59,254 nt of DNA from the NCBI GenBank assembly GCA_021159885.1, contig JAGHDO010000067.1, forward strand, positions 1-59,254, read 5' to 3'. Below the pieces are notes generated by a model. It searched no databases. It saw only the letters and a list, made by a program, of their open reading frames with translations, and was not told the DNA's origin. Of the stretch, positions 1 to 59,254 are shown one piece after another; position 1 is the stretch's first letter; every line of letters begins with the position of its first letter. This DNA comes from Synergistota bacterium. Its GTDB lineage: Bacteria > Synergistota > GBS-1. A program made the position numbers and the translations under genes.

Positions 1-685
1 CTTTGGGAATATCAGCCTTAACGATCTCCTTAAATTTCCTCTCAGATAACCCTGGAAACTCAGGAGCATAGACAATTTTGCCATTATCGGCATCCACAAG
101 TATAAACCTGCCCTTTCCGAAAACACGTGGACCAATATACCTGTCATAGCTTAAGATCATGATAACCGCTCCGATAAATCTGCTTCCACTTCTAACCGGA
201 TAGGCAAGAGATAAACCAAGCTCCCCCTCAAAAAGCCTTATTGAGCCAGAGATAACCACATTTTTTGCCCTCTTAACTCTGAGAAAGTAATTCCAGCTGG
301 TCTTGTTTCTTCCGTAAAAAAAACCATAAGGAGTATGCTCAGGAGGATACCCCTCTATGATATGGCCTTCAGAATCAACCCATTCTACCGCGAGAAAGCA
401 ATTTCCCCCGCTTTCAGTGTAAAAGCGCCTAAAGAGAGCTCTAATAGTGAAGAGGTTAGGCCATCTTTCAATTGAAGAAGCAATAACCTTCAGCTTCTCT
501 ACCCTCCTATGAAGGATAGATCTAAACATACGGCTCGCAAGCTCTACCTTAGGACGATTCTCACGAGATATAAACTCTATCGCATTTGAGAGGCTCTCCC
601 GATATACAAATAAGGAAATGAGGGCAACGCCAATAAGACCAAGCACTATGAGAGCACGAAAGATGGCTTTAGCTTTCAAGCTCAC
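1..685 (-). CDS. membrane sensor protein, N-terminal part (cut at window edge)
   Basis: The reading frame is open from a GTG at 685 down to the window edge, giving 228 codons. A ribosome-binding site (AAAGGGGG) lies a few bases upstream. The protein starts with a short basic segment and one membrane span (about residues 9-27). A region of about 200 residues follows that looks extracytoplasmic, with alternating strand-like segments such as GNCFLAVEWVDSEG and a late RFILVDADNGKIVYAPE. This pattern resembles the double-Cache ligand-sensing domains of chemoreceptors, histidine kinases and diguanylate cyclases. The signalling output domain is missing because the gene is truncated, so its class is unknown. 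It is divergent from the exported-protein gene at 771. The existence of the gene is well supported; the Cache assignment is inferred from pattern only. Confidence 0.7.
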   Translation of the reverse strand, partial: MSLKAKAIFRALIVLGLIGVALISLFVYRESLSNAIEFISRENRPKVELASRMFRSILHRRVEKLKVIASSIERWPNLFTIRALFRRFYTESGGNCFLAVEWVDSEGHIIEGYPPEHTPYGFFYGRNKTSWNYFLRVKRAKNVVISGSIRLFEGELGLSLAYPVRSGSRFIGAVIMILSYDRYIGPRVFGKGRFILVDADNGKIVYAPEFPGLSERKFKEIVKADIPK

Positions 686-701
686 CCGTCCCCCTTTAAG
701 A

Positions 702-733
702 AACATTATACCATTTAGCTATGATATAATGAA
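702..733. promoter_or_regulatory. divergent pair of extended -10 promoters
   Basis: Plus strand: TGATATAAT, with TATAAT at 725-730, about 40 bases before the gene at 771. Minus strand: TGGTATAAT, with the -10 at 710-705, ahead of the sensor gene starting at 685. Both have the TGn extension, and neither has a good -35 box. Seen directly; activity is inferred. Confidence 0.45.
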
Positions 734-770
734 GGGAAAGAAGCATAAATAAAGGAGGTATTAAAGCGCG

Positions 771-1763
771 ATGAAAGGCTTGAAATTATTGGCTTTGGCG
801 GTTTCTCTAAGCTTCATTCTTGCGCCCATTATATCCTTTGCGTCCCCCTTAAGCTCGTTTAAAATGCCCTTGCCATCTTTCGTTAAGCCCGGTTTAAAGC
901 TATACTATAATGCTGCAAGATCAACACACACGCTTTTAAAAAACACGGGAACCACATGCATGACAAGGCTTTATATATTAGATGTATTAAACCCATATCA
1001 AGCAGTAGCCACTTTAACGCTTTACTCTCCAAACCATACCTCGCCTCCCATAGTCGAAACCATGCTTCTCGGCGGAGCTTGCGACTTTTGGATAAACCCA
1101 GCCTATGTCAAGAATCTAAACAGACCCGATTTGGGAATAAAGATCCGACCCGGAATAATAACCATAGATCAACCAGATCATGGCTACAGCCTAAAAGCTG
1201 TTTACGACTCATCGAGTGGCCTTATAAAGAGCTTTACAGAAAAGATGAGAGAGGCAAATTCAGCAAGTCAAAATATCATGATATACTTCAATTATGCTTG
1301 GGGAAAAACCCCTGCGTGGGTTTACTATCCGCCTCCAGGATGGATACAACCTGGCAGGAGCCTAACTTATGCGATAACCTTTGGAGTCATGGGAACTCCG
1401 ATGCCCGGTGGATCAATGACGGTAAGGATAGATTCCGTTCAAGGAAAGCTCATCCGCGCAACGATCATAGATCAAAATAATCCAATGGGACGCAAAGTTT
1501 TATACTATGTAAGCGGATACTGGCACAATCCTCAACTTCTAAGAACGCTCCAGACGGGAATGATCCTTGATGAGGATAGAATCCTTAGTCTCAGAGAGTA
1601 CGTCGCATATAGAGATCAAACCAAGGTAGTAATAACGCTTCAAGGAGGCGGAATAACCTGGGCTAAAGGAACATACGCGCTGGATAGTGGAGCCATGATA
1701 AGTGGAGAAATGAACCTGATTGCGGGAGGAAGCATGTATCTTACCTTGAGGGGGTTTAGATAG
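771..1763 (+). CDS. exported protein of unknown function
   Basis: I do not recognise this 330-residue protein. It starts with a typical signal peptide: basic MKGLK, a hydrophobic core, and a probable cut after about residue 25 (ISFAS). The start is fixed by AAAGGAGGT at 751-759. The mature part is rich in Gly, Pro, Tyr and Thr. It contains a Trp/Tyr/Pro-rich patch (WVYYPPPGW, about residues 183-191) and a beta-rich C-terminus ending in a Gly-rich repeat-like segment. There are two cysteines in the mature part and no further membrane span. It probably acts in the periplasm or at the cell surface. It lies only 3 bases ahead of guaA and is likely co-transcribed with it, but that pairing does not suggest a role. 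Confidence 0.8.
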   Translation: MKGLKLLALAVSLSFILAPIISFASPLSSFKMPLPSFVKPGLKLYYNAARSTHTLLKNTGTTCMTRLYILDVLNPYQAVATLTLYSPNHTSPPIVETMLLGGACDFWINPAYVKNLNRPDLGIKIRPGIITIDQPDHGYSLKAVYDSSSGLIKSFTEKMREANSASQNIMIYFNYAWGKTPAWVYYPPPGWIQPGRSLTYAITFGVMGTPMPGGSMTVRIDSVQGKLIRATIIDQNNPMGRKVLYYVSGYWHNPQLLRTLQTGMILDEDRILSLREYVAYRDQTKVVITLQGGGITWAKGTYALDSGAMISGEMNLIAGGSMYLTLRGFR

Positions 1764-1766
1764 AAG

Positions 1767-3290
1767 ATGATATTGATCCTGGATTTCGGGTCTCAATATA
1801 CGAAGCTCATAGCGAGAAGAATAAGAGAGCTGGGCGTATACTCAGAGATTCTACCTTGGGATAAGAAAGCGGATGAGATCCTTTTAAAGAAGCCCAAGGG
1901 ATTAATTCTCTCTGGTGGGCCAGCAAGCGTCTTAGCACCAAATCCACCTACACCAGATCTGAGAATTTTAAGAAGCGGTATCCCGCTACTTGGCATCTGC
2001 TATGGAATGCAGATCATCGCTAAGATGCTTGGAGGTAAGCTGGAATCTCAAAAAGAGAGAGAGTATGGGAGAACCAAGATAAAGATAAGGGGAAATTCCC
2101 CTCTATTTGATGGAGTTCCTGAAGAGAGCTTCGTTTGGATGAGTCATGGAGACAGCGTAATCTCTCCACCCCCTGGATTCGAGATAATAGCCTCCGGTGA
2201 GGGGGTAAAAATAGCTGCTATGGAAGATCGAAAGCGAAAGATCTACTGTCTTCAATTTCACCCCGAAGTAATACACACGGATCATGGAAAAAGGATTCTC
2301 GACAATTTCATAACCAAGGTGTGTGAAGCTGAGAAAAACTGGAATATGGAAAACTTCCTCAAGAGAATGATCCCGGAGATGGCCCAGAAGGTAGGGGAGG
2401 AAAAGGTTCTATGCGCACTAAGTGGCGGAGTAGACTCTACCGTTGCAGCTACCCTTGTAAAGAAAGCCATAGGAGATAGGCTCATAGCCGTTTTCGTTAA
2501 CAATGGGCTCTTAAGAGAGAAAGAAGCAGAAGAAGTTAGAAATTTCTTCGAAAGCAGAGGTTTCAATTTAATATATGTTGATGCAAGCGATAGATTCTTA
2601 AAAAGGCTCAAAGGAATTACAGACCCCGAGGAAAAGAGAAAAATTATAGGCCATGAGTTTATAAGCGTTTTTGAAGAAACAGCGTCTAAACTCGGAAATG
2701 TAAGGTACCTGCTTCAGGGAACGCTGTATCCCGATGTAATAGAAAGCGGAAGCGGAGGCAAAGGAGCCGCGAGAATAAAAAGCCATCATAACGTTGGAGG
2801 ATTGCCAGAGAAGCTCCGCTTTGGGCTTTTAGAACCGCTAAGAGAGCTTTTTAAGGACGAGGTTAGAAACCTCGGAAGAGCCCTTGGTATACCCGAAAAA
2901 GTTATAAAAAGGCATCCTTTCCCAGGTCCGGGCCTTGCAGTTCGAATTCTTGGAGAGATAACTGAGGAAAAGCTTAGAATACTGAGAAAAGCAGACAGAA
3001 TCGTCCAGGAGGAGTTTATTACAAGCGGATGGTATGACAAGGTATGGCAAGCTTTCGCAGTACTCCTACCTATTAGAAGCGTTGGAGTCATGGGAGATGA
3101 AAGAAGCTACGGATACACCATAGCAATAAGAGTGGTAGAAAGCGAAGATGGCATGACAGCAGACTGGGTTAAGCTACCCCATAATCTCCTTGAAAGAATA
3201 TCAAATAGAATAACGCGCGAAGTAAGGGAAATAACGCGGGTGGTATACGATATAACATCTAAGCCCCCGGCTACAATAGAATGGGAATAA
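1767..3290 (+). CDS. guaA: GMP synthase (glutamine-hydrolysing)
   Basis: Converts XMP to GMP using ATP and glutamine, the last step of GMP synthesis, in the cytoplasm. The 507 residues match the usual one-chain form. The N-terminal class I glutamine amidotransferase has the nucleophile Cys78 in GICYGMQ and the His165/Glu167 pair in QFHPEV. The ATP pyrophosphatase domain carries the P-loop SGGVDS at 219-224. The C-terminal dimerisation domain ends in the family-typical IEWE. All catalytic residues are present. The gene sits 3 bases after the exported unknown gene and 13 bases before the M20 hydrolase, so the plus-strand genes 771-6560 look like one operon. Confidence 0.98.
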
Positions 3291-3303
3291 AAGAGGTGAT
3301 TTT

Positions 3304-4485
3304 ATGTTAACACCTGAGGAAGCGAGAAAGATAGCTCTATCAATAAGAAATGAGATAATCTCCCTCCGTAGGGAATTTCATGCTTATCCTGAGCTTGGCT
3401 TCGAGGAATTTAGGACATCTTCCAGAATAGCTGAGCTCCTCGAAAGTTGGGGATATGAGGTCGAAGCGGGAATTGCAAAAACAGGAGTTATAGGCAGAAT
3501 AAGGGGAGAAAAAGACGGCCCAACAAGAGCCTTAAGAGCCGATATGGACGCTCTGCCAATAAAGGAGGAAACAGACTTAGAATTTAAATCGAAGATCGAC
3601 GAAGTAATGCACGCATGCGGACATGATGCTCACATGGCTATGCTCCTTGGAGCGGGAAAGATACTCTCACTCCTTAAGGACAGGATCTGTGGAGAAATCA
3701 TCCTCCTTTTCCAACCTGCGGAGGAGGGAAAAGCAGGTGCGAAAAGAATGCTTGAAGAAGGATTACTTAAGAAATACAAGATAGACTTCTTGTTCGGACA
3801 TCATATTTGGCCTGTGTTTCTCCCCTATGGGGTCTTCGCGACGAGAAAGGAAGCCATAACATCCATAAGCGATAGATTCACACTTAGAATACGTGGGAAG
3901 GGTGGACATGCTGCAAATCCGGACGATGCAATAGATCCAATACCCATTCTCGGCGAGGTCATATCAGCAATTCATCACATAGTATCAAGAAGCGTAAGTC
4001 CTCAAGTAAGCGCAGTGATAACCATAGGAAAGGTAATAGCAGGAACCGCTGAAAACATCATTCCTAAAAGTGCAGAGCTTCATGGAACGGTGAGAGCTAC
4101 TGACGAGAAGACGAGAGACCTCATCGTCGAGAGACTGCGAGCAATTGCAGAAGGCATTCCACGGGCTTATGGTGGTAGTGGAGAACTGATATATAAAAAG
4201 CTATACCCTATAACTTACAATCACCCAAGGCTCACCGAGGAAGTCATTAACATCGCAAGGGAGTTCTGGGGTAATAAAAGAACGATAGAGCTTAAGCACC
4301 CCTCCATGGGAGGAGAGGATTTCAGCTTCTTCACAAAAGTTATTCCCTCGTGCTTCAGCTTTATCGGCGTTGGAGGCAAAGTAGGATTGCATAGTCCAAA
4401 CTTTGTCCTAAACGAGGAAATACTCCCAGAGGGATCGGCGTGGGAGGCATATCTCGCCTTAAGGAGCAAAGATATAAAGCTATGA
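3304..4485 (+). CDS. M20 family metal-dependent amidohydrolase
   Basis: This 393-residue enzyme belongs to the M20D amidohydrolases (hippurate hydrolase, IAA-amino-acid hydrolase, N-acetyl-diaminopimelate deacetylase, thermophilic carboxypeptidase). Visible motifs are RADMDALPI (78-86), the metal-binding Cys/His cluster ACGHDAH (104-110), FQPAEEG with the catalytic Glu, HIWP, the dimerisation-domain motif GGHAANPDDAID, and SMGGEDF near the end. It likely cleaves an N-acyl or peptide bond with two metal ions in the cytoplasm. The substrate cannot be read from sequence. The start is supported by AGAGGTGAT six bases upstream. The stop overlaps the start of rnr (ATGA). Confidence 0.9.
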   Translation: MLTPEEARKIALSIRNEIISLRREFHAYPELGFEEFRTSSRIAELLESWGYEVEAGIAKTGVIGRIRGEKDGPTRALRADMDALPIKEETDLEFKSKIDEVMHACGHDAHMAMLLGAGKILSLLKDRICGEIILLFQPAEEGKAGAKRMLEEGLLKKYKIDFLFGHHIWPVFLPYGVFATRKEAITSISDRFTLRIRGKGGHAANPDDAIDPIPILGEVISAIHHIVSRSVSPQVSAVITIGKVIAGTAENIIPKSAELHGTVRATDEKTRDLIVERLRAIAEGIPRAYGGSGELIYKKLYPITYNHPRLTEEVINIAREFWGNKRTIELKHPSMGGEDFSFFTKVIPSCFSFIGVGGKVGLHSPNFVLNEEILPEGSAWEAYLALRSKDIKL

Positions 4486-6560
4486 AGAGAAGAATTCTAA
4501 AAGCACTTTCAAGAGCCTCTAAACCTATGAAAATGGAGGACCTTCTCGAAGGGGGCGAAAGTCTTAAAAAGCTTAAAGAAAGCTTAAGGGAGCTCGAGAG
4601 AGAAGGAAAAATCTACATAGACCCGAGGGGAAGAGTAATGCTCGCATCGAGAGCCAAGCTCGTTCCCGGGCGGATAAAGATACATCCTCGTGGTTTTGCG
4701 TTTTTAAAAACAGATATGGGAGAGGAAATTTTCATCCCTCCTGATGCTATAAACGGAGCAATGAGTGGAGACAGGGTCTTTATAAAAACCAAAAAGAGAA
4801 AGGGTAGAGGAACCTACGGAGAGGTAATCAAGGTTATAGAAAGAGCGCGAAACAGAGTAATAGGAAGGTTAGAGCTTTATTCAGCGTTTGCCCTTCTCAT
4901 TCCAGATGACCCTTCCTTAAAAGATCCCATATTGATTCCTAAGAAAAATCTCACAAAAGATGTGAAAAATGGATATAAAGCTCTCGTTGAGATAACTGCC
5001 TTCCCCCGAGGAGCGCAGGGAGCCATAGGTAGGATAATCCGCATTCTTGGAAAAGCAGGAGAAACAGAAACCGAAATTCTAAGTATCTTGCTATCCCACG
5101 GCGTTCCACTCGAGTTCCCAGAAGAGGTAGAAAGGGAAGCAGAATCCCTGCCTGAGAGTATACCCCCAAATGAAATCGAGAAAAGAAAGGACTTTAGAGA
5201 TAAAATTACCGTTACCATTGATGGCGAAGATGCAAGAGATTTTGACGACGCCGTTTCAATAGAAAAGGATGAAGAAGGCAACTACATACTGGGAGTTCAC
5301 ATAGCGGACGTTGGATACTATGTTAAGGAAGGAAGCAGGCTTGACAAGGAAGCGTTTAAGCGAGGGTGTAGCGTCTACATAACAGACAGGGTTATACCTA
5401 TGCTACCCTTCAGGCTCTCGAACAATCTCTGCAGTCTAATAGAGGGAAAGGACAGATTAAGCTTCAGCATAATCATAAAAATAGATCCAAATGGCAAAGT
5501 TCTAAACTATGAGTTATACAAAAGCATCATAAGATCCCGGGCACGGCTAACCTATGAAGGGGCTAATGCTTTCTTCGAAGGAGAAAGAAAGGAACCCTAC
5601 CTAAGCTTAGGGAAAGAGCTAAATTTAATGAGAGAGTTAGCCTTAATATTAAGAAGAAAAAGGCTCTCTAAAGGAGCTCTGGACTTTAATTTCAAGGAGA
5701 TTAAGGTAGTTCTCGGAGAGAAAAGCGAAGTCAAAGAGATAATAAGTTATGAAAGAGGTATAGCGGAAAAAATAATAGAGGAGTTCATGATACTCGCAAA
5801 TGAATGCGTGGCTGAATTCGCCTCTTATAGGCTACTTCCCTTTATATATAGAGTTCATGAGGAGCCAGATCCTGAAAAGATCAGAGAGCTATCCAGATTC
5901 GTTAAGCTTTTTGGGTATACGCTTAAAATAAGAGGAGAGATAAAGCCAAAGCATCTTCAAGCGCTGCTCGAGGAGGTCAAGGGAAAACCGGAAGAAAGAA
6001 TTATTTCAACGCTTCTTTTAAGATCACTTGCGAGAGCGAGATATGATGTGGAAAACCTTGGGCACTTTGGCTTAGCATCGCGTTGTTATACACACTTTAC
6101 ATCTCCTATAAGAAGATACCCCGATCTCGTCATTCACAGGATACTGGCCGAGTTCCTTGAGAGGGGATACCTCCATCCTCAGAGGCAATATCAGCTTTCA
6201 CTTTTCCTGCCAGAGGCGGCACTGAATTCTACTAAAAGAGAGCTCGAGGCAGATGAGATAGAAGAAGAGGAAAAGAAATTCAGAAAGTGTCTCTATATGA
6301 GAAAGAAGCTCGGAGAGATATTCGAGGGAGTTATAAGTGGTGTCATACCACAAGGGATATTCGTTGAGCTTGATAATGGAGTTGAAGGTTTCGTTCCGTT
6401 AGACCTGATGCCAAAGGACAGATATATAGTCTCCGAGGAAAACTTCATGATAATAGGGGCAAGTTCGAGAAGGATTTATAGAATGGGAGATCGCGTTAAA
6501 GTCCAGGTGGTCAGATCCGATCCCTTAGCGAGAAAGATCGACTTCCTCCTTATAGAATAG
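4482..6560 (+). CDS. rnr: ribonuclease R (3'-5' exoribonuclease)
   Basis: Degrades structured RNA from the 3' end. I chose the ATG at 4482 because it overlaps the preceding stop as ATGA; an in-frame ATG at 4440 would lie inside the M20 gene. The resulting 692 residues hold, in order: a winged-helix N-terminus, a cold-shock OB domain (HPRGFAFLKTDMGEEIFIP), the RNB catalytic domain with metal-binding acidic residues in DARDFDDAV (250-257), and a C-terminal S1 domain (EGVISGVIPQGIFVEL). Length and order match RNase R rather than RNase II. The last 36 bases overlap, tail to tail, the end of the HD-GYP gene on the other strand. Confidence 0.96.
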   Translation: MKRRILKALSRASKPMKMEDLLEGGESLKKLKESLRELEREGKIYIDPRGRVMLASRAKLVPGRIKIHPRGFAFLKTDMGEEIFIPPDAINGAMSGDRVFIKTKKRKGRGTYGEVIKVIERARNRVIGRLELYSAFALLIPDDPSLKDPILIPKKNLTKDVKNGYKALVEITAFPRGAQGAIGRIIRILGKAGETETEILSILLSHGVPLEFPEEVEREAESLPESIPPNEIEKRKDFRDKITVTIDGEDARDFDDAVSIEKDEEGNYILGVHIADVGYYVKEGSRLDKEAFKRGCSVYITDRVIPMLPFRLSNNLCSLIEGKDRLSFSIIIKIDPNGKVLNYELYKSIIRSRARLTYEGANAFFEGERKEPYLSLGKELNLMRELALILRRKRLSKGALDFNFKEIKVVLGEKSEVKEIISYERGIAEKIIEEFMILANECVAEFASYRLLPFIYRVHEEPDPEKIRELSRFVKLFGYTLKIRGEIKPKHLQALLEEVKGKPEERIISTLLLRSLARARYDVENLGHFGLASRCYTHFTSPIRRYPDLVIHRILAEFLERGYLHPQRQYQLSLFLPEAALNSTKRELEADEIEEEEKKFRKCLYMRKKLGEIFEGVISGVIPQGIFVELDNGVEGFVPLDLMPKDRYIVSEENFMIIGASSRRIYRMGDRVKVQVVRSDPLARKIDFLLIE

Positions 6561-7691
6561 ACTCTTGGACAGATCATCAAGAACCTCCTCAATAAAGAGC
6601 TCGGACTTAAGCAGATCTATTTCATATGGTTCGTCCACTTCCTTGCCATACTCATCATAAAGAATCTTAACCACAGGCCTAACGGGATAGAGACGATTAG
6701 GTTTAGAAACGACTCCTATTTTCCCATCGCTCAGTCTTACCAAGCTTCCCACAGGATATATCGAAAACCTGTTAACAAAGCTTCTTAAAACCGTAGGGTC
6801 GAAGTGAATGGGACCTTCGTGAAGAATTCTGCTTACCGCATCATAAGCAAGCATCTTTGGTTTGTAAGATCTCTCGGTTGTTAGCGCATCGAAGACATCT
6901 ACAACAGCGACTATCCTCGCCATGGGATGGATTTCCTCCCCCTTAAGCCCCCAAGGATATCCCCTCCCCGAAAACCATTCATGATGCTGACCTATTATAG
7001 CTAATACATCCTTCTCGCTCTCTCCAATGGAGAGAGCCATCTCGATACCATAAAGCGGATGTTTTCTTATTCTCTCGAGCTCCGCTGGGTCAAGCTTGCC
7101 TGGCTTATTTATGATTTCATTCGGGACCTTCATCTTACCTATATCGTGAAGAAGAGCTCCTCTTCCAAGGACCCTAAGCTCATCCGCATCATAACCAAAA
7201 TCCAATCCCAAGAATATGGCAAGCATCGAGACATTAACGGAGTGAACAAACGTGTAGTCATCATAGCGTCTAAGGGCATATAAACTCACCATAACATCCC
7301 TTTTCTCGATAACCTCATGAACCATTCTATCGACCGCTTCGTCTATTTCCTTTTTATCGACTTTTCCAGTGTCAGCTATACTCTTGATCACGCTCAAAGC
7401 CTGTCTTCTCGTTTCCTCGCTTATAACGGGAAATATCCGCGTTATCTTCTCTCTGATCTCATTAATAAAGGGCGCCTCCGCGCCCTCCTCTTTACCAATC
7501 GCCTCGACCATAATTTCGCTTACACCAAATTCCTGAAGCTTGAGCTTTAAAGCCTCACACTCCTCCCAGCTCGATACCTTCATCTTTGCAGGAACGAGAA
7601 AAACCCGAGTTCCTCCTCCCCCGAAGATGTCTTCCCCTATAACATCCCCCGGTAGGAGGTCAAAAATGCTCTTCCTTATGAGCTTACTCAA
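6525..7691 (-). CDS. HD-GYP domain protein (probable cyclic-di-GMP phosphodiesterase)
   Basis: The 388 residues comprise an N-terminal region of about 130 residues of the DUF3391 kind and an HD-GYP domain (about 140-310). Diagnostic motifs are LLHDIGKMKVP (the HD pair), QHHEWFSGRGYPWGL (second metal His pair and the GYP signature), and VVDVFDALTTERSYKP. Known HD-GYP proteins hydrolyse cyclic-di-GMP and lower its level. No membrane span or receiver domain is present, so the input is unclear. The start is a TTG at 7691, supported by AAGGTGAG seven bases upstream. It is the last gene after cheW (24 bases apart), the kinase/helicase fusion and the lipoprotein, and may be an output of that cassette. 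Its 3' end overlaps rnr. Confidence 0.9.
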   Translation of the reverse strand: MSKLIRKSIFDLLPGDVIGEDIFGGGGTRVFLVPAKMKVSSWEECEALKLKLQEFGVSEIMVEAIGKEEGAEAPFINEIREKITRIFPVISEETRRQALSVIKSIADTGKVDKKEIDEAVDRMVHEVIEKRDVMVSLYALRRYDDYTFVHSVNVSMLAIFLGLDFGYDADELRVLGRGALLHDIGKMKVPNEIINKPGKLDPAELERIRKHPLYGIEMALSIGESEKDVLAIIGQHHEWFSGRGYPWGLKGEEIHPMARIVAVVDVFDALTTERSYKPKMLAYDAVSRILHEGPIHFDPTVLRSFVNRFSIYPVGSLVRLSDGKIGVVSKPNRLYPVRPVVKILYDEYGKEVDEPYEIDLLKSELFIEEVLDDLSKSLFYKEEVDLSR

Positions 7692-7715
7692 AAAAGCTCA
7701 CCTTCTTTCCTATCC

Positions 7716-8177
7716 TTAAGAAACGCTAAGCTCCTTTATCTCCTCCTTTTCCTTCTCCGTTAATATCTTCTCGATATTCAATAGAATTATAAGCCTCTTA
7801 TCAAGCTTTCCAACCCCATCTATGTATTCAGACTCTATGCCAGCAACTATAGGAGGAGGCGGTTCAACCTTCTCCTTAGATATCCTTATTATCTCCGATA
7901 CATTATCAACAACGATTCCTATTATCTGTCCACTTATGTTCACCACGATAACTCTTTTCTCCTTTTCGGTTTCCTCCTTGCATTCCAGATTGAACCGCTT
8001 CTTAAGATCTATTATTGGAATTATCTGCCCCCTTAAATTAACTATTCCCTCAACGAACGGAGGCGCTTGCGGAATATGAGTTATCTCCTGAATTCTAACT
8101 ATCTCCTGCACCTTCGCTATGTCAACGCCGTATTCCTCCTTACCAAGCTTAAAAACAACAAGCTGAAGCTCCTCCAT
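7716..8177 (-). CDS. cheW: CheW-like coupling protein
   Basis: CheW links chemoreceptors to the CheA kinase through a two-lobed beta-barrel fold. The 153 residues span one complete CheW domain: QLVVFKLGKEEYGVDI, the family-typical IPQAPPFVEGIVNLRG, IIPIIDLKKRF, and GIVVDNVSEIIRI. I start at the ATG at 8177, which follows GGGAGGGGAG by about eight bases; an in-frame ATG at 8195 has no such site. No cheA, receptor or cheY gene is in the window, so this copy is an orphan. It lies 38 bases after the kinase/helicase gene and 24 bases before the HD-GYP gene. It may work with receptors encoded elsewhere or serve this cassette. Confidence 0.93.
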   Translation of the reverse strand: MEELQLVVFKLGKEEYGVDIAKVQEIVRIQEITHIPQAPPFVEGIVNLRGQIIPIIDLKKRFNLECKEETEKEKRVIVVNISGQIIGIVVDNVSEIIRISKEKVEPPPPIVAGIESEYIDGVGKLDKRLIILLNIEKILTEKEKEEIKELSVS

Positions 8178-8215
8178 AATCTTCTCCCCTCCCATCTTAA
8201 AGGCTTTCCACTCTA

Positions 8216-10837
8216 TTATAACATGCCAAGCAACTCCAATAAAAACCTGGAAGGTTCAGAAGCTCTACCCTCAACGCGCTTAGGATAGCACAGATACAAA
8301 GTATCGGTCGTCCTCGTTATACCCACGAAAAGAAGCCTCCTCTCCTCTTCAAGCTCTTCAAGGCGTGCTAAACTCCTCACAGGAGGGATTTTCCCTTCCA
8401 CAAGTCCTGTAATAAAAACGGTATCGAACTCAAGTCCCTTTGCAGAATGAAAGGTCAAAAGCTTAACAGCATCGCTCTTCTTTCTTATACCCATCTCCTC
8501 CATCAGCGAAATATGGTTTAAAAACTCCCCAATGCCACTGCCTTGAAAGGAAGAAGCGAGCTTAAGGAGCTCAAAATATCCCTCCTTAAAGGTTTCCCAT
8601 CTTCGTCCTTTTCTCCCCAATAGTCCGGATATCTCTACGGGAATTCTCAATAACTCTTCTAAACCGAAACGCTCCTCACCTAAAGCCTCCCTCAAAAATG
8701 AAAGTAGCCTCTCCGCCTTTTTCCTGTTCCTAAAGTTCTCCTCCCGCAGAGCTATTTCATCCCCTCTGATCTCAAGCTTCTTGCCCTTAAGGTTAAGAAT
8801 CCAGTGGAAAAAGTCCGAGATCAACTCAAGATCCTTCCCCCAAATTCCCCTAAGGTAGGAAATAAACCTCTTAACCTCATCTCTTTCATAGAACCGGAGT
8901 GCACCGAGAACCTCATAAGGGATCTGAGCTTTGCTCAAGAGATCCTCAAATATTCTCGACTGAACGTTGTGTCTGTAAAGAATCGCCATGGAGGAAAGGG
9001 ACTTTTTCCCACTTAGCTCCCTGATGGTATTAACCACGAATCTCGCTTCATCTAACTCGTCTCTCGCTATATAAAGCTCAACATTACCCTCCCCCTTTAA
9101 ACTAACAAGATTTGATAAATCTCTACCTGCGTGGGACATAAGTGAAACCGCTACCTTAAGCACGCTTCTTGGTAACCTAAAGCTGTGAGTCAGGTTAAAT
9201 CTCTTAAGGTCAAGCTCCCTCTCAGCTCTCTCGATTATGCCTTGGACAGCACCCCGCCAGGAATATATCGATTGATCGCTATCACCCGTTAAAAACAGCT
9301 CCGTTTCAGGTGATGCTAAAAGCTTTATCAGGCGATACTGCGCTTCATTAAGATCTTGGAGCTCATCCACGAATATATGCTTAAATCTCTTCGAATAAAG
9401 GGCCCTAAGATCGGGCTCCTGAAGGAGCTTTACACCGTAAAAGAGAATATCATCGAAATCCATGACATCCTTTTCTCTCTTAAGCTTTACAAGCTTTTCA
9501 TACAGCTCGGCTACTTTCTTTTGCCAGGGAGAGCGAGCTTCCTTTAAAAACTCCTTAGGAGAAATTATGCTAACCCTTAAAAAGGAGATCTCATTTAACA
9601 TTCTTTCAACGGCAGATGAGGGCATATCAACAGCTATTTCCTTAAAAAGGGGAAGCGAAGACGATATAAGTGAAAAATCCGGTGAGAATCCGAATCTCTC
9701 AGCTTCTCTTTTAAGAAGTTTGTAAAAAGCCCCATGAAACGTGTCTATCCACATTTCTCTAACATCTCTTCCAAGAAGGAGAGCAAGCCTCTCCTTAAAA
9801 TCGCTCACTGCTCTTCTTGTAAATGACATAACGAGAAAGCTTAGCGGATCTTCCCCCTCCCTCAGTTTTCTATAAAGCCTATAAAGAAGGGTGGTAGTTT
9901 TTCCTGTACCGGCACCGCCCACAAGCAAGATCCTCTCTTCAGTTGAAAAAACGACATTTTTTTGAGCAGGCGTAAGTTCAAGCTCGCTCTTTGAAGCCCC
10001 CTTAGGGAGAACTTGAGAAATCCTATGAAGCTTGTGAAGCTTGCCAACGCTGAAAGCCTCCAAAAGCTCGCTCTTAAAAGTAGAGGCTTCAAGATATCTC
10101 TCCTCGGGGACCCTCGAAAGCGCTTTTCTTAAAACATGATTTAATCTATCTGGAGCAGAAGGAAGATAAAACTTCAGGGATTTTACCTCTTCCTCAAAAA
10201 CCTTTCTTCTTATCTCCTCGAGGGTCTCTCCATCGAAAGGATTACGACCAGTTAGTGCCTCATAGATTACAACCCCAAGTGAGTAAAGATCCCCACTGGG
10301 GAGAAAAACCCCATTCCAGGCCTCTGGAGGCATATATACAGGCGTTCCAGCAAGCGTTGCCTTAAGACCGCTCTTTCTTAGAAAAATCCCCAGTCCGAAG
10401 TCAACGAGCTTGACTCTTCCCTCACCAGATATCAGAATATTCTCCGGCTTTATATCTCTGTGAACCAATCTCTTGGAGTGAGCATACGCGAGAGCATCGA
10501 GAACAGGCGGGAATATTCCCACCGCCTCATCAAGCTCTATTCTACCCTTCTTTTCAAGAACCGCCCTTAAGGACTCCCCCTCAACATACTCCATAACGAG
10601 AACGAGCTTCCCCTCTATAAGATCAAGGTTATAGAAGCGAACAATGTTAGGGTGATCAAGAGACGCCAGAAGCTGTGCTTCCTGTTTTAGGAAGCGCAGC
10701 TCTTTTTCACGAATGCGAGATACCTTAAGGGCAAATCTTTTACCCAATAAGGTATCTTCCGCAAGATATACGTCTCCAAATCCTCCTCCGCCAAGCCAAG
10801 AGATAATCTTATATTTACCGAGCTTTGTGAGAAGCAT
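8216..10837 (-). CDS. Ser/Thr protein kinase fused to UvrD/PcrA-type SF1 helicase
   Basis: One unbroken reading frame joins two complete enzymes. Residues about 8-262 form a Hanks-type kinase with glycine loop LGGGGFGDVY (15-24), ATP-binding Lys38 in FALKVS, catalytic Asp128 in HRDIKPEN, DFG Asp146, and PPE in place of APE. After a short linker, residues about 289-873 form an SF1A helicase: Q-motif-like LTPAQ, Walker A GGAGTGKT (307-314), SFTRRAV (Ia), VDELQD (II), GDSDQSIYSWRG (III), LTFHSAKGLEFDTVF (V) and LLFVGITRT (VI). Every key residue of both parts is present. There is no PASTA or membrane segment, so it should be cytoplasmic. I start at ATG 10837 (23-base overlap with the HEAT gene); an in-frame TTG at 10900 would overlap by 86 bases. 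The idea that phosphorylation gates DNA unwinding is inference. Confidence 0.92.
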   Translation of the reverse strand: MLLTKLGKYKIISWLGGGGFGDVYLAEDTLLGKRFALKVSRIREKELRFLKQEAQLLASLDHPNIVRFYNLDLIEGKLVLVMEYVEGESLRAVLEKKGRIELDEAVGIFPPVLDALAYAHSKRLVHRDIKPENILISGEGRVKLVDFGLGIFLRKSGLKATLAGTPVYMPPEAWNGVFLPSGDLYSLGVVIYEALTGRNPFDGETLEEIRRKVFEEEVKSLKFYLPSAPDRLNHVLRKALSRVPEERYLEASTFKSELLEAFSVGKLHKLHRISQVLPKGASKSELELTPAQKNVVFSTEERILLVGGAGTGKTTTLLYRLYRKLREGEDPLSFLVMSFTRRAVSDFKERLALLLGRDVREMWIDTFHGAFYKLLKREAERFGFSPDFSLISSSLPLFKEIAVDMPSSAVERMLNEISFLRVSIISPKEFLKEARSPWQKKVAELYEKLVKLKREKDVMDFDDILFYGVKLLQEPDLRALYSKRFKHIFVDELQDLNEAQYRLIKLLASPETELFLTGDSDQSIYSWRGAVQGIIERAERELDLKRFNLTHSFRLPRSVLKVAVSLMSHAGRDLSNLVSLKGEGNVELYIARDELDEARFVVNTIRELSGKKSLSSMAILYRHNVQSRIFEDLLSKAQIPYEVLGALRFYERDEVKRFISYLRGIWGKDLELISDFFHWILNLKGKKLEIRGDEIALREENFRNRKKAERLLSFLREALGEERFGLEELLRIPVEISGLLGRKGRRWETFKEGYFELLKLASSFQGSGIGEFLNHISLMEEMGIRKKSDAVKLLTFHSAKGLEFDTVFITGLVEGKIPPVRSLARLEELEEERRLLFVGITRTTDTLYLCYPKRVEGRASEPSRFLLELLGML

Positions 10838-12638
10838 CCCATTTCCCCAATACGTGGTAAATAAGCTGGGCAGTTTTTCTATCAATTGAGCTTTTAACAA
10901 GCTCTTTAAGAAAACTCCTTACCCTCGGGAAATCCTTTACAGATTCAGCAAGATACTTAACGATTTTATACCGCACGATTGGATTTTTTTCTCTTAACGC
11001 AGCTTTCTCAAAAGCAGATACAATTTTACGGCTGGGCTTTCGTATAGATAGCCCCTCCACCGCTCTAAGTCTAACATAGGAACTCTTTTCTCCTTCCAAG
11101 ATGTTTAAAAGAAGCTCAGTAGACTTCTGAGATTTCAGGTTCGTTAAAGCATAAGCACACGCTCCCCTTACACCTGAATCTTCACTTTTCATCAATCTTA
11201 TGATAAGATTGACAAAATAGAGATCTCGCGTGTTTCCCACAGCTTTTATTCCCGCGATAAGAAAATCGTTATCTCCCTGAGCTTCAGCGTTTTCAAGAGA
11301 CCTGCAAATCTCGCTTCTCAACCGAGGATATCTTGGATCCTTTTTCTCCCTCAGAGTTCTACCTATTATACCAATAGATAAAAGAGCAGTATTCGAAATA
11401 TCATCTTGATCTTCATTTCCCCTCTCCTCTACGAGTTCCCATAAAGAGGCTATGGTAGCATCAGTCGGATTTTTGAGCCCACCCATGGCAATCACAGCTC
11501 TTAAAATATTGACATGAGATTGAGTTAAATCCGTAGCTATAGAAACGAGGATCCTCTGCGCTTCCAGAGTATCAATCACTCTCAGAGCATAAATCAGCTT
11601 CGCGGAAGCCTCATCACTAATGAGATTACGAGATTTCAGAATAGCAGGTATCCTTCTCATAAATTCAGGATTAGATCTTAGCACGGATAATAATTGCCGT
11701 ACCGAAACTTTTCCCTTAAGATTCAATTTAAGAGGAGCGCTTTTCCGTTCCTCCTCAGAAGAGCATGAACAGGAGCTGGTAGACTCAGATTCCGAAAACC
11801 TAACCTTAAACGATTTCAATAGTTCTTGAGCCGAGTCCACCTTCCATATCGGGAGATCAGAGCGAGGTAATTCATTAAGAAGCTCAGCTTTTACCTTGAA
11901 GGAGGACTCCATAAATTTGCTTCCTTTATAGAAGAGAATTAGCTTTTCCTTCCCTACGAGTTCTTTTATCCAACTCTTTTCTTTTCCAATAACAACTGAG
12001 TATTTCGAACCTATAACCTTTATTTTGCTACCCTCTGGTCTCGAGGTAAGATAGACAAGTTTCTCCTTACTTATCTTCACGCCTCCCTCAAAAAAACTTG
12101 CGGTATACTTAGCCCTGTACCTTCCAGTCTCATGAACCTCAACAGTTTCCCAGCTCCTACTGGCCTGAGAAGGGACGACAACTTCCATAGATTTCACGAT
12201 TTCCAGAAGGAGTCCTTTTTCACTTTTTCTCATCCCCTTGGGGAAAAACGCTTCAAGGACTCTTCCTTCCTTGGAGAAGATAACCTCAAATGGCACGGAA
12301 AGCGCATTTTCAGCTCCTCGAAAGCGAATTCCATAAGCAAAATAGAAAACAGGGCTAATCTGAAAGAGTGTATGAACCTTATTACCCTTTATCCTTAAAA
12401 CCCTAAAGTTAAGAACACCTCCAACCCTTTGAGAAATAAAGCTTTTTCCCTCTCTTTGAGGGAAAAGATTCACACTTACAAAGCTCTCAAGTTTAAATCT
12501 GTAAGCTTCTCTTGAACCGACGGTCCACTTAATAAAGGGACCTCGAGGAATTTTGCTCTTTCCAGAGAACGAAATCGATATCCCCACTATCCCTGCAAGT
12601 ACAAGTATTATAATCCATATAAGTCGATGCGATTTCAT
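10815..12638 (-). CDS. membrane-anchored HEAT-repeat protein, vitellogenin-N-like layout
   Basis: This 607-residue protein begins with one membrane span (about residues 7-23), so the rest is probably outside the cytoplasm. Residues about 40-250 are beta-rich (WTVGSREAYRFKLES, then alternating hydrophobic strands). A Ser/Cys-rich linker (SESESTSSCSCSS, about 282-294) leads to an alpha-helical repeat region from about 312 to the end, with HEAT-type units such as DSGVRGACAYALTNL and SYVRLRAVEGLS. A beta domain followed by a helical array recalls the N-terminal lipid-transfer module of vitellogenin-type proteins, but that is inference from layout. It overlaps the upstream lipoprotein gene by 4 bases (ATGA) and the downstream kinase/helicase gene by 23, so the three are probably translationally coupled. 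Confidence 0.7.
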   Translation of the reverse strand: MKSHRLIWIIILVLAGIVGISISFSGKSKIPRGPFIKWTVGSREAYRFKLESFVSVNLFPQREGKSFISQRVGGVLNFRVLRIKGNKVHTLFQISPVFYFAYGIRFRGAENALSVPFEVIFSKEGRVLEAFFPKGMRKSEKGLLLEIVKSMEVVVPSQASRSWETVEVHETGRYRAKYTASFFEGGVKISKEKLVYLTSRPEGSKIKVIGSKYSVVIGKEKSWIKELVGKEKLILFYKGSKFMESSFKVKAELLNELPRSDLPIWKVDSAQELLKSFKVRFSESESTSSCSCSSEEERKSAPLKLNLKGKVSVRQLLSVLRSNPEFMRRIPAILKSRNLISDEASAKLIYALRVIDTLEAQRILVSIATDLTQSHVNILRAVIAMGGLKNPTDATIASLWELVEERGNEDQDDISNTALLSIGIIGRTLREKKDPRYPRLRSEICRSLENAEAQGDNDFLIAGIKAVGNTRDLYFVNLIIRLMKSEDSGVRGACAYALTNLKSQKSTELLLNILEGEKSSYVRLRAVEGLSIRKPSRKIVSAFEKAALREKNPIVRYKIVKYLAESVKDFPRVRSFLKELVKSSIDRKTAQLIYHVLGKWDASHKAR

Positions 12639-14464
12639 TCTCGATCACGTCCGCGCTTTATATCTATATGACGCTGTTCATCGAAAATCGTATCTTTTTT
12701 CGAGAAGGTATCCCATCTCACGAGCGTCTTAGAGCGTTCTTCGTGCCCACAGGGATAAGGTATTATATGCCATTTCCAACAGGTTTTAGGATATTTAACC
12801 CAAATTTCGAGATATCCTGATGGACCAGTAATATCATAAGAAAGCTTCTCGCTTAAGTCACCTTCCATACTAACTTTCTCAATTCGTCCCGATGCCAAGG
12901 ACAATGAAGCACTGCTATCAGATATAAACTTTCCACCAAAAATAGTAATATGTCCAGTAATACCAGCCTCAACGGCAATCAAATCCACGCTTGCCGAAGC
13001 TTCTGTGTCCACGTTAGCTAACGGAACCTGACAGGATTTAAGATCTCCCCCATTTTCTCCCACGTTTATAGAAACGTTCAGGTCAAAACCTATCTCACCA
13101 TAAGCCTTCATCTTAAGTTTAACCGGTATTACCGATACCCATATTACATCCTTTATCTCAAATCCCTCAGATACGCTGAAATCCTTATCCCACTCTATTA
13201 AGCCATTCTTATGAATCTGATAAATGGTATCACCCGAGAAAACAAGATTCACATCCAGCGTACAATCTTTAGAAGATAAAGGTGTTAAGAAGGAAGCACC
13301 ATCAAAACCAAGAAACTCCGTAGAATAACCAAAAACCCTAACAGGCAAGCTTGCAGAAGCATTTACGCTAACGCCATTTTCATCCGCTGCAAATTTACCG
13401 CTAAAGCTTACACTCGCCCCAAAATATTTGCTATCAAAGCCCTTGTGGAAGCTCTTTTCCCACAATATTGAATTAGCGTCCTTACCCCTGGCATCAACAC
13501 ATGCGAATCCTTTAAATATGGAAACGTTTTTCTTGATAATGTTATTATCTACGCCTGGTAAATTATAAGGTTCCTCATGTTCCTCTATAGCACCATCCGA
13601 GTTCACTTTAAAAATGAGAGGGAAAGTACTTTTCCCAGCCAGTTCAATGTCATTCTCTATATCATCAAGCACATCGGAAGGAATAAATGCATCGAAAGGA
13701 ACGCTAACATCCTCATCCCTGTGTATAACGGGTATTATTAAGCCATAATGGTAACTTTGACTCTTCGAATCCCATAGCATTATTTCTTCCTCTCCTTTTG
13801 AGGTCTCGATGTAAGCTCTAATTGGAACGTCCTCTGCTCCTGCGCCAATGGAACTAACAATGAGCGTACCACTTATATATCCCTCTCTAACGCCATCCTC
13901 AACACAAACGTTATACTGATGCTCATACAACGACACATAATCACTATCAAGATAAAGCTTTTTTGCTACAAGATCTGGTGTGTTAACATATTGAGTCCCA
14001 ACGTTGACCATATCGGATGTCCAAGCTACATTATCGGATCTATCTGACTCCGAAAACCTTTTTAAGGGATCTACGCAAGCCATAATATAGTATCTTCCAG
14101 GAGATATACCACTATCCCACATAACTCCTGAAAGAAGAACGGTATAAGTATCGCTTCCTGCGCTAACATGCGGGATTACATACCCTCCAAGGGGATATGT
14201 ATCCTCTTCAACTATGTCTTCTTCACCCGTTTTCTTTGTAAGATAAAAGCTTATCGCTACGTTTTCTGCATCCCTCTCAGCGGTCAAGGTGAAGCAAATC
14301 TGAAAAGGGTAATTTACCTCTATGGTATTGCTTACCATAGACAGGTCAGAAAGCGAAAACTCATTTAAGGAAGCTTCCCTCGAGGAAGTCCCACAGCCGG
14401 CTAACAAGGTCCCCAACACCAGAAAAAGCACCAGCGGGAGGCATGCTCCCTTTCTGAAGGACAT
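12635..14464 (-). CDS. surface lipoprotein with CARDB-like domain
   Basis: The 609 residues start with a lipoprotein signal (hydrophobic core, lipobox LLAGC, acylated Cys about residue 24). Residues about 40-155 look like a CARDB-type adhesion or spacer domain, with the typical YPFQICFTLTAERDAENV opening and CVDPLKRFSESDRSDN near its end. A second similar unit may span about 160-310. The remaining C-terminal half is a beta-rich region I do not recognise. It includes many VNASASLPVRV-like strands and a Cys/Trp-rich end (TCWKWHIIPYPCGHEE). It sits 31 bases after the FtsA-like gene and overlaps the HEAT gene by 4 bases. It may be the outside sensor or scaffold of the kinase/helicase cassette; that role is inferred from linkage only. 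Confidence 0.75.
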   Translation of the reverse strand: MSFRKGACLPLVLFLVLGTLLAGCGTSSREASLNEFSLSDLSMVSNTIEVNYPFQICFTLTAERDAENVAISFYLTKKTGEEDIVEEDTYPLGGYVIPHVSAGSDTYTVLLSGVMWDSGISPGRYYIMACVDPLKRFSESDRSDNVAWTSDMVNVGTQYVNTPDLVAKKLYLDSDYVSLYEHQYNVCVEDGVREGYISGTLIVSSIGAGAEDVPIRAYIETSKGEEEIMLWDSKSQSYHYGLIIPVIHRDEDVSVPFDAFIPSDVLDDIENDIELAGKSTFPLIFKVNSDGAIEEHEEPYNLPGVDNNIIKKNVSIFKGFACVDARGKDANSILWEKSFHKGFDSKYFGASVSFSGKFAADENGVSVNASASLPVRVFGYSTEFLGFDGASFLTPLSSKDCTLDVNLVFSGDTIYQIHKNGLIEWDKDFSVSEGFEIKDVIWVSVIPVKLKMKAYGEIGFDLNVSINVGENGGDLKSCQVPLANVDTEASASVDLIAVEAGITGHITIFGGKFISDSSASLSLASGRIEKVSMEGDLSEKLSYDITGPSGYLEIWVKYPKTCWKWHIIPYPCGHEERSKTLVRWDTFSKKDTIFDEQRHIDIKRGRDRE

Positions 14465-14494
14465 CTCTCCTCGCCTCCATTTTAAACATTTACT

Positions 14495-16642
14495 CTATTC
14501 CACATAAATCTCTATCCTGTCTCCATCCTTTATAGGAGTTGTAAAGCCTGCCTCAACTCCATTAACCTTCATCTTTATATATCCTTTCTTCTCCCTCAAT
14601 ATCTCCTCAACGGGAAAGACCTTAAAGATATGTGAAAGTATAGGGGTATCAGCAAATCCCCTTCTGACCTCTATTTTCGCACCGTTATATATATCATCTT
14701 CAGGAGAAGCAATTCTTCCATCGATCATAACCGCCGTTTCCTCCCAGCTAACCTCAACGGGCTTTCCATTAACGAAAACCCTGATCTTCCTCTCAGCTAA
14801 GTCGGGAACGAGATCCTTAACCTTATAACTGATGCTTTCGAGGTCAAGCAGGTCTATCCTATCGCCATCCCTGACTGGGGCATCAAACGAGGCTTCATTA
14901 CCATTAAGCATAACCCTACCTTTCCATAGCGGAAGTAGCTTCTTTTCCCCGTTCAAGGTGATCTCCATCTCATAAGGAGCAGGCAGAACACCCGCCTTCT
15001 TCAGAGCCTCCTTAACGTTAGAAACCTGAACTATCTCTATTCTCGCTCTATCGTAAAGCGGTGCTTTAAGTGGCATTTTCCTGCCATCTACATAGACATC
15101 TGGGAAAAACTCGTACATTTTTCCGTTTATAAACAATCTGAGAGGGGAAAGAGCACCAACGACATCCTTAAGGAGTGCAAATGCCGGCTTCCCAGGACGC
15201 GCTCTTCTCACCCTTATTCTGTCTCCACTCTTAATAGGCGAATCAAGACCTGCCTCTTCACCGTTTACCCAGATCCTCGCTGGCTCTCCAAGCTCGCCTC
15301 TTATTATCCTTAATCTTCCATTTATCTCAACGGTGAGAGACATACCGGGACGAGGCTTAAGCTCATCCGGAGAAATACCCATCGGAATCAGAGCATCTAA
15401 AACCCTAAGCTCACCAGTTAGAGAAACAAGCCTTATCATCTCATCGTTTACCCAGACATCCACGAATCTAAAGCCAGCTCGCTTTCTCGCTATGACTGCT
15501 ATGCCAAGAGGCGTTACCATCTCGGGCCCCTTAAGCTCACCAGTTAAATCTTCTATACCTTTTAGAACCTCTGCTCCTCTTACCCTGACCCTTGAAGGAT
15601 CAATTCCCAAACGCTCTGCTATCTTAACATCAAAGAGGGGAATCTGACTCCCTCCGCCTATACATATCACCGCCTGCGGAGGAGCAGAGTTTAGCTCGAG
15701 TATCTTTTCTGAAAGAAGGTTAGCGTGCCTTTCCACTTCAGGTTCCAGAAAGGATATTATCTCATCTTTATTTAGCTTATAATGGTTCCCGAGTATGTCC
15801 TCAAATTCAATAACAGACAGCTCATCTCGCAGTGATCTCTTTATCCTCTCAGCCACATTAAAGTCAAGAAGATACTTCTCGCAAAGCTTTTCCGTTATCT
15901 CATCTCCAGCAACGGGAACCATTCCATAAGCAACAACCGTTCCTTCCCTCGTTATAGCTATGTCCATCGTTCCTGCACCCACATCCACAAGTGCCAAGTT
16001 CAATCTTCTCATATCTTGAGGAACCACAACCTCTATAGCCGCTATAGGTTCAAGAGTTATACTCGAAACCTTAAGCTCAGCTCTTCTTAGAACGGAAAGC
16101 ATGCTATCCAGAACCACTCTTGGCAGAAAGGTAGCGAGAACCTCAACCCCCATCTTCTTGCCTCTCTGACCCACAAGATTTCTTATAGGATCTCCCTCAA
16201 GCGTATATTTAACGACGCTGTATCCCACACAGTGAAACTCCTCGCCGGCCTCAGAAGATCCCCTCAACCTTTTAAGGGCGTTCTGCAATGCCTGGAGCTC
16301 AAGCTCTCTGACCATCTCTTCTGTTATATCCTGAGCGAGATCTATAGGAACCTCAGCAGTTCCCCTCATCGTTCTCAATGCCCTTCCTGCAACGGCAACG
16401 CTTACCTCAGAAAGCCTGCGCTTAAGTTGCTTCTCAAGTGCCTCCTTAACCCGAGAAACCACCTTAGAAACCTGCTCAACATCGTGTATCTGTCCATCAA
16501 GCATAGATCTCGTTCTATGCTCTTCGAGAACGAGATGTCTCACCCTAAGGATCTCCTCCCCAGGCTCTGCTATAAGCCCAACCACGTTTCTCGTACCTAT
16601 ATCGAGAGCAAAGATCTCGCTTTTAACTTTTTTTCTTGCCAT
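14495..16642 (-). CDS. FtsA-like actin-fold ATPase with C-terminal beta-grasp-like repeats
   Basis: The first 390 or so residues are an FtsA/PilM-type actin fold with ATP-binding motifs ALDIGTRNVVGLI (phosphate 1), LVDVGAGTMDIAI (phosphate 2) and VICIGGGSQIPLF (adenosine). An SHS2-like insertion lies in between (about 85-200). At 715 residues it is far longer than classic FtsA (about 420). The extra C-terminal part carries five copies, about 60 residues apart (near 459, 518, 579, 640 and 693), of a motif like VNG-EA-x3-PI-x-DGDRI, resembling ThiS/MoaD beta-grasp ends. No amphipathic membrane-binding tail is obvious. It lies 12 bases after mutS2, near zapA, so a division or envelope role is plausible. 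It is probably not the main FtsA, as no ftsZ is adjacent. Confidence 0.85.
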   Translation of the reverse strand: MARKKVKSEIFALDIGTRNVVGLIAEPGEEILRVRHLVLEEHRTRSMLDGQIHDVEQVSKVVSRVKEALEKQLKRRLSEVSVAVAGRALRTMRGTAEVPIDLAQDITEEMVRELELQALQNALKRLRGSSEAGEEFHCVGYSVVKYTLEGDPIRNLVGQRGKKMGVEVLATFLPRVVLDSMLSVLRRAELKVSSITLEPIAAIEVVVPQDMRRLNLALVDVGAGTMDIAITREGTVVAYGMVPVAGDEITEKLCEKYLLDFNVAERIKRSLRDELSVIEFEDILGNHYKLNKDEIISFLEPEVERHANLLSEKILELNSAPPQAVICIGGGSQIPLFDVKIAERLGIDPSRVRVRGAEVLKGIEDLTGELKGPEMVTPLGIAVIARKRAGFRFVDVWVNDEMIRLVSLTGELRVLDALIPMGISPDELKPRPGMSLTVEINGRLRIIRGELGEPARIWVNGEEAGLDSPIKSGDRIRVRRARPGKPAFALLKDVVGALSPLRLFINGKMYEFFPDVYVDGRKMPLKAPLYDRARIEIVQVSNVKEALKKAGVLPAPYEMEITLNGEKKLLPLWKGRVMLNGNEASFDAPVRDGDRIDLLDLESISYKVKDLVPDLAERKIRVFVNGKPVEVSWEETAVMIDGRIASPEDDIYNGAKIEVRRGFADTPILSHIFKVFPVEEILREKKGYIKMKVNGVEAGFTTPIKDGDRIEIYVE

Positions 16643-16654
16643 GCGTTCAACACC

Positions 16655-18991
16655 TCAATCTCTCTCAAAGTAAACCATGGTAACTCCCTGTCCTCCCTCT
16701 ATCTCATCTCCAAACCTGAACTCCTTCACATAGGGAATCTCCCTAAGAAGGTCCCATACCATTCTGCGAAGAATTCCTTCCCCTTTACCATGAACTATCT
16801 TAACGTATGGATATCCCTTCAAGAAAGCTCTATCGAGAAACCTTAAAACATCTTCTCGGGCTTCCTCAACGCTTTTCTTTCTTATAGAAAGCTCAAATGG
16901 AACGTCTTCCACTTCAAAGCTTATTTCCTCCCTTTCTGGCTCATCCAGCTCATTCTGAGTTATCCCCTCTCCACTGACCTCATCCTTTGAGAGAAATACC
17001 CTGAAGAACCCTATTCTCAAGACGACTTCCTCATCTTCAGGGAAGATTTCCTCAACCTCTCCCCACTTTCCAAACTTCGGAACATATACTCTGTCCCCGA
17101 TTTTAAGGAACTTAACGCTCCTTAAGGGTTCAAAGGTAATGGGCTTATCTTCATCCAGCTCCTTAGAAAGCTTTCTGAGCTTCCCTTTCGCTTCAGCGTA
17201 GCTCCTTACACTGGCTTTCGCATCTTTAAGTATCTTTTTAAGCTCTTTTTCCGCTTCTTTGAGCATCCTGTTAGCCTTAAGCTTCGCGGAAGAAAGAATC
17301 TTTTCCTCCTTTTCCCTTATCCTCTCAAGCTTTCTTTGATACTTGTCCTTAGCTTCCTCAGCTTTTTTCAGTTCTTCCTTAAGCTTCTTCTCAAGTATGG
17401 CGTAACTTGAGCGCTTCGTATGAAGCTCCCTTATAACTTTTTCCACTCTCTCATCCTGAGACGATATGAGTCTGCTTGCTTCTTTTAATACTTCCTCGAG
17501 CATACCGAGTCTCTTCGCTATAGCGAGAGCATTGCTTGCTCCAGGAATGCCTATGAAGAGCCTGTACGTGGGCCTAAGCGTCTCTATATCGAACTCCACT
17601 GACGCGTTCTCTATATCCCTCTCCCTTATAGCATAATATTTCAGCGCAGGGTAGTGAGTCGTAACTATGGCCTTGGCTCTCTTTTCCCTTATGTACTTTA
17701 AAATAGCCATAGCAAGTGCTGCTCCTTCCTGCGGATCCGTCCCCGCACCAAGCTCATCAAGTAGAAGCAAGGAACGAGAGCTTATACGTGGGAGAATCTT
17801 AGCTATAGGCTCTATATGAGAGGAAAACGTCGATAGATTCTGCACTATGCTCTGCTCATCTCCTATATCTGCAAACAGCACATCGAACTCGCCTACTATC
17901 GCTTCCTGTGCGGGAATGGGAAACCCACACCAGGAAGCCAAGACCATCAAGCCTGCCGTTTTTAAAGCTACCGTCTTACCACCCGTGTTTGGGCCTGTTA
18001 TAACAAGAATACTGAACTTCTTACCAACCTCTATGCTTATAGGCACTGCTTCCCTACCAAGCAAAGGATGTCTCACTTCCACAAGCTTAAGAAAAGGCTT
18101 TTCCTCCAACTTAGGTACTATACATTTTTCATCTATCATAAAAAGAGCACGAGCACAGAGATCGTCCAATTGAGCAACTATATTGAGGTTTCTCATAAGC
18201 TCCCTCGAGGCATTCATCGTTATCTCCCCGAGACGGTACAAAATTCTATTTATTTCGTTCTCCTCTTCAGACCTTAGTTCCCTCAACTTATTTTGAAGCT
18301 CGAGAGTAGAAAGCGGTTCCATAAAAACGGTCATACCGCTTCCCGAAAGATCATGAACAATTCCCGGAAAGGATCCCTTTTTATCCCGCCTGACGGGAAT
18401 AACATATCTCCCTTCCCTAAGAGTATATATCGGTTCCTGAATTACATCGGAGAAATCAGGAGAATATATTATTTTAGAAAGCTCACCCTTTATTCTCTCC
18501 TCAAGAGCTTTTATCCGCCTTCTCAAAGAAGAAAGGAGGGGAGAAGCTCCGGAATCCACCTCTCCCCTATCATTTATAGCGCTTGATATCGATGAAGAAA
18601 GCCCTCTTAAAGGCTCAATATCCTTCGCAAGAGAGTAGAGCGAAGGATATTCCCCTCTAAGCGAGTGAAAATAATCCCTCAGCTTCTCCACGCTTTTACA
18701 GAAATCCCTTATTTTAAGAAGCTCCTCGGGAAAGAGCTTCAGAGATGTTTTAAGGTTCTCTAAAAGCGGGGTTATATCCTCAAGAGCCCCCGTAAAGGGA
18801 GGAAACTCTCCAGATGAAAGAAGTCGATGAAACTCTTCAAGCAGGATGAGCTCTCTCTTGAGCTTATCCTTATCCAGAGTGGTTTTAGCGAGTATTCTCC
18901 TTCTGCCCATGCTTGTAAGAGCCTTTTTCGACACCAGCTCCTTAAACGCCTCAAATTCAAGAAGTCTCCTTGTCCTCTTATCTACATCCAT
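16655..18991 (-). CDS. mutS2: MutS2 family ATPase/endonuclease
   Basis: MutS2 proteins act on recombination intermediates and, in some bacteria, on collided ribosomes; they are not mismatch repair enzymes. The 778 residues show the MutS core and clamp-like region, Walker A GPNTGGKT (333-340), Walker B LLLLDELGAGTDPQEG, the switch STFSSHIEPI and a charged coiled coil (about 500-620). A C-terminal Smr nuclease domain contains HGKGEGILRR. The usual DARF-type opening of Smr is replaced by DRAFLKGYPYVKIVHG, which is within family variation. The N-terminal mismatch-binding domain of MutS is absent, as expected. The start overlaps the cvpA end by 10 bases; cvpA-mutS2 adjacency is common. Confidence 0.96.
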   Translation of the reverse strand: MDVDKRTRRLLEFEAFKELVSKKALTSMGRRRILAKTTLDKDKLKRELILLEEFHRLLSSGEFPPFTGALEDITPLLENLKTSLKLFPEELLKIRDFCKSVEKLRDYFHSLRGEYPSLYSLAKDIEPLRGLSSSISSAINDRGEVDSGASPLLSSLRRRIKALEERIKGELSKIIYSPDFSDVIQEPIYTLREGRYVIPVRRDKKGSFPGIVHDLSGSGMTVFMEPLSTLELQNKLRELRSEEENEINRILYRLGEITMNASRELMRNLNIVAQLDDLCARALFMIDEKCIVPKLEEKPFLKLVEVRHPLLGREAVPISIEVGKKFSILVITGPNTGGKTVALKTAGLMVLASWCGFPIPAQEAIVGEFDVLFADIGDEQSIVQNLSTFSSHIEPIAKILPRISSRSLLLLDELGAGTDPQEGAALAMAILKYIREKRAKAIVTTHYPALKYYAIRERDIENASVEFDIETLRPTYRLFIGIPGASNALAIAKRLGMLEEVLKEASRLISSQDERVEKVIRELHTKRSSYAILEKKLKEELKKAEEAKDKYQRKLERIREKEEKILSSAKLKANRMLKEAEKELKKILKDAKASVRSYAEAKGKLRKLSKELDEDKPITFEPLRSVKFLKIGDRVYVPKFGKWGEVEEIFPEDEEVVLRIGFFRVFLSKDEVSGEGITQNELDEPEREEISFEVEDVPFELSIRKKSVEEAREDVLRFLDRAFLKGYPYVKIVHGKGEGILRRMVWDLLREIPYVKEFRFGDEIEGGQGVTMVYFERD

Positions 18992-19491
18992 TTTAATTCA
19001 CCTATCACCCTCCTTACATAAGGAAAAGCATATTTTTTGAAAATCCCATAAAATAGCGAGCTTTCCCTAAGAGTTTTCAATAAGGTAACCTCGGGAAGCA
19101 CAGAAATTACGAAAAAGAGCGCGCTTAAGATAACGAGCGCTTCCGCAACCCCGAAGAGGGCTCCCCCCCATTTATCGAGCCAACCCAGCCAAACTGCCTT
19201 AAGAATCTTATGGAGCAAAACCCCCAAAAGAGAGAAAAAAACAAGCACGAGGAAGAATATCAGAGCAAAAGATATTAAGGAAGAAAACGAAGCAATGGAG
19301 GGAAACCTCAACCGCAATCCTCCCGCTAAACTGGGGTAATATTTAAAAGCAATTCCTAAACCAACTATTAACCCCACCAGGGAGGTTAGCTCTCTCGATA
19401 TGCCTCTAAACCACCCTCGCACGAAGAGAAACAGTATAAGGGCTAATGCAAAGATATCTAAAAAACCAACATTTATTCCTTCATGAGGCAC
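18982..19491 (-). CDS. cvpA: CvpA family membrane protein
   Basis: The 169 residues form four predicted membrane spans: about 8-26, 34-50, 65-90 and 107-130. They include the family-typical opening FLDIFALALILFLFVRGWFRG and the Gly-rich LVGLIVGLGIAF. CvpA proteins are inner-membrane proteins linked to colicin V export and envelope stress; the exact activity is unknown. The gene overlaps zapA upstream by 19 bases and mutS2 downstream by 10 bases. The start could also be a few codons further in, because the first seven residues (MPHEGIN) are not conserved in the family as far as I recall. Confidence 0.9.
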   Translation of the reverse strand: MPHEGINVGFLDIFALALILFLFVRGWFRGISRELTSLVGLIVGLGIAFKYYPSLAGGLRLRFPSIASFSSLISFALIFFLVLVFFSLLGVLLHKILKAVWLGWLDKWGGALFGVAEALVILSALFFVISVLPEVTLLKTLRESSLFYGIFKKYAFPYVRRVIGELKWM

Positions 19492-19724
19492 TCCTCCACC
19501 CTCTTCCCGATTTTAAGAAGGTTTCTCCTCAAATCGACAAGTCTTTCAGCAAGATTCAGCGAAAGCATTATAAGCTTCTCGCGAGAGTCAAGATGGGGGA
19601 ACGTTTCTTCTATATCCCTTAGCGTATCACTCACCATAGATGCAAGCTCTTTGAGCTTGTCCTCAGGCTCATCTCCTTTTATCCAGTACGTTTCCCCCAA
19701 GATAACGAGCTTAACCTTAGCCAT
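19473..19724 (-). CDS. zapA: cell division protein ZapA
   Basis: ZapA bundles FtsZ filaments at midcell. The 83 residues show the family pattern: an N-terminal beta hairpin (KVKLVILGETYWIKG), helix one (EDKLKELASMVSDTLRDIEE), then a coiled coil starting with REKLIMLSLNLAERL, where Ala/Leu spacing is conserved. Length is typical for Gram-positive-type ZapA. It overlaps the coiled-coil gene upstream by 1 base and cvpA downstream by 19 bases. The pheT-zapA-cvpA-mutS2 order is widespread in Firmicutes and relatives, which supports the call. Confidence 0.9.
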   Translation of the reverse strand: MAKVKLVILGETYWIKGDEPEDKLKELASMVSDTLRDIEETFPHLDSREKLIMLSLNLAERLVDLRRNLLKIGKRVEECLMKE

Positions 19725-19966
19725 TACTCGCCTTCCTTATTAACAACATCAACAAGCTTGGCAAAAATTCTCCTTATTCTGTCTTCCATGTCGCGCTTTT
19801 CCCTTAAGAACTGCTCTCTCTGCTTCTCTATTTCTTCAATTTCTTTTAATCTCTCATTCGCCTTTGAGAGCTCTTCTCTGAGTTTGCTATTCTCCTCCCT
19901 TAATTTCCCCACAAGGGAAATTAAGGCATCTACCTTCTCCTCAAGGGCTTTCAGCTCTTCCATCAA
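19724..19966 (-). CDS. small coiled-coil protein, ZapB-like
   Basis: This 80-residue protein is almost entirely a charged heptad-type coiled coil (EELKALEEKVDALISLVGKLREEN and onwards), with Leu/Ile/Val at heptad spacing. It has no membrane segment. Its length and form match ZapB-like division proteins, and it is directly followed by zapA with a 1-base overlap, so a role with ZapA at the division ring is a fair inference. Coiled coils are easily confused, so homology to ZapB is not shown. Two adjacent ATG codons could serve as start. It begins 17 bases after the pheT stop. Confidence 0.8.
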   Translation of the reverse strand: MMEELKALEEKVDALISLVGKLREENSKLREELSKANERLKEIEEIEKQREQFLREKRDMEDRIRRIFAKLVDVVNKEGE

Positions 19967-19982
19967 CTCCGGAATCCCCTCC

Positions 19983-22385
19983 TTATCTGACCTCGAAGCC
20001 GGCCTGGCGAAGGCTCTCCCTTACCTTAGAGTGAACGACATCTACTTCCTCATCCTTAAGAGTCCTGTCCCTAAGCCTATAAATTACAGAGAAAGCCAAA
20101 CTTCTATATCCCTGTGGAATCTGCGGTCCCTGATAGAAATCAAATACCCTTACCTCCTCAACCATCTCTCCACCCGTCTGACGTATTATCCTCTCTACCT
20201 CCGCAGCTTTTCCTTCTAAGGGTACGATCACGGATACATCTCTTCTCACCGCAGGGAACTTAGGTAATCCCTTATACCTTATCTCTCTTGAAACGAGCGA
20301 TAAAAGAAGGTCAAAATCGAGCTCTGCTATATATACTGCTTCCTCAATATCATGCTCTATTCTTATCTTCGGGCTCAGCTCTCCAATCCACCCGATTGCC
20401 TTACCACCTATAGATATAGAGGAAGAGTTATAGCGAGACAGAAAGGGAAGATCCTCCTTAAGTTCTTCAAAGGTATAGCCTTCAATCTTAAGAGCATCGA
20501 AAAGATTCTCAACTGCTCCCTTAAGGTTTAGAAAATCCCTGGGAATTTTACAGCCGGTTATCAGCTCTTTATCTACCCCACCAAGCATTATAAACCCTAT
20601 TCTCGTTTTCTCCGTGGGCAAGCCCTCGGGAGTAAGGTCGGTGATGAAAATCCTGCCTATTTCAAAGAGAGACATCTCTCTCAGTCCTCGCCTGTAGTTC
20701 GTGAGAAGAACGCTAAATAAACCGGGAAGCATGAAGGTCCTCATAACGGACTGATTTTCCCTCAACGGATTTTTTAATTTAACGACTTTTCTCAAGCGAT
20801 GTCCCTCAGGCAGAAGAAGAGCATCGAAGATAGAGGGATCTATAAAGCTATAGGTTATTACCTCAGTAAGACCACTTCCAACGAGAATATCCCTAACCTT
20901 CCATTCGAGCTTTTGAGCCTCACTCATGCCACCTACCTGAGTTTCTCCCCAAGGCATTCTCGCCGGAATTTTTACATACCCGTATATCCTCGCCACTTCT
21001 TCTATAAGATCTATCTCTCTTTGAATATCTCCTCTATAAGTCGGAATCTCCACCTCGAGAAGATCCTCTCTATATCTCGAGGCAAAGCCAAGCGAGGAAA
21101 GAATGGTTATTATTTCTTCATTTCTTAGCTGAGTGCCCAGTATCTTATTGACTCTCCCAGGCCGAAGCATCACATACCACGACCTAAATGTCTCCTTAGA
21201 AAGATCAAAGTAACCCCGTGCCACCTTACCAGATGCTATTTTTGAAATGAGATAGGCAGCCCTATCGGCTGAAAAGAGGGTATTTCCCGGGTCAACCCTT
21301 CTTTCAAATCTATATGAGGCCTCCGTAGATACTCCAAGATAACGTGCCGTCATTCTCACAGAAGATGGATTAAAGAAAGCCGATTCAAGGAAAACGTTTT
21401 TGGTTCCGCTCCATATCTCAGTTTCCTCACCCCCGATAACACCAGCTATAGCTATAGGCCTTTCCACATCGGCAATTAGGAGATTCTCGGGTGTAAACCT
21501 CCTTTCCACCCCGTCTATACAGATCAGCTTTTCACCCTCAAGCGCTTTCCTTATAATTATCTTTTTACCCCTTATAAGGTCGAGATCGAACGCATGAAGC
21601 GGTTGCCCCAGCTCAAGCATAACATAGTTCGTTATGTCAACAACGTTATTCACGGGCCTTAGTCCACAATGGATCAACCTTCTCTTGAGCCACAGTGGGC
21701 TTTCCCCCACCTTAACATTTTCTATAACCCTACCAACATATCTCGGACAAAGCTCATAATCCTGTACCTCTACGCTAACGAGGTCCCTTATGTCTTCTCC
21801 TTCCTCCTCAAGATCGAACTTAGGAAGAAGATTCGCCGGTCCCATGCCCTTTATAGCAGCAACTTCTCTTGCCACACCAAGCATGCTCAGGCAATCTCCT
21901 CTATTAGGAGTTATACTTATATCTAAAATCACATCATCCAGCTCATACAGTTTAACGAAATCTTCCCCCTCAGATACGCTCTCTGGAAGCCTTATAAATC
22001 CCCCTTCCTCTCCTATACCAAGTCTTTCTTCCGAAGGGAGGATAGCGTTAAAGCTACTTCCAGCGATCGAGTATTCTCTGACCATGCCTCCCCCGGGAAT
22101 AGAAGATCCTGCAGGAGCAATCACTACCATTTCTCCAGTTTGTGGAGGAGTCTCTCCATCATAGAAAGCAAAATAAATCTTATCACCTACCGAAAGATGC
22201 ACACTATACCCCGATTCAAAGCGCTCCGTTTTCCTCACCCTCGCAGCTACCAGCCCGCTGATACCAGGATTAAGCCTTTCAACTTCCTCGACCTCGAGAC
22301 CAACCATGAGAAGCTTATCAGCGAGCGCTTCAGGTGAAAATCCAACATCTATGAACTCATTAAGCCACTTAAAGGAAAGCCTCAT
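19983..22385 (-). CDS. pheT: phenylalanyl-tRNA synthetase beta subunit
   Basis: The beta chain of the (alpha-beta)2 enzyme that charges tRNA-Phe. At 800 residues it has the full bacterial set. The N-terminal EMAP-type tRNA-binding domain (about 40-150) includes VVIAPAGSSIPGGG. The B3/B4 editing domain has the SITPNRGDCLSMLGVAREVAA opening. A B5 domain (RPGRVNKILGTQL) and a catalytic-like core follow, then a C-terminal anticodon-binding ferredoxin-like domain (YKGLPKFPAVRRDVSVIVP, ending in VRESLRQAGFEVR). ATG at 22385 follows GGGAGGGG. It lies 12 bases after pheS. Confidence 0.97.
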   Translation of the reverse strand: MRLSFKWLNEFIDVGFSPEALADKLLMVGLEVEEVERLNPGISGLVAARVRKTERFESGYSVHLSVGDKIYFAFYDGETPPQTGEMVVIAPAGSSIPGGGMVREYSIAGSSFNAILPSEERLGIGEEGGFIRLPESVSEGEDFVKLYELDDVILDISITPNRGDCLSMLGVAREVAAIKGMGPANLLPKFDLEEEGEDIRDLVSVEVQDYELCPRYVGRVIENVKVGESPLWLKRRLIHCGLRPVNNVVDITNYVMLELGQPLHAFDLDLIRGKKIIIRKALEGEKLICIDGVERRFTPENLLIADVERPIAIAGVIGGEETEIWSGTKNVFLESAFFNPSSVRMTARYLGVSTEASYRFERRVDPGNTLFSADRAAYLISKIASGKVARGYFDLSKETFRSWYVMLRPGRVNKILGTQLRNEEIITILSSLGFASRYREDLLEVEIPTYRGDIQREIDLIEEVARIYGYVKIPARMPWGETQVGGMSEAQKLEWKVRDILVGSGLTEVITYSFIDPSIFDALLLPEGHRLRKVVKLKNPLRENQSVMRTFMLPGLFSVLLTNYRRGLREMSLFEIGRIFITDLTPEGLPTEKTRIGFIMLGGVDKELITGCKIPRDFLNLKGAVENLFDALKIEGYTFEELKEDLPFLSRYNSSSISIGGKAIGWIGELSPKIRIEHDIEEAVYIAELDFDLLLSLVSREIRYKGLPKFPAVRRDVSVIVPLEGKAAEVERIIRQTGGEMVEEVRVFDFYQGPQIPQGYRSLAFSVIYRLRDRTLKDEEVDVVHSKVRESLRQAGFEVR

Positions 22386-22397
22386 TCCTACCCCTCC

Positions 22398-23426
22398 CTA
22401 AAACTGCCTTAGAAAGCGCAGATCGTTTTCGAAAAAGAGCCTCAAGTCATCTATACCATACTTAAGCATCGTTATCCTTTCAACGCCAAGCCCAAAGGCA
22501 AAACCTACATACTTGCCACTATCATAGCCCACAGCTTTAAAAACCTCGGGATGAACCATTCCCGCGCCAAGTATTTCAAGCCATCCCGTTCCTTTACAGA
22601 CAGAACACCCTTCCCCTCCACATCTAACGCACTCAACATCAACCTCCAAGCTCGGTTCCGTAAATGGAAAATAGCTGGGTCTGAAACGCGTTCTCCTCTT
22701 CCCTCCAAATATTCTATTAGCAAACTCAGATAAAACTCCCTTAAGATCAGCAAGCTTAACATCTTCGTCGACGAGCAAGCCCTCAACCTGATGAAACATG
22801 GGAGAGTGGGTGGGATCCAAATCCCTTCTATAGACCTTGCCGGCAGAAATAACTCTCAAAGGGGGCTTCTTTTCCTTCATTACCCTTATTTGAACCGGAG
22901 AAGTATGGGTTCTAAGAAGCGCTCCTTCCGTGATGTAGAAAGTATCATGCATGTCCCTCGCAGGATGATCCTTGGGTATATTGAGAGCCTCAAAGTTATA
23001 ATAATCGAGCTCTACTTCCGGTCCTTCCTCGAGAGAAAACCCCATAGATGAAAAAATTTCTATTATCTCTCTTAAAACTATGTTTAAAGGATGGATATTT
23101 CCTATCCTAATGCGCCTGCCAGGAAGAGTAAAGTCAATCCTTCCCTCAAGCTCCCTTCTATGAGCCTCTGCTGCACGTATTTCCTTCTCCTTCTCCCTTA
23201 TCCTCTCCTCTATCCACCCCTTAAGCTCGTTAAGAAGTCTCCCCTCTTCTTTCCTCCTTTCCGGAGGCAAACCTTTAAGATTTTTAAATAGAAAGCTTAT
23301 TTTCCCCTTCCTGCCTATATATCTGGATTTTACCTCATACAGAGCGGGGAGGGTTGAAACCTCCCCTATATCTCTTACAAAGCTTTCCCTTATCTCATCT
23401 ATGTTCATTATCTTATCTGTATTCAT
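22398..23426 (-). CDS. pheS: phenylalanyl-tRNA synthetase alpha subunit
   Basis: The catalytic alpha chain for tRNA-Phe charging. I start at ATG 23426, which follows GGAGGGAGGAAG and gives 342 residues, the usual length; the frame stays open further upstream, but that part overlaps rplT. The N-terminal coiled coil (about 25-85) is the tRNA-binding arm. Class II motifs are visible: motif 2 in RTHTSPVQIRVM, the DPTHSPMFHQVEGL segment, and motif 3 in GFAFGLGVERITML. A Cys-x2-Cys pair set (CVRCGGEGCSVCKGTGW) may bind zinc; it occurs in some bacterial PheS but not all. Confidence 0.97.
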   Translation of the reverse strand: MNTDKIMNIDEIRESFVRDIGEVSTLPALYEVKSRYIGRKGKISFLFKNLKGLPPERRKEEGRLLNELKGWIEERIREKEKEIRAAEAHRRELEGRIDFTLPGRRIRIGNIHPLNIVLREIIEIFSSMGFSLEEGPEVELDYYNFEALNIPKDHPARDMHDTFYITEGALLRTHTSPVQIRVMKEKKPPLRVISAGKVYRRDLDPTHSPMFHQVEGLLVDEDVKLADLKGVLSEFANRIFGGKRRTRFRPSYFPFTEPSLEVDVECVRCGGEGCSVCKGTGWLEILGAGMVHPEVFKAVGYDSGKYVGFAFGLGVERITMLKYGIDDLRLFFENDLRFLRQF

Positions 23427-23457
23427 TAACGGGCTTCCTCCCTCCAAAAAGCAAAGA

Positions 23458-23820
23458 TCAGCCCGCCAGTCCAAGGCTTTCTTTAGCAACATCGACCAGC
23501 TTCACGAAGGAGTCCCTATCATAAATTGCCATCTCAGCGAGCATCTTACGATTTATAGCCACGCCAGCTTTTTTCAAACCATTTATAAACCGACTATAGG
23601 TCAACCCCTCCTCTCTTGCAGCAGCATTTATCCTCGCTATCCAGAGCCTCCTAAACTCCCTCTTCCTCGCCTTTCTATCCCTATAGGAATAGCTAAGAGC
23701 TTTCAGCATAGCCTCGTTAGCTCTCCTAAAAACGTTTTTCTTCTGACCATAGTAACCCTTGGTAAGTTTAAATAGCTTCTTTCTCCTTCCTTTTCCAGAG
23801 CTTGCGTTTTTAACCCTCAT
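23458..23820 (-). CDS. rplT: 50S ribosomal protein L20
   Basis: L20 binds 23S rRNA early in assembly and in many bacteria represses its own operon. The 120 residues match the family: basic N-terminal arm (RVKNASSGKGRRKKLFKLTKG), the YYGQKKNVFRRANEAML block, RRLWIARINAA, and YSRFINGLKKAGV. I use the ATG at 23820 following GGGGTGAG; a GTG three codons earlier overlaps that site. It is the third gene after infC and rpmI, and the leader upstream of infC could be its feedback target. Confidence 0.98.
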   Translation of the reverse strand: MRVKNASSGKGRRKKLFKLTKGYYGQKKNVFRRANEAMLKALSYSYRDRKARKREFRRLWIARINAAAREEGLTYSRFINGLKKAGVAINRKMLAEMAIYDRDSFVKLVDVAKESLGLAG

Positions 23821-23848
23821 ATCTCTCACCCCTTTTCCTCATCGCGAT

Positions 23849-24040
23849 TTAAGCATAGGGCAGCATTTCCTTAACATTGTAAGCATCGCTTCCCCCTAAG
23901 AAGGCATCTCTCCTCAATTGTCTCTTCCTCTTAGGGCTCTTTCTTCTTAAGAGATGACTTCTTCCCGTTTTCATGTACTTAACCTTACCCGTAGCGGTTA
24001 TCTTAAATCTCTTTGCCACGCTTTTACGAGTTTTCATCAT
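23849..24040 (-). CDS. rpmI: 50S ribosomal protein L35
   Basis: The 63 residues are a typical L35: very basic, with KTRKSVAKRFKITATGKV, then RSHLLRRKSPKRKRQLRRDA and the C-terminal NVKEMLPYA. It follows GGAGG by about nine bases. Two consecutive ATG codons are possible starts; the second would remove one residue. Order infC-rpmI-rplT is the universal arrangement. It lies 15 bases after infC and 28 bases before rplT. Confidence 0.98.
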   Translation of the reverse strand: MMKTRKSVAKRFKITATGKVKYMKTGRSHLLRRKSPKRKRQLRRDAFLGGSDAYNVKEMLPYA

Positions 24041-24055
24041 GGCTTCATCCCTCCT

Positions 24056-24559
24056 CTATTTTGGAGCAAGCATAAGACTCATAGACCACCCCTCTGCCTT
24101 TGGACCCCATTCAAGTCTACCAATATCCTTGGTTTCCTCAACAACCCTGTTTAGGATTTCCCTACCGTTATCGGCATAACTTAACTCCCTTCCTCTGAAA
24201 AACATCGTAACCTTAACTTTACATCCGTCTTGAAGAAACTCTCTGATGCTCTTAAGCTTAAACCTGTAATCGTGCTCTTCTATCTTTGGCCTCATCCTTA
24301 TCTCCTTAACAACAGCTCCCTTAGTTTTACTCTTAGTCTGCTTCATTTTTTTCTTCATCTCATAGCGATACTTTCCATAATCCATAAGTTTACAAACTGG
24401 AGGATTTGCCTCAGGAGCTACCTCAACGAGATCAAGCTGTTTCTCGGAAGCGATCCGAAGAGCCTCTTGGATATTACATATACCTATCTGCTTGCCATCC
24501 TCGTCGATAAGTCTAACCTTCCTCGCCCTGATCTGCTCGTTGATCCGATGTTCCTTAAT
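24056..24559 (-). CDS. infC: translation initiation factor IF-3, AUU start codon
   Basis: IF-3 binds the 30S subunit and checks start codons. The first in-frame ATG lies 58 codons into the protein and would remove the whole N-terminal domain. Upstream, the frame continues with clear IF-3 sequence (INEQIRARKVRLIDEDGKQIG, then EKQLDLVEVAPEANPPVCKLMDYGKY) and is closed by a TGA 6 bases before an ATT codon at 24559. That ATT follows GGAGGTGAT with a 5-base gap. Starting there gives 167 residues, the normal length. AUU starts are the known device by which IF-3 represses its own synthesis in enterobacteria. The C-terminal domain (VKEIRMRPKIEEHDYRFKLK) is complete. Confidence 0.95.
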   Translation of the reverse strand: MKEHRINEQIRARKVRLIDEDGKQIGICNIQEALRIASEKQLDLVEVAPEANPPVCKLMDYGKYRYEMKKKMKQTKSKTKGAVVKEIRMRPKIEEHDYRFKLKSIREFLQDGCKVKVTMFFRGRELSYADNGREILNRVVEETKDIGRLEWGPKAEGWSMSLMLAPK

Positions 24560-24565
24560 AACATA

Positions 24566-24740
24566 TCACCTCCGATTCTTTTCTCAAGCAAGATATTTTA
24601 AAAAGGGCAGATAGAATACACCTATCTGCCCTTTTTAGCCACGAAAAACGATCTTTTTCTCGCTTTAATAAGGACCCTGCAAGCTCCCTCGCCGCAGGGT
24701 GAGAGGCAGATAGATGCCCCTTCTTACTGAAGAAAGAATC
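24566..24740 (-). promoter_or_regulatory. infC-rpmI-rplT leader with terminator/antiterminator switch (L20-leader-like)
   Basis: The transcribed leader, about 175 bases, contains three notable parts. Segment A, CATCTATCTGCC (minus strand 24716-24705), can pair over 12 bases, with one G-U pair, to segment B, GGCAGATAGGTG (24630-24619). Segment B is also most of the 5' arm of a terminator whose 3' arm repeats A's CTATCTGCC. The A-B and terminator pairings therefore exclude each other. Between A and B lies a 7-base-pair hairpin (ACCCTGC with GCAGGGT) that has a purine-rich loop GGCGAGGGAGC, a possible protein-binding site. Gram-positive L20 leaders work by this logic with L20 as ligand. That L20 is the ligand here is inference. 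Confidence 0.75.
24600..24636 (-). terminator. intrinsic terminator/attenuator upstream of infC
   Basis: Perfect 15-base arms (24636-24622 and 24614-24600 on the minus strand) with a 7-base loop. The 3' arm ends in CCCTTTTT, giving a U run. It lies about 40 bases before the infC start and 130 bases after the rluA-type gene. It can stop both read-through from upstream and the infC transcript itself. Confidence 0.85.
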
Positions 24741-24746
24741 AATTGA

Positions 24747-24775
24747 AGTATATCATGAAAAAGCTTATAAGTAAA
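24747..24775 (-). promoter_or_regulatory. promoter of the infC operon
   Basis: Minus strand TTTACT (24775-24770), 17-base spacer, TGATATACT with -10 TATACT at 24752-24747 and a TG extension. The -35 lies in the last codons of the rluA-type gene. It is placed just right to transcribe the attenuator leader. Confidence 0.65.
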
Positions 24776-25601
24776 GAAGTTTCTCCCAAACCCTTTTAAA
24801 ATCTTCGGGGAGAGGAGCACGTATCTTAAGAAGCTTTCCGCTCAAAGGGTGTTTAAAAGAAAGCTCTTCGCAATGAAGCATACATCTGGGAACCTTACGA
24901 ATGGCTTCCTCCCAAATTCTTCCTTTTCTGTAAAGTTTCTCACCAACTACTGGATGTCCCACCATCGAGAGATGAATCCTTATCTGGTGCTTTCTACCCG
25001 TTGTTATCCTTGCCTGAAGCAATGTTGCGATATTACCACGCTTAAGAACCCTAAAAAAGGAGTGCGCTTCTTTTCCCCCCACGCGAAAGCTTACCTCAAA
25101 GGCTTCTCTATCCACTCTCCCCTCCACTATAACTATATAAAGTTTGCCAATTTCCTTTTTCTTAAACAGCTCCTTAAACTTATTAAAAACACCATCTCCC
25201 TTAGCAAAGAGGACAGCTCCAGTTGTTTCTAAGTCCAACCTATGGATGGCCCTAACCTTATATCCATCCCTTCTTAATGTGCTTTCCAAGCTTTTGGGGG
25301 ATTCATTTGTCGGCATAAAGGGGGGTTTGCTAATCGCAACTATATATTCATCCTCGTAAAGGATATCATAAGTGTAATCAGGCTCATAGATAATAGCCTC
25401 AACTCGATCTCCATCACTTAAGGGAAAGTTAGCCTTAGAAACCCTTTCCTCATTTACGAAAACCCAACCTCTATCGATAAGCCTTTTAGCCATTCTTCGC
25501 GATATAGAAAGTTCCCTTGCGAGAAACTCGCGAAGTGTGATAAGTCTATCTTTGCATTGAAAGCTCAAAAAGTCACTTAAAGTTTTTCTTTCTTTCCTCA
25601 A
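24765..25601 (-). CDS. RluA family 23S rRNA pseudouridine synthase
   Basis: The 278 residues hold an S4 RNA-binding domain (about 22-75, RRMAKRLIDRGWVFVNEERVSK) and a RluA/RluD-type catalytic domain with the signature HRLDLETTGAVLFAK (catalytic Asp), followed by LQARITTGRKHQIRIHLSMVG and HPVVGEKLY. It isomerises uridine in rRNA or tRNA; which site cannot be told. The start is probably TTG at 25601, overlapping thrS by 29 bases. A second TTG at 25568, after AAGTGA, would give an 11-residue shorter protein. It is the last gene of the long 47338-24765 run. Confidence 0.93.
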   Translation of the reverse strand: MRKERKTLSDFLSFQCKDRLITLREFLARELSISRRMAKRLIDRGWVFVNEERVSKANFPLSDGDRVEAIIYEPDYTYDILYEDEYIVAISKPPFMPTNESPKSLESTLRRDGYKVRAIHRLDLETTGAVLFAKGDGVFNKFKELFKKKEIGKLYIVIVEGRVDREAFEVSFRVGGKEAHSFFRVLKRGNIATLLQARITTGRKHQIRIHLSMVGHPVVGEKLYRKGRIWEEAIRKVPRCMLHCEELSFKHPLSGKLLKIRAPLPEDFKRVWEKLLYL

Positions 25602-27465
25602 GCAGTCTCATAAACTCCTCCAAAGTAAAGCTTCCCAGATCTCCTTCCCTTCTTTCTCTCACGGAAAGCTTTCTCTCATTAACCTCCTTATCTCCAACTA
25701 TTACCATATAGGGCACCTTCTCGAGCTGAGCTCCTCTTATCTTGTAACCAAGTTTCTCATTCCTATCGTCAAGTTCAACCCTGTACCCCGCATCAAGAAG
25801 CTTTTTATAAACTTCCCGCGCATAAGGAATGTGAGCCTCTCCTATCGTTAACACCTTTATTTGAAGTGGGGCGAGCCACAGAGGAAAGGCACCAGCATAG
25901 TGCTCTATGAGAATACCAAAAAACCTTTCTAAGCTACCATATATTACCCTGTGAAGCATTACGGGCCTGTGCCTCTCTCCATCAGGTCCGATATAGGTTA
26001 TATCGAATTTCTCCGGCATGAGAAAATCAAGCTGTATGGTACCACACTGCCATGTCCTACCTATGCAATCTTTAAGGTGAAAGTCTATCTTAGGGCCATA
26101 AAAAGCTCCCTCACCCTTCTTAATCTCATAAGGGATAGACAGGTCATCAAGCGTATCCTTAAGAGCGCTTGTTGCCTTCTCCCATATCTCATCCGATCCC
26201 ATGGCTTTCTCTGGTTTCGTACTAAGCTCAACTGAATAATCGAAACCGAATATATCCCTGTAAAAGTGATCTGCAAGCCTTATTATGCCCTCTATCTCAC
26301 TCTTTATCTGTTCGGGTGTACAGAAGATATGTGCATCATCCTGCGTAAAAGCTCTAACCCTCATGAGTCCATGCAGAACGCCAGATCTCTCATGTCTATG
26401 GACTATGCCCAGCTCAGCAAGGCGCAAAGGTAGATCTCTGTAGCTCTTTATGCCTTCTTTAAATACGAGTATCGCACCAGGGCAGTTCATCGGCTTTATA
26501 GCGTAATCCACCTCATCTATCTTAGTGAAATACATGTTTTCCTTATAGTGATCCCAATGCCCTGAGCGCTCCCAAAGCTCTCTATTAAGTACAAGAGGTG
26601 TTCTTATCTCCAAATACCCCGCTTTCCTGTGCTCCCTTCTCCAAAAATCTATAAGCTCATTTAAGACAACCATTCCCTTAGGATGGAAGAAGGGAAATCC
26701 CGGACCCTCGGGATGAAGGCTGAACAGATCAAGCTCCCTACCAAGAAGTCTGTGATCCCTCTTCTTCGCCTCTTCCAGCCTTCTTAAATGTTCTTCAAGC
26801 ATCTCCTTAGCTGGAAATGCAGTTCCATATATTCTTTGAAGCATGGGATTCCTCTCGTCCCCTCTCCAGTAAGCCCCCGCAACGCTCAAGAGCTTAAAGT
26901 ACTTTATGAGCCCGGTTGATGGAACGTGAGGTCCCGCACACAGATCTATGAACTCCCCCTGCCTATAGAAGCTGATCCTTTCATCAGGTATATCCTTAAG
27001 AAGCTCAAGCTTATAAGGTTCATCTTTAAGAATCTCCTCAGCCTCATCTCTTGTCTTAAACTCCCTTATTACAGGATAATCCTCCTCGACTATCTTCTTC
27101 ATTTCCTCCTCAATTCTCTCAAGATCCTGCGGAGAAAAACCATCGGGATAATCGAAATCATAGTAGAAGCCTTTCTCTATCGCAGGTCCTATTCCCAGCT
27201 TAACCTGAGGGAAAAGGCGCTTTACCGCCTGCGCCATAATATGAGAGGCAGTATGCCAAAAAGCCCTTTGAGCCTCAGGGTGAGAGAAATCAAGAAAGTT
27301 AACCTCACAATCCTCGTCTACCTCAAAGGTGAGCTCCACAACCTTTCCGTTAACTTCCGCCATAAGAGCCTCCTTAAACCCAAGCAAGACCGCTATATCA
27401 AGGAGCTTAGCTCCCTTATCTACACTTATAATCTTCTCTCCAACCTTAACGTTCGGCATACTCAT
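25573..27465 (-). CDS. thrS: threonyl-tRNA synthetase
   Basis: Charges tRNA-Thr in the cytoplasm. The 630 residues are full length: TGS domain (1-60), editing domain with HTASHIMAQAVKRLFP, class II core with motif 2 around RHERSGVLHGLMRVRAFTQDD and zinc ligands including the Cys in KPMNCPG, motif 3 near HRVIYGSLERFFG, and a C-terminal anticodon-binding domain. There is no T-box leader, since the gene starts within the stop of the GT2 gene (TGATG). ATG at 27465 or the ATG two codons later could be used; AAAGGAGC serves either. Confidence 0.98.
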   Translation of the reverse strand: MSMPNVKVGEKIISVDKGAKLLDIAVLLGFKEALMAEVNGKVVELTFEVDEDCEVNFLDFSHPEAQRAFWHTASHIMAQAVKRLFPQVKLGIGPAIEKGFYYDFDYPDGFSPQDLERIEEEMKKIVEEDYPVIREFKTRDEAEEILKDEPYKLELLKDIPDERISFYRQGEFIDLCAGPHVPSTGLIKYFKLLSVAGAYWRGDERNPMLQRIYGTAFPAKEMLEEHLRRLEEAKKRDHRLLGRELDLFSLHPEGPGFPFFHPKGMVVLNELIDFWRREHRKAGYLEIRTPLVLNRELWERSGHWDHYKENMYFTKIDEVDYAIKPMNCPGAILVFKEGIKSYRDLPLRLAELGIVHRHERSGVLHGLMRVRAFTQDDAHIFCTPEQIKSEIEGIIRLADHFYRDIFGFDYSVELSTKPEKAMGSDEIWEKATSALKDTLDDLSIPYEIKKGEGAFYGPKIDFHLKDCIGRTWQCGTIQLDFLMPEKFDITYIGPDGERHRPVMLHRVIYGSLERFFGILIEHYAGAFPLWLAPLQIKVLTIGEAHIPYAREVYKKLLDAGYRVELDDRNEKLGYKIRGAQLEKVPYMVIVGDKEVNERKLSVRERREGDLGSFTLEEFMRLLEERKKNFK

Positions 27466-28727
27466 CAGCTCCTTTTAAAATTTAGGTTAGTTAGCTCCTC
27501 GAGAGTCAGGGAACGCGTGTGCCTCGTGTGGGACCAGCTCCTGACTCTCACGCTCAAGAGAGCCTGAACTACAACGGGGATCCAAGTTAAACTCCATACC
27601 ACCAGATAGAAAAGATAAGGAAAAAGCCTTAAAGGGACCTTTTCCTGAATTAAAGCTACAAGTGGATAAAGCCATACCCAAACAGAAATGGAAACCCAAA
27701 GCCAAAACGGTAAAAAACCACCTGTGTGAATTCCCCCCATGCCCACATCTGCAAAGGAGGAGAGAAGAAGAAAGAATATTATAGCCCCCCCCAAGAGTAT
27801 TCTTAAGGGTGATATCGCATAAAAGAACATATCCAGCATATGAAGCTTTCCCTCCAGAATCGCTTTTTTAAGAAGGGCAAAGCCATACCTGAGCGCAACA
27901 TCCCAATGCCCTCTCATCCACCTCAATCTCTGATACCAAGATTCCCTAAACGTTAAGGGTTTCTCATCGTATACCTTGGCGTCATGTATCCAGCCCACCT
28001 TTACCCCCTTAAGGTTAAGCTTAACAGTTAGCTCAAGATCTTCAGTTAGTGAGGTTAAACCAAGAGCATACCTTTCCAGGAGATCACGCGTTAGGGAAAA
28101 CCCCGTTCCACCGAGGACAGCGGAGAAACCGAGCCTCCACCTCGCGAACTGAAAAACTCTGTTGGATATCCAGTATCCAAGCGCATAAGCCTTAGTTACC
28201 CAGCTATCGAGCGGATTCTTTGTATCAAGATAACACTGGACTACCTTTTCCCCTGAAAGAAGCCTTTCATTAACTCTCCTAAGAAAGTTAAGAGATACCA
28301 GGTTATCAGCATCGAAAACACAAACCGCATCGAAGTCCTCTTCCTCAAGAAGCCGCTTGAAAGCCCAATCAAGCGCATACTGCTTGCCCTTTTTTAAAGG
28401 ATCATATCTCCTCCACACAATTGCTCCGCTTTTAAGGGCAACTTCAGCCGTATCGTCGGTGCAGTTATCAGCTATAACTATAATCTTATAAAAATCACTT
28501 GGATAATCCAACCTTTTCAGGTTCTCTATAAGTCTATCTATCACATCTCGCTCATTATGAGCAGGAATCAAAATAGTGAATCTTAAAAAACGCTCTTCCC
28601 GCGCCTTTTTTTCCCTACGCCACGGAAGCAGCCCCACCGTATATACGAAAACATAATATCCGCCCAGAAGAGCTACCACGAACTGGACGAACAGCGTAAG
28701 ATAAAACCAGATTTCTCCCCCGCTCAT
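27465..28727 (-). CDS. membrane glycosyltransferase, GT2 family
   Basis: The 420 residues have an N-terminal membrane span (about 8-32), a GT-A catalytic domain with TILIPAHNERDVI, DADN (the DxD site), TEDLELTVKL and QRLRWMRG, then three or four C-terminal spans (from about 290). The D, D, TED, QxxRW set marks processive or polyprenyl-linked synthases like those making N-acetylglucosamine or glucan polymers. Sugar and product are unknown. It overlaps gltX by 4 bases and thrS by 1 base, so it is placed oddly inside a translation-gene run. It may serve surface polysaccharide, like csaB further upstream. Confidence 0.9.
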   Translation of the reverse strand: MSGGEIWFYLTLFVQFVVALLGGYYVFVYTVGLLPWRREKKAREERFLRFTILIPAHNERDVIDRLIENLKRLDYPSDFYKIIVIADNCTDDTAEVALKSGAIVWRRYDPLKKGKQYALDWAFKRLLEEEDFDAVCVFDADNLVSLNFLRRVNERLLSGEKVVQCYLDTKNPLDSWVTKAYALGYWISNRVFQFARWRLGFSAVLGGTGFSLTRDLLERYALGLTSLTEDLELTVKLNLKGVKVGWIHDAKVYDEKPLTFRESWYQRLRWMRGHWDVALRYGFALLKKAILEGKLHMLDMFFYAISPLRILLGGAIIFFLLLSSFADVGMGGIHTGGFLPFWLWVSISVWVWLYPLVALIQEKVPLRLFPYLFYLVVWSLTWIPVVVQALLSVRVRSWSHTRHTRSLTLEELTNLNFKRS

Positions 28728-30148
28728 CTTTCCTCCAGCATTTCTAAAGCCCTTTTAGCCCTCCCAATAGCCTCCTCTATACCGATGAGCTCTATAAAGT
28801 GATAAAGCTCTGGCCCGGATCTCCTTCCCGTCAGAGCAACCCTTAGCGGAAAGAGAACTTTGCCGGTTTTAAGCCCAAGGCTTTTAACAAGGCTCCTTAG
28901 AAGTTCCCAAACCTCGGTAGCTCCCAACTCTCTTTCAGCATATGGGGAAAAAAGCTCAATAAAGCTCCTGAGAATATTGGGAACCTCTTCCTTCCTAAGG
29001 TTCTTCATCAACTCATCCTTGGGAGAAAGTGAATACCTAATCAGAGGAATTGCTTCCTCAACCATTTCCCTCAAGGTAGAGGTATGCTCCCTGTAAACCG
29101 AAACTACCCTCTTAAGCCAAACATCATCATCAGGAAAGCCTGCCCTCTGGAAAAAGGGCTTAGCATACGAAAAGATCCTTTCGAGCGGGAGCTTTCTCAT
29201 GTAGTAGCCATTCATCCAGCGAAGCTTTCCCGCGTCGAAAACGGCAGGGCTCTTAGAAAGCCTATCAAGAGAAAAAGCCTCTATCATTTCCTCCATGGAA
29301 AATATTTCTCTCTCATCTGGAGATGACCAACCAAGAAGCAGAAGATAATTATCAAGTGCCTCTGGAAGATAACCATCTTCTCTGTATTTTCCAACTGAAA
29401 CTGCTCCATGCCGCTTACTCAGCTTTTTTCTATCAGGTCCCAGTATCATAGACACGTGAACAAACTGCGGAGGATCCCATTCAAAAGCTCTATATATCAA
29501 AAGCTGCTTTGGAGTATTAGCTATATGCTCATCAGCCCTTATAACGTGAGTTATATTCATATAGTGATCATCGATAACCACCGCGAAATTATAGGTAGGA
29601 ACACCGTCTGATCTCATTATCACGAAATCGCCTATTTCTGATAGCTTAAACCTCAGCTCCCCCTTTACCAGATCGCAGAAGCTTATCTCACTTTCGTCCG
29701 GAACTTTGAACCGCAACACTGGAACCCTACCCTCGGCCTCAAGTTTTCTTCTTTCACTCTCGGAAAGGTTTCTACATCTGCCATCGTATCTTGGCGTCAT
29801 TCCCCTCCTCAGCATATCCTCCCTCATCTTCTCTATTTCCTCCTCCGTGCAATAGCATGGGTAAGCGAGCCCTTTCTCAAGCAATTCCTCCGCATGCTTT
29901 CTATATATGTCCAGTCTATCGGTCTGTCTGTAAGGCCCTTCATCCCAGAGCAACCCAAGCCATTTCAGATCCTCCATAATAGCCCTTTCTGCCTCGACAG
30001 TTGATCTTTCCCTATCAGTGTCCTCTATCCTGAGAATAAAGCTCCCTTTCATCTTCTTAGCAAATAGATAGTTAAATAACGCCGTTCTTGCTCCGCCAAC
30101 GTGGAGATATCCTGTGGGGCTGGGAGCAAATCTAACTCTAACGCTCAA
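28724..30148 (-). CDS. gltX: glutamyl-tRNA synthetase
   Basis: Charges tRNA-Glu, possibly also tRNA-Gln if the organism uses the amidotransferase route; the window does not tell. The 474 residues show the class I signature PSPTGYLHVGGARTALFNYL (HIGH-type) and KLSKRHGAVS (KMSKS-type), with the usual Rossmann core and helical anticodon-binding C-terminus. A CYCTEEE segment lies at the place where many bacterial enzymes hold a zinc-like site. It starts 6 bases after rlpA and overlaps GT2 by 4 bases. Confidence 0.98.
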   Translation of the reverse strand: MSVRVRFAPSPTGYLHVGGARTALFNYLFAKKMKGSFILRIEDTDRERSTVEAERAIMEDLKWLGLLWDEGPYRQTDRLDIYRKHAEELLEKGLAYPCYCTEEEIEKMREDMLRRGMTPRYDGRCRNLSESERRKLEAEGRVPVLRFKVPDESEISFCDLVKGELRFKLSEIGDFVIMRSDGVPTYNFAVVIDDHYMNITHVIRADEHIANTPKQLLIYRAFEWDPPQFVHVSMILGPDRKKLSKRHGAVSVGKYREDGYLPEALDNYLLLLGWSSPDEREIFSMEEMIEAFSLDRLSKSPAVFDAGKLRWMNGYYMRKLPLERIFSYAKPFFQRAGFPDDDVWLKRVVSVYREHTSTLREMVEEAIPLIRYSLSPKDELMKNLRKEEVPNILRSFIELFSPYAERELGATEVWELLRSLVKSLGLKTGKVLFPLRVALTGRRSGPELYHFIELIGIEEAIGRAKRALEMLEER

Positions 30149-30154
30149 AAGCCT

Positions 30155-30907
30155 TCACCTCTTCCCTCCAAATCTATCATCCCACTGGATTACTTCAACC
30201 TTTACCTTGATCACGCCTTTCTTGACCATATTAAGAAGCTCAGCAGCGAGCTTAGAGAGATCCACTATCCTTCCCTTAACGTAAGGACCCCTGTCTATTA
30301 TCCTAACTATAACCCACTTACCGGTTTTTAAGTCCGTAACCTTAACGAGCGAGTCGAAGGGCAGCGTTTTTGACGCCGCAACGAGCTTCCTATCCCAGAA
30401 GAGCTCTCCACTTGCGGTTCGCCTCATATTCCAGCGTCTTCCACCATACCATGAAGCATAACCTACCATTATCCTCGGGTGAGAGAGTCTTCGAGACCAT
30501 AGTCTGTAAGCCTGAAGACGAGACATCCCATAACAAAGGTTATTCAACCACTTGGCAGCAAGGTAAAATGGCGTTGTTTTATTCCTCTCTGCGTCTTGCG
30601 CCGTAATCTTGAAGATATTAATTCCATCATATCGGATTAAATAGCCTCCATCCCTCGCCTTAACCGCCTCGAACTTTCTGAAAAGTATCCCTCTCTTCCA
30701 GAGGGAATTTATCTTACAAGCGAAATCGTTCGCTCTCCTCTCAGCATCATCTCCCTTAAGTCTCATAACGAGATAGCCCGAAAACCTGACCTCAACTAAG
30801 TCTCCCTTTTTCTCGTACCAGCAAGGAAACGAAAGAGCGTAAGACGAAGCGGTGACGAGAAGCAAAAGAAACAAAACTAAGGTGAGAAACACGGTCCTCT
30901 TACCCAT
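30155..30907 (-). CDS. rlpA: RlpA-like double-psi beta-barrel exported protein
   Basis: A signal peptide (residues 1 to about 25, ending SSYA) leads to about 110 residues of unassigned sequence. A RlpA domain follows (about 145-240): GYASWYGGR, TASGE, LVAASKTLPFDSLVKVTDL, and the signature DRGPYVKGRIVDLSKLAAELL. RlpA proteins bind or cleave denuded septal glycan. Its DRGPYV Asp and the barrel are intact. No lipobox is present, so it is likely a soluble periplasmic form. The N-terminal region, with its YEKKGDLVEVRFSGYLVMRL opening, may sense envelope components. It overlaps ispF by 8 bases. Confidence 0.88.
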   Translation of the reverse strand: MGKRTVFLTLVLFLLLLVTASSYALSFPCWYEKKGDLVEVRFSGYLVMRLKGDDAERRANDFACKINSLWKRGILFRKFEAVKARDGGYLIRYDGINIFKITAQDAERNKTTPFYLAAKWLNNLCYGMSRLQAYRLWSRRLSHPRIMVGYASWYGGRRWNMRRTASGELFWDRKLVAASKTLPFDSLVKVTDLKTGKWVIVRIIDRGPYVKGRIVDLSKLAAELLNMVKKGVIKVKVEVIQWDDRFGGKR

Positions 30908-31385
30908 TGCTCTTCACCACCTTCACGATAGTTATAGCTGAAATTCCTTCTCCCCTTCCAAGAGCTCCCAGCCCCTCAGGACTAACCGCCTTTACGCTAA
31001 CCATCCCTATATCTATGCCAAGCATGGATGATATATTTTCTCTCATCGCAGATATATATTTCTTAAGACGCGGTACCTGAGCAACTACCGTTATATCAAC
31101 CTGGTATGGGGAATAACCCCTATCTTTTAGCATCATGAGCACTTTCCTAAGAAAATAATCGCTTCTCATTCCTTCATACACCGGATCTCCCGGAGGGAAA
31201 TAATCTCCGAGATCCCCCAGCGCTAAGGCTCCGAGCAAAGCATCGCATAGAGAATGCAGAACAACATCAGCATCCGAGTGGCCCAAAAGCCCTTCTGAAT
31301 GCTCTATTTCCACCCCTCCCAAAAAAAGCTTTTTGCCTCTTACAAGAGGATGAATATCATATCCTAACCCTATTCTTCCCTCCAT
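30900..31385 (-). CDS. ispF: 2-C-methyl-D-erythritol 2,4-cyclodiphosphate synthase
   Basis: Fifth enzyme of the MEP isoprenoid route; forms the cyclic diphosphate and releases CMP. The 161 residues include metal ligands in GYDIHPL and the SDADVVLHSLCDALLGA block, GDLGDYFPP, and the C-terminal SVKAVSPEGLGALGRGEGI. Length and all motifs are normal. It shows that the organism makes isoprenoids by the MEP route. There is no ispD fused to it or adjacent. The gene lies 7 bases after the PIN/TRAM gene. Confidence 0.97.
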   Translation of the reverse strand: MEGRIGLGYDIHPLVRGKKLFLGGVEIEHSEGLLGHSDADVVLHSLCDALLGALALGDLGDYFPPGDPVYEGMRSDYFLRKVLMMLKDRGYSPYQVDITVVAQVPRLKKYISAMRENISSMLGIDIGMVSVKAVSPEGLGALGRGEGISAITIVKVVKSNG

Positions 31386-31392
31386 TTTTATC

Positions 31393-32508
31393 CTATCTTA
31401 ACACCTTCTTTATCTTGCCGAATATCATCCTGCCCGCCGCGGTTTGAAGAACGCTCGTCACAGAAATCTCAACGGTTTTACCTATATAATACTTTCCCTC
31501 CTCAACAACTACCATCGTTCCATCATCAAGATATCCTACTCCCTGCCCCATTTCTTTACCCTCTCTTATTATCTGAATGACGAGCTCCTCACCGGGCAGA
31601 ACCACAGGCTTCAGCGCATTAGCCAACTCGTTTATATTGAGCACCTTTATTCCTTCTATATTAGCAACTTTATTTAAATTGTAATCCGTGGTTATTATCT
31701 CAGCATTGAGTTTCTTAGCAAGAGATATAAGCTTCTCATCAACGTTTCTCCCCTCTACATCTCCCTCGTATATCTTGACGTTATTCCCTCCCTCACTCTG
31801 TAGCTTGGTTAAAACATCAAGGCCCCTCCTTCCCCTGTTTCTCTTCATCGGATCCGTGGAATCCGCAACATACTGGAGCTCATTGAGAACGAATTTCGGT
31901 ATCAGAATCACACCCTCGAGGAAACCGCTTTTATAAATATCAAATATTCTTCCATCTATTATAACACTCGTATCTACTATCTTTGGACAAACCATCTCCC
32001 CATAAGCACTATCTCTTTTCAACCCTTTAAAGGAAAACCTATCCTTAAGCCGTGGAATAGATCCGAAAAACGATATTATCTCTTCCTTTTTAGTGAGCGC
32101 TAATCTGACACCTAAATATCCAAAGGCTATGTTAAGTATCAAGGGAAAGTAATCCCCTATTATCGGAATGGGGGTAAGAGAAACCGCTAAGAGATTGGCA
32201 ATCACAAGCCCCAAGATCAACCCAAGCAAACCTATCGCTATATCGGTAGCCGGAAATTTTTGAAGATCACTTTCAACCTTGCTAACCACTCTCAAAATGG
32301 AACCTATTATGCCTGGAGAAAATATGTACATAATAAAGCCCCCGAAGACCGTAATAGCACCAACCAGGCTCATTTTACCCACCGCGGTCAACGGATGCTC
32401 TATATATTTGAGAGTATATAAGCCAACCTGATATCCTATTCCCACGCCGAGGAGAACGAAGGTTATCTGAAGGAGCTTTTCCACAAAACGCGGCTGTTTC
32501 TCACCCAA
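31393..32508 (-). CDS. membrane PIN-TRAM domain protein (YacL-type)
   Basis: The 371 residues begin with four membrane spans (about 10-30, 38-62, 85-112 and 117-135). A PIN nuclease domain (about 175-290) follows with acidic residues in [20 protein letters not shown] and [11 protein letters not shown], then a TRAM domain at the end ([28 protein letters not shown]). This is the YacL/TTHA0540 layout, thought to be a membrane-tethered RNase. The start is TTG at 32508, with AGGAGGTGT seven bases upstream. It lies 3 bases after recR. In many Firmicutes the gene is next to ispD-ispF, as it nearly is here. Confidence 0.93.
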
Positions 32509-32511
32509 CTA

Positions 32512-33117
32512 TCACACCTCCTCTATCATCCTCCTACCCTCGAAAGCCTTCGTTAAAGTCAACGAATCCGCCATTTCTATATCCCCGCCTATGGGAATTC
32601 CAAAGGCAAGACGTGTAATCTTAACCCTAAAAGGCTTAAGAAGCTCTGCTATATAAAACATAGTAGTATCTCCCTCGACGCTCGGGTCAAGAGCTAATAT
32701 AACCTCCCTCACATCCCCATTTCTAACCCTGTTTATTAACCCCTCAATATTTATATCCTCAGGGCTTCTCCCCTCAACAAACGATATAAGTCCACCCAAA
32801 ACGTGATAAACTCCCTTATAACACGATGCTCTCTCTATGCTTAAAAGATCAAGAGTATCCTCTACAACACATATAACCGATCGGTCTCTCGAAGGATCAG
32901 AACATATACCACACGGATCGCTATCACTAAGAGCCCCACACACGGAACACGGTCTTAGCTTCTCACGCACCTCAACGAGAAGATCGGCTATCCTTCTAAC
33001 TCTCTCAGGCTTTTCTCTAAGGAGATAAAAAACGATTCGTTGAGAGCTCTTTTCTCCCAATCCCGGAAGCTCGCTTAAAAGCGCTATAAGTTCCTTAAGA
33101 GACTTGGCTAAAACCAA
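32512..33117 (-). CDS. recR: recombination protein RecR
   Basis: RecR works with RecF/RecO to load RecA at gaps. The 201 residues have the helix-hairpin-helix ([20 protein letters not shown]), four-Cys zinc finger ([16 protein letters not shown]), Toprim domain ([15 protein letters not shown] and [13 protein letters not shown]) and a C-terminal [12 protein letters not shown]. The start codon is TTG at 33117, preceded by GGGAGGT about 11 bases away, and it overlaps ybaB by 10 bases. The ybaB-recR pairing is conserved across bacteria. Confidence 0.97.
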
Positions 33118-33401
33118 GGGAGCTTCATACCTCCCAGAAGACTTCCCATCCTGCTCATCGCCAGCTCACGAGCCTTCTTTAAGGCATCGTTCGTAGCAGC
33201 AACTATAAGATCGGAAAGCATTTCAACATCCTCGGGATTAACAACCTCCGGTTCTATATGAACTTCCAGTATCTCCTGCTGACCGTTAGCCACAACCCTT
33301 ACCATACCACCACCAGCGGATCCCTCAACCGTTTCCATAGCAAGTTCCTGCTGAACCTTTACGAGCCTATCCTGAAGCTGTTTAAATAATTTCCCTCCCA
33401 A
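33108..33401 (-). CDS. YbaB/EbfC family nucleoid-associated protein
   Basis: A small DNA-binding protein forming tweezer-like dimers. I start at TTG 33401, since AAGGGGGTG lies six bases ahead; the GTG at 33410 is part of that very site. This gives 97 residues: helix with [19 protein letters not shown], central sheet ([22 protein letters not shown]), and a C-terminal helix with [18 protein letters not shown]. All are typical of the family. It overlaps recR and may be transcribed with it. Confidence 0.93.
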
Positions 33402-33414
33402 GAAAAACACCCCC

Positions 33415-33861
33415 TTAATAGTGATAGGGCTCTTTCCTCATTATCTTAAAAGCCCTATATATTTGCTCAAAAAGTATCACTCTCGCGAGCTCATGCGTGA
33501 AAGTCAATCTCGAAAGAGACCAAACACATGAGACACGCTTCCTAACCTCCTCGGATAACCCTTTTATCCCCCCGAGAATGAAGACCGGCTCCCGTCCTTT
33601 AACAAAAAGCTCCTCGAGCTTCTGTGAAAGTCCCATAGACGTTATCATCTCTCCCCTTTCATCAAGGGCTATAAGAAAATCCCTTTCCCTTAAGGCCTTT
33701 AATATCTTCTTTCCCTCGGTCTCTGGGTCACCGCTTTCCGGAATTTCATCGATACTTATCCTACAAAGCGGTTTAAGCCTTTTTAAGTACTCATTTATAG
33801 CATCTTTATAGAAGGACTGCCTTATTTTCCCCACTGCTACTACCCTTATCCTGTAAGCCAT
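33415..33861 (-). CDS. rlmH: 23S rRNA (pseudouridine1915-N3)-methyltransferase RlmH
   Basis: RlmH is a SPOUT methyltransferase acting on 70S ribosomes at position 1915. The 148 residues show the SAM-binding knot segment [13 protein letters not shown] and the C-terminal LTFHTHELAR-type block, here [19 protein letters not shown], ending in KEPYHY. The family usually has GGADG where this has GGIKG, a mild change. It overlaps DUF951 by 56 bases in another frame, an unusually long overlap even for this compact run. The start [13 protein letters not shown] fits the family N-terminus. Confidence 0.94.
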
Positions 33862-34021
33862 GCTTAACCATCAACCTCTTTAACCTGCTTCTTGGAAGCC
33901 ATATTTCTCTGCCACATCTCATACATCTAAGCTTAACATCTGCACCCGTTCTTATGACTTTCCACTTCCGTCCCCCGCAAGGGTGAGCCTTCCTCAGAGC
34001 GACAATACTTCCAACCCTCAT
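33806..34021 (-). CDS. DUF951 family small zinc-ribbon-like protein
   Basis: The 71 residues match DUF951: VGSIVALRKAHPCGGRKWKVIRTGADVKLRCMRCGREI, with the conserved HPCGG and CMRCGR pair that may bind zinc. The function is unknown; the family is common in Firmicutes, Synergistota and Thermotogota. The last 15 residues or so ([14 protein letters not shown]) are outside the usual domain and are read through the 56-base overlap with rlmH. The start overlaps the upstream stop (ATGA). Confidence 0.9.
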   Translation of the reverse strand: MRVGSIVALRKAHPCGGRKWKVIRTGADVKLRCMRCGREIWLPRSRLKRLMVKHGLQDKGSSSGENKAVLL

Positions 34022-35193
34022 CTTGGAAGATACTTAAGAGGATTCACCGCCCTGCCATCAATTCTGACCTCGAAATAAAGATGAGGCCCCGTTGACCAAC
34101 CAGTAGAGCCAACGCTACCTATTATTTCCCCTTGCGCGACTCTTTGTCCCTCTCTGACGACTATATCTCTCAAATGGGCATAAACTGTAGCCATTCCCCC
34201 TCTATGAAGTATTATAATAACTTTGCCATATCCTCTTAGCCAGCCAGCATAAAGCACCTCACCGCTTGCAGCTGCCTTAACCGCAGTCCCCGTAGGAGCA
34301 GCTATATCTATCCCAGCATGGAACCTCTTCGTCTTAAATATAGGATGAATTCTATAGCCAAAGCCTGAGGTAATTCTCCCTCTTACGGGCCATACTAATC
34401 TCACCCTTCTGTATCCAAGCCTAAAGCTCCCCCCACTCACCACCCTTCTCGAAGAAGCCATCTTCTTCTCTAAGATTAGCTTTCTTATAGCTAATTCAAG
34501 CTTTCGCGAGAGCTCCTCAAATTCCGCACGAGCTCTTTGGTAAAGTTTCTTCTCCTTTTGTATTTTTTTAAGCAGAGCCTGTCTCCTCAATTTCTTCCTC
34601 CCAAGCTCTGCCATCTCTTTCTGGAGCGTTCTTTTAAGCGCAAAGAATCTCTTTAGCTTCCTCTCAAGGAGAGCCTTTTCCTTAGAGACTTTCATCTCTT
34701 TGCGTCTTATCTCATCAATGAGCGAGGCTTCATAAGAAGCTATTCTCTTAAGATAAAGGCCTCTTAAGGCAAGATCCTCCCACGAGGAAGCCTTAAGAAG
34801 AGCCTCAAGATACCCTATCCTGCCATACCTATACATAGCCTTAATTCTGCTTGAGAGAAGCGCCCTTTTCTCCTCGAGCTCCCGAAGCAATCTCGCTATA
34901 AGCTTTCTTTTTTTATCTATCTCACTTTTAAGCTTTCTTATCTTGAAATCGGTTATCTTAATCTCAAGTCTTTTTCTCTCTATCTCCTTATCAAGACGAT
35001 TAATCTGAGCGAGAATGCTCTTCTCCTTCCTCGCCTTGTACTTTATCAGTTTTTCCTGATATCTAAGTTGTTTTTTTATCCTCTCGAGAAGCTTTTGCCT
35101 CTTCTCTATCTCCGCATCATAATTTATGGCAAACGAAACTGACGGAAGCAGCAGAAGAATGAATAGTAAAAAAGAAAACCACTTCTTACTCAA
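34018..35193 (-). CDS. EnvC-like peptidoglycan hydrolase/activator with M23 domain
   Basis: I start at TTG 35193, four bases after GGAGGGGTT; it gives a clean signal peptide (MSKKWFSFLLFILLLLPSVS) and 391 residues. A long coiled coil follows (about 25-235, Lys/Glu/Leu rich), then an M23 LytM domain with RFHAGIDIAAPTGT (first His/Asp), YAHL, and TGPHLYFEVRIDG. The metal ligands His-Asp-His-His are all present, so it may be an active endopeptidase rather than only an activator. It overlaps ftsX by 8 bases, exactly as EnvC-type partners do, so FtsEX probably controls it at the septum. Confidence 0.92.
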   Translation of the reverse strand: MSKKWFSFLLFILLLLPSVSFAINYDAEIEKRQKLLERIKKQLRYQEKLIKYKARKEKSILAQINRLDKEIERKRLEIKITDFKIRKLKSEIDKKRKLIARLLRELEEKRALLSSRIKAMYRYGRIGYLEALLKASSWEDLALRGLYLKRIASYEASLIDEIRRKEMKVSKEKALLERKLKRFFALKRTLQKEMAELGRKKLRRQALLKKIQKEKKLYQRARAEFEELSRKLELAIRKLILEKKMASSRRVVSGGSFRLGYRRVRLVWPVRGRITSGFGYRIHPIFKTKRFHAGIDIAAPTGTAVKAAASGEVLYAGWLRGYGKVIIILHRGGMATVYAHLRDIVVREGQRVAQGEIIGSVGSTGWSTGPHLYFEVRIDGRAVNPLKYLPR

Positions 35194-36076
35194 GTGTAAC
35201 CCCTCCGAGAAACTTTTGCACCGCAAAAAGTCCACCTATCAATCCTATCAGTAAGCCAGCGATCGATATCGCCCCACATAGTTTATAAAGAACGCTTATA
35301 TTGCTTATTAGTGGGACGAAGGGAAACTGCACCGAGATGAACCTGACTGCTTCTTTATAGGCAAAAAACAGCAGAGCAGACGCAAGCCCACCCCCTATCC
35401 CTCCCAAAATTACTCCTTCGAATAGAAACGGAAATCTTATAAACCATCGGGTAGCCCCAACGAGTCTCATTATCTCTATCTCTTCTCTCCTCGCGTAAAC
35501 GACGAGCCTAACGGTATTGAATATAACAAGCAGGGCAGCTACACCGAGTATTAACCCCAAAGCTCCTCCTCCATACAAAAGGAATTTCTGGATAGCAAGA
35601 AGTTTTCGAGCTGCCTCTCTCCCATATATAACATCCTCAGTTTCCCTCCAGCTCTTTATAATCCTTACAACTTCTTCTATATCAGAGGCTCGTTTAACCC
35701 TTATATCGAATACATCCGGTAAAGGATTACTCTTAAGAAGCTCAAGCAGGTCACCCCTGCCAAGCTCCTTAGCTAACCTTCTTAAGCCCTCCCCACGGGA
35801 TATAAACCTCGCCTCCTTAACCTCCTTCAGGGCGAGAAGACGAGCATAAACTCTTTGAACATCTGCTGGGGTAGGATTCCCTCTAAGCACGAGCTTTATT
35901 CGAAGACTCTGCGAAAGCGATCCTACGGCGAAATGCAGATTCAAACCTATCAGAGCGAAAAGCCCCATTATAAAAAGCACTATAAATATCGTCGTTATCG
36001 TGAGAAAGCTCATAAATCCATGCCGCCATAGTCCTTTAAGAGCTTCTCTGACGAAATATCCAAGCCTACGCATCAT
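35186..36076 (-). CDS. ftsX: cell division ABC transporter permease FtsX
   Basis: The 296 residues have the FtsX layout: N-terminal span (about 20-45), an extracytoplasmic lobe of about 120 residues (LRIKLVLRGNPTPADVQRV), then three spans (from about 170, with ARREEIEIMRLVGATRWFIRFPFLFEG between). MRLVGAT is the coupling segment typical of FtsX. It works with FtsE to pass ATP-driven shape change to a wall hydrolase. Overlaps: 11 bases with ftsE, 8 bases with the EnvC-like gene. Confidence 0.95.
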   Translation of the reverse strand: MMRRLGYFVREALKGLWRHGFMSFLTITTIFIVLFIMGLFALIGLNLHFAVGSLSQSLRIKLVLRGNPTPADVQRVYARLLALKEVKEARFISRGEGLRRLAKELGRGDLLELLKSNPLPDVFDIRVKRASDIEEVVRIIKSWRETEDVIYGREAARKLLAIQKFLLYGGGALGLILGVAALLVIFNTVRLVVYARREEIEIMRLVGATRWFIRFPFLFEGVILGGIGGGLASALLFFAYKEAVRFISVQFPFVPLISNISVLYKLCGAISIAGLLIGLIGGLFAVQKFLGGVTLE

Positions 36077-36746
36077 ATCCCCCTTCTTTATCGTCCCTTA
36101 CTACGGTCCCATCTTTAAGAGCTATAACCCTTTTTCTTAAAGCGTTTACTATATCCCTGTTATGGGTCGCAACAACGACCGTGGTTCCGCGAAGGTTCGC
36201 CTCTACTAAAAGATCTATAATGCTTTTTGCTGCTTCAAAGTCAAGATTACCCGTGGGTTCATCGGCAAGAAGTATGGGGGGATCGTTCACAAGCGCTCTT
36301 GCCATTGCCGCCCTTTGACGTTCTCCTCCAGAAAGCTGATAGGGAAGCAGATGACTTCTATGAGATAAACCAACCCTTTCGAGAACCTCTTCAACCCGTG
36401 CTTCTATTTCTGCAGGATTGCAACCTATAACCTCGAGAGCAAAAGCAATATTCTCACAAACGTTTTTATAAGGTAAAAGCTTGAAATCCTGAAATACCAC
36501 CCCTATTTGCCTTCTTAAATAAGGGATCCTTCTCTCTTTCATCTTCGCGAGGTTTTCTCCCATAACGTAAACACTGCCCCGTGTCGGCTTTATCTCTCGG
36601 TATATAAGCTTAAGGAAGGTTGTCTTACCAGAACCCGTGGGACCTATCAGAAAGACGAATTCTCCCTTTTCTATATGCACGCTAACATCTCTTAAGGCTA
36701 CTATTCTGTGAGGGTAAACCTTAGTCACCGCGCTAAACCTTATCAA
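36066..36746 (-). CDS. ftsE: cell division ATP-binding protein FtsE
   Basis: The 226 residues form a complete ABC ATPase: Walker A GPTGSGKTTFL, Q-loop VVFQDFKLLPYKNVCENIAF, signature LSGGERQRAAMARAL, Walker B PILLADEPTGNLD, and the H-loop THN. The DFKLLP segment is typical of FtsE. It pairs with FtsX and the EnvC-like hydrolase to form one division module. The start overlaps the transketolase C-subunit end by 14 bases. Confidence 0.96.
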   Translation of the reverse strand: MIRFSAVTKVYPHRIVALRDVSVHIEKGEFVFLIGPTGSGKTTFLKLIYREIKPTRGSVYVMGENLAKMKERRIPYLRRQIGVVFQDFKLLPYKNVCENIAFALEVIGCNPAEIEARVEEVLERVGLSHRSHLLPYQLSGGERQRAAMARALVNDPPILLADEPTGNLDFEAAKSIIDLLVEANLRGTTVVVATHNRDIVNALRKRVIALKDGTVVRDDKEGGYDA

Positions 36747-37671
36747 GGAAATCTTTCACCTCTCTCGCGATACCCAAAGCATCAAGCCCCATATATTTAA
36801 GAAGATCGGAAGCGCTTCCAGAGAAGCAAAATTTATCCGGAATTCCCAATCTTTTAAGCGGGAGCGGCTTCCTCTCGGAAAGAAGCTCCGCGATCGCTCC
36901 ACCAAGCCCACCTATAATGCTGTGATCTTCAGCGGTCATAACCCTTCCCGTTTTAGAAACGCTATCCAAAATGAGCTCCTCGGGTAAAGGCTTTATAGAA
37001 TAGCAATCTATAACCTCCACCGAAATGCCCTCCTTTTCCAACATCTGAGACGCCAAAAGAGCCTCATGAACCAGCGGGCCCTCCGATATGAGCGTGAGAT
37101 CGCTCCCTTCCTTAAGAAGCTTTCCCTCTCCAATATCGAAATTCTCTCCCCTTTCATAGAGCTCAGGTAGTGAAACCCTGGTCAAGCGAAGATAGAATGG
37201 TCCTTCCTCTTCCGCTATCTTCAACACCATAGAGTAAGTAGATTCATAGTCGCAAGTTGCAAGAACTTTGAAGTTAGGCATAACCCTCATAAGAGCTATA
37301 TCTTCTATGGCATGATGTGTCGCGCCATCCTCCCCAACGGTTATCCCTCCATGAGTGGCAACGATCTTAACGTTAGCCTTAGAGTAAGCTATAGCCACCC
37401 TAACCTGGTCATAAGCTCTACAGCTTGCAAACACAGCAAACGTGCTTGCAAACACGGTCTTTCCAGATAAAGCCAAACCTGAAGCGGTAGACATCATGTT
37501 CGCCTCAGCTATCCCCATATTAAAAAACCTGTTTGGAAAGCGAGAAGCAAACTTGCTTGTCCTTGTGGAGGAAGAAAGATCAGCATCGAAAACCACTATG
37601 TCCTCTCTTTCCTCACCCAGCTTAATAAGAGCCTCACCATAAGCATCTCTAAGGCTTCTTTTAGCAACCAT
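36733..37671 (-). CDS. transketolase, C-terminal subunit
   Basis: Half of a split transketolase, 312 residues. It holds the pyrimidine-binding domain (DIVVFDADLSSSTRTSKFA, GIAEANMMSTASGLALSG with the catalytic Glu) and the C-terminal domain (VEVIDCYSIKPLPEE, GLGGAIAELL). With the N-subunit it moves two-carbon units between sugar phosphates in the pentose phosphate pathway. It lies 3 bases after the N-subunit gene. Split enzymes of this type are common in Thermotogota, Firmicutes and Archaea. Confidence 0.94.
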   Translation of the reverse strand: MVAKRSLRDAYGEALIKLGEEREDIVVFDADLSSSTRTSKFASRFPNRFFNMGIAEANMMSTASGLALSGKTVFASTFAVFASCRAYDQVRVAIAYSKANVKIVATHGGITVGEDGATHHAIEDIALMRVMPNFKVLATCDYESTYSMVLKIAEEEGPFYLRLTRVSLPELYERGENFDIGEGKLLKEGSDLTLISEGPLVHEALLASQMLEKEGISVEVIDCYSIKPLPEELILDSVSKTGRVMTAEDHSIIGGLGGAIAELLSERKPLPLKRLGIPDKFCFSGSASDLLKYMGLDALGIAREVKDFLDKV

Positions 37672-37674
37672 CTG

Positions 37675-38508
37675 CTATTCCTCCCCAAGCTCTCTAAGCG
37701 CAATTTCAACTTCCTCAGGTTTAGGCGCTTTTCCATGAAATGCTACATTATTCTCCATAAAAGATACCCCTTTCCCCTTAACGGTGTGGGCTATAATGAT
37801 TGAGGGAGCCCCTCTAATTTCCTCGACCCTATCGAAAGCCTCGAGTATTTGGTAAAAATCATGCCCATCTACCTCAAAAACCTCCCACCCAAAAGCTCTC
37901 CACTTGGAAGCTATGGGATAGGGAGACATAACCTCATGAACCGAACCATCTATCTGCAACCCGTTATAGTCAAGTATCGCGGTGAAATTATCAAGATGAT
38001 AATGAGCAGAGGACATTGCAACTTCCCAAACCATTCCTTCCTCTATTTCCCCATCGCCCAGCAGAACGAAAACCCTGTAATCTTTCCTATCAAGCTTCCC
38101 AGCTATTGCCATACCTTGAGCTATACCAAAGCCTATTCCCAAGGAACCCGTGGAAGCCTCAACGCCGGGAGTGTCAAGCCTTGAAGGATGTCCCTGGAGG
38201 CGAGATCCCACCTTTCTAAGGGTCCAGAGCTCCTCCCGGGGGAAGTACCCACAAAGCGACAAAATGGAATATAGTGCGGGAGCCGCGTGCCCTTTCGATA
38301 GAACAAACCTATCCCTCTCAGGCCAATAAGGATCCTTAGGATTATGCCTCATTCTCGCAAAATAAAGGGAAACGAGAATTTCAACCGCAGACAACGAGCC
38401 TCCAGGATGTCCCGACCCCGCAATGCCCGTCATCTTAACCACATCGCGTCTAACCTCTTTTGCTATATCCCTGAGCTTCTCTATAAGTTCGACAGACGGC
38501 TTTCTCAT
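37675..38508 (-). CDS. transketolase, N-terminal subunit
   Basis: The 277 residues from ATG 38508 (ATGA overlap with csaB) carry the thiamine diphosphate domain: GHPGGSLSAVEIL, HAAPALYSIL, the TPP motif GDGEIEEGMVWE to DYNGLQIDG, and VKGKGVSFME. It is the partner of the following gene. An in-frame upstream extension lies wholly inside csaB and is not part of the protein. Confidence 0.95.
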   Translation of the reverse strand: MRKPSVELIEKLRDIAKEVRRDVVKMTGIAGSGHPGGSLSAVEILVSLYFARMRHNPKDPYWPERDRFVLSKGHAAPALYSILSLCGYFPREELWTLRKVGSRLQGHPSRLDTPGVEASTGSLGIGFGIAQGMAIAGKLDRKDYRVFVLLGDGEIEEGMVWEVAMSSAHYHLDNFTAILDYNGLQIDGSVHEVMSPYPIASKWRAFGWEVFEVDGHDFYQILEAFDRVEEIRGAPSIIIAHTVKGKGVSFMENNVAFHGKAPKPEEVEIALRELGEE

Positions 38509-39524
38509 TCTCTTGTGCTTCCCCCTTCCAAGAGAAGATTCCAACATTCCTTAAAAACCACTCTCACCTTCTCTCTCAGGAGCTCTACTTTCTCCCTAAG
38601 CTCGTTTGATATCTCATTCCATTTTACCATGAGATCATTCGTATATCTATAGAGAAAGTCCACCCCCTTAAGATCGATACATGGCATACCAAGAGGTATA
38701 CATAAGTTTTTAACCTTTGGATCATAACCTATGCCTATAAATGGAGTAGAAGTTATAGCGGAGATCACAAGCGAGTGAAGCCTCATTCCAATGACCACCT
38801 CAAACGAGGAAATGAGCTCACAAGCCTCAAGCCAGTTGTCGAGCATCACAAACGGCAAATTATATCTCCGGGAGAGCCTTAAACCCACCTCTCTTTCAAC
38901 GGAGGGCTGAAATGAAACCAAGGTCAAGGGATGACCAAGCTTTAAAGCCTCCTGAATGATTTCCTCTAAATTCCATTTCCACTGCCTAAAGACAAAGCAT
39001 ATTCCCTTTCTTTCCTGATGAGCGTGAGAAAACTCAAGAGAAAAGGCAGGATCTGGTGTAAAGCAGAGCTTCTCCTTCGGAACGATGCTCTTCATCCCGC
39101 TATCCCTCAAGGTTATAAGAGAAGCCCTCTCCAGAGCGAGCTTAAGAAGAGCCATGTTTATCTTCCTTTTTATGGGACCTAAGCTCTGACCATAAACCCA
39201 GATCTTCGCTCCTTTAATCCAAGCGAGAAAAAGATGAGTGGCATAGAACGCTGGAGTAAAGGGACCTGTTATATCCTGAAACAACCCGCCTGGACCACTT
39301 ATCAATAGATCATTCTTACGTATGGTCTTAAAGATAGCTAAAAGGTCTCCCCTCCGCATGGAGGGGAGACCGTGTTCCTCATACGTCTTTTGAGGAGAAG
39401 CCGATAAGACAATCAGATCCTCCCTTCCAACACCCACAAGTAAAAGCAGTTTCTTAAGAGCATCGAGAAGCATTTCATCCCCGAGATTCCCGAAGCCGTA
39501 ATAACCTGATATAAAAACTCTCAT
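38505..39524 (-). CDS. csaB: polysaccharide pyruvyl transferase CsaB
   Basis: CsaB adds pyruvate ketals to secondary wall polymers, which anchor SLH-domain proteins at the surface. The 339 residues from ATG 39524 (ATGA overlap with DUF5693) begin MRVFISGYYGFGNLGDEMLL, the family signature. SGPGGLFQD and GMRLHSLVISAITSTPFIGI also match. The gene implies an S-layer or similar coat anchored through SLH domains. An unusually strong 12-base-pair hairpin lies inside the gene at 39344-39371. Confidence 0.95.
   Translation of the reverse strand: MRVFISGYYGFGNLGDEMLLDALKKLLLLVGVGREDLIVLSASPQKTYEEHGLPSMRRGDLLAIFKTIRKNDLLISGPGGLFQDITGPFTPAFYATHLFLAWIKGAKIWVYGQSLGPIKRKINMALLKLALERASLITLRDSGMKSIVPKEKLCFTPDPAFSLEFSHAHQERKGICFVFRQWKWNLEEIIQEALKLGHPLTLVSFQPSVEREVGLRLSRRYNLPFVMLDNWLEACELISSFEVVIGMRLHSLVISAITSTPFIGIGYDPKVKNLCIPLGMPCIDLKGVDFLYRYTNDLMVKWNEISNELREKVELLREKVRVVFKECWNLLLEGGSTRE
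39344..39371 (-). repeat. perfect 12-bp inverted repeat followed by TTTT, inside csaB
   Basis: Arms 39371-39360 and 39355-39344 on the minus strand, loop ATGC, followed directly by TTTTAG. It encodes HGLPSMRRGDLL, so the codons are normal. Shape and U-tail resemble an intrinsic terminator in the sense direction. Confidence 0.8.
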
Positions 39525-41455
39525 TCTCCTCTTAATATCTCCCAAGCCCGTGGAATAAAATAGAGGAAGAAGAGCACAACCACGCTGAGAAACCAACCAA
39601 GAATGAAACCGTTAAGCGTCCTTAAAAGCGAGAACAGAACCGGCGTATGAATATGACAGAACGTATTTATAACTGAAACAGGTGCCATAGCTCCGAACAT
39701 AAAAACGAGCGGTCTATACCTCCAAAGAAATCCTCTATAGCTGAGGAATATGAAGAGAGCAATTGCGGGATAACCTATCAGGAATTCTTTAAATCTCGGA
39801 CGTGCATAAAGCAGACTCTCAAGAAAGCTTCTTGCTTCCCTCTCGACCAAAGCTGGCCTAAGCAACGGGAAATTTCCGCTTCTTAGAAGATATACTCCCA
39901 AAACGGCAATTAGAACCAAGAAAACGAGAAACTCCTCCTTGAGCAAAGGTTCCTTGAGGAAATCCCTTAGCTTCCTTCCTTCACTATAGAAAGCCAATAG
40001 CCCTGAAATTAAAAGCGGTAAGAGATACGCCAGCTTAACCCCCTTAAACTGAAGAAGCTTGGTCATGAAAAGCGGCTCACCCAGTACTCCTCCAATGTAA
40101 ACGGCAGCGGATAGCGACGCCAAGAGTGGATAAAAGCTCAATTCGGTGAATCCCTTTACATAGGATCCAACCCTGTGCTCTAAGGAAACTTTTTTCATTC
40201 TCTTAAGAAGTAAGGACATCCCCCATACCGGGAAAACTATTGAAACCATAAAAGCGAGACATATATTTCCAAAAATAAGAGTTCTTTCAAGATAAAAGTT
40301 AACATAAATTAGCGTTATAAGAGCCAGAAACACGAGCTTGTAGTGATCGCTTAAGGGTCTCCACAGATCTATAAGGATAACCGTCAGTGAGGCTACCCCG
40401 AGTAGAATAACCAGCAGTACCGGTATTGGAATCCACCAGAATGGTAGCGGCTTCGGCACACCAAGCTTGAAACCAATACCCTTTACATCAGCTATAACGG
40501 TTGAAACGTACCGAATGTTTTCTCTTATAAGATCGCCAGGCCGATTAAGGAAAAATCTTAAATAAAGGACTCTCATACTTCTTTCCTTTACAGCTCTTAA
40601 ATATCTTGAAACAGCCTTACCCTCCGTATAAGTAAGCATTTCATTAGGATCTATACTATGAACGAGGAGCAGGCGAGGAAATACCTTAAGAGCAAGGCTT
40701 TCCTTCCCAGACTGCTTGGCAAATTCAACGACCCCCATGAGATAGCCTCTTTTTTTCATCTCCTCTGCCACATCATCTATAAAGAGAGGATACCCGAGAA
40801 CCTCTTCCCCCTCGAATATAACTATTTTCTCGCTTCCGAGTTTATCCATCTGATCAAATATATATCTTATATAAGCACGATTGACTTCTCTAAAATTCTT
40901 TATCCGAAGAAAAATCTTAAATCCCGCTCCCTTAAGAAGATCGATCTCCTCCCGCGAGAATCCCAGCGGGATCTCAAGCAAAGTTTCGAGATCCTTTTTA
41001 ACCTCTATAAGTATGTGATTTCCATAAAGCTTAAGCGATACCCTCTTTCTGCCAAGAGCAGAGCAAAGAGCGGAGGCTACTTCCTTAGCCAGCTTCCCAT
41101 CTTTGAAAACCGCATAGGTAAAAGATGGATTAAACTCCCCCTTTAGCCAAGCGTAATTAACTCCCTCGTATCCCGGAAATATGATAGCCTTGCCTTCCCT
41201 TTCCAGCGTTTCAAGCGTGAAAGCATACACGGAAACAGCGTTAGCCCCACTTTTCCTAAAGTCATTTATAACTTTCCTGAGAGGAACCCCTTCTATCAGC
41301 GAAACCGTTTTAAGTTCCTCCATATCGAGAGAAGCGGAAAAGACCCTATTTCCGATTTCCGCAGACACTCTAAGATAAAGCAAATAAAAGCTTGCAGCAA
41401 GTCCTGCTAAAAAAAGAGCCATCAAGACTTTACGCGAAATCCTGTATCTCTTCAC
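39521..41455 (-). CDS. DUF5693 family membrane protein
   Basis: The 644 residues have an N-terminal span (about 10-28), a soluble region (about 30-330) with a TIM-barrel-like feel (SLIEGVPLRKVINDFRKSGANAVSVY, VLYLRFFLNRPGD), then eight or so membrane spans in the second half. It matches the DUF5693 family, commonly encoded next to csaB, as here. Function is unknown; linkage suggests cell-wall polymer modification or export. It overlaps maf upstream (4 bases) and csaB downstream (4 bases). Confidence 0.88.
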   Translation of the reverse strand: MKRYRISRKVLMALFLAGLAASFYLLYLRVSAEIGNRVFSASLDMEELKTVSLIEGVPLRKVINDFRKSGANAVSVYAFTLETLEREGKAIIFPGYEGVNYAWLKGEFNPSFTYAVFKDGKLAKEVASALCSALGRKRVSLKLYGNHILIEVKKDLETLLEIPLGFSREEIDLLKGAGFKIFLRIKNFREVNRAYIRYIFDQMDKLGSEKIVIFEGEEVLGYPLFIDDVAEEMKKRGYLMGVVEFAKQSGKESLALKVFPRLLLVHSIDPNEMLTYTEGKAVSRYLRAVKERSMRVLYLRFFLNRPGDLIRENIRYVSTVIADVKGIGFKLGVPKPLPFWWIPIPVLLVILLGVASLTVILIDLWRPLSDHYKLVFLALITLIYVNFYLERTLIFGNICLAFMVSIVFPVWGMSLLLKRMKKVSLEHRVGSYVKGFTELSFYPLLASLSAAVYIGGVLGEPLFMTKLLQFKGVKLAYLLPLLISGLLAFYSEGRKLRDFLKEPLLKEEFLVFLVLIAVLGVYLLRSGNFPLLRPALVEREARSFLESLLYARPRFKEFLIGYPAIALFIFLSYRGFLWRYRPLVFMFGAMAPVSVINTFCHIHTPVLFSLLRTLNGFILGWFLSVVVLFFLYFIPRAWEILRGE

Positions 41456-42069
41456 GCGCCTCCACCCCCAAAAGCAAGAATATCCACTCCAAACTTAAGC
41501 AAGGTTCTTCTTAAAAGGCCCAAGGGCAAGCCAACAACGTTAAAATAGCATCCCTCTATCCGCTCTACAAAAAGAGAAGCCCTCCCCTGAATAGCATAAG
41601 CTCCTGCCTTACCACTCCACTCACCGCTTCTAAGATAAAGCTCTATCTCCTCACGTGAAAGGGGAGAAAAGCTGACAAGCGTTATTTCACAAGCACTTTC
41701 CTTATTCAAAGAGGGAAGCTCAACAACCCCTAAGCCGGTTAAAACTCTGTGCGTTTTCCCTTGAAGAAGCTCAAGCATGTAAAAGGCATCTTCCCACGAA
41801 GCAGGTTTTCCGAGAAGTTCTCCATCAAGTTCAACCAACGTATCAGCCCCTATAACCAAGGCTCTTTCGTTTTTACCGAGAAAGGGGAGAAACTTCTCAG
41901 CCACGCTTTCCGCCTTAAGAAGCGCGAGCTTAATAGCGAGATTCTCCGGACTTTCTCCCAAATCAAACTTTTCCTCCACATCTGAAGGAGGAATCACATC
42001 AAAACGCAACCCTATCATCCTTAAGAGATCCTGTCTTCTCGGAGATGACGAAGCGAGAATTAACCTCAT
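41452..42069 (-). CDS. maf: Maf family nucleotide pyrophosphatase
   Basis: The 204 residues from ATG 42069 (ATGA overlap with uppP) open with MRLILASSSPRRQDLLRMIG, the Maf signature, and contain IGADTLVELDGELLGKP and GAYAIQGRASLFVERIEGCYFNVVGLPL. Maf proteins hydrolyse dTTP/UTP or modified nucleotides and affect septum formation. The ADTLVELDG pattern fits the dTTP/UTP-type group, but substrate preference is not certain. Confidence 0.94.
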   Translation of the reverse strand: MRLILASSSPRRQDLLRMIGLRFDVIPPSDVEEKFDLGESPENLAIKLALLKAESVAEKFLPFLGKNERALVIGADTLVELDGELLGKPASWEDAFYMLELLQGKTHRVLTGLGVVELPSLNKESACEITLVSFSPLSREEIELYLRSGEWSGKAGAYAIQGRASLFVERIEGCYFNVVGLPLGLLRRTLLKFGVDILAFGGGGA

Positions 42070-42842
42070 CTTATTAAAAGAAGTATCACCCCGAGAAACA
42101 AGCAATAAAGAGAAAACCAATGAATCTTTCTCTGCACAAGAGTCCTAAGAAGGATCTCTATAGCAAGCAAGCTAAAGATAAAAGAGCTTAAAAAGCCAAT
42201 GAGAAGGGGCTTCGAAAAAAACACAAATCTACCAGAGGTTAGAAATGCATCTTTAAGCTCAAGCAGAAAAGCCCCCCCTATGGTTGGAATAGCGAGAAGA
42301 AACGAGAATCTAATAGCACTATCCCTATCTAAACCAAGATAGGAACCAGCGAAAATAGTTATACCAGATCTGGATATCCCAGGTAGAACGCCTATTCCCT
42401 GCGCTATTCCTATAAAAACCCCATCTCTTAAACCCACGCTTCTTAAATCCCTTAAGCCTCCAAGATATCTCATCGAGAAGAGGAAAAAGGCAGTTATGAG
42501 GTACATTACACCTATCTCCCTCATCCCAAGAAGCTCAATCCTCTTTTCAAGAGTAATTCCTATTATGCCCGTGGGAATGAGAGCAAAAACTATCACCCAC
42601 GAAAGCCTTCCATAGTATCCCCCCTCAAAGAAAAACCCCTTTAAGAGACTCAAAACGGTTCTTCTAAAAACGATAAAGAGCGCAAGCAGGCTCGCTGCAT
42701 GAAGAGAAACGTTGAAAAAGAGAATATCTTCTCCTATCCCCCAAAGTTTTTCAAGAATAACGAGATGCCCAGAGCTACTTATAGGAAGAAACTCCGTTAA
42801 TCCTTGCACTGCTCCAAGAATGAAACCTTCAAGTGCAGTCAT
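42066..42842 (-). CDS. uppP: undecaprenyl-diphosphatase (BacA/UppP type)
   Basis: Recycles undecaprenyl diphosphate for wall synthesis. The 258 residues are all-membrane with about eight spans. They carry both family motifs: GAVQGLTEFLPISSSGHLVI near the start and GIAQGIGVLPGISRSGITI near the middle. It overlaps the RNase J gene and maf by 4 bases each. Length is typical. Confidence 0.96.
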   Translation of the reverse strand: MTALEGFILGAVQGLTEFLPISSSGHLVILEKLWGIGEDILFFNVSLHAASLLALFIVFRRTVLSLLKGFFFEGGYYGRLSWVIVFALIPTGIIGITLEKRIELLGMREIGVMYLITAFFLFSMRYLGGLRDLRSVGLRDGVFIGIAQGIGVLPGISRSGITIFAGSYLGLDRDSAIRFSFLLAIPTIGGAFLLELKDAFLTSGRFVFFSKPLLIGFLSSFIFSLLAIEILLRTLVQRKIHWFSLYCLFLGVILLLIR

Positions 42843-44485
42843 CTTCCGGGTACTCTTATGAGCATCGGAATTATAACGGGGTATCTTCCCGTTCTCTCAA
42901 AGAAAAGAGACCTCAACGCCTCGACTACCTTTCCCTCAAGAGTTGAATCGCTCATACCTTGAAGTGTGCTAACAAGCTTGGAAACCCTATCCTTAGCCTC
43001 ATCCATCAAGCCATCCCACTCCCTCTCATATATAAAGCCCTGTGATTCTATCCTCGGCTCACACAAGAGCCCCTCTTCCCCCATAACTATCGAGACGGCA
43101 ACTATGCCATCCCGAGATAACCTCTTTCTTTCTCTCAAAACCTCATTCCCCACATCCCCAATGCCAAGACCATCTATGAGGATCGCTCCCGTTTGAATCC
43201 TACCTCTTATTTTTGCCCCCTCACTTGAAAGCTCAAGCACATCGCCATTTCTCAGGATAAATATATCATCTCTGGGAAGCCCGACATCCTGAGCAAGCTG
43301 AGCATGCCTAACGAGGTGCCTATACTCACCATGAATTGGAACGAAATACTTAGGGCGCGTGAAGTTAAGCATCAGCTTGAGCTCCTCCCTGCTCGCATGC
43401 CCTGAAACGTGGACCTGCCTGTAAGGCTCATAAAGCACTTCCGCCCCTCTTTGAAAGAGCTGATTTACCGTTCTTGCCACTAACCTCTCATTACCCGGGA
43501 TAGGAAGCGCAGAAATAATCACCACATCGTCCGAGGTTATCTTAACGTATTTGTGCTCCCCGGAAGCCATGAGACTCAAGCCTGAGAGAGGTTCTCCCTG
43601 ACTTCCCGTAGTTATCACAACGACCTCATGGGGAAAACACATCTCTACTTCTTCCGGCGTAATCAGCATATCTTCTGAAAAATTGAGATAGCCAAGGCTT
43701 TTGGCAAGCTCCACGAGTTTCAGCATACTTTTTCCCACTATGGCAACCTTCCTACCATGCCTTGAGGCTGCTTCCATAACCTGCTGAATCCTATGAATAT
43801 TCGAAGAAAACGTTGCGACGATTATCCTTCTCTCTCTCTCGCGCATAAACAGCTCATCAAAGGCTATCCCAACCTCCCTCTCAGAAGGCGTATAACCCTC
43901 ATGTTCGGCATTAGTGCTATCGGAAAGAAGCAGAAGAACCCCCTCATCGCCGAGCTCTGCAAATCTTCTGTAATCGGTTATCCTCCCATCGACAGGAGTC
44001 TGATCAAGCTTAAAATCCCCCGTATGAAGAATAAGACCAACAGGGGTTTTTATCGCTAAACCAACCCCATCGGCTATGCTATGACATACCCTCAAGAACT
44101 CAACCTCAAAAGGTCCCAATGTAAACCTCTCCTTCGCCCTTATGATTCTCTTTTTAAAATCAAAACCCTCTTTAAGCTTGCTCTCTACTACCGCGAGAGT
44201 TAATGGAGTCCCGTACACGGGGACATCCAGATCCTTAAGCACATAAGGAAGTGCCCCTACATGGTCCTCATGCCCATGAGTCAGAACTATTCCAAGGACC
44301 TTATCTCTATTTTCAAGAAGATAGCTTATATCGGGGATAACCAGATCTACGCCTGGCATGTCTTCATCTGGAAAAGCCAAGCCCGCATCTATAACCATTA
44401 TGCTATCTTCATACTGAAGAAACATCATATTCTTACCGATTTCGCCCAATCCCCCAAGGGGCACAAGCAAAAGCTTTCCAGTCAT
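42839..44485 (-). CDS. rnj: ribonuclease J
   Basis: A metallo-beta-lactamase/beta-CASP RNase with 5'-3' exonuclease and endonuclease activity. The 548 residues show [13 protein letters not shown], metal motif [41 protein letters not shown], and [13 protein letters not shown] with the C-terminal domain. Together with pnp and rnr it gives the organism three RNA decay enzymes in this window. Overlaps: dut by 4 bases, uppP by 4 bases. Confidence 0.96.
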
Positions 44486-44928
44486 CTTAAACCAGTGTGT
44501 CCGAATCCCCCCTCTCCCCGTTGAGTCTCATCAAGAAGATCCACCTCCTTAACCTCAGCGTGCTCTACCTTCACTATAACCATTTGAGCTATCCTATCAC
44601 CCTTTCTTATCCAAAAAGCTTTCCTACCATGATTTATCAGAATGACCTTTATTACTCCCCGGTAATCCGAATCTACTGTACCCGGCGCGTTTAAAACCGT
44701 TACCCCATATTTCAAGGCGAGACCGCTTCTCGGCCTAATTTGAACCTCGTAGCCAGAAGGCAAGGATATTCTCAAACCCGTTGAAACAGCTCTCCACTCA
44801 CCGGGAGGAATTACCACATCCTCCCCTGCCCTAAGATCCAAACCCGAGGAACCTTCCGTAATATAAGAAGGGAGAGGGATATCTTCCCCCTCCCTTTTAA
44901 TCCTGAGAACTACTCTATTCTCTCTCAT
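44482..44928 (-). CDS. dut: dUTP diphosphatase
   Basis: Hydrolyses dUTP to dUMP, preventing uracil in DNA. The 148 residues have the trimeric dUTPase motifs in order: SSGLDLRA (1), [16 protein letters not shown] (2), [13 protein letters not shown] (3), [10 protein letters not shown] (4), and the C-terminal glycine-rich [10 protein letters not shown] (5). It lies 3 bases after pnp and overlaps rnj. Confidence 0.97.
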
Positions 44929-44931
44929 GCA

Positions 44932-47061
44932 TCAGATCCTCCTGTATCCACCCTGCCTCTTAAAAGGGGGCTTTTTAGTTTTGGACGATTCAAGGACCTT
45001 TCTACGGCTTAAGCTTATTCTTCCAAGGCTATCTACACCTATAACCATCACCTCTATCTCATCCCCAACCTTAACCACATCTTCAACGCTCCTTATCTTC
45101 CTATCAGAAAGCTCAGATATATGAACCAGACCTATCTTACCAGGCCATATCTCAACGAAAGCACCGAACTTCGTAACTCTTGTAACCTTACCCTTAAATA
45201 CATCTCCCTCTTTAACCTCACGAGCTATATTCTTTATCATCTCAAGAGCTTTAAGCCCACTTTCCTCAGTCGGAGAGGATATGTAAACCTTTCCATCCTC
45301 TTCTATATCTATCTTGGCACCCGTTTTTCTTATTATATCCCTTATTATCTTCCCACCCGGACCTATAACCTCGTGAATCTTATCCGGGTTTATCTCCGCA
45401 ACCATTATCCTTGGAGCATAAGGCGAAAGCGATGGTCGAGGTTCGGAAATGGCCTCTCTCATCTTACCGAGGATATAAAGCCTTCCCTCACGCGCCTGCT
45501 CAAGAGCCGCCTCAAGCGTATCAAAGGATATCCCCTTCACCTTAAGATCCATCTGAAGGGCGGTTATTCCCTTCTCCGTACCAGCGACCTTAAAGTCCAT
45601 ATCCCCGTGATGATCCTCAAGTCCAAGGATATCACTTAAAACCACTATTTTATCTCCCTCCTTTATCAATCCCATGGCTATTCCAGCAACGGGCGACCTT
45701 ATAGGAACACCTGCATCCATAAGAGAGAGAGTCCCACCACATACGGTCGCCATTGATGTTGAACCATTTGACGAAAGGATCTCCGAAACTACCCGTATGG
45801 TATAGGGAAAGTCATCTTCCGATGGTATAACCGCCTTAAGAGCACGCTCGGCTAATGCTCCATGCCCTATTTCTCTTCTTCCAGGGCCCCTCATGGGCCT
45901 AACCTCTCTAACGCTATAAGGTGGGAAATTATAGTGAAGCATAAATCTTTTGGCTTCCTCCTCGCCAAGACCATCTATTATCTGTTCGTCTCCTACTACA
46001 CCGATCGTAGTTATAACGAGAGCCTGCGTCTCACCTCTCGTGAAAAGGGCAGATCCATGCGTCCTCGGAAGCACCCCCACCTCGCAGGTTATGGGTCTTA
46101 TATCCTTCCAACCTCTACCGTCAGCCCTTACTCCCTCCTCAACTATCATTCTTCTCACGGTTTCATGAAGCAACGCCTCAAACTCTTCCTTCATCTGAAA
46201 CTCATACCCAAGGAATTCCTCTCCAAGCTCGGTATATATCTCCTTTTCTATCTTCTTGAGAGCAGCATTCCTCTCTATCTTAGTTCTAATGTTTAAGGCT
46301 TCTCTAATAGCCTGAGTCCAGCGTTCCCTTATTATGCGAGAGAGCTCTTCATTCTTCTCGGGAGGCTCAAGCCTTATCTTCTCCTTACCAAGTCTTTCGA
46401 TAAGTCTTTCCTGTATCTCTATGATCTTCCTGATATGTTCATGTGCAAACGCCATCGCCTCCACCATGACCTTCTCAGGTATCTCCCGTGCCCCAGATTC
46501 AACCATGACTATAGCATCCTTAGTCCCAGCTACCACAAGATCAAGCTCACTGGTTTCAAGCTCCGGCTCGGTCGGGTTAACTATAAACTCCCCGTCTATA
46601 TAGCCAACCCTTACAGCAGCAACGGGACCATCAAAGGGAATCTCAGATATACTCAAAGCAAGAGAAGCACCGTTTATGGCAAGTATTTCCGGCTGATTAA
46701 GCTGATCGTATGACAAAACCGTAACGACAACATGTACATCATTTCTGAATCCCCTTGGAAAGAGAGGCCTTATGGAACGGTCGACCAAACGAGCACTCAG
46801 GATGGCGTTCTCACTGGGTCTCCCCTCACGCTTGAAAAACCCCCCAGGAATCTTCCCGGCAGCATAGAAACGCTCCTCGTAATCAACAAGGAGCGGAAGA
46901 AAGTCTATACCTTCTCTAACCTCCTCAGATATCACAGCGGTAACGAGAACTACCGTACCACCATATCTAACGAGGGTAGCTCCATGAGCCTGCCGGGCAA
47001 CTCTACCAACCTCAAAGGAGAGCTCTCGCCCCCCTACATCTCCCTCTACTATCTCCACCAT
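44932..47061 (-). CDS. pnp: polyribonucleotide nucleotidyltransferase
   Basis: A 3'-5' phosphorolytic exonuclease of about 709 residues when started at ATG 47061 (after AGGAGGT). Two RNase PH domains ([22 protein letters not shown] in the first; [13 protein letters not shown]-type [18 protein letters not shown] in the second), a KH domain ([25 protein letters not shown]) and an S1 domain ([21 protein letters not shown]) are in order. The start is 8 bases after rpsO; rpsO-pnp linkage is widespread. Confidence 0.98.
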
Positions 47062-47068
47062 CTTGAAA

Positions 47069-47338
47069 CTACCTCCTGAGGCCAAGACGCCTTATAAGCT
47101 CAAAATACCTCCGCGGATCCTTGTCCTTCAGATAGGCAAGAAGCCTACGCCTCTTACCAACCATCTTAAAAAGACCCCTTCTTGAGTGAAAATCCTTAGG
47201 ATGCTGTTTTAGGTGCTCTGTTAAATGCCTGATTCTCGCCGTCAACAAGGCCACCTGAACCTCGGGTGAACCAGTATCGCTTTCGTGAATCCTATACTCC
47301 TTTATTATGCTCTCCTTTTCCTCCTTGCTTAAAGACAT
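47069..47338 (-). CDS. rpsO: 30S ribosomal protein S15
   Basis: The 89 residues begin at ATG 47338, which follows GGAGGGGGTT; an upstream in-frame start would place that site inside the coding region. Family sequence: [51 protein letters not shown] and [13 protein letters not shown]15 often represses its own mRNA, and the leader here can fold into a pseudoknot. It is the first gene of the 47338-24765 run. Confidence 0.98.
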
Positions 47339-47366
47339 AGTAACCCCCTCCTTCAAATTTTAATCG

Positions 47367-47429
47367 CCCCCAACCAAGCCCATCGTCGGGGAGAACGGTA
47401 AACTTAGATGAGGGCTAATGAAAATTATA
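47367..47429 (-). promoter_or_regulatory. rpsO promoter (-10) and pseudoknot-capable leader
   Basis: The -10 TGATATAAT (TATAAT 47429-47424) overlaps the histidine kinase stop; the -35 is weak. In the leader, TCCCCGAC (47392-47385) pairs with GTTGGGGG (47374-47367) over 8 bases with two G-U pairs. Its 10-base loop GATGGGCTTG can pair with upstream GCCC(TC)ATC (47415-47407), giving a pseudoknot. S15 autoregulation through such folds is known in E. coli; here it is inferred. Confidence 0.5.
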
Positions 47430-48885
47430 TCACACTCTTCTCCTTCTTGAAGGGAAGACGAAGATAGAATATCGCGCCTTCCTTAGAATCCCCAAGCCAA
47501 ATATCTCCTCCCATAAGAAGCGCCATGCTTTTGGATATATAAAGCCCTAAGCCCGTCCCCTCATGCGAGGAAGAAAGACGACTAAATGGCATAAATATCT
47601 CTTCTCTCTTGTCCTCCGGAATCCCTGGTCCCGTATCCTTCACATGTATCAGAACCCTAACGCTATTTCCCTCATCTAAAATCTCATCGATTGCAAGCTC
47701 TACAAATCCGCTTTCGGTAAACTTAGCGGAGTTGCTAAGCAGATTTAACACAATCTGCTTCAGCTTATATGAATCGCCCACCAAGCGATAGGGCAATTTC
47801 CTAACCTTTACTCGAAGCTCTACTCCCTCCCTCAAGCGAGGAGAAATAAGCACCGCAACTTCCTCAAGCGCCTCCTTAAGATCAAACGGGGTTTCTATAA
47901 GCTCCATTTTTCCACTCTGAAGGCTAAAAGAGCTCAAGAGATTATCAAGAAGCTCTGTTAGATGCTGAGCACCGGAAAAGGCCTTATCAACCAAATCTCT
48001 CTGAAACTCATCGAGCTCAGTATCCCTAAGAACGCTTAAAAAACCGATGATAGAAGAGGAAAGAGACCTAATATCATGTCCAATAGTTCTAAGAAGCCCC
48101 CTGTAGTGTTCGAAAAGAGCGCTCCCCTGCGAAGCTTCATAATCTCCCACCTTAATGAGCATACCCTCTCTGCCGATAAGCTTCCCATCTTTATCATAAA
48201 TGCCTTTAACAAGAGATGTTACCCAGAAAAACTCACCATCAGCCCTCCTGAGAAGTAGTCTATCCATTCTCAATTTTCCTTCTCTTGAAAGAATCTTAAC
48301 TATCTCTCCAGTAATCTTCTTAGCAAAATCCCTATCAGCGTAAAAGTCACGTACATCTTTACCTATCATGTCCTTAGCAGAACACCCAAAAAGTTCCCGT
48401 GCTCCAAACTCGTTTATAAAAACAAGTTTACTTTCCCCCTCTATCTCGAATATAGCGGTTGGGAGCCCTCTAAAAACCCTCATATAGATCTCTTCTTCCT
48501 TAGAAAGCTTAAAAATCGCTCCCGATAGAAATCTCCGCTGATGCTCATCGCGAAGGACTTTACCTCTTAAAATTCCGCAAAAATCGCTTCCTTTTTTAGA
48601 TGAGAAGATACATGCGAAATCAAAAAGATCCCCCTCCGCCTCTGCTATATCAAGGAGCTTTCCGTAGAAGGCCTTTCTTTCCTCAATATCTTTTTCCTTC
48701 CAAAAGAATTCCCATATATACCTTTTCCCTGCTATCTCCCGCGGAGAATCGAAACCGAGGAGGTAAGCTCCTGAATCATTTATAAAGAGGATTAAACCAA
48801 TCTCATCAAGCTTCAAAAGCCCAATCCCTAAGATCTCAATTAACTCCGCCTCTGGGGAGGTATCCATATCGCTCACGGAGGACAA
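47425..48885 (-). CDS. soluble PAS-PAS histidine kinase
   Basis: The 486 residues hold two PAS-type domains (about 15-125 and 135-245; the second has INEFGARELFGCSAKDMIGKD), a HisKA domain with His270 in TIGHDIRSLSSS, and an HATPase domain with N-box QIVLNLLSNSAKFTE, DTGPGIP, and GTGLGLYISKSMA. No membrane span is present, so it senses something inside the cell. No response regulator is adjacent. TTG at 48885 follows AAGGAGTG by about ten bases; ATG at 48867 is an alternative. It is monocistronic, between its own promoter and rpsO. Confidence 0.92.
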   Translation of the reverse strand: MSSVSDMDTSPEAELIEILGIGLLKLDEIGLILFINDSGAYLLGFDSPREIAGKRYIWEFFWKEKDIEERKAFYGKLLDIAEAEGDLFDFACIFSSKKGSDFCGILRGKVLRDEHQRRFLSGAIFKLSKEEEIYMRVFRGLPTAIFEIEGESKLVFINEFGARELFGCSAKDMIGKDVRDFYADRDFAKKITGEIVKILSREGKLRMDRLLLRRADGEFFWVTSLVKGIYDKDGKLIGREGMLIKVGDYEASQGSALFEHYRGLLRTIGHDIRSLSSSIIGFLSVLRDTELDEFQRDLVDKAFSGAQHLTELLDNLLSSFSLQSGKMELIETPFDLKEALEEVAVLISPRLREGVELRVKVRKLPYRLVGDSYKLKQIVLNLLSNSAKFTESGFVELAIDEILDEGNSVRVLIHVKDTGPGIPEDKREEIFMPFSRLSSSHEGTGLGLYISKSMALLMGGDIWLGDSKEGAIFYLRLPFKKEKSVI

Positions 48886-48934
48886 AAAGCAATTTCACTC
48901 CTTCCACTATCGATCTTCTTCCTTTTCAGAACTT

Positions 48935-48963
48935 ATTTTAATATCCTTTCAGATAATTTTCAA
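48935..48963 (-). promoter_or_regulatory. promoter of the PAS histidine kinase gene
   Basis: TTGAAA (48963-48958), 17-base spacer, TAAAAT (48940-48935) on the minus strand, between the gntR stop and the kinase start. Confidence 0.55.
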
Positions 48964-48976
48964 GTAAGCTGATGTT

Positions 48977-49645
48977 CTAAATACCATATAACTTTTCTAT
49001 TATCTTCCTTATATTCCTTACATGTTCAAGATCTGCCTTATAAGCCTCCTCCTCATCCCTACGGGCTATAGCCTCATAAATTCTTTTATGCTCCTTAAAG
49101 GATTTTTCCTTTCTACCGGGAACTTTAAGGGTGCTTTCCCTTAAGCCCTTTATTATGTTAAGATAATCCATCGTTATATTTATAAGCAGAAAGTTATGCG
49201 TTGCCTTAGCAACCTCGAGGTGAAAATCCTGATCATACTTTATAAGCTCACTCATCCTTATATCCTTCTTACCCTCCACTCTCTCTATGACCCTTCTTAT
49301 ACGTTCAACATCTTCCTGAGTAGCGCTTCTTGCAGCATACCTCGTTATGGATGGCTCAAGAAGCTCTCGCGCAACTATGGTTTCATAAAAAATCTTAGGG
49401 CTATCCTTATCCATATACGGAATAGATCTCACAAACCGTCCCCTACCAAGCACGGTTTCAACCAATCCCATTGACTCAAGAAGCCTGAAAGCTTCCCTCA
49501 AGGAAGCCCTGCTAACGCCGAACCTCCTTAAAAGCTCTTCCTCGGAAGGAAGCCTTTCACCAGGCTTAAGCCTGCCTTCCAGTATCCAGCTCTTTATCTC
49601 CTCTGCAACCTCTTCATAAACCCTTCTCGTTCTGAACGCACTCAT
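48977..49645 (-). CDS. GntR/FadR family transcription regulator
   Basis: The 222 residues have an N-terminal winged helix (about 10-75: LKPGERLPSEEELLRRFGVSRASLREAFRLLESMGLV) and a C-terminal FCD ligand-binding domain with metal-type residues in YDQDFHLEVA, EHKRIYEAI and DLEHVRNI. FadR-type members usually repress catabolic genes and release DNA on binding an acid ligand. It is the last gene of the TRAP/DUF6282 operon, overlapping DUF6282 by 1 base, so it likely regulates itself. GTATAC-centred palindromes on three nearby promoters are the probable operators. Confidence 0.94.
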   Translation of the reverse strand: MSAFRTRRVYEEVAEEIKSWILEGRLKPGERLPSEEELLRRFGVSRASLREAFRLLESMGLVETVLGRGRFVRSIPYMDKDSPKIFYETIVARELLEPSITRYAARSATQEDVERIRRVIERVEGKKDIRMSELIKYDQDFHLEVAKATHNFLLINITMDYLNIIKGLRESTLKVPGRKEKSFKEHKRIYEAIARRDEEEAYKADLEHVRNIRKIIEKLYGI

Positions 49646-50466
49646 TAGAGCAGTAACTCCCTCGGATTCATCTTTAACATTATGTCTATTTCACTCTCCA
49701 TTATACCAGCTTTCATCAATTCCCTTACATAGCTTCCTAATCCAGAAATTGGGTCAGGGTTATAAACCTGACCGAGATCGGAAGATATAATCGTGCTTTG
49801 GACTCCCACAAATTTTATAGCGCATGCTATATCCCTCACAGGAACCCCATTCTTACCGGAAATCGTTGCAACATAGAAGCACCTTTCAAAATAAACACCT
49901 CTTTTGGAAAGCTCCTTTTGAATATCAAGGGGCACTCTCGTTATCCAAAACTCAGGATGAGTAACCAATATCTTTTGAACCCCTCTTCTTAAAGCCTCCT
50001 CTATTAAAATTAAAATCTCTCTGAGCGAAAGATGACCCGTTCCCAAAATAGCGGCGCCTTTAGAAATCATATCCAAAATGTCATAAACCTCATCTTTCAA
50101 TCTACCATCTTCTCGTAATATAGTTATGCCTTCATAAGAAGGTTTACCCTCCTTTTCAAGGTGATTAACCGCATCAACGGTAGGCATCCACACCTCTTTA
50201 GCCCCAAGTTTCAAAGCAACCTCAACCGCTTCGGGGTTTAAGCCACCAACACTGTTATTCAAAACGATTCCACCATAAACTTTTGTCTTCCGCACGAGCT
50301 TCTGAACTATAATTGCCCTCGATACAGTAGGTTCGAAGTGATTCTTCAAAAGCACACCTGCCATACCAGCCTTTTCCGCAGCTCTAACAAGCTCCAAATC
50401 AGAAAGTTTTCTCGGAACAATATCTGGAGATGTGTGAACGTGCATATCTATAGCACCTTCAAGCAA
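49645..50466 (-). CDS. DUF6282 family metal-dependent hydrolase (amidohydrolase/PHP-like)
   Basis: The 273 residues match the DUF6282 group: IDMHVHTSPDIVPRKLSDLELVRAAEKAGMAGVLLKNH near the start, then GTGHLSLRE, VTHPEF and ISSDLGQ. HxH near the N-terminus, later His residues and a final Asp suggest a TIM-barrel metal hydrolase. The substrate is unknown; the neighbouring TRAP transporter imports organic acids, so a compound with a ring or ester taken up by it is plausible. It lies 14 bases after dctM. Confidence 0.85.
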   Translation of the reverse strand: MLEGAIDMHVHTSPDIVPRKLSDLELVRAAEKAGMAGVLLKNHFEPTVSRAIIVQKLVRKTKVYGGIVLNNSVGGLNPEAVEVALKLGAKEVWMPTVDAVNHLEKEGKPSYEGITILREDGRLKDEVYDILDMISKGAAILGTGHLSLREILILIEEALRRGVQKILVTHPEFWITRVPLDIQKELSKRGVYFERCFYVATISGKNGVPVRDIACAIKFVGVQSTIISSDLGQVYNPDPISGLGSYVRELMKAGIMESEIDIMLKMNPRELLL

Positions 50467-50480
50467 GAAAAGTCACCCCC

Positions 50481-51767
50481 CTACCTCATGAGAAGTTTTG
50501 GGAAAAAGAGCGGTATAGATGGAATATAGGAAAGGAGAAAAAGCCCTATTATAGAAGCGATAAGAAAGGGAACAACGGCCTTGCTCGTTCTCTCAAGATT
50601 CAAGCCTGAAAGCGGAGCAGCAACATAAAGATTATAGCCCAGCGGAGGAGTCATATACCCTATAACGAGATTAACGACAACTATACAGCCAAAATGTATA
50701 GGATCTATTCCAAGCTTCATAGCGGCGGGAAGAAGCACTGGAACAAGAATAATCTGAGCTGCAACGGTATCCATAACCGCACCAACCAAGAGAAGAAGCA
50801 CATTAACAAGTATCAAAAATAGAACCCTGCTACCTTGGCAGAGATTGAGCATGAACTGAGAAACAGCTACTGGAACTCGAGCGCTTGCCATTATCCATCC
50901 GAAGATTGCAGCATTTGCTATTATGAACATGATTATGGCAGAGAGCTTTGCGGTAGATATAAGACATTCCATGAGCTTACCTAAGGTAAGCTCCTTTGTT
51001 ATACAAAAACCAACTATCATGCAGTATATACAGCCTATAGCTCCTGCCTCTGACGGAGTGAAAACCCCTCCATAAATCCCACCCAGTATTATTAAAGGAG
51101 CCCCAAGAGCAAACTTCGCATTCCAGAGAGCCCTCAGAACCTCAATGCCCGAGGGAACCCTGCCAAATTTTGGGACATTTTCCCTCTTGGCTTTTATAAA
51201 CGATGTTATTATTAAAAGCCCTCCTAAAAGCAAACCCGCTCCAACACCGGTTAAAAACAGCTTAGTTATAGAAACCTGAGCTATAACTCCGAAAACTATC
51301 ATCGGGATACTGGGAGGTATAATTGGTCCAAGTGCTCCAGCAGAAGCCGCTATACCCGCAGCGAAGTCTATGCTATACCCTCTTCTTTTCATCTCCGGTA
51401 TCATAATAGAACCTATAGCCGCGACGGTAGCGGGACCTGACCCCGAAACCGCTGCGAAAAACATTGAGGCAACAACAGTAACCATAGCAAGCCCTCCAAC
51501 TATGAAGCCAACCAACTTGGAAGCAAGCTCTATAAGAGCGTCAGAAATTCTGCTTTTTTCCATTATTGCTCCAACAAGGATAAAAAAGGGGATAGCAAGA
51601 AGAGCAAATTTATCCGTCCCAGCCACTAAAAACTGAGGGAAAACCATTAAGGCTTTTCCCATCATAATCAAGGCAACTATACTGGAGATACCTATGGAAA
51701 AGGCTATAGGAAGCCCCAAAGCAATTAGAAGGGCAAGGGTAACCAAGAGGACTATTCCAACGTTCAT
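50481..51767 (-). CDS. dctM: TRAP transporter large permease DctM
   Basis: The large membrane subunit of a TRAP transporter, 428 residues and about 12 spans, with family segments FFILVGAIMEKSRISDALIELAS, SGSGPATVAAIGSIMIPEM, GALGPIIPPSIPMIVFG and GYMTPPLGYNLYVA. It moves the substrate using the sodium or proton gradient. It overlaps dctQ by 4 bases. Substrate class cannot be read here. Confidence 0.95.
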   Translation of the reverse strand: MNVGIVLLVTLALLIALGLPIAFSIGISSIVALIMMGKALMVFPQFLVAGTDKFALLAIPFFILVGAIMEKSRISDALIELASKLVGFIVGGLAMVTVVASMFFAAVSGSGPATVAAIGSIMIPEMKRRGYSIDFAAGIAASAGALGPIIPPSIPMIVFGVIAQVSITKLFLTGVGAGLLLGGLLIITSFIKAKRENVPKFGRVPSGIEVLRALWNAKFALGAPLIILGGIYGGVFTPSEAGAIGCIYCMIVGFCITKELTLGKLMECLISTAKLSAIIMFIIANAAIFGWIMASARVPVAVSQFMLNLCQGSRVLFLILVNVLLLLVGAVMDTVAAQIILVPVLLPAAMKLGIDPIHFGCIVVVNLVIGYMTPPLGYNLYVAAPLSGLNLERTSKAVVPFLIASIIGLFLLSYIPSIPLFFPKLLMR

Positions 51768-52234
51768 TTCTCATCACCTACTAAGGTAGCAAATATCTTA
51801 AGCGAGGCATAAAATATAAGAAGGACCCCCGCCACGGGAATTGAGGAATACTCCCAAACCAGACTTATCCCCGCAGCGGGAGACTTCTCAAAACCAAACA
51901 AAGACATTATTTTAACACCCTGAGTTATCATCAAGTAGCCATAAACGAGCACTATAATCTGTAGAGAAATCCTTATGAGCTTACGAAGCCGCACTGGAAA
52001 TAGATTTAACACAACGGTAACTGCAGCGTGAGAATCTGCCTTAGCGCACAAGACCGCACCTATCATCGTAGCCCAAACGAATATAAAGCCACAGACTTCC
52101 TCAGGCCAAGAAAGAGCATTTCCAACAACGTACCTAAAGAAGACCTCTATTCCTATGAGAATCACGAGAGCTCCTATAAGGAGCCCTCCCGCTATTTCCA
52201 AAGCTTTATATATCCAAGCGCTTATTTTCCTCAC
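51764..52234 (-). CDS. dctQ: TRAP transporter small permease DctQ
   Basis: The 156 residues form four spans (about 10-30, 45-65, 85-105 and 125-145), with the DctQ signature NALSWPEEVCGFIFVWATMIGA and AKADSHAAVTVVLNLFP. It bridges the binding protein and DctM. Overlaps: 4 bases with each neighbour. Confidence 0.94.
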   Translation of the reverse strand: MRKISAWIYKALEIAGGLLIGALVILIGIEVFFRYVVGNALSWPEEVCGFIFVWATMIGAVLCAKADSHAAVTVVLNLFPVRLRKLIRISLQIIVLVYGYLMITQGVKIMSLFGFEKSPAAGISLVWEYSSIPVAGVLLIFYASLKIFATLVGDEK

Positions 52235-53226
52235 TTCGACTCCTTCTCAACAGCTTTTAGGACCGCATTGAGAACATCTTTGCCTATTTTGCCCTCGAAC
52301 TCCTTATAAAGTGGTCTTACCGCTTTCTGGAACGGCTTTTTGTCGGGAACCTCATTTATCTTCATACCCTTACCCGCAAGCTTCTTAAGAAGATCCCCCT
52401 CTATTTCACTCAAGCGCGCCCTCTCATATCTGGCAGCCTCAAGCGCAGCCTTTTGAAAGACTTTCTTTTCCTCAGGAGAAAGCGTATTCCACACCATCCC
52501 AGAAACCATAAAGATAAGCGGAGAGTAGGTATGCCCAGTTAAAGAGAGATACTTAGTAACCTCATAAAACTTATTAGCCCATATCACCGAAATCGGTATC
52601 TCAAGGCCATCAACAACGCCTTGCTGGACCGCCGTAAACGCTTCTCCCCATGGAATTGGCACGGCGTTCGCGCCAAGCGCGCGGAACAACCCTATATAGA
52701 TAGGAGTCTTCATGACTCTGAACTTTAACCCCTTGAGATCCTTAGGCGAGTATATAGGACGAACGTTATTTATCATGTGCCTGAAGCCTCCCTCAGCAAA
52801 AGCCAATCCCTTAATATGAATCTTATCGAGCTTGCTTAAGAGCATCCTACCCGTGGAACCATCTAAAACCTTGTGAGCTATCTCGGCACTCGGGAATATA
52901 AACGGAAGATCAAGCACCATAAATGTGGAAACGAAAGCTCCAACGGGAGCGTTGGTGATTAAACCCATGTCTTGCGTACCCATCCTTATGCCTTCTATCA
53001 TCTGCCTCTCATTCCCAAGCTGCCCGCTCGGGAAAAGCTGAACCTTAATTTTCCCTCCCGTATATTTTTCAACGAGCTCAGCGAACTTAGTAGCAGCTAT
53101 ACAATAGGGATCAGTTTTAACCGCCGCCGTAACGTATCCAAGCTGAATCGTGCGAGCAAAGGCCATTAGCGGAAAAGCAAGAAAACATAACATCACTACC
53201 ACTGCTATCAGCTTCCGTCCGTCCAT
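52231..53226 (-). CDS. dctP: TRAP transporter solute-binding protein DctP
   Basis: The 331 residues from ATG 53226 (GGAGGTGAG upstream) begin with a signal peptide cut near AFA. Family sequence includes FAELVEKYTGGKIKVQLFPSGQLGNERQMIEGIRMG, LDLPFIFPSAEIAHKVLDG, FRVMKTPIYIGLFRALGANAVPIPWGEAFTAVQQGVVDGLEIP. The Arg in FRVMKTP is the conserved carboxylate-binding Arg of DctP proteins, so the substrate is probably an organic acid. It is the first gene of the minus-strand operon under the GntR-type operator. Confidence 0.95.
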   Translation of the reverse strand: MDGRKLIAVVVMLCFLAFPLMAFARTIQLGYVTAAVKTDPYCIAATKFAELVEKYTGGKIKVQLFPSGQLGNERQMIEGIRMGTQDMGLITNAPVGAFVSTFMVLDLPFIFPSAEIAHKVLDGSTGRMLLSKLDKIHIKGLAFAEGGFRHMINNVRPIYSPKDLKGLKFRVMKTPIYIGLFRALGANAVPIPWGEAFTAVQQGVVDGLEIPISVIWANKFYEVTKYLSLTGHTYSPLIFMVSGMVWNTLSPEEKKVFQKAALEAARYERARLSEIEGDLLKKLAGKGMKINEVPDKKPFQKAVRPLYKEFEGKIGKDVLNAVLKAVEKESK

Positions 53227-53254
53227 CTTTCTCACCTCCGCAAAATATAGGATA

Positions 53255-53274
53255 TTAGGTATCCTAAGTATACC
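53255..53274. promoter_or_regulatory. operator-like palindromes at the dctP promoter
   Basis: TTAGG-TAT-CCTAA (53255-53267), a perfect-armed palindrome, runs into GTATAC (53268-53273). Together they cover the -10 and the likely transcription start. GntR/FadR-type regulators bind sites of this size. Confidence 0.6.
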
Positions 53275-53295
53275 CGGTAGACAATGTAGTGTCAA
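53267..53295 (-). promoter_or_regulatory. dctP operon promoter
   Basis: Perfect TTGACA (53295-53290), 17-base spacer, TATACT (53272-53267) on the minus strand. The -10 overlaps a GTATAC operator core (53268-53273). Confidence 0.85.
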
Positions 53296-53305
53296 TAGGT
53301 TTGCC

Positions 53306-53313
53306 AAGTATAC
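53306..53313. promoter_or_regulatory. second operator-like site upstream of the dctP promoter
   Basis: AAGTATAC, the same core as at the promoter, 11 bases upstream of the dctP -35 box. It could give cooperative binding or looping. Confidence 0.45.
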
Positions 53314-53368
53314 ATCCTCCCCTTACTTTACTTCGTTTTTTCAGCTATATAAAAGCGGATTCACGATA

Positions 53369-53397
53369 TTGACAAATAAAGACCAGAAGTATATACT
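53369..53397 (+). promoter_or_regulatory. promoter of the symporter operon
   Basis: Perfect TTGACA (53369-53374), 17-base spacer, TATACT (53392-53397). The -10 sits in GTATATAC (53389-53396). Same layout as the divergent dctP promoter. Confidence 0.85.
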
Positions 53398-53412
53398 CTT
53401 TATAGATAGTAA

Positions 53413-53426
53413 ACTAGGTATACTCA
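53413..53426. promoter_or_regulatory. operator-like site downstream of the symporter promoter
   Basis: ACTAGGTATACTCA with core GTATAC (53418-53423), about 15 bases after the likely transcription start; well placed for a repressor roadblock. Confidence 0.5.
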
Positions 53427-53456
53427 GCTCAATAATAAACAAAGGGAGTGAGGGAG

Positions 53457-53720
53457 ATGGCAGAGAATAGGAAAAATATGAAAAAGTCAGTTATAGGAAT
53501 CCTCGTACTATGGTTCATCCTCTTCTCTTTGCAAGGGGCAGGGGTAATAGGAAATTCCATAACTCCATATGTTGGGCCTTTCCCCTTTTCAATCTTCTTT
53601 ATGCTATGCATGGGAGTATGGGGAGTAGTAAATGCAATAATCGTGGTAAAAGTGTTTTCCCCTCCTTTCTACAAAAAAGCTTTTAAGCTGCTTGAAGAAC
53701 TTGAAAAGAAAGGAGGGTAA
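53457..53720 (+). CDS. small membrane protein, probable symporter partner
   Basis: The 87 residues from ATG 53457 (GGGAGTGAGGGAG upstream) have two spans (about 13-33 and 42-66), with Gly/Pro between them (GAGVIGNSITPYVGPFPFSIF), and a short charged tail. It ends 4 bases before the symporter gene. Small two-span proteins often sit directly before sodium:solute symporters (DUF3311/DUF997-like pairs) and are thought to act as subunits. Homology is inferred from shape and position, not shown. Confidence 0.75.
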   Translation: MAENRKNMKKSVIGILVLWFILFSLQGAGVIGNSITPYVGPFPFSIFFMLCMGVWGVVNAIIVVKVFSPPFYKKAFKLLEELEKKGG

Positions 53721-53724
53721 AAAA

Positions 53725-55188
53725 ATGTCCTCTATTGGATGGCTTATAGCGGTAGTTGGATCCTACATGGCCGTAGTTTTAGCAATAGGATTTATAGGTT
53801 ATAAACGTACCAAAGCAACAGCGGAAGACTACTACTTAGGAAGCAGAGGCCTTGGTACCATTGTCTTATCCGGGACTTTAATAGCAACGTATGCGAGCCT
53901 ATGGACTTTCTTAGGTGCTGTTGGAGGAAACTATAGAGCAGGATTATCGTTTGTTTCCATGATGCTCTTATGGAATTTAACATGGCCTTTAATGGTATGG
54001 TTTATAGGGACCAAAGTTTGGCTCCTTGGGAAAAAGTATGGCTACATAACATATTCAGAGCTTATAAATGATTATTATGAATCGAAATGGCTGGGCATAA
54101 TAGCATCTATAATGGGAATCTTAGCTTTATTACCTTACATATCGGTTCAGCTTATGGGTGGGGGCATTGCCATAGAAACATTCACAAACGGAGCCATTTC
54201 ATTTTCGACAGGGGTAACTATCACTTTCGTCTTCATGGTTCTTGTAATAGCAATGGCAGGCGTGAGATCCGTGGTATGGACAGACACATTTCAAGGAATC
54301 TTTTTCCTATCCGTTATGCTTGGAATAGCTTTATATGCAATGCATTTAGGAGGAGGATTTGAAGGCGTTTTTAGAAAGGTATCGCAGAATAATCCTGCTC
54401 TTCTCAAGCCAGGAAAAATAAAATTCGGCATGTGGATCGGCTTCGTTCTAACATGGGGGTTCGCAGTTCTTCTCCCCCATATGTTTCAAAGGCTAATGAT
54501 GGCTAAAGATCCAAGAACAATAAGCAAGGTTACCATAGCCTCTTCCATATTAAGCGGGTGGGTGCAAACCATTCCTGTTTTTCTTCTCGGCATTGCATGT
54601 ACTATCTTAATCCCAGGCATAAAAGGCAAGGCAACCGACTCTATAACCATATTATTCTCAGCAAAATATCTGCCTCCATACATAGCAGCATTAGTAGTAG
54701 GAGGAGCTTTTGCTGCTGGAACTTCAACGCTCAATAGCCAGCTTCTTACAACGTCCTCATTAGTGCTAAGAGATCTCATTCAGAATCCCAGCCGTAAAAA
54801 GCTCTCTCCCACAAAAGAAACTTTCTATGGAAGAGCTATAGTCTTAGTTCTTGGATTAACAGTGCTTTTCATTGCTTTACTTAGACCAGGCTTGATCGTA
54901 CCTATATCAACCGCAGGAACAGCCATATGCATATCTGGATACATGTATCCTTTATTAGGGGTTCTATTCTGGCCCCGTGCTGGCAAAATTTCAGCTTACG
55001 CAAGCATGATAACTTCCGGAACAACATCTATACTAACATGGTTAGCCTGGCCTTTCCCTCTTGGAATATATAACGTACTTTGGGGATTAATGGTTGGAGG
55101 AATTGCTTTCGTGGTAACCACGCTTTTATCTCCTCCTCCACCCAAGCAGAGGATAAACAGATTTCATGAACTTATAAAATATGTTTAA
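53725..55188 (+). CDS. sodium:solute symporter (SSS family)
   Basis: The 487 residues from ATG 53725 (AAGGAGGG upstream) have about 13 membrane spans. SSS hallmarks are visible: the early ATAEDYYLGSRGLGTIVLSGTLIATYASLWTFLGAVGGNYRAG block, the GVRSVVWTDTFQGIFFLSVM segment (span 6), and GGAFAAGTSTLNSQLLTTSSLVLRD with the conserved Ser-rich sodium-site span. The substrate is unknown; pantothenate, proline, acetate-type acids and sugars are all carried by this family. It is co-regulated with the TRAP operon by position and promoter layout. Confidence 0.92.
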   Translation: MSSIGWLIAVVGSYMAVVLAIGFIGYKRTKATAEDYYLGSRGLGTIVLSGTLIATYASLWTFLGAVGGNYRAGLSFVSMMLLWNLTWPLMVWFIGTKVWLLGKKYGYITYSELINDYYESKWLGIIASIMGILALLPYISVQLMGGGIAIETFTNGAISFSTGVTITFVFMVLVIAMAGVRSVVWTDTFQGIFFLSVMLGIALYAMHLGGGFEGVFRKVSQNNPALLKPGKIKFGMWIGFVLTWGFAVLLPHMFQRLMMAKDPRTISKVTIASSILSGWVQTIPVFLLGIACTILIPGIKGKATDSITILFSAKYLPPYIAALVVGGAFAAGTSTLNSQLLTTSSLVLRDLIQNPSRKKLSPTKETFYGRAIVLVLGLTVLFIALLRPGLIVPISTAGTAICISGYMYPLLGVLFWPRAGKISAYASMITSGTTSILTWLAWPFPLGIYNVLWGLMVGGIAFVVTTLLSPPPPKQRINRFHELIKYV

Positions 55189-55203
55189 CTCGATAACCTA
55201 ATC

Positions 55204-55938
55204 ATGATTTACAAAATAATTCTTCGCGGAGTACCGATCAATTCTAATCGAGGAGCATTAGGATGGTGTACAGTATCACTGTTAAAATGCAAAAAGAGTT
55301 GTATTTTAATTGACACAGGTTCCTACAGCGATAGAAAGCTGCTTCTTTCAAGCTTAGAGAAAGCAGGCATTTTACCAGAAGATATAGAAATCATTTTCCT
55401 TACACACCTTCATTTTGATCATTGTATAAATATAGAAATTTTTGAGAAAGCCAAAATTATGTTACTTGAAAAAGAGCTTATTTATGCATTATCTGGGGAA
55501 TTTAAAAAGCACGATGATCCATTTATCCCACTGACATTCATAGAGTACCAGTATAAAAAGAACAGATTCCAACTTGTAAAAGAAAACGAAGAAATAGAAG
55601 AAGGAGTGAAAGTTATAGCGCTGCCGGGACACACGCCTGGCAGCGCTGGCATTATAGCAAAAGATAAAGATGATAAAAACATCATTTTCACAGGCGACGC
55701 TCTTAAAAATGCGTGGGACTTAGTTCATAAGACTCCTCCGCCTTCTTTCTATGATCCAAAAAGTTCTATTAGGAACTATGAAATCATTACCAAACTAGCA
55801 GATATAATAGTTCCTGGACATGATAGACCCTTCATAATAGAGAACAGAAGAATAAAATATATAAGTAATCCTCTCAGAATAGAAATGACAACATATAGTA
55901 CCCCTTACTCCCTCCCCCAAAAACATCTACTGATATAG
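55204..55938 (+). CDS. metallo-beta-lactamase-fold hydrolase
   Basis: The 244 residues show TGSYSDRKLLL, the zinc motif THLHFDHCINIE (HxHxDH), the later His in ALPGHTPGSAGI, the bridging Asp in FTGDALKN, and VPGHDRPF. The layout is like AHL lactonase and other small esterases or lactonases, though many other substrates are possible. Codons are more A/T-rich than in the neighbours. No clear ribosome site is seen; it begins 15 bases after the symporter stop, so it may be translated by coupling. Confidence 0.88.
   Translation: MIYKIILRGVPINSNRGALGWCTVSLLKCKKSCILIDTGSYSDRKLLLSSLEKAGILPEDIEIIFLTHLHFDHCINIEIFEKAKIMLLEKELIYALSGEFKKHDDPFIPLTFIEYQYKKNRFQLVKENEEIEEGVKVIALPGHTPGSAGIIAKDKDDKNIIFTGDALKNAWDLVHKTPPPSFYDPKSSIRNYEIITKLADIIVPGHDRPFIIENRRIKYISNPLRIEMTTYSTPYSLPQKHLLI
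55617..55647 (+). repeat. perfect 9-bp inverted repeat inside the hydrolase gene
   Basis: AGCGCTGCC (55617-55625) and GGCAGCGCT (55639-55647), 13-base loop. It is a local GC-rich island in an A/T-rich gene, and it encodes the conserved ALPGHTPGSAG motif. Confidence 0.75.
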
Positions 55939-55960
55939 TTTTCAATTTGCCCCGCGCCTC

Positions 55961-55988
55961 TTGACAATCCTAATATACTCAGTATACT
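55961..55988 (+). promoter_or_regulatory. promoter of the flavoprotein operon
   Basis: Perfect TTGACA (55961-55966), 16-base spacer, TATACT (55983-55988). The -10 is inside CAGTATACTAA, with another TATACT at 55974-55979. Confidence 0.8.
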
Positions 55989-55990
55989 AA
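55973..55990. promoter_or_regulatory. operator-like site on the flavoprotein promoter
   Basis: Contains AGTATACT (55981-55988), an exact 8-base palindrome flanked by TCAG and AA, like the sites at 53255-53426. Confidence 0.55.
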
Positions 55991-56033
55991 CTCTGAGCGG
56001 GGTATTACTATAATCGCGCCGGGAGGTGAAAAC

Positions 56034-57500
56034 GTGTTTGATATAGGAATAGTCGGGGGAGGAGTTATAGGATCCGCAATAGCATATGAACTGTCAAGAT
56101 ATAATCTGAAAATTGCTGTTTTTGAGAAAGAACCAGATGTGTGCTTTGGAACAAGCGGAAGGAATAGCGGAGTTCTTCACGCGGGATTTTACTATCAGCC
56201 TGGTTCACTAAAGGCAAGGCTCTGCGTGGAGGGAAACAAAATCATGAGGGAATGGATCAGGCTCCTTAAGGTGCCCTTTAAAGCAACGGGAAAAGTGCTC
56301 GTTGCCTTCGATGAGGAAGAGGTTGAGGAGCTTCATAAGCTTAAGGAGCGTGGTGAAGCTAACGGAGTTGAGGGATTAGAGATAATAAGAGAGAATGAAA
56401 ATGTCGAAAAAATATGCCCTGGTGTCAAAGGAGCAATAGCCTGTATGTACTCTCCAGCAACCGCGATATTCTCCCCCTATCTTCTCACCATAGCGCTTGC
56501 GGAAACCGCACACTACAACGGCGTAAAATACTTCCTTAACTGTGAAATAAGGAAGGTTGAAAAGGAAAACGGCATTTTCAAGCTCAAAGACGAAAACGGA
56601 AACAAATACGAGTGTAAATGGCTCATAAATGCAACGGGCGTTCACTCTGCTGACTTTTCCAAAATGGTTGGAATAAACGACTATAGGATATACCCATGCA
56701 GGGGAGAATACCTACTCCTTGATAAAATCTTAGCTCCTCTTCTTAAGATGCCGATCTATCCCGTTCCTGCAAAGAAGGTAGGCGGGCACCTGGGAGTTCA
56801 CCTTACACCTACCCCAGAGGGACCTATCCTCGTAGGACCTTCCGCAGAATATATCGAGGATCCAGAAGATTATGAAAGCACTCCTGAAGTCATGAATAAG
56901 CTGTATGAAGAGGGATATAAGCTTTGGCCCTACTTCAAAAGAAGCGATGTTATAAGAACATTTTCAGGGATAAGGGCAAAGCCGGTTCCCCCCGGAGATA
57001 CGCGCTTCTTTGATTTCGTGATAAAGGAGGAAGAATCCATTCCCAGATTTATAAACCTGATAGGAATAGAATCTCCCGGGTTAACCGCAGCGCCTGCAAT
57101 AGCCAAAATGGTGCGGGGAATAATAGAGAAGAAAGAAAAACTCACTCCCAAGGAGAATTTCGAACCCAGATATCTAAGAGGAGAGCGATTTGAGGAATTG
57201 AGCGAGGAAGAAAGGGAGAAAAAGGCAGGCGAGGATCCAGACTGGGGAGAGATCATCTGCAGGTGTGAAAAAATCACCCGAAGGGAGATAATAGAAGCCA
57301 TAGAAAACCCCTTAGGAGCCAAAACGCTGGCAAGTATAAAGTTTAGGACAAGAGCCATGATGGGAAGATGTCAGGGAGGCTACTGTCTGCCTAAAATAAT
57401 AGAAATTCTCGAAAAAGAATATGGCTATAAACCGGAGGATTTTCAGCTTCACAAAGAGGGCTCCTGGCTCTTTTCGGGGAGGATGAGAGAAAATGACTGA
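56034..57500 (+). CDS. FAD-dependent oxidoreductase, GlpA-like, with C-terminal BFD [2Fe-2S] domain
   Basis: The 488 residues start at GTG 56034 after GGGAGGTGA. The DAO-type FAD domain opens with IGIVGGGVIGSAIAYELSRY and has SGRNSGVLHAGFYYQPGSLKARLC, followed by a substrate domain. Residues from about 405 form a BFD-like domain with CRCEKITRREI and MGRCQGGYC, four cysteines that may hold an iron-sulfur cluster. This is the anaerobic glycerol-3-phosphate dehydrogenase-like (or hydroxyacid oxidase) architecture found next to glpK in Thermotoga. Substrate here is unproven, as no glpK or glpF is in the window. It overlaps the next gene by 8 bases. Confidence 0.9.
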   Translation: MFDIGIVGGGVIGSAIAYELSRYNLKIAVFEKEPDVCFGTSGRNSGVLHAGFYYQPGSLKARLCVEGNKIMREWIRLLKVPFKATGKVLVAFDEEEVEELHKLKERGEANGVEGLEIIRENENVEKICPGVKGAIACMYSPATAIFSPYLLTIALAETAHYNGVKYFLNCEIRKVEKENGIFKLKDENGNKYECKWLINATGVHSADFSKMVGINDYRIYPCRGEYLLLDKILAPLLKMPIYPVPAKKVGGHLGVHLTPTPEGPILVGPSAEYIEDPEDYESTPEVMNKLYEEGYKLWPYFKRSDVIRTFSGIRAKPVPPGDTRFFDFVIKEEESIPRFINLIGIESPGLTAAPAIAKMVRGIIEKKEKLTPKENFEPRYLRGERFEELSEEEREKKAGEDPDWGEIICRCEKITRREIIEAIENPLGAKTLASIKFRTRAMMGRCQGGYCLPKIIEILEKEYGYKPEDFQLHKEGSWLFSGRMREND

Positions 57501-58728
57501 GAGAGATGTTGTGATAATAGGAGCGGGGCCGGCGGGCTTAGCTTGCGCAACAAAGCTTAAGGAAATAGGCATCAATGATGTCCTTCTGATAGAGAGGGAA
57601 AGAAAACTCGGTGGTATTTTGAACCAGTGTATTCATGACGGCTTTGGACTTCATAACTTTAAGGAAACTCTCACGGGACCAGAATACATAGAGCGCTATC
57701 TTGAAAAGCTTTACAAACTGGATGTTGAGATACTTTCTGACACGATGGTAGTAAATCTTTTCCCTGACAAGAGCATGATCTTAAGCGGTCCTTGGGGAAG
57801 AGAAAAAATAAGGGCAAAAGCAGTGGTCTTGGCCATGGGATGCAGGGAAAGAACGGCCGGAGCCATCTGGCTTGCAGGAACACGTCCTGCTGGAATCTAT
57901 ACAGCTGGAGTTGCCCAAAGGCTTATGAACATAGATAACTACATGGTTGGAAATGAGGTAGTCATTCTTGGCTCTGGAGATGTAGGACTTATAATGGCAA
58001 GAAGACTCGTTCTTGAAGGAGCACGAGTCCTTATGGTACTTGAAAAGCTCCCTTACTCGAGTGGACTTCCAAGGAATATCGTACAGTGCCTTGAAGATTA
58101 CGACATCCCTCTCTACCTGAAAACCACCGTTAAAAAAGTTTACGGAAAGAGAAGGATTGAAGGTGTAGAATACGTAAGGTTAGATGATGAGGGAAAACCA
58201 ATACCCGGAAGTGAAAAATTTGTGAAGTGCGACACCCTTCTCCTCTCAGTAGGCTTGATACCTGAAAACGAGCTGTCGCGGGAAGCTGGGGTGGCGCTTC
58301 ACCCTGTAACCGGAGGACCGATCGTAAACGATACCTATCAAACCAACATAGAGGGCATATTTGCAGCGGGAAACGTGCTTCATGTTCACGACCTCGCAGA
58401 TATGGCATCTATGGAGGGAGAGCTTGTAGCAGAATTTGCCAAGAAGTATCTCGAGGGGAACCTCCCAAAAGTTGACAGTTGGATAGATGTAAAAGCAGGC
58501 GCAGGAGTTAGATACGTTCTGCCACACAAAGTTTCGAGAAAGATAGACGTTAACTTTCTCTTTAGAGTTAGCGAACCCTCAAGAAACAGGTATATCATTG
58601 TAAGAGATGGAAATAGGATTATAAAGAGAAGACGCGTTATAAACCTTCATCCCGCGGTTATGGAAAACATACGTGTAAAAGCAGATGAAATGAAAGATGC
58701 AAGCAGTTTAGAGGTGATGGTAGAATGA
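57493..58728 (+). CDS. FAD/NAD(P)-dependent oxidoreductase, partner of the GlpA-like protein
   Basis: The 411 residues have two Rossmann-type sites, DVVIIGAGPAGLACATKL (FAD) and EVVILGSGDVGLIMARRL (NAD(P)), plus LAMGCRERT and the FAD-contact motif GIFAAGNVLHVHDLADMA. A Cys pair for thiol exchange is not seen, so it is probably an electron-transfer partner like the second subunit of heteromeric amine or glycerol-3-phosphate dehydrogenases. It lies between the GlpA-like protein (8-base overlap) and DUF1667 (4-base overlap); the three likely form one complex. Confidence 0.9.
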   Translation: MTERDVVIIGAGPAGLACATKLKEIGINDVLLIERERKLGGILNQCIHDGFGLHNFKETLTGPEYIERYLEKLYKLDVEILSDTMVVNLFPDKSMILSGPWGREKIRAKAVVLAMGCRERTAGAIWLAGTRPAGIYTAGVAQRLMNIDNYMVGNEVVILGSGDVGLIMARRLVLEGARVLMVLEKLPYSSGLPRNIVQCLEDYDIPLYLKTTVKKVYGKRRIEGVEYVRLDDEGKPIPGSEKFVKCDTLLLSVGLIPENELSREAGVALHPVTGGPIVNDTYQTNIEGIFAAGNVLHVHDLADMASMEGELVAEFAKKYLEGNLPKVDSWIDVKAGAGVRYVLPHKVSRKIDVNFLFRVSEPSRNRYIIVRDGNRIIKRRRVINLHPAVMENIRVKADEMKDASSLEVMVE

Positions 58729-59099
58729 AGAAAGAGAGAGAAATGATATGCATACTCTGTCCCAATGGATGCAATCTGCTCGTCCGCTATGAAGAAGGAA
58801 ATCCGGACAGCATGGAAGTTGAAAATGCTATATGCCCCAAGGGAAAAGAATACGCGAAGAATGAGATCTTTTTCCCGAAGAGAACTATAGCTTCAAGCAT
58901 ACTCGTTGAGGGAGGAGAGCTACCCTTAGTGAGCGTGAAGGTAGATAGACCAATCCCAAAGGATAAAATATTTGATGTCATGAAGGAAATAAAGAAAGCG
59001 TGTGTTAAAGCCCCGATTAAGGTGGGAGATATCCTAATAGAAAACGTTGCAGGAACGGGTGCTAACATAGTCGCTACGAAAACCGTGGAGAGAGTCTAA
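58725..59099 (+). CDS. DUF1667 family small cysteine-rich subunit
   Basis: The 124 residues match DUF1667: ICILCPNGCNLLVRYE and ENAICPKGKEYAKNE carry conserved cysteines (CxxC plus CP-x-G). This is probably an iron-sulfur subunit of the oxidoreductase above. The family is almost always found after this pair of flavoproteins. It overlaps the previous gene by 4 bases (ATGA). Confidence 0.92.
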   Translation: MKKEREMICILCPNGCNLLVRYEEGNPDSMEVENAICPKGKEYAKNEIFFPKRTIASSILVEGGELPLVSVKVDRPIPKDKIFDVMKEIKKACVKAPIKVGDILIENVAGTGANIVATKTVERV

Positions 59100-59254
59100 T
59101 GTTCTTCTCCACGATAGCAATTAGCTGGTTTCTGCTCGAAAACGGATGGGAGTTCTTCAGCGGTGAGAGAAGCGCAGAATATATGATTCTCGTTTCTCTC
59201 ACCGCTTTAATTTTGATCTGGAGTGGATATGAAGCAACCTTCGGTAGCGAAAGA
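59099..59254 (+). CDS. possible small membrane protein, cut at window edge
   Basis: An ATG at 59099 overlaps the DUF1667 stop (TAATG) and has GGAGAG about eight bases upstream. The frame is open for 52 codons to the window end and contains one possible membrane span (YMILVSLTALILIWSGY). I do not recognise it. A strong hairpin at 59159-59206 lies inside it; if that is the operon terminator, this frame is not a gene. Confidence 0.4.
   Translation, partial: MFFSTIAISWFLLENGWEFFSGERSAEYMILVSLTALILIWSGYEATFGSER
59159..59206 (+). terminator. strong hairpin after DUF1667, possible operon terminator
   Basis: AGCGGTGAGAGAA (59159-59171) and TTCTCTCACCGCT (59194-59206) are perfect 13-base arms. An inner AGAAT/ATTCT pair shortens the loop, and TTAATTTT follows. 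It resembles an intrinsic terminator, although the T run is broken by two A bases. Confidence 0.55.

Follow-up and report, generated by a model that had tools for sequence, protein, structure and literature searches.

In a stretch of DNA of 59,254 nucleotides from a member of the Synergistota, analysed here in full and referred to as the window, one reading frame carries both a Hanks-type Ser/Thr kinase and a UvrD-type helicase. The locus raises the questions of whether such a protein is real, how often the architecture has arisen and what a kinase and a DNA motor might accomplish on a single chain. A description of a kinase-UvrD fusion was not found in the open-access literature, nor was a chain spanning both halves found among the PDB matches listed, in agreement with the claim of the sequence-only reading that no such system had been described. 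Helicases are not mentioned in a 2005 survey (PMC1262709). Each part is known by itself; their combination appears to be undescribed in the open literature.

Reading frame, domains and predicted fold

The fusion frame begins with an ATG at 10837 and closes with a stop that ends at 8216, comprising 873 codons and no internal stops. It stays open upstream to a TTG at 10900; the ATG, which lies 23 bp within the 3' end of the upstream gene in the window, is the start common to the relatives. The genome from which the window derives is 1.77 Mb in size and 97% complete. The features of the locus are listed in Table 1.

Table 1. Positions of the fusion gene, its parts and its neighbours in the window
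Feature	Position	Strand	Basis or remark
Kinase-helicase fusion gene, 873 aa	8216..10837	-	Single ORF; orthologues one chain in the sister genomes G001, G002 and G003
Hanks-type Ser/Thr kinase domain, residues 9-262	10052..10813	-	Pfam PF00069, alignment, model
Linker, residues 263-286, 19% conserved	9980..10051	-	Alignment; model unordered at 266-285
UvrD/PcrA-type SF1A helicase, residues 287-873, with the complete set of motor motifs	8219..9979	-	Pfam PF00580/PF13361, model, C-terminal length
2B subdomain, residues 664-788	8474..8848	-	C-terminal/2B length comparison; alignment
CheW-domain protein	7716..8195	-	Next gene downstream of the fusion in 4/4 genomes, 82-84% identity
HD-domain protein (HD_5)	6525..7691	-	Conserved neighbour
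HEAT-repeat ORF	10815..12638	-	Between the FtsA-like gene and the fusion; window genome only
Putative lipoprotein-like ORF	12635..14464	-	At that place in the window genome only
FtsA/PilM-like ATPase with ThiS/TGS-like (beta-grasp) repeats	14495..16642	-	Conserved neighbour
MutS2 (MutS_V + Smr)	16655..18991	-	Conserved operon member, four genomes
CvpA family membrane protein	18982..19491	-	Conserved in the two genomes whose contig extends there

The kinase half matches the Pfam Pkinase family (PF00069) over residues 9-249 with 172.9 bits against a cut-off of 31.7, and carries the G-loop GGGGFGDV, K38, the alphaC E53, HRDIKPEN (D128), DFG (D146) and PPE. The helicase half matches UvrD-helicase (PF00580) over residues 288-541 with 200.4 bits against a cut-off of 23 and UvrD_C (PF13361) with 144 bits, the best piece covering residues 769-852; its motifs include Walker A (GGAGTGKTTT, with K313), Ia (SFTRRAV), II (VDELQD), III (GDSDQSIYSWRG), IV, V (TFHSAKGLEF) and VI (VGITRT). 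The earlier claim that an intact kinase and an intact UvrD-type helicase share one frame, joined by a short linker, is borne out by the ORF, the Pfam matches and the motifs, with 24 residues (263-286) lying between the halves.

By sequence and fold, the PASTA kinases PknB and Stk1 are the closest kinase family. The predicted kinase structure matches PknB with a TM score of up to 0.91 by target, and the PASTA kinase profile NF033483 is matched by the kinase half only, with 238 bits against a cut-off of 450. PknB-type bacterial kinases typically have a sensor C-terminal to the kinase; unlike PknB and Stk1, the window protein has neither PASTA domains (no Pfam match to PASTA repeats) nor a transmembrane helix, and the helicase stands in their place.

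The helicase shares with PcrA, UvrD and Rep all the motor motifs and the 1A/1B/2A/2B layout of SF1A enzymes. Its best structural matches are 1pjr and 1qhg, the predicted structure matching PcrA 1pjr over about 620 columns with a TM score of 0.79 by target. The scores against the PcrA, UvrD and Rep equivalogs remain far below their cut-offs (TIGR01073, 366 of 911 bits; TIGR01075, 307 of 1144; TIGR01074, 306 of 951). The window helicase differs from these enzymes in its N-terminal kinase, in a shortened 2B that has lost the helix-hairpin-helix (RGIG) and in the absence of the C-terminal Tudor-like tail. The 2B insert, at 138 aa, is shorter than the 160-171 aa of the PcrA, UvrD and Rep proteins compared; 70 residues follow motif V against 154 in Escherichia coli UvrD, and the protein terminates about 30 residues past motif VI. 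The fused helicase comes on top of an ordinary PcrA-like enzyme of 638-644 aa that each of the four genomes of the family also encodes; grouping of the fused helicase with the family's own PcrA was not rejected in a tree test (AU p = 0.32).

Among the four orthologues of the family, conservation is highest in the kinase (72%), followed by the motor subdomains (65-71%), and drops to 48% in 2B, the fastest-evolving folded part, and to 19% in the linker. The kinase Lys, Glu, HRD Asp, Asn and DFG Asp are invariant in the alignment, as is T161 of the activation loop, and, of the kinase and helicase motifs together, nearly all are unchanged in the three sisters. Because the kinase and the motor subdomains are conserved to this extent and the catalytic residues are intact in all four orthologues, neither half is decaying, as had been claimed from the letters of the window. 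An AlphaFold2 model was built from an alignment of 56 rows drawn from the window, genome contigs and viral contigs, leaving out the fusion orthologues from the whole-genome search. It predicts two well-folded domains (mean pLDDT 88.9, pTM 0.70) joined by a linker with pLDDT below 50, an arrangement compatible with tethering.

Distribution and origins of the fusion

The merging of two genes by an assembly join or a frameshift is vanishingly improbable as an explanation of the frame. Orthologues of 869-873 aa, with 63-67% identity and invariant catalytic residues, are encoded as one chain in all four genomes of the family that were analysed, so that the same single ORF is seen in four separate assemblies and three genera, and it is seen independently in 18 Acidobacteriota genomes. 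Where two separate genes in relatives had been considered, each of the three sister genomes has a single gene; and the fusion, which might have been unique to one assembly, is present in the four family assemblies and in the Acidobacteriota. An assembly join or frameshift is ruled out by these single-chain orthologues. The wider search that had been proposed for the same architecture recovers it at least in the Synergistota family (4 genomes), where the neighbours are conserved, and in one order of the Acidobacteriota (18 of 119 genomes).

The fusion was found in none of 184 other Synergistota genomes, in which the best matches are stand-alone helicases with open frames of about 650-890 codons that align with the helicase half only. 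The window genome represents a deep branch of the phylum, and no order- or class-level relatives are listed between the family and the remaining Synergistota.

Kinase-UvrD fusions in the Acidobacteriota were identified in a scan of a genome collection, among the matches listed. Sixteen of the 18 genomes with both halves in one ORF have fusions that are apparently full length, with frames of 944-1066 codons. When 396 Acidobacteriota genomes sampled from across the phylum were searched, only two full-length matches came up, both already known from that order, the next matches being stand-alone helicases of 680-723 aa with 47-50% identity. The Acidobacteriota proteins resemble the window protein in domain order and in the intactness of both halves and differ from it in their independent origin and an identity of about 30%. 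In the 16 proteins checked, the Walker A, DExQD and motif V/VI patterns are kept, and the strict motif III pattern is unmatched in some. Putative B12-binding radical SAM proteins, recognised by eye, lie near the Acidobacteriota fusion at both loci inspected (L005, 4518-7681; L003, 4858-6648). Long-span matches in the Geodermatophilaceae and Planctomycetota are not fusions, as no ORF there holds both halves.

Within the Acidobacteriota, many kinases of the genome that carries the fusion are about 50% identical to the fused kinase, and a stand-alone UvrD encoded there is 41-42% identical to the fused helicase. In trees that include paralogues, the Acidobacteriota fusion is nested among Acidobacteriota kinases and with a stand-alone Acidobacteriota UvrD paralogue. 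The final tests, with same-genome paralogues added and nine long-branch rows dropped, reject a single clade of both fusions for the kinase (AU p = 0.0026) and for the helicase (AU p = 1e-6); an earlier test with thinner kinase sampling had given p = 0.07 for a common origin. The trees are quick searches with long branches, and the two halves and the identity pattern agree. A common origin of the Synergistota and Acidobacteriota fusions is rejected on both trees; therefore, as judged from these phylogenies, the kinase-UvrD architecture has evolved at least twice. Since the Acidobacteriota arrived at this combination independently, there has probably been an advantage, on more than one occasion, in having a kinase and a helicase in the same protein.

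Operon and phosphorylation repertoire

In all four genomes of the family, the fusion lies downstream of mutS2 and the FtsA/PilM-like gene and upstream of cheW and the HD-domain gene, beyond which RNase R (rnr), in convergent orientation, and guaA are found. The cvpA gene precedes mutS2 in the two genomes with a contig reaching that far, and pheST lies farther upstream in the window. Genes are closely spaced here: the FtsA/PilM-like gene immediately precedes the fusion in the other three genomes and overlaps it by 4 bp in G001; the HEAT-repeat and putative lipoprotein ORFs (10815-14464) are an insertion into the otherwise syntenic operon, seen in the window genome only. The FtsA/PilM-like ATPase, of 715 aa, is present at full length in the fusion family only, among 14 Synergistota genomes, and a normal-sized FtsA-like gene is also present elsewhere in the genome. 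The CheW-domain protein is among the best conserved neighbours in this mutS2/kinase-helicase operon, where it may act in chemotaxis or as a scaffold for the kinase.

A profile search with PF00069 returned the fusion as the sole match in each of the four family genomes, and neither a PrpC-type PP2C phosphatase (PF13672) nor an FHA domain was found in them. Dephosphorylation may still take place, since two of the four genomes encode a SpoIIE-type phosphatase domain. LexA (PF01726) gave no match over the cut-off in 14 Synergistota genomes (the four of the family and ten others), which suggests a phylum without the classical SOS repressor; because it is general among the sampled Synergistota, this absence is uninformative on the fusion family specifically.

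Possible coupling of kinase and helicase

Two bacterial kinases offer precedents. YabT of Bacillus subtilis undergoes DNA-activated trans-autophosphorylation and phosphorylates RecA (PMC3708118, PMC6333020). Like the fusion, it is a PknB-type Hanks kinase without an extracellular sensor and tied to DNA metabolism, and DNA is here proposed as the activating signal of the fusion also; in YabT the kinase is followed by a short basic DNA-binding tail and then a C-terminal membrane helix, whereas in the fusion it is followed by a complete, ATP-driven helicase of 585 residues and no membrane anchor is present. RqkA of Deinococcus radiodurans, an organism without a classical SOS response, is a DNA damage-responsive kinase proposed to connect damage with repair and division proteins (RecA, PprA, FtsZ and FtsA) (PMC6052341). 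Its setting is like that of the window family, where no LexA was found and the operon of the fusion includes a neighbouring FtsA/PilM-like gene; unlike the window protein, RqkA has no described fusion to a helicase. Regulation in the UvrD family acts through the 2B subdomain, which inhibits monomers when it touches duplex DNA; the inhibition is relieved by dimerisation or by partners, Rep dimerising on DNA and UvrD through 2B-2B contacts (PMC13238157).

Tentatively, and at somewhat less than an even chance, the helicase is proposed to serve as a DNA sensor and dimerisation platform with the kinase as its output. The protein would be one cytosolic enzyme, a PknB-like Ser/Thr kinase attached by a flexible linker to a 3'-5' motor of UvrD/PcrA type, the helicase half occupying the position held in ordinary bacterial kinases by PASTA or other sensor domains. 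The helicase would load on single-stranded, stalled or damaged DNA, where two or more molecules would assemble and their kinase domains trans-autophosphorylate, T161 being the candidate site. The active kinase may then phosphorylate its own helicase, in which the auto-inhibitory 2B is reduced, and so tune unwinding, or it may phosphorylate proteins encountered on DNA, the products of mutS2 and of the FtsA-like gene in the operon being possible targets. The fusion would in this manner be a DNA-state-responsive kinase, a soluble counterpart of YabT with a motor as sensor.

This proposal is favoured because the sensor site is taken by a DNA motor and because of the YabT and RqkA precedents. It is further supported by the finding of neither another Hanks kinase nor a member of the canonical pThr toolkit that could serve the kinase half, by the conservation of the mutS2 operon in four genomes, by the convergent second fusion, which keeps the domain order, and by the activation of UvrD-family helicases by dimerisation or partners through 2B (PMC13238157). 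Against it, 2B, the site of the UvrD dimer contacts (PMC13238157), is the reduced part of the protein; the linker is predicted to be disordered, and the model does not fix the placement of the two domains relative to each other; and mutS2 and cvpA are housekeeping neighbours, co-transcription with which is no proof of a shared pathway. The idea of a DNA-state checkpoint kinase, which would have the translocating helicase as sensor and be activated by damaged or stalled DNA, and which takes in the two origins and the failure to find LexA, is somewhat unlikely.

The direction of control may also be reversed, with the kinase sensing a ligand, the ATP level or an upstream partner and phosphorylating its own helicase or 2B in cis, toggling unwinding; the fusion would then be a regulated repair or R-loop helicase beside a constitutive PcrA. 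The reduced, fast-evolving 2B without its HhH is in keeping with a kinase that has taken over the regulatory role, UvrD-family monomers can be activated through relief of 2B autoinhibition (PMC13238157), the separate PcrA covers housekeeping, and action in cis is parsimonious because neither an FHA reader nor another Hanks kinase was found. However, the kinase half lacks a soluble or transmembrane sensor of its own, and a conserved Ser/Thr patch in 2B is not demonstrated; this reversed control is considered rather unlikely. A still less probable explanation holds that the helicase ferries the kinase along DNA to chromosome-bound substrates such as RecA, SSB, MutS2 or RNA polymerase, with no allostery. 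It accommodates the disordered and unconserved linker, the operon with mutS2 and the phosphorylation of repair and division proteins by RqkA and YabT (PMC6052341, PMC3708118), but decay of the helicase active site would then be expected to be tolerated in some members, and both ATPase sites are intact in the four Synergistota proteins and, the strict motif III pattern apart, the motor patterns are kept in the 16 Acidobacteriota proteins checked.

A role in anti-phage defence is very improbable. The domains resemble parts of the Gabija (GajB), DRT-helicase and PD-T4-6 kinase systems, with PADLOC scores of 252 bits for GajB and 230 bits for the PD-T4-6 kinases, but such values are explained by the similarity that UvrD helicases and Hanks kinases show in general. 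Every analysed genome of the family has the gene, which resides in a syntenic housekeeping operon (pheST-cvpA-mutS2) without toxin or mobile genes. The GajA nuclease gene is absent beside the UvrD-like gene, the neighbours being CheW, HD, HEAT, FtsA-like and MutS2. The fusion is in no phage or plasmid record, none covering 80% of the protein, and a scan of IMG/VR returned one relative, whose best segment aligned with the kinase half only. The locus is a core operon, neither a defence island nor a mobile element, and the defence reading is rejected on genomic context. Functional coupling of the two halves is favoured on the basis of the mutS2 operon, the missing other Hanks kinases, PrpC phosphatase and FHA domain, and the convergence. 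Unwinding may be gated by phosphorylation or reported through it, as the sequence-only reading had proposed, with control running in either direction. Architecture, conservation, intact active sites, the operon, the sole-kinase status and the convergence are observed; enzymatic activity, dimerisation on DNA, coupling and substrates are inferred.

Two enzyme families whose regulation in bacteria is unsettled, as regards the signals of soluble Hanks kinases and the switching on of UvrD-type helicases, have been covalently joined twice with both halves conserved. Here a helicase forms the second domain of a soluble Hanks kinase, a combination made more interesting by the independent second origin and by the sole-kinase status. 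As it is apparently the only Hanks kinase of the lineage, whatever it phosphorylates would make up the cell's entire Hanks phosphoproteome. Should the two halves be coupled, DNA structure, motor state and phosphorylation could be followed together on a single purified protein, which would provide a directly testable bacterial parallel to the eukaryotic DNA-damage kinases.
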